This document shows positions 1 through 19,914 of a stretch of 19,914 bases of DNA, one piece after another. The DNA comes from an uncultured Oscillospiraceae bacterium. Its GTDB lineage: Bacteria; Bacillota; Clostridia; Oscillospirales; Acutalibacteraceae. The stretch is taken from positions 1 to 19,914 of the forward strand of contig UQZS01000029.1 in NCBI GenBank assembly GCA_900545625.1. Reading direction: 5' to 3'. A program made the position numbers and the translations under genes. The stretch's first letter is position 1, and every line of letters begins with the position of its first letter. The notes under the pieces are model-generated. The model was given only the letters and a program-made list of their open reading frames with translations, was not told where the DNA came from and made no database searches.

Positions 1-1376
1 CCGAGCAGCATCCCCGCAAGCACATCGCCGCTGCCGGCGGTCGCCATGCCTGCATTGCCGGTCATATTGACCGAAAACCGTTTGCCGTCCGCCGAGATCA
101 CCGTGCCGGCACCTTTCAGCACCACCGTCGCGCCCGTCTTTTCGCAAAGCGTGGCGCATGCGCCCATGCGGTCTGCCTGGATCTCCCGCGCTGTACAGCC
201 AAGCAGGCGCGCGGCTTCACCCGGGTGCGGGGTCAGGATGACCGGGGCTTTCGCTTCCCGTATCATATCTATGTCATCGCATACGGCGTTTATGCCGTCC
301 GCATCCAAAACCACGGGAACGCCTGCATTTTGCAGCACGGCGCGCACGATGGCCTTCGTATCATAATCGAGCCCCAACCCGCAGCCGACGAGGCAAGCCG
401 TTGCGTTGGACAGCGCATCCAGAAGCCGTTTTTCCTCCTGCGCCGAGATCCGACCGAAGCGGTTGGAAGCAAGCGGCAGAAGCACCTTTTCGGGCACGGC
501 CGCCGTGACCGCCGCGTATGCTTGCTCCGGAAAGGCCAGCCGCACCAGCCCCGCGCCGCATTCCACACAGGCGCCGCAGGCGAGCAGCGCGGCGCCGGGC
601 ATCTCATAGCTGCCCGCGATCACCAGCGCCTTGCCGAAATCGCCCTTGTTCGCATCGGCGGCGCGCTTCGGGAACAGCGCGGCAATATCTTTGTCCGAAA
701 AAGCGAACGTTTTGTTATAGGCTTTATAAAGCTCGTCCGGTATGCCGATAGACACCACTTGGATCTCTCCTGCAAATTCCCGCGCAGGGAAGGAAACCAG
801 CGCAGGCTTAAGCGCCATGACCGAAACAGTCAGGTCGGCCTTGAGCGGACGGCTTTGCAGCTGCGGGGTGTCGGCGCACACGCCGCTGGGCAGGTCGATG
901 GAGACCACAAACCCGCCGCAGGTTTCCGCAAACGCAAATAACGCTTGCAGATTTTCGGGCAGTGAACCCGCAAAGCCCGTGCCGAATACCGCGTCAATGA
1001 GAATGTCCGCCTTTTGCAGCAGCGCGCGCTGGCGCTCGCTTTGCGGCATGTAGTTTTCAACAGGGATGTCCAGTTCCTGAAGACGAATAAACATTTCCTG
1101 TGCATTATCGGCCTTCGGCTCGCCCGCAACAAGCAGCACATGCACGTCATAGCCGTTTTCAAACAGCTTGCGCGCCGCGACAAAGCCGTCGCCGCCGTTT
1201 TTCCCTTTGCCGCACAGCACGACGACATGCCGCTTGTCCGTCGCATCAAAGCGCGTCCGGATGACCTTGGCGCAGGCGGCGCCCGCGTTTTCCATCAGCC
1301 GCAGATAGGAAATGCCGCTTTCGTCTGCGGCCGCCTCTACGGCTTTGATCTGTTCGGAAGTTAAAATACGCATCAT
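1..1376 (-). CDS. nnr: Bifunctional NAD(P)HX epimerase/dehydratase, 3' end cut by window edge
   Basis: Repairs hydrated NADH/NADPH: the N-terminal YjeF_N domain epimerises R/S-NAD(P)HX and the C-terminal ribokinase-like domain dehydrates S-NAD(P)HX using a nucleotide phosphate donor. I translated this frame by hand; it stays open to base 1, giving 458 codons. Seen: MENAG at residues 28-32 and GKGKNGGDG at 56-64 (epimerase dinucleotide motif), then in the second domain TPHPGE at 382-387 and AGSGDVLAG around 447-454, the dehydratase active-site signature with Asp451. Family length is about 500 residues, so roughly 40-50 C-terminal residues lie outside. The start chosen (ATG at 1376-1374) overlaps the acpS TGA as ATGA, with GGAG 12 bases upstream; an adjacent ATG at 1373 is an alternative. 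It is translationally coupled to acpS, a common pairing in Firmicutes. Confidence 0.95.
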   Translation of the reverse strand, partial: MMRILTSEQIKAVEAAADESGISYLRLMENAGAACAKVIRTRFDATDKRHVVVLCGKGKNGGDGFVAARKLFENGYDVHVLLVAGEPKADNAQEMFIRLQELDIPVENYMPQSERQRALLQKADILIDAVFGTGFAGSLPENLQALFAFAETCGGFVVSIDLPSGVCADTPQLQSRPLKADLTVSVMALKPALVSFPAREFAGEIQVVSIGIPDELYKAYNKTFAFSDKDIAALFPKRAADANKGDFGKALVIAGSYEMPGAALLACGACVECGAGLVRLAFPEQAYAAVTAAVPEKVLLPLASNRFGRISAQEEKRLLDALSNATACLVGCGLGLDYDTKAIVRAVLQNAGVPVVLDADGINAVCDDIDMIREAKAPVILTPHPGEAARLLGCTAREIQADRMGACATLCEKTGATVVLKGAGTVISADGKRFSVNMTGNAGMATAGSGDVLAGMLL

Positions 1377-1753
1377 GGGTTTGCGTCTCCTTTCTCAATC
1401 GCTGTGACCATCGCCGCCGCGAGTGTGCCTGTGTGCGTGATGCTCAATGTGAATTCGAGCGCGCGCGCTTCGGCGAGCGCCGCGGCCTTTCCCGAAAGTG
1501 CAAAATACGGCGCGCCGAGCGGATCGTGCAGCACCTCGACCTCGCAAAGCGCGAAGCCGCGGATCCCGGTGCCCAGTGCCTTCGCAAACGCCTCTTTTGC
1601 CGCGAACGCACCGGCCAGATGCTCTGCCTTTTCGCCGCGCTGTATCCATTCTGCACGCTCGCGTGCACCGAATACACGTTCCAAGAATACAGGGGACTGT
1701 GCCGAGCGGCGGATGCGCTCGATCTCCACAAGGTCTATGCCGTTTCGCAGCAT
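1373..1753 (-). CDS. acpS: Holo-[acyl-carrier-protein] synthase
   Basis: Transfers 4'-phosphopantetheine from CoA to the serine of apo-ACP, activating it for fatty-acid synthesis in the cytosol. The product is 126 residues, the usual AcpS size. Seen: GIDLVEIERI at residues 5-14, carrying the Mg-binding Asp7; AAKEAFAKALGTG at 51-63, carrying the catalytic Glu54 and the KExxxKA signature; and the C-terminal SITHTG strand. The frame is open further upstream, but the ATG at 1753 has GGAGA seven bases before it and directly precedes the conserved N-terminus, so it is taken as the start. It is the first gene of an acpS-nnr unit driven by the minus-strand arm of the divergent promoter at 1785-1812. 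Confidence 0.96.
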   Translation of the reverse strand: MLRNGIDLVEIERIRRSAQSPVFLERVFGARERAEWIQRGEKAEHLAGAFAAKEAFAKALGTGIRGFALCEVEVLHDPLGAPYFALSGKAAALAEARALEFTLSITHTGTLAAAMVTAIEKGDANP

Positions 1754-1783
1754 ATGTCCGTCTCCTTTCAAGCGCTTTATGTG

Positions 1784-1848
1784 CATTGTACCACATTTTT
1801 GCCGGAAAGAAAATATTTGTTGAAATCCGGGCAAAATATGGTACAATG
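1784..1848. promoter_or_regulatory. Divergent, nearly palindromic acpS/nagB promoter pair
   Basis: Two outward-facing sigma-A-type promoters share this stretch. Plus strand (nagB): TTGAAA at 1820-1825, 16 bp, TACAAT at 1842-1847. Minus strand (acpS): TTTCTT at 1812-1807, 16 bp, TACAAT at 1790-1785. The outer arms 1784-1806 and 1826-1848 are inverted copies matching at 20 of 23 positions, so both -10 boxes and both spacers lie in the repeat and the two -35 boxes are 7 bp apart. Transcript starts are predicted near 1778 (minus) and 1854 (plus). Box positions are read directly; activity and any shared regulator are inferred. Confidence 0.7.
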
Positions 1849-1888
1849 TTCTCGCACAGATAGGAAAGTTAAGGAGCAGGGTGAAAAA

Positions 1889-2608
1889 ATGCAACTGATC
1901 ATTATGGAAAATGCCGCCCAGATCGGCGAAGCGGCGGGAAAATTGTTTGTGGATGCCATCAATAAAAAGCCGAATATCGTACTTGGGCTTGCGACGGGGG
2001 CGTCGCCCGTGCCGACGTATCAGTACATATACAAAGCGTATGAACGCGGCGAAGTGAGCCTGCGCGATGTGACGACCTATAATCTTGACGAATATGTCGG
2101 GCTGCCGAAGTCCGATAAAAACAGCTACTACACCTTCATGCACCGTGAGCTGTTCGATCACACGGACATCCGCGAGGAAAACGTGCATTTTCTTGACGGC
2201 AACGCCGAGGATGCCGAGGCGGAGTGCGCGCGCTATGATGCGGAGCTTGACCGCGCGGGCGTGGACATCCAGCTTTTAGGCGTGGGCAGAAACGGGCATA
2301 TTGGTTTTAACGAGCCGTCCATTTGCTTCACGCGCGGCGCGTTCAAGGTCAAGCTGACAGAGAGCACGATCGAGGCAAATTCGCAGTATTTCGACGAAAA
2401 CCCCATGCCGCACTATGCGTTGACCATGGGCGTCGGTTCCATTATGAAGGCGAAAAAGATCGTGATGATCGCCACGGGTGCTGCCAAGGCGGACGCCATG
2501 GCGGCGATGATCAAGGGTGAGGTCACGCCGGTCTGCCCTGCGTCGATCCTCCAGTTCCACCACGACGTCGTCGTGTATATGGACAAGGAAGCGGCACGGC
2601 TGCTGTAA
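1889..2608 (+). CDS. nagB: Glucosamine-6-phosphate deaminase
   Basis: Converts glucosamine-6-phosphate to fructose-6-phosphate and ammonia, the step that brings amino sugars into glycolysis. The product is 239 residues, typical for the short Firmicute NagB, which lacks the C-terminal allosteric extension of the E. coli enzyme. Seen: NLDEYVGLP with Asp67 (equivalent to the E. coli proton-shuttling Asp72), and GVGRNGHIGFNEP with His137 and Glu142 of the ring-opening triad. The frame runs far upstream, but the ATG at 1889 follows AAGGAG (1871-1876) and begins the conserved MQLIIMENA N-terminus. It is a single gene between the divergent promoter and the terminator at 2632. No nagA or PTS gene is next to it here. 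Confidence 0.96.
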   Translation: MQLIIMENAAQIGEAAGKLFVDAINKKPNIVLGLATGASPVPTYQYIYKAYERGEVSLRDVTTYNLDEYVGLPKSDKNSYYTFMHRELFDHTDIREENVHFLDGNAEDAEAECARYDAELDRAGVDIQLLGVGRNGHIGFNEPSICFTRGAFKVKLTESTIEANSQYFDENPMPHYALTMGVGSIMKAKKIVMIATGAAKADAMAAMIKGEVTPVCPASILQFHHDVVVYMDKEAARLL

Positions 2609-2631
2609 GAAAACGTTTATATCAACAAAAC

Positions 2632-2664
2632 AACACGGGCAAGCCGCTGCGGCTTGCCCGTGTT
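2632..2664 (+). terminator. Terminator hairpin after nagB
   Basis: A perfect 15-bp inverted repeat (2632-2646 with 2650-2664, loop CTG) starts 23 bases after the nagB stop. It is preceded by A-rich and followed by T-rich sequence (TTTAGTTTGT), fitting a rho-independent terminator for nagB that could also act in the opposite direction. Confidence 0.85.
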
Positions 2665-2711
2665 TAGTTTGTAGCGAAATTTCTTCGAAAAACAAATACA
2701 AAAATTTTCGT

Positions 2712-2864
2712 CCACCTTTTATAAAAGGTGGCGGGGTCGAGGGGCAGCGCCCCCCGTCGCGTCCCGCAGGACGCGAAATTCTTTTTCTTCAAGACGCGCA
2801 GGAGGGGAGATGGAACAGTCCGGTGGACTGTTCCATCCGGGGAACCCTCGCCGGGGGTTCCCCG
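2712..2864. repeat. Cluster of five hairpins (REP-like palindromic region)
   Basis: The gap between nagB and fhs carries five consecutive inverted repeats: a perfect 20-base palindrome CCACCTTTTATAAAAGGTGG at 2712-2731; a GC hairpin at about 2738-2756 (GGGGC, loop AGC, GCCCC); TCGCGTCC/GGACGCGA at 2757-2776; TGGAACAGTCC/GGACTGTTCCA with a 3-base loop at 2811-2835; and CGGGGAACCC/GGGTTCCCCG with a 7-base loop at 2838-2864. No convincing coding frame with a ribosome binding site crosses it. It resembles mosaic intergenic repeats of Clostridia, but that comparison is from memory. It lies downstream of both convergent genes and may help end or stabilise their transcripts. Confidence 0.75.
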
Positions 2865-2890
2865 TGCCTGTGTTGATCACACTAAGGAAA

Positions 2891-4561
2891 TCAGAACAAC
2901 CCCGAGATCACGCCGTTTTCGTCCACATCGATGTTTTCCGCAGCGGGGACTTTCGGCAGCCCCGGCATGGTCATGATGTCCCCCGTCAGCGCTACAACGA
3001 AGCCGGCGCCTGCGGACAGGCGTACCTCGCGCACGGTCAGCGTAAAGCCCTCGGGCTTGCCGAGCAGGGCGGGATTGTCCGAAAGCGAATACTGTGTTTT
3101 GGCAATGCACACGGGCAGCTTATCTTCTCCGAGCGCCTCTATCTCGGCGATGGATTTTTTCACCGCCGCCGTAAACGTCACGCCGTCTGCACGGTAGATT
3201 TCTTTGGCGATGGTTTCGATCTTTTCGGGGATGGTAAGCGCTGTGTCATAGAGCGGATGGTATGCGGACGGCTGTTCATCGATGGTGCGGCAGACCTTTT
3301 GCGCGAGATCTGCGCCGCCTTCGCCGCCCTTTGCGAACACTTCGGTAAGCGAAACGGGCGCGCCCATCTCCTTGCAGACCCGCTCTACTACGGCGATCTC
3401 CGCGTCGGTATCGGTATGGAAGCGGTTGATCGCCACCACCACGGGCACGCCGTATTTGCGCATGTTCTCCAGATGCGTTTTCAAATTGACAATGCCTTTT
3501 TCAAGCGCTTCAACGTTCTCTTCGCCCAAATCCGTTTTCGCCACGCCGCCGTTGTATTTGAGTGCGCGAATGGTCGCGACCAGCACCACGCAGGCGGGCT
3601 TAAGCCCCGCGACACGGCATTTGATATCGAGGAATTTTTCCGCACCGAGATCCGCGCCGAAGCCCGCTTCCGTGATGCAGTAGTCGGCGAGCTTGAGCGC
3701 CATTTTGGTCGCCGTGACGGAGTTGCACCCGTGGGCGATGTTCGCAAACGGCCCGCCGTGCATGAGCGCGGGCGTGTTTTCGAGCGTCTGCACGAGGTTC
3801 GGCTTGATCGCGTCGCGCAGCAGCGCCGCCATCGCGCCTACCGCGTTAAGGTCGCGCGCGTAAACCGGCTTGCCGTCATAGGTGTAGGCAACAAGCATTC
3901 GGCCCAAGCGTTCTTTTAAGTCTTCCATATCCGCCGCAAGGCACAAAATCGCCATGACCTCGCTTGCGACGGTGATCATGAACCCGTCCTCACGCGGCAC
4001 ACCGTTGACCTTGCCGCCCAAGCCCACCACAACGTTACGCAGTGCGCGGTCGTTCATATCGAGACACCGCTTCAAAAGCACGCGGCGCGGATCTACACGC
4101 AGTGCGTTGCCCTGCTGCAGGTGGTTGTCAAGCATCGCGCACAGCAGGTTGTTCGCAGCGGTGAGCGCGTGCATGTCACCCGTAAAATGCAGGTTGATGT
4201 CCTCCATCGGCACGACCTGCGCATAGCCGCCGCCCGCAGCGCCGCCCTTCACACCGAACACGGGCCCCATAGAGGGTTCGCGCAGCGCGATGATCGCGTT
4301 TTTGCCGATCTTCTGCATTGCTTCGCCCAGTCCCACTGTCACGGTCGTTTTGCCCTCGCCGGCGGGGGTGGGGTTGATGGCGGTGACGAGGATCAATTTT
4401 CCGTCCGGTTTATCGCGCAGCTTCTCGCGCAAAGAAAGGGGCAGCTTCGCCTTATATTTGCCGTAAAGCTCGAGATCGTCCGCATTTACGCCGAGGCGCG
4501 CGGCGATTTCCGAAATGGGCAGCATCTCTGCCGCTTGTGCGATTTCAATGTCTGAACGCAT
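2891..4561 (-). CDS. fhs: Formate-tetrahydrofolate ligase
   Basis: Makes 10-formyl-THF from formate, THF and ATP, feeding one-carbon units into purines, or serving the methyl branch of the Wood-Ljungdahl pathway where that exists. The product is 556 residues, the normal FTHFS size. Seen: TPAGEGKT P-loop at residues 65-72; the signature [20 protein letters not shown] with [13 protein letters not shown] after it; and the C-terminal [20 protein letters not shown] block. The frame is open for 20 more codons upstream, but the ATG at 4561 has GGAGGAAG just upstream and matches the family N-terminus. It is transcribed alone; no folD or acetyl-CoA synthase genes are visible here, so acetogenesis cannot be claimed. 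Confidence 0.97.
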
Positions 4562-4626
4562 GAACTCTTCCTCCCGATATTTTCGATTTCCCCGCACTTT
4601 GGGGGCACATCCTTTATACATGTTTT

Positions 4627-4655
4627 ATTATACTGAATTTGCTGCCGTAAAACAA
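4627..4655 (-). promoter_or_regulatory. Promoter of fhs
   Basis: On the minus strand TTGTTT (4655-4650), a 17-bp spacer and a perfect TATAAT (4632-4627) precede fhs, giving a 5' leader of about 60 bases. I see no riboswitch-like fold in the leader. Confidence 0.7.
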
Positions 4656-4675
4656 GCATTTTCAGGGAAATAAAG

Positions 4676-4704
4676 TTGACAAGCGAAAGGCAGAAATGTA
4701 TAAT
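4676..4704 (+). promoter_or_regulatory. Consensus sigma-A promoter of the alaS operon
   Basis: TTGACA at 4676-4681, exactly 17 bp, then TATAAT at 4699-4704: a full match to the sigma-A/sigma-70 consensus. The predicted start near 4711 leaves a leader of only about 68 bases before alaS, too short for a T-box. It probably drives alaS and the genes after it. Confidence 0.9.
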
Positions 4705-4778
4705 CGTTTCAATACTTTTTTTGGACAATCTATTAGAAACGCGGCGCGCAGCGCTGCGGCTTAAGGAGCATACGGCAT

Positions 4779-7418
4779 ATGGAATGGACAGGGCTTAACG
4801 AACTGCGGGAAAAATATCTTTCCTTTTTTGAAAGCAAGGGGCATCTGCGGCTGCCGAGCTTTTCGCTTGTCCCGCGCGACGACAAAAGCCTGCTGCTGAT
4901 CAACTCAGGTATGGCGCCGATGAAAAAATACTTCACGGGCGAGGTGACGCCGCCGCGCAAGCGCGTGACCACCTGCCAGAAGTGCATCCGCACGCCCGAC
5001 ATCGAAAACGTCGGCAAGACCGCACGCCACGGCACGTATTTTGAGATGCTCGGCAACTTTTCATTCGGCGACTATTTCAAAAAAGAGGTCATCCCGTGGG
5101 CGTGGGAATTCTGCACCAAGGTCATGGAAATGGACCCCGAAAAGCTGTATATCAGTGTGTATCTCGACGATGACGAGGCGTATGACATCTGGACGAAGGA
5201 CGTCGGCGTCAAGGAATCCCACATGGTGCGCTTCGGCAAAGAAGATAACTTCTGGGAGCACGGCGCAGGCCCGTGCGGACCGTGCTCGGAGATCTACTAT
5301 GACCGCGGCGAAAAATACGGCTGCGGCAAGCCCGACTGCAAGGTCGGCTGCGAGTGCGACCGCTATATCGAATTTTGGAACCTTGTGTTCACGCAGTTTG
5401 AAAACGACGGCAATGACAATTATACCCGCCTTGCCCACCCGAACATCGACACGGGCATGGGGCTTGAGCGTCTGGCGTGCATCGCGCAGGATGTGGACAA
5501 CCTGTTTGAGGTCGATACCGTCCAGAACATCATGAAACACATTATGCGGATTGCGGGCGTGCAGTACCACGAAAACGAGCACACCGACGTGTCGCTGCGC
5601 GTTATCACCGACCATGTGCGCAGCACCACGATGATGCTCGGCGACGGCGTGATGCCCTCGAACGAAGGGCGCGGCTATGTGCTTCGCCGGCTTCTGCGCC
5701 GCGCGGTGCGGCACGGCAGGCTGCTGGGCATCGACCGTCCGTTCCTGTACGAGGTCGCTGAAACGGTCATTCAGGAAAATAAAAACGCCTATCCCGAGCT
5801 TGTCGAAAAGCATGACTATATCGTCAATGTCATCCGGGCCGAGGAGGAAAACTTCGCGCGCACGCTTGATGCGGGTGTGCAGCGTTTTGAAAAAATGGCG
5901 GACGCCGCGAATGGAAAGGAGCTCTCCGGCAAGGATGCTTTCCTGCTGTCCGACACGTTCGGCTTCCCGCTGGATCTCACAAAAGATCTGCTCGAGGAAC
6001 GCGGCATGACCGTGGACGAGGAAGCCTTTTACAAGCTTGTCGCCGAGCAGCGTGAGCGCGCAAGAAACGCCCACAAGGATGCGGGCAAGGAGGCGTGGCT
6101 CGGCTCGGATGACGCGGTAAAGGATCTTACCGCGACGGAATTTGCGGGCTATACGGCGTTCGACTGCGATGCCAAGGTGCTTGCCGTTTTGACCGACGGC
6201 GAACGCGCCGAATCCGTGGCCGCAGGCAAAGAAGCTGTGCTTGTGCTCGACAAGACCGTGTTTTACGGCGAGGGCGGCGGGCAGGTCGGCGACATCGGCG
6301 AGATCGTCGGCGACGGCTTCACCTTTACCGTCACCAATACCACCAAGACCGCACAGGGCGTTTACCTGCACCACGGCAAGCTGACGGCCGGTGAAGAGAT
6401 TGCCGTCGGCGCGGCGGTGACCGCGAAGATCGATAAAGAAACGCGGCGCGCAACCATGCGCAACCACACGGCGGCACACCTTTTGCAGGCGGCGCTGCGG
6501 CAGGTGCTCGGCACGCATGTCGAACAGGCTGGCCAGTTGGTCAACGCGCGCGAAATGCGTTTTGACTTTACACACTTTTCTGCGCTTACAAGCGAAGAAC
6601 TTTCGCGCGTGGAGGAAACGGTCAACCGCGTTATCTTTGAAGCACTGCCCGTCTCCACGGCGGAAATGCCGATCGAGGAAGCCAAGAAAATGGGCGCTAT
6701 GGCGCTGTTCAGCGAAAAATACGGCGACGTTGTGCGCGTTGTCAAAGTCGGCGATTTCTCGACCGAGCTTTGCGGCGGCACGCATGTGGAAAATACGGCG
6801 ATGCTCGGGCTTTTCAAGATTACGTCCGAATCATCCGTCGCCGCGGGTGTGCGGCGCATCACCGCTGTAACAGGCACGGGACTTCTTGCGCACCTGCGTG
6901 AAACGGACGCCCTGCTTGCGAAAACGGCTGCGGCGCTCAAGGCGACCTCCCCGCAGGAGATCCCCGCGCGCGCCGAAGCGCTCATTACAGAGCAGAAGGC
7001 TGCGGAAAAGGAAGTTGAAAAGCTCCATGGGGAGATCAACACCTATAAGACTGCCGGGCTGCTTGCAGGTGCGGTGGACGTTGGCGGCGTTAAGCTGATC
7101 GTCTATTATGCGGGCGATGAAACGCCCGAAAACCTGCGCTCCATCGCCGAAACGGCACGCGGCCTTGCCGACAACGCCGTAGCGGTCGTCGCGGGTACGA
7201 ATTCCGAAAAAGGTACGGTCACGTTTGCGTGTGCCTGTGCCGCAGACGCCGTGAAGCTCGGCGCACATGCGGGCAACATTGTGCGCGAAGTTGCAAAGAT
7301 CGCGGGTGGTTCCGGCGGCGGCAAGCCCGATATGGCGATGGCAGGCGGCAAGGACGTTTCCAAGGTGGATGATGCGCTCATGCGTGCGGATGAGATCGTC
7401 CGCGCACAGCTTAAATAA
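4779..7418 (+). CDS. alaS: Alanine-tRNA ligase
   Basis: Charges tRNA-Ala and hydrolyses mischarged Ser/Gly-tRNA-Ala. The product is 879 residues, full length. Domains: class II catalytic core, residues 1 to about 245 (GNFSFGDYFK motif 2 region, GMGLER motif 3 at 226-231); a helical tRNA-recognition domain to about 460; an editing domain with the zinc ligands HTAAH (His563, His567) and CGGTH (Cys665, His669); and a C-Ala domain from about 730 with a Gly-rich GGSGGGKPDMA segment. A Cys-rich insertion between catalytic motifs (CGKPDCKVGCECD, before YIEFWNLVF) is typical of clostridial enzymes. AAGGAG lies about 10 bases before the ATG. It is first in a plus-strand operon and starts immediately with the EWTGLNELREK family N-terminus. 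Confidence 0.98.
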   Translation: MEWTGLNELREKYLSFFESKGHLRLPSFSLVPRDDKSLLLINSGMAPMKKYFTGEVTPPRKRVTTCQKCIRTPDIENVGKTARHGTYFEMLGNFSFGDYFKKEVIPWAWEFCTKVMEMDPEKLYISVYLDDDEAYDIWTKDVGVKESHMVRFGKEDNFWEHGAGPCGPCSEIYYDRGEKYGCGKPDCKVGCECDRYIEFWNLVFTQFENDGNDNYTRLAHPNIDTGMGLERLACIAQDVDNLFEVDTVQNIMKHIMRIAGVQYHENEHTDVSLRVITDHVRSTTMMLGDGVMPSNEGRGYVLRRLLRRAVRHGRLLGIDRPFLYEVAETVIQENKNAYPELVEKHDYIVNVIRAEEENFARTLDAGVQRFEKMADAANGKELSGKDAFLLSDTFGFPLDLTKDLLEERGMTVDEEAFYKLVAEQRERARNAHKDAGKEAWLGSDDAVKDLTATEFAGYTAFDCDAKVLAVLTDGERAESVAAGKEAVLVLDKTVFYGEGGGQVGDIGEIVGDGFTFTVTNTTKTAQGVYLHHGKLTAGEEIAVGAAVTAKIDKETRRATMRNHTAAHLLQAALRQVLGTHVEQAGQLVNAREMRFDFTHFSALTSEELSRVEETVNRVIFEALPVSTAEMPIEEAKKMGAMALFSEKYGDVVRVVKVGDFSTELCGGTHVENTAMLGLFKITSESSVAAGVRRITAVTGTGLLAHLRETDALLAKTAAALKATSPQEIPARAEALITEQKAAEKEVEKLHGEINTYKTAGLLAGAVDVGGVKLIVYYAGDETPENLRSIAETARGLADNAVAVVAGTNSEKGTVTFACACAADAVKLGAHAGNIVREVAKIAGGSGGGKPDMAMAGGKDVSKVDDALMRADEIVRAQLK

Positions 7419-7430
7419 GGAGGAAGGCTT

Positions 7431-7766
7431 ATGGATTGCGTATTTTGTAAGATCGTCGCGGGGGAGATCCCCTCGAAAAAACTCTATGAGGATGCGCTTT
7501 GCTGCGCCTTCTACGACCTGAACCCACAGGCGGAAACGCATTTCCTCGTTGTCCCCAAAACCCATATCGCCTCGGCGCAGGACATCACCGCCGAGACCGC
7601 GCCTGTTGTGGCACATATTTTCGAGGTGATCCCGCAGCTTTGCAAAGAGCTTAGGCTTTCGGGCTACCGCATCATCAACAATTGCGGCGCAAGCGCGGGG
7701 CAGACGGTCATGCATCTGCATTTCCACGTGCTTTCGGGTCCCAATCTCGGCGAACGGCTCGTTTGA
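7431..7766 (+). CDS. HIT-family (Hint-like) nucleotide hydrolase
   Basis: A 111-residue histidine-triad protein of the HINT/PKCI branch, which typically hydrolyses purine nucleoside phosphoramidates and aminoacyl-adenylates. Seen: CVFCKIVAGEIPS at residues 3-15 with the CxxC pair found in zinc-binding members; YDLNPQAETHFLVVPKTHI; and the catalytic triad MHLHFHVL with His95, His97 and His99 (the last is the nucleophile by position). A strong AAGGAGG precedes the ATG, only 12 bases after the alaS stop. The pairing with an aminoacyl-tRNA synthetase is suggestive because HINT proteins can act on aminoacyl-AMP, but that link is inference. Confidence 0.95.
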   Translation: MDCVFCKIVAGEIPSKKLYEDALCCAFYDLNPQAETHFLVVPKTHIASAQDITAETAPVVAHIFEVIPQLCKELRLSGYRIINNCGASAGQTVMHLHFHVLSGPNLGERLV

Positions 7767-7767
7767 T

Positions 7768-9963
7768 ATGACCAGGCCGTTTTGCGTCACGGGCTTTACC
7801 ATGCTGTTTACGCTGTTCGTGCTTGGTACGAACGCGTCGGCAAAGGCGGTGCGTGCGGTGCTTTGCGCCGCGCTCATCGCCTTTGTGCTTTCTCTCGTCT
7901 TTCGCGCCTCCCGCCGCGACCGGACGCTGCCGACAGCTTTCTTGGCTGTCGTGCTTTCCACGGGGCTGCTGATTGCTGCCGGACAACAGCAGACAACATT
8001 TGCCGAACGGTACGCCGACCGCGAGGTAGAGATCCGAGGCGTATTGGCACAGCTTCCGTGGCAGCAGGATGGCAGGAATTATTACGTTTTGCAGCTCGAT
8101 ACGGCGGACGGCGAGCCCTGTGACGAGAAGCTGCGGCTCGTTTCCCGCGCGCCGCTGGACATCACACCCGCCGACCGTGTCACCGGTACGGTGAAAACCT
8201 TTGTGCTCGGCGCTTCCGGCGAAGACGGCGTATCGGAATATTACCGTTCCATAGACATCACGATGGGCGGCTACCCCGTGGACGACTTACAGGTGGAAAA
8301 GGGCGTGCGCACCGATCTGTCCGGTTATATCTTGCAGTTCCGGCTTGCCCTTTCCGACGCGCTGTTGACCGCACTGCCGAATGATAACGGCGCGCTTCTC
8401 GCCGCCATCGCCTTCGGCGCGGAGGATACGCTCCCGGATCGTGTCAACAACGCCTTCCGCGCCGTGGGCATTTCCCATATCTTGGTGGTCTCGGGGCTGC
8501 ATCTGACCGTTTGGACGATGCTTTTGTTCGCAGTCCTCCGAAAGCTCGGATGCCGCAGGCGGTTTTCTGCGGCGGTCGGCATTGCCTTTGTCTGCTTCTT
8601 TACGGTTTTAACGGGCGCCGAGCCCTCTATTTTGCGTTCGGCGGTCATGCTCTGTACGGTTTATGCCGCCGAATTCTTCCGCCGTGAATCGGATTCCTTA
8701 AATTCCATCGGTCTTGCCCTGACGGGGATGCTGCTTCTGAATCCTTACGCCGCGCGTTCGCTGTCACTTCTTCTGTCCGTGTTCGCGACACTCGGCATCC
8801 TGCTTTTGGAAAAGCCGATCGAGCGCGTGTTGATGCGGCCGTTTGCGAAAGCACGGCAGGGACTGCTTTTTCGCCTGTGCAGCGCGGTCGTTTCCGCCGT
8901 TGCGGTCACGGCGGCTGCAACCGTATTCACCCTGCCCGTGCAGCTTTGGGCGATCGGGAATATGTCCACCGTGACGCTTCTGGCGAACCTCCTGCTGCTT
9001 ACGGCGGGCAACGCCGCCATGGTGCTCGGTTCCTTCGGCGCGCTGCTTACACTTGCAGGCGTCTTTGGGCAGCCTGTGCTGCTGTTGGCGGGCTGGGTGG
9101 CGCAGTATCTTATCACGGTCACGGAAAGGCTCGCGCAGCTGCCGGGTGTGCTGCTGCCCATCAATTCGAACTTTGCCAAGCTCCTTTTGGCGCTTGCGTT
9201 TTTTGCGTGCGCCGTGTTCGTATTCCTGAAGAAGCCGAACAAGCGCATGATGCGCCTGACGGCAGCCGTCCTTTGCTGCGCATTTCTCGTGTGCAACACG
9301 GCGGTATATTTGCGCAGCCGCAGCGCGCTGCAAATGGCGGTGGCGGATGTCGGCAACGGGATGTCCGTGGTTCTTTCCTGCCGCGGCGAAACGGTCGTGC
9401 TCGGCTGCGGCGGCGACTACTTTGCGGATTCCGAAATTTGTGCTATACTTTCGGCATACGGCGCAACATATATCGACGCGCTCATCCTGCCGGACGAGAC
9501 GGATGAGCTGTTTTCCGCAGCGCTTTCCGTCGGCGGGCAGCTTCCCGTGAAAACCGTGTATTACGCACAGACCATCAAGCCGGAGACCCTGCCCGTAGGC
9601 GAGACGAAAACGCCGATCGACAAAACCGTACTCACCTTTGCGGACGGCGCATTGACCGTTGCGGTGCAAAGCAGCGGGGCTTACCGTTACGCTGAGATCT
9701 TATACGGCAGCTTCCGCGCGCTGGTTTCTTTTACGGAAGAAAATGATTTTCGCGGCGACAGCGCCTCGGTGCTCTGTGCCGCAGGGGAGCTGCCGAGGAA
9801 CACGGATGCTGCGGATTTCGAGTTGACCGTGTTTTCCGCAGCCAATCCGGGTGCGGCGGACGTGCCCGCGCTGCGCAGCCAAACCGTCTGTACCACTGCC
9901 GAAAACGGCAGCATTTCCCTGCTCGTGTTCCAAGACGGCGCGTTTCAATACAGAAGGATGTGA
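7768..9963 (+). CDS. comEC: ComEC/Rec2-family DNA-uptake channel with degenerate C-terminal hydrolase domain
   Basis: ComEC forms the inner-membrane channel that takes up single-stranded transforming DNA. The product is 731 residues. Layout: two N-terminal membrane segments (about 10-75); an OB-like DUF4131 region (about 95-180); the multi-spanning Competence domain (about 200-510) with the hallmark SHILVVSGLH at 236-245; and a C-terminal metallo-beta-lactamase-like domain from VADVGNG (525-531). In that last domain the usual HxHxDH metal site is replaced by LILPDETDE (572-580), so nuclease activity is unlikely. The ATG at 7768 is one base past the HIT stop and lacks a clear ribosome binding site, so expression is probably coupled; the ATG at 7801 is an alternative. 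No comEA or other competence gene is in the window. Confidence 0.93.
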   Translation: MTRPFCVTGFTMLFTLFVLGTNASAKAVRAVLCAALIAFVLSLVFRASRRDRTLPTAFLAVVLSTGLLIAAGQQQTTFAERYADREVEIRGVLAQLPWQQDGRNYYVLQLDTADGEPCDEKLRLVSRAPLDITPADRVTGTVKTFVLGASGEDGVSEYYRSIDITMGGYPVDDLQVEKGVRTDLSGYILQFRLALSDALLTALPNDNGALLAAIAFGAEDTLPDRVNNAFRAVGISHILVVSGLHLTVWTMLLFAVLRKLGCRRRFSAAVGIAFVCFFTVLTGAEPSILRSAVMLCTVYAAEFFRRESDSLNSIGLALTGMLLLNPYAARSLSLLLSVFATLGILLLEKPIERVLMRPFAKARQGLLFRLCSAVVSAVAVTAAATVFTLPVQLWAIGNMSTVTLLANLLLLTAGNAAMVLGSFGALLTLAGVFGQPVLLLAGWVAQYLITVTERLAQLPGVLLPINSNFAKLLLALAFFACAVFVFLKKPNKRMMRLTAAVLCCAFLVCNTAVYLRSRSALQMAVADVGNGMSVVLSCRGETVVLGCGGDYFADSEICAILSAYGATYIDALILPDETDELFSAALSVGGQLPVKTVYYAQTIKPETLPVGETKTPIDKTVLTFADGALTVAVQSSGAYRYAEILYGSFRALVSFTEENDFRGDSASVLCAAGELPRNTDAADFELTVFSAANPGAADVPALRSQTVCTTAENGSISLLVFQDGAFQYRRM

Positions 9964-9968
9964 CTTTT

Positions 9969-11021
9969 ATGCCCCAGCTCAACGAAGTGCAGCTCAAGCA
10001 ACAGCTCAAAAGCGGCGATTTTTCCCGCGTATATCTGTTCTACGGGGCGGAAGGCTACTTGAAGCAGCATTATGCCGAGTGCCTTGCGAAAGCGTGTGTT
10101 ACGCCCGGCATGGAGGGCTTCAATTTCAAGAAATACGAAGCGTCCGACGGCGTGCCGCTTTCTGAGGTGCTCGAAGCTGCCGAAACGCTTCCCGCGTTCG
10201 GCGGGTATATGTGCGTTCTCGCGCGCGACTATGCGCTCGATGCGCTCAACACGGCGGACAAGGCGCGGCTGGAAGATTTCTTGGCAGACCCGCCCGAAAG
10301 CACGGTGCTCCTTTTTTGGCAGGATACCGTGGAGGTCAACGCGAAAAAAAGCGCCAAATGGCGTGCGGTGCTTTCTGAAATTTCCCAATGCGGTGCAACA
10401 GTTGCGTTTGACCGCATGGATATGCAAACGCTTTGCAAAACACTGTCGGCGGGCGCGGCCAAGCGCGGCTGTCAGCTTGAGAAAACGGAGGCACGCTATC
10501 TTGCGGAGACGGTCGGCAACGATCTGAACCGTCTGCTCGGCGAGCTCGAAAAGCTGTGCAGCTACAAGCAAAGCGGCACGATCACCAAAGCGGACATCGA
10601 CGCAGTCGCCACACGGTCGCTCGAAGCCAACGTATTCGATCTGTCGCGGGCGCTGTCATCGGGCAACTGCGCGCGCGCACTGGAAATCCTCTCACAGCTT
10701 TTGCAGGAAAAGGAAAAGCCGGAACTCATCCTCGGCACGCTTTGCGGCGTGTATGTGGACATGTACCGCGTCAAGCTCGCACTTGAGGCGGGTGAGCGCG
10801 CCGAAGCGCCCGCCAAATTCTTCAACTACAAAGGCAAGGAGTTCCGCCTGCGCAACGCTGCACGCGACGCCTCGCGCTATGACAAGCGCGACCTGCGGCA
10901 GGCGCTGGATCTGTGCACATCGGCGGACCGCGCGCTGAAATCGGGCAGCACGCCCGCGCCGCTCGTGCTCGAACGGCTGCTCGTGCAGCTCGCCGCTATC
11001 CGTGCGGGGACGCTGCAATGA
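9969..11021 (+). CDS. holA: DNA polymerase III delta subunit
   Basis: The delta subunit of the clamp loader opens the beta sliding clamp. The product is 350 residues from the ATG at 9969. Seen: the N-terminal VYLFYGAEGYLKQHYAECL block typical of delta; the central LAETVGNDLNRLLGELEKL stretch at the end of the AAA+-like region; ATRSLEANVFDLSRAL at the collar linker; and the C-terminal LKSGSTPAPLVLERLLVQL helix. It follows comEC by 5 bases, a very common Firmicute order. An in-frame GTG at 9960 would overlap comEC, but GAAGGA near 9950 fits the ATG at acceptable spacing. Its stop overlaps the next gene as ATGA. Confidence 0.95.
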   Translation: MPQLNEVQLKQQLKSGDFSRVYLFYGAEGYLKQHYAECLAKACVTPGMEGFNFKKYEASDGVPLSEVLEAAETLPAFGGYMCVLARDYALDALNTADKARLEDFLADPPESTVLLFWQDTVEVNAKKSAKWRAVLSEISQCGATVAFDRMDMQTLCKTLSAGAAKRGCQLEKTEARYLAETVGNDLNRLLGELEKLCSYKQSGTITKADIDAVATRSLEANVFDLSRALSSGNCARALEILSQLLQEKEKPELILGTLCGVYVDMYRVKLALEAGERAEAPAKFFNYKGKEFRLRNAARDASRYDKRDLRQALDLCTSADRALKSGSTPAPLVLERLLVQLAAIRAGTLQ

Positions 11022-11623
11022 TCCGCATCCGTCAAGCGGTGATCGTAGAGGGGAAATACGATCAAATTCGGCTGTCCTCGCTTTTAGATACCGTGATCCT
11101 CACGACCGACGGCTTCGGCGTGTTCAAAGATAAAGAAAAACAGAAGCTGCTGCGCCGCCTCGCGTATGAGCGCGGGCTCGTCGTCTTGACCGACAGCGAT
11201 TCGGCGGGTTTTGTCATTCGTTCTTTTCTAAACGGGATCGTCGAGCCGCAGTATATTACGAACGTGTATATCCCCGACGTGCTCGGCAAGGAAAAGCGCA
11301 AAGCCGCGCCCTCCAAGGAGGGCAAGCTCGGCGTGGAGGGGATGCGCACCGAGCAGCTTTTGGAAGCGTTTCGCAAGGCGGGCGTTACCGCGGATGAAGC
11401 GCCGCCTCAGAACGAGCGCCGCGAAGTGACGAAAACCGACTTGTTTGAAGACGGGCTTTCGGGCGGGCAGGGCAGTGCGCAGAAACGCCGCCGCCTGTTG
11501 CGGGCGCTGGATTTTCCCGAGCGCATGAGCGCCAATGCGATGCTAAAGCTCATCAACACCTGCATGACCTATGCGGAATATAAGGCGGCGGTGCGCGCCA
11601 TCCCTGAGGAGAAAGAGACATGA
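11018..11623 (+). CDS. Toprim-domain protein, RNase M5-like (DUF4093)
   Basis: A 201-residue protein with an N-terminal Toprim fold: the catalytic Glu motif VIVEGKYD (Glu11) at residues 8-15 and the metal-binding LTDSDSAG at 57-64 (Asp59, Asp61), followed by a basic linker and a C-terminal helical region (about 130-195). Architecture and length match RNase M5, which matures 5S rRNA precursors in Firmicutes, and the related Toprim-DUF4093 proteins of Clostridia. I see no rsmA/ksgA beside it, the usual rnmV partner, so I leave the symbol blank. The start ATG overlaps the holA TGA, and its own TGA overlaps the next ATG, implying tight translational coupling. Confidence 0.85.
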   Translation: MIRIRQAVIVEGKYDQIRLSSLLDTVILTTDGFGVFKDKEKQKLLRRLAYERGLVVLTDSDSAGFVIRSFLNGIVEPQYITNVYIPDVLGKEKRKAAPSKEGKLGVEGMRTEQLLEAFRKAGVTADEAPPQNERREVTKTDLFEDGLSGGQGSAQKRRRLLRALDFPERMSANAMLKLINTCMTYAEYKAAVRAIPEEKET

Positions 11624-12633
11624 ACCTGCTGGTACTCGCAACAGGCGGCACCATCGGCAGTGCCCCGAAAGCCAAGGGGCTTGACACGGATGCGGCGCAG
11701 ACTCCGCAGCTTTTGCAGATGTACCGAAGGCAATACGGGGAACACGCGTGTTTTACCGTGCGGCAGCTTTGCACCGTGCTTTCGGAAAACATAGAGGACA
11801 GCTTTTATGAGACCCTCTGTGCTGCGCTGTGCGCGCCCGAAACGGCGCGGTTCGACGGCGTTATCGTGCTGCACGGTACGGATACGCTGCCCTACACCGC
11901 CGCGCTGTGCGCGATGGCGTGCCGGCAGCTTCGCGTCCCCGTCTGCTTTGTGTCCTCGGCGTATGTGCTCACAGACCCCCGCCAAAACGGACTTCTGAAT
12001 CTGCGCGCGGCGGTGCGGTATATCGAAGCGGGCGGCGCGGGCTTTGTCGTCCCGTTTCACAACACAGGCGACACGACCGAGATCCACCTCGCCACCCGGC
12101 TGCTCGAAGCCGACCCCTTCACCGACCGCTTTTCTTCTGCGGCGGATGCACCGCTCGCCGTGCTTTGCGGCGACGAGATCCGCTTTTCCGCGTCATCCCA
12201 GCTCCCGACGCAGGAGGAACTCCGAATCCCTTTGCGTGCATGTTCAGAAGCCCCTCTGTGTCTGCAAAAGAAAATTGCGCTGATCTCCTGCTTTCCCGGC
12301 ATGGCGCCGAAGGCAGACGCGCTTTCCTCAGACTTTGCGGCGGCGCTTCTTTGGGGCTACCATTCGGGCACTGCGCCGCAAAAGGCGCTCGCCGATTTTG
12401 CCGCACAAATGCGTGCGCAAAACCGCGCGGTGTATTTAGCGCCGGTCAAGCGTGCGGCAGAGCAGTATGCCAGTACGAACGCGCTGCTCGCCTGCGGCGT
12501 GCGCCCAATGTACGCGCTCACCGCGCCGTCTGCGCTCGCGCGCTTAAAAATCGCCTATAACCAAAGCGCCGTGCCTCCTGAAACCCTCGCCGACGAAGTC
12601 CTGTATTACGAGGAAATCCCCGCATCCGAATAA
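11620..12633 (+). CDS. Asparaginase-like protein (type I/II fold)
   Basis: The 337-residue product has the L-asparaginase fold: ATGGTIGS at residues 7-14 with the first catalytic Thr (Thr11), VLHGTDTLPYTAAL with HGTDT at 85-89 (Thr87, Asp88), AYVLTDPRQNGLLN, and a C-terminal-domain loop LWGYHSGTAP. There is no predicted signal peptide, so it would be cytosolic. Odd point: the region that should carry the conserved catalytic lysine (EIHLATRLLEADPFTDRFSS, Glu163 by rough alignment) contains no lysine, nor does any position from about 150 to 240. Enzyme activity is therefore uncertain. It is the last gene of the alaS operon, overlapping the Toprim gene by ATGA and followed by a terminator. Confidence 0.85.
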   Translation: MNLLVLATGGTIGSAPKAKGLDTDAAQTPQLLQMYRRQYGEHACFTVRQLCTVLSENIEDSFYETLCAALCAPETARFDGVIVLHGTDTLPYTAALCAMACRQLRVPVCFVSSAYVLTDPRQNGLLNLRAAVRYIEAGGAGFVVPFHNTGDTTEIHLATRLLEADPFTDRFSSAADAPLAVLCGDEIRFSASSQLPTQEELRIPLRACSEAPLCLQKKIALISCFPGMAPKADALSSDFAAALLWGYHSGTAPQKALADFAAQMRAQNRAVYLAPVKRAAEQYASTNALLACGVRPMYALTAPSALARLKIAYNQSAVPPETLADEVLYYEEIPASE

Positions 12634-12652
12634 AGACCCCAAAAGCATACAA

Positions 12653-12677
12653 CGCCCCGCCGAGTGTCGGCGGGGCG
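12653..12677 (+). terminator. Terminator of the alaS-asparaginase operon
   Basis: CGCCCCGCCGA (12653-12663), loop GTG, TCGGCGGGGCG (12667-12677): a perfect 11-bp GC-rich stem 19 bases after the asparaginase stop. The following CTTTGCGTT is only weakly T-rich, so the call rests on stem strength and position. Confidence 0.75.
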
Positions 12678-12696
12678 CTTTGCGTTCAGGAAAAGT

Positions 12697-12723
12697 TGGT
12701 TAAGCTGCCGGGGATCGAACCCG
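12697..12723 (-). other. tRNA 3'-end-like fragment (T-arm, acceptor strand, ACCA)
   Basis: Read on the minus strand this gives TCGGG, the T-loop TTCGATC, CCCGG (a five-pair T-stem with one U-G), then CAGCTTA and ACCA, exactly the layout of a tRNA 3' end with an encoded CCA. No D-arm or anticodon arm can be found upstream on that strand, so it is not a complete tRNA. It coincides with the left inverted repeat of the 279-bp segment and may be an attachment-site relic or chance. Confidence 0.35.
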
Positions 12724-12979
12724 ATATGCCGAAAACGCGCTGACACGGCGGTCTTTCCCTTTTTTACCCTTGGAAGGCGGCAGCCTGCCTGCGTGCTCAA
12801 AACGAAAATCCCATCCCTGCCGCCATCGTTTTCGCGCACAGGAGTTTTCAGCGAGAGGATTTTTGTGCGGGCAAGGCACAAAAGCGCCGGAATACTTGAC
12901 GTATTTCAAGCTTTTTAACGCAGCCCGCGCGGGAAGCATCCGCTGTAAACCATATTGTGTTCGATTACCGGCAGCTTAT
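12701..12979. mobile_element. 279-bp MITE-like segment with 28-bp terminal inverted repeats
   Basis: The arms 12701-12728 (plus) and 12979-12952 (minus) both begin TAAGCTGCCGG and end ATATG, with ATCGAAC conserved between them; 24 of 28 positions match. Each outer end carries TA, compatible with a TA target duplication, though TA could equally belong to the repeat. The interior has no convincing gene, but contains an 8-bp hairpin TTTTGTGC/GCACAAAA at 12861-12883. Non-autonomous element is my best reading; a structured RNA or a pair of recombination sites is also possible. No transposase lies nearby. Confidence 0.5.
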
Positions 12980-13046
12980 CGCGATCATCACGGCAATGGC
13001 GAGCGCGCCTGCCGCTGAAACACAGGAAACGGTATACACAAAAACA

Positions 13047-13070
13047 TCCCCGTGCAGTTTCGCACGGGGA
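13047..13070 (-). terminator. Terminator of the small minus-strand gene
   Basis: TCCCCGTGC (13047-13055) pairs perfectly with GCACGGGGA (13062-13070) around a 6-base loop. On the minus strand the stem is followed by TGTTTTTGTG, a good T-tract, 21 bases beyond the stop of the 45-residue gene. Confidence 0.85.
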
Positions 13071-13090
13071 CTTGCTTTGCTGTTGGTTGT

Positions 13091-13228
13091 TTATTTCTTG
13101 TTTTCGCCGCCGGGGCCGTCACGCCGGTCGCTGCCGGCGGGCGGGTTTTCCATCCCTGTGGAGGTCCACTGGTTGTTCGTTGCGCTCTTGTTGTCGGATT
13201 TCTTTTTTTGAGATTTGTTCTTTGCCAT
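13091..13228 (-). CDS. Small basic hydrophilic protein, unknown function
   Basis: A 45-residue protein, very rich in Lys, Asn, Ser and Gly, with no hydrophobic segment; it begins MAKNKSQKKK and ends GPGGENKK. It is probably disordered. Support for a real gene: GAGGTGAG sits seven bases before the ATG, a strong terminator follows the stop, and a possible promoter lies upstream. The open frame reaches 13339, but the longer N-terminus has no ribosome binding site and unlike composition. The composition recalls short Clostridia proteins and small spore proteins, but I recognise no family and assign no function. It points away from the helicase-nuclease gene. Confidence 0.7.
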   Translation of the reverse strand: MAKNKSQKKKSDNKSATNNQWTSTGMENPPAGSDRRDGPGGENKK

Positions 13229-13271
13229 TGTTCTCACCTCACAAGCAGTATGCCCGCCGCGGCGGAAGATA

Positions 13272-13300
13272 TGCATACCAAGATACGCAAGTATACGAAA
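13272..13300 (-). promoter_or_regulatory. Possible promoter of the small minus-strand gene
   Basis: On the minus strand TTTCGT (13300-13295), 17 bp, then TATGCA (13277-13272) preceded by TGG, an extended -10. Both boxes are weak matches; position relative to the ATG at 13228 is reasonable. A GC palindrome CCGCCGCGGCGG at 13254-13265 would lie in the leader. Confidence 0.3.
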
Positions 13301-13324
13301 GAGGCGTTTCGCAACAATCGGATG

Positions 13325-13353
13325 TTGCCAATTCGGCACGAATCCTATATAAT
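13325..13353 (+). promoter_or_regulatory. Strong promoter of the helicase-nuclease gene, with overlapping inverted repeat
   Basis: TTGCCA at 13325-13330, 17 bp, and a perfect TATAAT at 13348-13353 place the start near 13360. An inverted repeat GCAACA/TGTTGC (13311-13316, 13323-13328, 6-base centre) overlaps the -35 box and could be an operator. Boxes are read directly; repressor binding is inferred. Confidence 0.8.
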
Positions 13354-13393
13354 GGTTTCATGAAAGGAAGATTTTTGAAATAGGGAATTGCAA

Positions 13394-16300
13394 ATGAAAA
13401 AGATTGCCAAGGATATTTTCAGGGCCATTCATGAGGGAAAATGGCTTGCCATTGAATATCAGAACAAAACAGGCAATACGACCAACTATTGGATCGGTAT
13501 AAAAGGGATCCATACATCCAAGCAAATGTTGATCGTTGACGGGCTGAATGTAGCTTCTGCACAGCTTACCGAACTAACGTTGTTTTATGCTTCCATACGC
13601 AGTACGGAGGTGATTCAAGGTTCCTATTGTCCGATCAACTCGAATTTGATCGCGGATATTGAAAAACACCCGTCGCGGTATACGTTTATTTTTCAAAATG
13701 TTGCAAATCTAAAACTTCTCAATTACTATGCCGAGTGCAACCGACTGGACGCAACGCCGTATCGCAAAGATTATGCGCTGGTGGATGCGCTGGATTTGGA
13801 TTTGATCGGGCAGGACACATATCATTTGAATGATCTGCAGTATGGAAAAATTGTGCAGGATTTTCACAAAACGGCGAAATATAACAATGCAAACAGCCAA
13901 AAGAGCAGCTTTGCCCTGTGCATGAATGTTTGCAGCATTCATACGAAAAAGGGACTGTATGTTTTGGCATATAAAAAGCTTCTGCTGGACGTCAAAAATA
14001 AGACGCTCAAACAGGACGAAGATATTACGGTTTGTACGGAGTTTACGGTAGACGGCTGTAAATTCAGTATCCAGTATTTTCTGGAGAATGACGAACTTGC
14101 CCTGTTGGATGATTTTGAGCAAAATGCAGAAGCAATCAAAGATGCCATTACACAGAACCATCCGGAGTGCGGCGGCGTAGATGATATGCCGTATGTCATG
14201 TCGATCCGATATGATGCTAATCTGGATTTAGAGACGGAATATGCGGCAATTTTAGAGATGTATGACAGGGATCAGGTATCCTATCCCATCAAAGCGTTTT
14301 TTGGGGATCTGACCTCCAAACCTGTTCGAAGAAAGAATTTTCCGCTGGCGCTTTATAACAATCGTGTCAATTTGGATCAGCTGTTGGCGATCCACAACGG
14401 CATGAAATACCCGGTACTGTATGTACAGGGCCCGCCGGGGAGCGGAAAAACCAATACGATCCTGAATACTGTCATAACCGCCTTTTTTAACAACAAAACT
14501 GTGTTGATCTCCTCCTACAATAACCATCCGGTTGACGAAATCTTTGAAAAACTTTCCAAACTGGAATACAGAAATTTTGTAATACCGTTTCCGGTTGTTC
14601 GGCTCGGAAATAAAGACTATGTCCGAAAGGCGATTCAACATATCCGCATTCTGTACGAACAGACAAAATCGATAACGGTATATGATGCCGCTTTAAGCAA
14701 GAAGCACAGCTTTGAAGAACAGCGCAATAAAGACTTGAACGACCTTTTACACCGCTACGAGCAAAAACTGGATTTAGAAGAACGCAAGGCTATGATTGAG
14801 GCGCTCCTTTCCTCTTCTACGAATATGCCCATGATGTATAATTTGCAAACCAGGCAGCTGCAAGAGGTGAAACAGCAGCTTGCTGCAATCGGAAATGTGC
14901 GTGACGAAGACGTTTATCCGCTGATTCAAACGGATCTGCGAGAATTTAAGATGTATCTGAATTACACCTCCGCAAAATATATCAAGCACCTTTCCGAACC
15001 AAAATACAAAGAGCTGTTGGATATTGTATACATGGAGGATGCGGACGAGCAATATACGGCGTTTACAAAATATCTTTCCAAAGATGCAAATATGCAAAAG
15101 TTTCTAAAGGTGTTTCCGGTTGTTGTAACAACAAATATCAGTGCACACAGGCTGGGCGAACCGAAACCGTATTTTGATATGGTAATTATGGATGAGGCAA
15201 GCCAATGTAACACAGCCGTGGCTTTGGTGCCGATTCTACGCGGCAATCAGCTTATGCTTGTGGGCGATCCGCAGCAGCTTCGCCCTGTGATTTTGCTGGA
15301 TGACAAAAGCAACACGGCGCTCAAAAAACGATTCCACGTTTCAGACGCGTATGACTACAGGGAAAAATCTGTGTATCAAACCTTTTTGGCGGCGGATGCC
15401 GTGAGTGACGAGATCCTTTTGAGCTATCATTACAGATGTCATCCGAAGATCATTCGGTTTAACAATCAGAAATATTACAATAAAAAGCTGCATATAAAAT
15501 CCTCTGCGGAAAACCCCACCCCGTTGGAATTTATAGAATGCGACGGCAGAAATTTTGGGGAGAAAAACACAAATGAAAGCGAAGCGCAGGCGATTTTACA
15601 ATACGTGCGGCGGCATCCCGACAAATCCATTGCGGTCATCACGCCGTTTGTCAATCAAAAAGAAAAGATACAATCCATTTTACGCGAAAACAACATAAGC
15701 AACGTGGAGTGCGGTACGGTGCATGCGTTTCAAGGCGATGAAAAGCAGGAAGTTATCTTTTCACTTGCTTTGACGGAACGAACTGGACAAAAAACGTACG
15801 ATTGGCTTAAAAACAATCGGGAACTCATTAATGTGGCGACTTCGAGGGCGCAGGAAAAACTCATTATTGCCGCAAATTCCGCACAAATCAAACGATTGCA
15901 TCGTCCAAACGACGATGATGATATTTTCGAGCTATACAATTATGTACGCTCCAACGGAAAAACCACCGTCACGGCAAAGACGGCGGCATCCCGTGCGCTG
16001 GGCATCAAACCGTACAGCACCGAAACGGAAGAAGCGTTTTTACAAAACCTCAACCACGCCATCAGCGCTATGATGATCACCCGGGCAAAATACACGGTGA
16101 AAAAGGAAGTTGCGATCTCGCATGTGTTTACCAATACCACGCAAGAGATCAACGACTTGTTCTATACAGGCAGGTTCGATTATGTCGTGTATGAGAGAAT
16201 GGGGAAGGCGAGCTATCCCGTTTTTGCCATCGAGCTGGATGGGAACGAGCATGATACAGACGAACGGGTCATGCTTCGGGATCGCAAAAAGCAACAAATC

Positions 16301-16405
16301 TGCCAAGCGCATCAGTTTCAGCTGATACGCGTGCCGAATTCATATGCAAGACGGTACAATTATGTAAAAGATATTTTATCCGAATTTTTCAGCAAACCTG
16401 TTTAA
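13394..16405 (+). CDS. WYL-like / SF1 helicase / PD-(D/E)XK nuclease fusion, candidate defence protein
   Basis: A 1003-residue protein. Residues 5-70 (KWLAIEY, then WIGIKG and LIVDGLN) look like a WYL ligand-sensing domain. A Upf1/Dna2-like SF1 helicase follows: Walker A GPPGSGKT at 346-353, a helical, partly coiled insertion at about 425-505, DEAS at 600-603, GDPQQLRP from 624, YRCHP at 680-684, GTVHAFQGDE at 774-783 and NVATSRAQE at 813-821. The C-terminus (about 885-1000) resembles Vsr/DUF2726 PD-(D/E)XK nucleases: Asp929, then IELDGNEH with Glu947 and Asp949, then RDRKKQQ and LIRVPNSY. The ATG at 13394 follows AGGG; a TTG six bases earlier is less likely. Base composition is clearly more AT-rich than the neighbours, suggesting transfer. 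A role in nucleic-acid defence is inferred; membership of a named system is not claimed. Confidence 0.85.
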   Translation: MKKIAKDIFRAIHEGKWLAIEYQNKTGNTTNYWIGIKGIHTSKQMLIVDGLNVASAQLTELTLFYASIRSTEVIQGSYCPINSNLIADIEKHPSRYTFIFQNVANLKLLNYYAECNRLDATPYRKDYALVDALDLDLIGQDTYHLNDLQYGKIVQDFHKTAKYNNANSQKSSFALCMNVCSIHTKKGLYVLAYKKLLLDVKNKTLKQDEDITVCTEFTVDGCKFSIQYFLENDELALLDDFEQNAEAIKDAITQNHPECGGVDDMPYVMSIRYDANLDLETEYAAILEMYDRDQVSYPIKAFFGDLTSKPVRRKNFPLALYNNRVNLDQLLAIHNGMKYPVLYVQGPPGSGKTNTILNTVITAFFNNKTVLISSYNNHPVDEIFEKLSKLEYRNFVIPFPVVRLGNKDYVRKAIQHIRILYEQTKSITVYDAALSKKHSFEEQRNKDLNDLLHRYEQKLDLEERKAMIEALLSSSTNMPMMYNLQTRQLQEVKQQLAAIGNVRDEDVYPLIQTDLREFKMYLNYTSAKYIKHLSEPKYKELLDIVYMEDADEQYTAFTKYLSKDANMQKFLKVFPVVVTTNISAHRLGEPKPYFDMVIMDEASQCNTAVALVPILRGNQLMLVGDPQQLRPVILLDDKSNTALKKRFHVSDAYDYREKSVYQTFLAADAVSDEILLSYHYRCHPKIIRFNNQKYYNKKLHIKSSAENPTPLEFIECDGRNFGEKNTNESEAQAILQYVRRHPDKSIAVITPFVNQKEKIQSILRENNISNVECGTVHAFQGDEKQEVIFSLALTERTGQKTYDWLKNNRELINVATSRAQEKLIIAANSAQIKRLHRPNDDDDIFELYNYVRSNGKTTVTAKTAASRALGIKPYSTETEEAFLQNLNHAISAMMITRAKYTVKKEVAISHVFTNTTQEINDLFYTGRFDYVVYERMGKASYPVFAIELDGNEHDTDERVMLRDRKKQQICQAHQFQLIRVPNSYARRYNYVKDILSEFFSKPV

Positions 16406-16443
16406 AAAGGAGATGCCTTTGGGGCATCTCCTTTTTAAACAGG
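16397..16443. terminator. Bidirectional terminator, perfect 21-bp palindrome
   Basis: The arms 16397-16417 and 16423-16443 are perfectly complementary over 21 bp around the loop TTTGG, with A5 and T5 tracts inside the arms so it can end transcription both ways. It lies between two convergent genes, and its left arm includes the last two sense codons and the TAA of the helicase-nuclease gene. Confidence 0.92.
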
Positions 16444-16457
16444 GCCGTTTGTGCATA

Positions 16458-17597
16458 TCACAGCCCCGACGATTTAAAAATCTTTTCCATCACTGCGGCG
16501 CTTTTTTCGTCCGCGTTCATAAGCGCTTCGCGCTTACGGGCAATGCTCTTATCTTTGGTAAAAGCGTACTGCAAAAGCCGCACGACCCAGAACACGGGCA
16601 GCAGAAACGGCGCTTTTTTAAGGACCGGATACTTTAGGCGCATATGTGAAAGCCGTGGGAAAGCAGCGGCAAGCAGCCGGCGCGGTTTGGATTTATGCGT
16701 GCGCGCGGCAGCGGCGGCTGCGTCCGCGTGCTGCACGGGCGGGCCTAACAGGATATAATTTTCCATAAGCAAAAGCGTTTCGTCCTTCGGTGCGCCGTCG
16801 AACATCGCGCGGTACAGCGCGCGCACCTTTCCGGCAAAGGCGTCAAGCCCCATTTCCCGAAACCGCGCGCCCAGCGCGGAAAAATTGAGCGTTGTTTTTT
16901 GCTCGAGCAAATACAGGTCCATCACCGGTCGGAAGCACGAACCCGCCGTGGTGTAGTGTTCCGCCAAATGCGCGAGCGTGTAGATATACAGTTCCTCGTC
17001 GGACATTTTGTATTCGTGCCTACCTAAAGGCTCGGCGCGCGCCCACGCGTCGAGGAAATGCGGGTACAAATCGTCCTCCTTTTGAAACAGCGCACGGTGC
17101 AGTTCCACCGTCAAAAAGGGCGGGCGCATATAGATGATGTCCTTGCCGTTGTCCAGATGCAGGGAAAGACCGCACCCAAGCAGGATCTCCTGTGCGCGCT
17201 CGACGTCCGCTTCACGCACGAGCACATCCATGTCCACCATAAAGCGCATTTCCGCCGCCGGATACAGCGCTTTTACATGTGTACCCTTGAGCAGCATAAA
17301 ATCTATGCCCGCCGCATCAAACTTTTCGCGCAGGGCGCATAGGAAAGACTGCTGCGCCGTCTCGCGCAGAACCGCCGCCTGAAAAGATTTTTCAAGCCTT
17401 GTGAAATCCTCGGCGGGCAGCGCATCTTTTTGGCTTTTCAGTGTCAGATACACCATGCTTTGCACACAGTTTCGCCGCGCAAGCCTGCAAACGGCAGGAA
17501 AATCCGCGAACGCATGCGCGTCGGGCGCGGCGGTACCGTGCAGCGCCGCACGAACGACGGCGAGCAGATCCGCCTTGGCTTCCATGATGTTAGGCAT
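16458..17597 (-). CDS. Nucleotidyltransferase-family protein (PF14907-like)
   Basis: The 379-residue product resembles the uncharacterised nucleotidyltransferase family NTP_transf_5. Seen: FMLLKGTHVKALYP at residues 100-113, then MRFMVDMDVLV at 117-127, whose DxD (Asp122, Asp124) fits the metal-binding pair of the polymerase-beta-type fold; a helical middle with LTVELHRALFQKEDD and HLAEHYTTAGSCFRPVMDLYLL; and a hydrophobic C-terminal stretch (PFLLPVFWVVRLLQYAF) that may sit at the membrane. The start ATG at 17597 overlaps the upstream gene by 8 bases and has GGAG at about 10 bases; the ATG at 17585 has none. Relatives often occur near surface-polysaccharide genes, but none are seen here, so the substrate is unknown. 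Confidence 0.8.
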   Translation of the reverse strand: MPNIMEAKADLLAVVRAALHGTAAPDAHAFADFPAVCRLARRNCVQSMVYLTLKSQKDALPAEDFTRLEKSFQAAVLRETAQQSFLCALREKFDAAGIDFMLLKGTHVKALYPAAEMRFMVDMDVLVREADVERAQEILLGCGLSLHLDNGKDIIYMRPPFLTVELHRALFQKEDDLYPHFLDAWARAEPLGRHEYKMSDEELYIYTLAHLAEHYTTAGSCFRPVMDLYLLEQKTTLNFSALGARFREMGLDAFAGKVRALYRAMFDGAPKDETLLLMENYILLGPPVQHADAAAAAARTHKSKPRRLLAAAFPRLSHMRLKYPVLKKAPFLLPVFWVVRLLQYAFTKDKSIARKREALMNADEKSAAVMEKIFKSSGL

Positions 17598-18522
17598 AAA
17601 CTTCTGTCTCCGTTTCTGTAAGTCGCAAAAGCGCGCAGATGGGGAAATGGTCACTGGTATACACGCCGTCGCGTGTTTCGTTCAGCACACGGCAGGACTC
17701 TACTGCAAAACCGGTCTTGGAAATAAGAATATAATCAATGCAGTCCCGATCCAATTCCGTGCCCCAGTTTTGATAGGTCGCGCCTTGCATGGTGTCCTCG
17801 GTTTGGTATTTCACGTCAAAAAAGCTCTCCGTCGCGCTTTGATACGTCTCGGAGTCTTCCTCGGCGTTCAAATCTCCCATTAGCACAGAGGGGATGCCGC
17901 CGAATTCCTCTATTTTGTCCAGCACCACGCCGATACCGTTGATGCGTGCTTCTTCGCTTTCATGGTCAAGGTGCGTGTTGAAAACGGCGAACTGCGCGCC
18001 TGTCGCACGCTCCTCTAAGATCACATAACTGCAAATGCGGCAAAACGCCGCGTCCCAGCTTTTGCTCATCTGCTCGGGCGTTTCGGAAAGCCAAAACGAG
18101 CCGGAGTCGATCCGGTCATACAGATCGGTGCGGTAAAATATGGGGCAACCCTCGGAATTTACGGCGTTGTCACGGTATTCGATCACCGAGCCGTACCCGG
18201 TCAGTACGTCGCAAAGGTAGTTGTACTGCCACTTGGTTGCTTCCTGAAAGCCGACGATACCGGGCGCGGCTTCGGCAACGCCGTCTACAAGCAGATCGGC
18301 GCGGTAGAACCAGCTTTTTTTGCCGAAATCGAGCGGATTGATGCACCGCAGGTTGCAGCTCATCACCTGTATTTCGCTGGGCGCGGTCTGCACCGCGATG
18401 TCCACAGGCGCTTTGCTTGCCCTGTAATGCGGGTAATACCAGACAAACGACGCGCCGAACGCCAAAAGCGATGCGAGAATTATACCTGTAATGCCAAGCA
18501 CGATGCGTTTCCAGAGCTTCAC
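17590..18522 (-). CDS. Membrane-anchored endonuclease/exonuclease/phosphatase-family protein
   Basis: A 310-residue protein with an N-terminal signal-anchor (about residues 5-27, LWKRIVLGITGIILASLLAF) and an exported EEP (DNase I-like) metallohydrolase domain. Seen: IQVMSCNLRC (metal/phosphate Asn), GIVGFQEAT (metal-binding Glu), FNTHLDHES, VLMGDLNAEEDSE (catalytic Asp and Asn), and C-terminal TSDHFPI (Asp-His pair). All core residues are present. Substrates in the family include DNA, phosphoinositides and sphingomyelin; none can be chosen here. The GTG at 18522 is preferred: GAGGTG lies eight bases upstream and it starts directly at the anchor, while the in-frame ATG at 18609 lies inside the yebC terminator and upstream of the likely promoter. 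It overlaps the nucleotidyltransferase gene. Confidence 0.85.
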   Translation of the reverse strand: MKLWKRIVLGITGIILASLLAFGASFVWYYPHYRASKAPVDIAVQTAPSEIQVMSCNLRCINPLDFGKKSWFYRADLLVDGVAEAAPGIVGFQEATKWQYNYLCDVLTGYGSVIEYRDNAVNSEGCPIFYRTDLYDRIDSGSFWLSETPEQMSKSWDAAFCRICSYVILEERATGAQFAVFNTHLDHESEEARINGIGVVLDKIEEFGGIPSVLMGDLNAEEDSETYQSATESFFDVKYQTEDTMQGATYQNWGTELDRDCIDYILISKTGFAVESCRVLNETRDGVYTSDHFPICALLRLTETETEVYA

Positions 18523-18549
18523 GCCAAATGCACCTCTTTCCCTTTCTAT

Positions 18550-18579
18550 ATTATCTGCATTGTAACACACGACACGCAA
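18550..18579 (-). promoter_or_regulatory. Probable promoter of the EEP-nucleotidyltransferase pair
   Basis: On the minus strand TTGCGT (18579-18574), 18 bp, then GATAAT (18555-18550), just past the yebC terminator. A start near 18543 would leave a leader of about 20 bases before the GTG at 18522, supporting that start choice. Confidence 0.5.
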
Positions 18580-18594
18580 AAAGTCCATGTAAAA

Positions 18595-18624
18595 AGCGGC
18601 GCACTCCAAACGGAGCGCGCCGCT
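18595..18624 (-). terminator. Terminator of yebC
   Basis: On the minus strand AGCGGCGCGCTCC pairs with GGAGTGCGCCGCT over 13 bp (one G-U) around the loop GTTT, followed by TTTTTAC. It starts 12 bases after the yebC stop. Confidence 0.92.
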
Positions 18625-18636
18625 AAAAAGTGCCGC

Positions 18637-19374
18637 TTATTCGTAGTCGTCCTCGTTTTCCCAGTTGTGGTACACGGACTGGATGTCGTCGCTTTCCTCA
18701 AACATTTCAAGCATCCTGCCCATGTTCTGGATGTCCTCGGGCTTTTCGAGCTTCGTGTAGGTCGAGGGGATATATTCCACCTCGGCGGACAGGAATTTGT
18801 AGCCCTTGTCGGTCAGATCGTCGCGCACGGCGCCCATGTCGTTTGGTTCGGTGCGGATCTCATAGACGTCGCCGTCCGAAAGGAAGTCGGCGGCGCCTGC
18901 TTCCAGCGCATCCTCCATGAGCTTGTCCTCGTCAATGTCCTCTTTTTCAAGGATGAGCACGCCCTGGCGCGTGAACATAAACGAAACACAGCCCGTCGTA
19001 CCCATGTTGCCGCCGAACTTGTCGAAAGCATGGCGCACGTCCGCGGCGGTGCGGTTGCGGTTGTCGGTCAGCGCCTCAATGATGACGGCGATCCCCGAAG
19101 GCCCGTAGCCCTCGTAGACAACATCCTCATAGTTGTCGGCGTTGCCTTCGCCTGCCGCCTTTTTGATGATGCGCTCGATATTATCATTCGGCACATTATT
19201 AGCCTTTGCCTTGGCAATGACGTCTTTGAGCTTGGAATTTGCCGCAGGGTCGGGACCGCCCGATTTTACGGCAACGGCGATCTCCCGCCCGATTTTGGTG
19301 AACACCTTGGCGCGCGCGTTATCGGTCTTTTCCTTTTTGCGCTTGATGGTGCTCCATTTGGAGTGTCCGGACAT
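18637..19374 (-). CDS. yebC: YebC/PmpR-family protein (TACO1 family)
   Basis: The product is 245 residues, full length for the family. It begins MSGHSKWSTIKRKKEKTDNA, the diagnostic YebC N-terminus, then FTKIGREIAVAVKSGG, NNVPNDNIERIIKKA, and the central YEGYGPSGIAVIIEALTDNR block, with a DDYE C-terminus. Members have long been annotated as transcriptional regulators; more recent work on TACO1/YebC proteins supports a ribosome-linked role easing translation of proline-rich stretches. The start ATG at 19374 has AAGGTG eight bases upstream. It has its own promoter (19409-19437) and terminator, so it is probably monocistronic; no ruvC-ruvA-ruvB cluster, a frequent neighbour, is in view. Confidence 0.97.
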   Translation of the reverse strand: MSGHSKWSTIKRKKEKTDNARAKVFTKIGREIAVAVKSGGPDPAANSKLKDVIAKAKANNVPNDNIERIIKKAAGEGNADNYEDVVYEGYGPSGIAVIIEALTDNRNRTAADVRHAFDKFGGNMGTTGCVSFMFTRQGVLILEKEDIDEDKLMEDALEAGAADFLSDGDVYEIRTEPNDMGAVRDDLTDKGYKFLSAEVEYIPSTYTKLEKPEDIQNMGRMLEMFEESDDIQSVYHNWENEDDYE

Positions 19375-19408
19375 AACTGTTTCACCTTCTTCAGAAATTA
19401 CGCACAAT

Positions 19409-19437
19409 AGTGTAGCACAGGAATCCGTTTTGCGCAA
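19409..19437 (-). promoter_or_regulatory. Promoter of yebC
   Basis: On the minus strand TTGCGC (19437-19432), 17 bp, then TACACT (19414-19409), giving a predicted leader of about 28 bases before the yebC ATG. Confidence 0.7.
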
Positions 19438-19462
19438 GGGCTGGCGTAAAAAATCCCCGGTG

Positions 19463-19914
19463 CTATTCCCACAGCCTGGTCGAGGTGTCGCGCGCATCCA
19501 CGGCGCGCGCGGCAAGCGTTTCTGACGTGCTTTCGGGGAAATAGCCCGTTGCGGTGCGCCGCTCGGCGGCAGCAGAAAGGATGACGAAGGAGAGCTTCGC
19601 ATTGCCGAGCCGCTGCTGTACGCGGTTCGCGCGAAATTCCGTCTGCTGCACGTCGCCGTAGCGCACGAAGCGCGTAGCTTTTTTGAAAATACCGCAGGTG
19701 TATTGAAACCCGCGCTCTGCAAAGGCGAGCGATGTCGCGGCGGAAGCGAGCTTATGCGAAAGCGTGCCCCACAGCAGCAAAAATGCCGCTGCCGCTGCGC
19801 CCCAAAGCGGGGAGAACGAGCCGATTAAGCCGAACACCGCCAGCGTCCAGAGCAGGAGCGCGAGCTGCTTTTGCCAAAAGCCCGCGCGCGCAAGTTTTTG
19901 CGGCGCTTCAAAAT
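19463..19914 (-). CDS. Bacterial PH-domain membrane protein (YdbT/DUF304-like), 5' part outside window
   Basis: The frame is open to the right edge, so only the C-terminal 149 residues are seen. They contain two hydrophobic segments joined by a short turn (LALLLWTLAVFGLIG and AAAAAFLLLWG), then a domain typical of bPH_2/DUF304 proteins: FQYTCGIFKKATRFVRYGDVQQTEFRANRVQQRLGNAKLSFVIL, which has the family's G-I-F-x-x-x-T...V.Y..VQ.....N..QR..G...L pattern. YdbT-type proteins are multi-pass, often with repeated PH modules; function is poorly known, with proposed roles in membrane homeostasis or tolerance to secreted compounds. An internal GTG at 19837 is not taken as the start because the frame and the first membrane segment continue upstream. 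Confidence 0.8.
   Translation of the reverse strand, partial: FEAPQKLARAGFWQKQLALLLWTLAVFGLIGSFSPLWGAAAAAFLLLWGTLSHKLASAATSLAFAERGFQYTCGIFKKATRFVRYGDVQQTEFRANRVQQRLGNAKLSFVILSAAAERRTATGYFPESTSETLAARAVDARDTSTRLWE

Follow-up and report, generated by a model that had tools for sequence, protein, structure and literature searches.

Hhe is encoded by one large gene whose product is laid out as DUF4011, an SF1 helicase and a Vsr domain. A single gene uniting a nuclease with a helicase also makes up Nhi, whose activity is tied to phage SSB (passages of PMC12904381); the Nhi-like systems have a NERD nuclease, and Mokosh contains a PLD-like domain (both in excerpts of PMC10952713). In Hachiman, a helicase acts as the sensor that releases a nuclease (part of PMC12278908). 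WYL domains are found on SF1 helicases too, since the Pif1 proteins of Thermotoga elfii and others carry one at the C-terminus, where it binds ssDNA and where arginines serve in that role (sections of PMC9964779). Fusions of WYL with SF-I helicases have been noted in a defence context in passages of PMC4012209, and DUF2726 is presented as a restriction endonuclease in Abi-type fusions (AbiJ-NTD3–DUF2726), likewise in a defence context, in passages of PMC3710099. Both ingredients were known before in defence contexts, and what appears to be new here is a three-part combination of WYL fold, helicase and DUF2726 nuclease. The main-text passages of PMC3710099 and PMC4012209 do not describe such a protein, and we did not find it in the literature searched, which consisted largely of freely accessible main texts and abstracts.

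We analysed a window of 19,914 nucleotides (the whole stretch of DNA under study) in which one gene encodes a protein of this kind. Judging from its sequence, it is fairly likely that the product is a horizontally acquired, stand-alone defence-type enzyme. The open reading frame, all of the named helicase motifs, the C-terminal E-x-D and the residue numbers agree with a preliminary description of this DNA. The ATG is the start of the frame, and a TTG six bases upstream is an alternative frame opener. The features of the locus are as follows.

13276..16457, no strand: acquired cassette; the stretch is missing, with about 75 bp instead, in the same-genus genomes G001 and G013
13325..13353, plus strand: sigma-70-like promoter, TTGCCA-17-TATAAT, 11/12, by consensus match only
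13394..16405, plus strand: coding sequence, 1003 residues, WYL fold, Upf1-like SF1 helicase and DUF2726 PD-(D/E)XK nuclease (open reading frame, Pfam, motifs)
13394..13636, plus strand: WYL-fold domain, a helix and five strands, residues 1-81 (AlphaFold, Foldseek, VIA, hhalign)
13832..14158, plus strand: second beta barrel between helices, possibly a Upf1-like 1B/stalk, residues 147-255 (secondary structure of the model)
14366..15295, plus strand: RecA-like domain 1 (AAA_11), residues 325-634 (Pfam 2.7e-32, above cut-off)
14429..14452, plus strand: Walker A, GPPGSGKT, residues 346-353 (motif)
15191..15202, plus strand: Walker B, DEAS, residues 600-603 (motif)
15368..15880, plus strand: RecA-like domain 2 (AAA_12), residues 659-829 (Pfam 3.8e-24, above cut-off)
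16019..16375, plus strand: DUF2726 PD-(D/E)XK nuclease, residues 876-994, with E879, D929, E947 and D949 (Pfam, fold, residues)
16397..16443, no strand: perfect 21-bp inverted repeat with a 5-nt loop, spanning the stop codon and read as a terminator hairpin

The gene had been described as AT-rich, with its own promoter and terminator, and our measurements bear this out. Its GC content is 43.8%, which is 14.5 points below the 58.3% of the remaining window, and its GC3 is 51.4% compared with 72.7% in the window ORF read as alaS. The promoter scan returned 4 sites of the sigma-70-like kind where chance predicts 7.0, and the site listed is therefore favoured by its strength and placement alone; the inverted repeat was absent from the output of the terminator scan. 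Between the window gene and its 97% identical relative in L002, dN/dS was 0.083 at a dS of 0.149, which indicates that the protein is under purifying selection. The three neighbouring genes gave dN/dS values of 0.05-0.21 and dS values of 0.22-0.25 for the same pair.

Along the protein, the motifs start at residues 16 (KWLAIEY), 46 (LIVDGLN), 346 (GPPGSGKT), 600 (DEAS), 624 (GDPQQLRP), 680 (YRCHP), 777 (HAFQGDE), 813 (NVATSRAQE) and 947 (ELDG); K352 lies in GPPGSGKT, D600 and E601 in DEAS, and E947 and D949 in ELDG, with D929 upstream. The full SF1 motif set is present together with AAA_11 and AAA_12, and sequence comparison with solved structures gives as nearest relatives SMUBP-2, a "5'-3' RNA helicase-like protein", DNA2, SEN1 and Nam7/Upf1, which identifies the window protein as a Upf1-like SF1 helicase. 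Residues K352, D600, E601, E879 and D929 are invariant in 175 of 175 aligned rows, comprising the window protein, 54 long proteins from homologue loci and 120 database proteins, 100 of which seem to be one lineage. Predicted structures covered the two ends of the protein. The second barrel lies before motif I in the model and is scarcely covered by the rows of the fold search; its position, together with passages of PMC11090510, suggests that it may correspond to the 1B/stalk of Upf1-like helicases.

The C-terminus had been proposed to be a PD-(D/E)XK nuclease, and the lack of a nuclease fold there had been named as grounds for giving up the defence reading. The fold was found: the E...D...E-x-D core is conserved in a fold that matches nucleases, and DUF2726 was matched at 1.6e-9 (38.0 bits against a curated cut-off of 24.7). 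A search of the C-terminal profile against PDB sequences gave nothing convincing. The set of E879, D929, E947 and D949 is complete in 49 of the 54 long locus proteins and altered in five, one of which lies at a contig end. The E-x-D nuclease ends are changed in L047, L037, L027 and L060, whose nucleases are possibly weakened or inactive.

These features would also suit a defence protein with an RNA target, a Upf1-like RNA helicase with either its motor or its nuclease blocking translation or phage transcripts. Upf1-clade RNA helicases are numerous among the solved relatives, and RNA is the predicted target of the CoCoNuT systems, which have a Upf1-like helicase, CnuH (passages of PMC11090510). 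However, where the best fold matches are nucleases, they are DNA enzymes, namely TnsA, Vsr, I-Bth0305I and restriction enzymes, and sequence does not reveal the nucleic-acid preference. We regard RNA targeting as rather improbable, and we prefer DNA as the target, since DNA is what the related nucleases act on.

At the N-terminus, the resemblance to WYL noted in the preliminary description is real as a fold. Residues 1-81 form a block in the AlphaFold model with a pLDDT of 76-92, and the top rows for the N-terminal model in both Foldseek and VIA are WYL proteins, in agreement with a WYL/Sm fold. When hhalign was used to compare a WYL profile with the N-terminus, the match had a P of 1.6e-5 and a probability of 79% over 71 columns; turned round, the comparison gave a P of 7.9e-5 and a probability of 61% over 35 columns, and nine other windows gave P values of at least 0.028. 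Pfam reported no WYL in the window protein at E <= 10, although its WYL HMM made sub-cut-off matches (E 0.09-0.97) to the N-termini of the orthologues from 8 of the 12 genomes with the gene. The profile of residues 1-328 found nothing convincing among PDB sequences. The WYL relation is revealed by fold and profile-profile comparison only, and the absence of a family from the fold lists does not exclude that family.

The pocket of the domain departs from that of described WYL domains. Ser67 aligns with the near-invariant WYL arginine (R72 of alignment A7, built on 24 genuine WYL domains), and position 67 is serine in 42, lysine in 9 and arginine in only 1 of the 54 long locus proteins. Three positions earlier, where by spacing the first arginine of the pair is expected, the residue is tyrosine or phenylalanine in 47/54, with the profile alignment gapped beside it; a basic residue stands at position 31 in 47/54, and the window protein has asparagine there. 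In PafBC, the WYL arginines (R211 and R214 of PafB, R201 and R204 of PafC) are essential for ssDNA binding (passages of PMC11804915), and from the motif we infer that R72 of A7 is the equivalent of PafB R214. Because the arginine is serine here and the pair is essential in PafBC, canonical WYL sensing cannot be assumed. Whereas BrxR, CapW, PafBC and DriD are WYL transcription regulators, the near-invariant arginine in the present family is mostly serine, and the domain may bind something else or merely hold the protein together.

No PADLOC or NCBIfam model matches the protein in full, which accords with the earlier statement that no named system is known to have exactly this order. PADLOC matched 11 families, the best models being MkoA (7.6e-53), MkoC (3e-49), PDC-S37 and Hhe, which match through helicase stretches, and the NCBIfam models TIGR00376, ProA, PLuB and Hhe fell far below cut-off. 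Mokosh type II (MkoC) and MkoA are the closest PADLOC models by the helicase region only, and the window protein, unlike Mokosh, has no PLD domain in Pfam at E <= 10. Hhe likewise joins a Upf1-like helicase and a Vsr-like restriction endonuclease in one protein, but its models are about 1800-1900 residues long, the window protein has no DUF4011 match, and its score against the Hhe equivalog is 77 bits compared with a cut-off of 2000. In place of the NERD nuclease of the Nhi-like systems, the window protein has a C-terminal DUF2726 and an N-terminal WYL fold; Pfam showed no NERD at E <= 10, and the 11 PADLOC families included none for Nhi. The Pif1-WYL proteins differ in helicase class, in the C-terminal position of WYL and in having the arginines, and the consulted sections of PMC9964779 name no nuclease in them. 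The best reading of the sequence is that the protein would work like Nhi, Hhe or Mokosh type II yet fits none of them. Other genomes of the order contain sister helicase-nucleases of 852-930 residues (L067:1489-4281, L064:1456-4173, L063:262-2820 and L181:1432-4164), which by reading have a common helicase and E-x-D C-terminus with other N-termini. Their best PADLOC matches are the Mokosh helicases, and they are also sparse among the relatives searched.

By analogy with Nhi and Hachiman, we infer a scheme in which the helicase would load onto phage or plasmid DNA (RNA being less likely) that is exposed as a single strand, damaged or abnormal. The motor would then translocate by ATP hydrolysis and so bring the C-terminal nuclease onto the strand, which would be cut, and the WYL barrel would serve as an accessory nucleic-acid grip or gate on the motor. 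This last step is the weakest because the usual WYL arginine is missing. We put forward only tentatively the bolder picture that Clostridia have a widespread immune system, unnamed so far and made of one gene, whose remodelled WYL domain would gate the Upf1-like helicase-nuclease, with no partner gene and with ligand residues other than the arginines of PafBC. A single polypeptide would then sense, translocate and cut. If the protein is a defence enzyme, it would represent an unlisted system that is widespread in Clostridia, where present tools would undercount defence. The WYL domain, best known in regulators so far, would be wired straight to a nuclease motor, and its non-canonical pocket could be probed with simple mutants.

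The distribution of the gene is consistent with horizontal gain, which had been proposed from composition and setting. In addition to the low GC content, four same-genus genomes (G001, G013, G041 and G054) retain the flanks but lack the gene. G020, which seems to be one assembly with L002 and G055, has a 97% identical copy at the site occupied in the window. A full-length gene was present in 1 of the 25 same-genus genomes searched, out of 39 of that genus, and in 0/150 of a family sample, 15 of which gave partial matches with at most 33% identity. In the Ruminococcus-labelled genus of G071, the gene occurred in 6/60 genomes, including the centre, which had been picked for carrying it, and as two further fragments. 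In 23 genomes selected for its presence, the full-length gene was single-copy throughout.

Homologues had been expected to lie outside core syntenic positions if the gene is cargo, and they do. Among pairs of 45 loci with less than 80% identity, at least one neighbour was common in 15/966 and at least two in 2/966, and at 90% identity or more at least two were common in 6/13; these figures come from the homologue loci alone. The tree of 63 rows holds 49 Bacillota, two Treponema, one Planctomycetota, one Bacteroidota and ten ungrouped rows, although many group labels derive from metagenome bins and could be in error. Of 120 homologues listed, 100 are 1006 residues long and 66% identical and seem to form a single abundant lineage, and many homologues are from animal-gut metagenomes by record title. 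Overall, the gene behaves as roaming, horizontally acquired cargo at changing sites. Copies that are split, truncated or interrupted (L019, L059, G263:C40 and G265:C138) are what gain and loss of the gene, or the ends of assemblies, would produce. The Ruminococcus-labelled genus also contains a bigger relative of this helicase, whose open frame spans about 1930-2000 residues, matched in 30/60 genomes against the 6/60 for the gene itself.

A single roaming gene could serve mainly in competition between plasmids or other elements, through anti-plasmid action or element maintenance, rather than in phage defence, and the helicase-nuclease system DdmDE does act on plasmids (passages of PMC12904381). 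However, we found no close copy in plasmids, where 0 of 1105 matching records reached 80% coverage, or in phages (0/10), and phage-defence types are present among the neighbours; we give this explanation a small chance. Among IMG/VR contigs, 7 pattern matches included no relative. On plain reading of the sequence, no transposon ends stood out at the cassette. Taken as a whole, the sequences point to a conserved single gene that roams and whose product, a helicase-nuclease with an atypical WYL domain, is probably an anti-phage or anti-plasmid enzyme.

To examine the association with defence genes, we took ORFs of 130-1300 residues from 61 loci and removed near-duplicates. The near set held up to three ORFs per locus within 3 kb (n=116) and the far set up to three beyond 6 kb (n=114), both limited to the 41 loci having both. 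For the control, preset regions were placed on the same contigs, 21 kb or more away from the gene, in 20 genomes; of their 140 ORFs the first 128 were used, representing 33 of the 36 regions. PADLOC results are family tallies, with individual results for 20 near proteins, and family counts are not protein counts because many models match one protein. At 1e-15, 179 families were matched in the near set, 96 in the far set and 50 in the control. Tightening the threshold to 1e-80 left 34 families in the near set and one in the control, a type IV restriction model (1.1e-181), the next-best control E-values being 9.8e-78 and 7.7e-63. Among the 20 near proteins, which were chosen by eye, 12 had no match at 1e-50 and 8 did: two type IV restriction proteins (L011), HKD+SNF2 (L016), PDC-S28 (L024), a DpdE/ZorD-like SNF2 protein (L030), PDC-M62A (L042), Cas3 at 58 bp from the gene (L043) and AbiD (L023).

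Counted as proteins, strong defence matches (1e-80) made up at least 8/116 of the near set, being six individually assigned proteins and two PDC-S01 members, against 1/128 of the control (Fisher p 0.012, or 0.046 with the six alone), in a small test whose threshold was our own choice. The link to defence genes that the preliminary description had left for an enrichment check is therefore present, in modest numbers. Some SNF2/RecQ-type matches may be generic cross-matches. Type III restriction-modification and Wadjet (JetD) were among the matches listed for the far set, as expected of islands. Many neighbours read as metabolic, and defence genes lie beside only some copies of the gene.

Several neighbours read as the repair genes RecQ, SbcC and UvrD, and SMUBP-2, DNA2 and SEN1 are among the solved relatives. 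Both would fit an accessory enzyme of DNA repair or replication, a helicase-nuclease of Dna2 type with a role in trimming flaps or stalled forks and none in defence. The nuclease of Dna2 is N-terminal and contains an Fe-S cluster, unlike the C-terminal DUF2726 nuclease found here. The sparse spread, changing sites, foreign composition and enrichment of defence models among neighbours also argue against a repair enzyme, which we consider unlikely, and for the defence-type enzyme.

Among the 61 loci there was no general operon partner; the biggest neighbour cluster, read as response regulators, occurred in 13 loci, and the second, read as ABC ATPases, in 10. A gene of 185-186 residues directly follows the helicase-nuclease gene in three Ruminococcus loci (L006:13010-13567 and its equivalents in L007 and L009) and is a possible lineage-specific partner. 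We also considered whether the window site is a defence hotspot; the site is variable, but the defence content was not borne out. In G001 and G013 the flanks enclose genes read as a sensor kinase, a response regulator, an ABC ATPase and two permeases (L134:2725-7267 and L135:2657-7186), taken together as a two-component and ABC transporter operon that is not in the window, and in G041 and G054 the space at the site is short. Just upstream of the cassette, the window carries a MITE-like dispersed repeat of about 278 bp (12701-12978) with 28-nt imperfect terminal inverted repeats, which has several matches per genome in the same-genus G001, G013, G020, G041, G054, G048 and G015.
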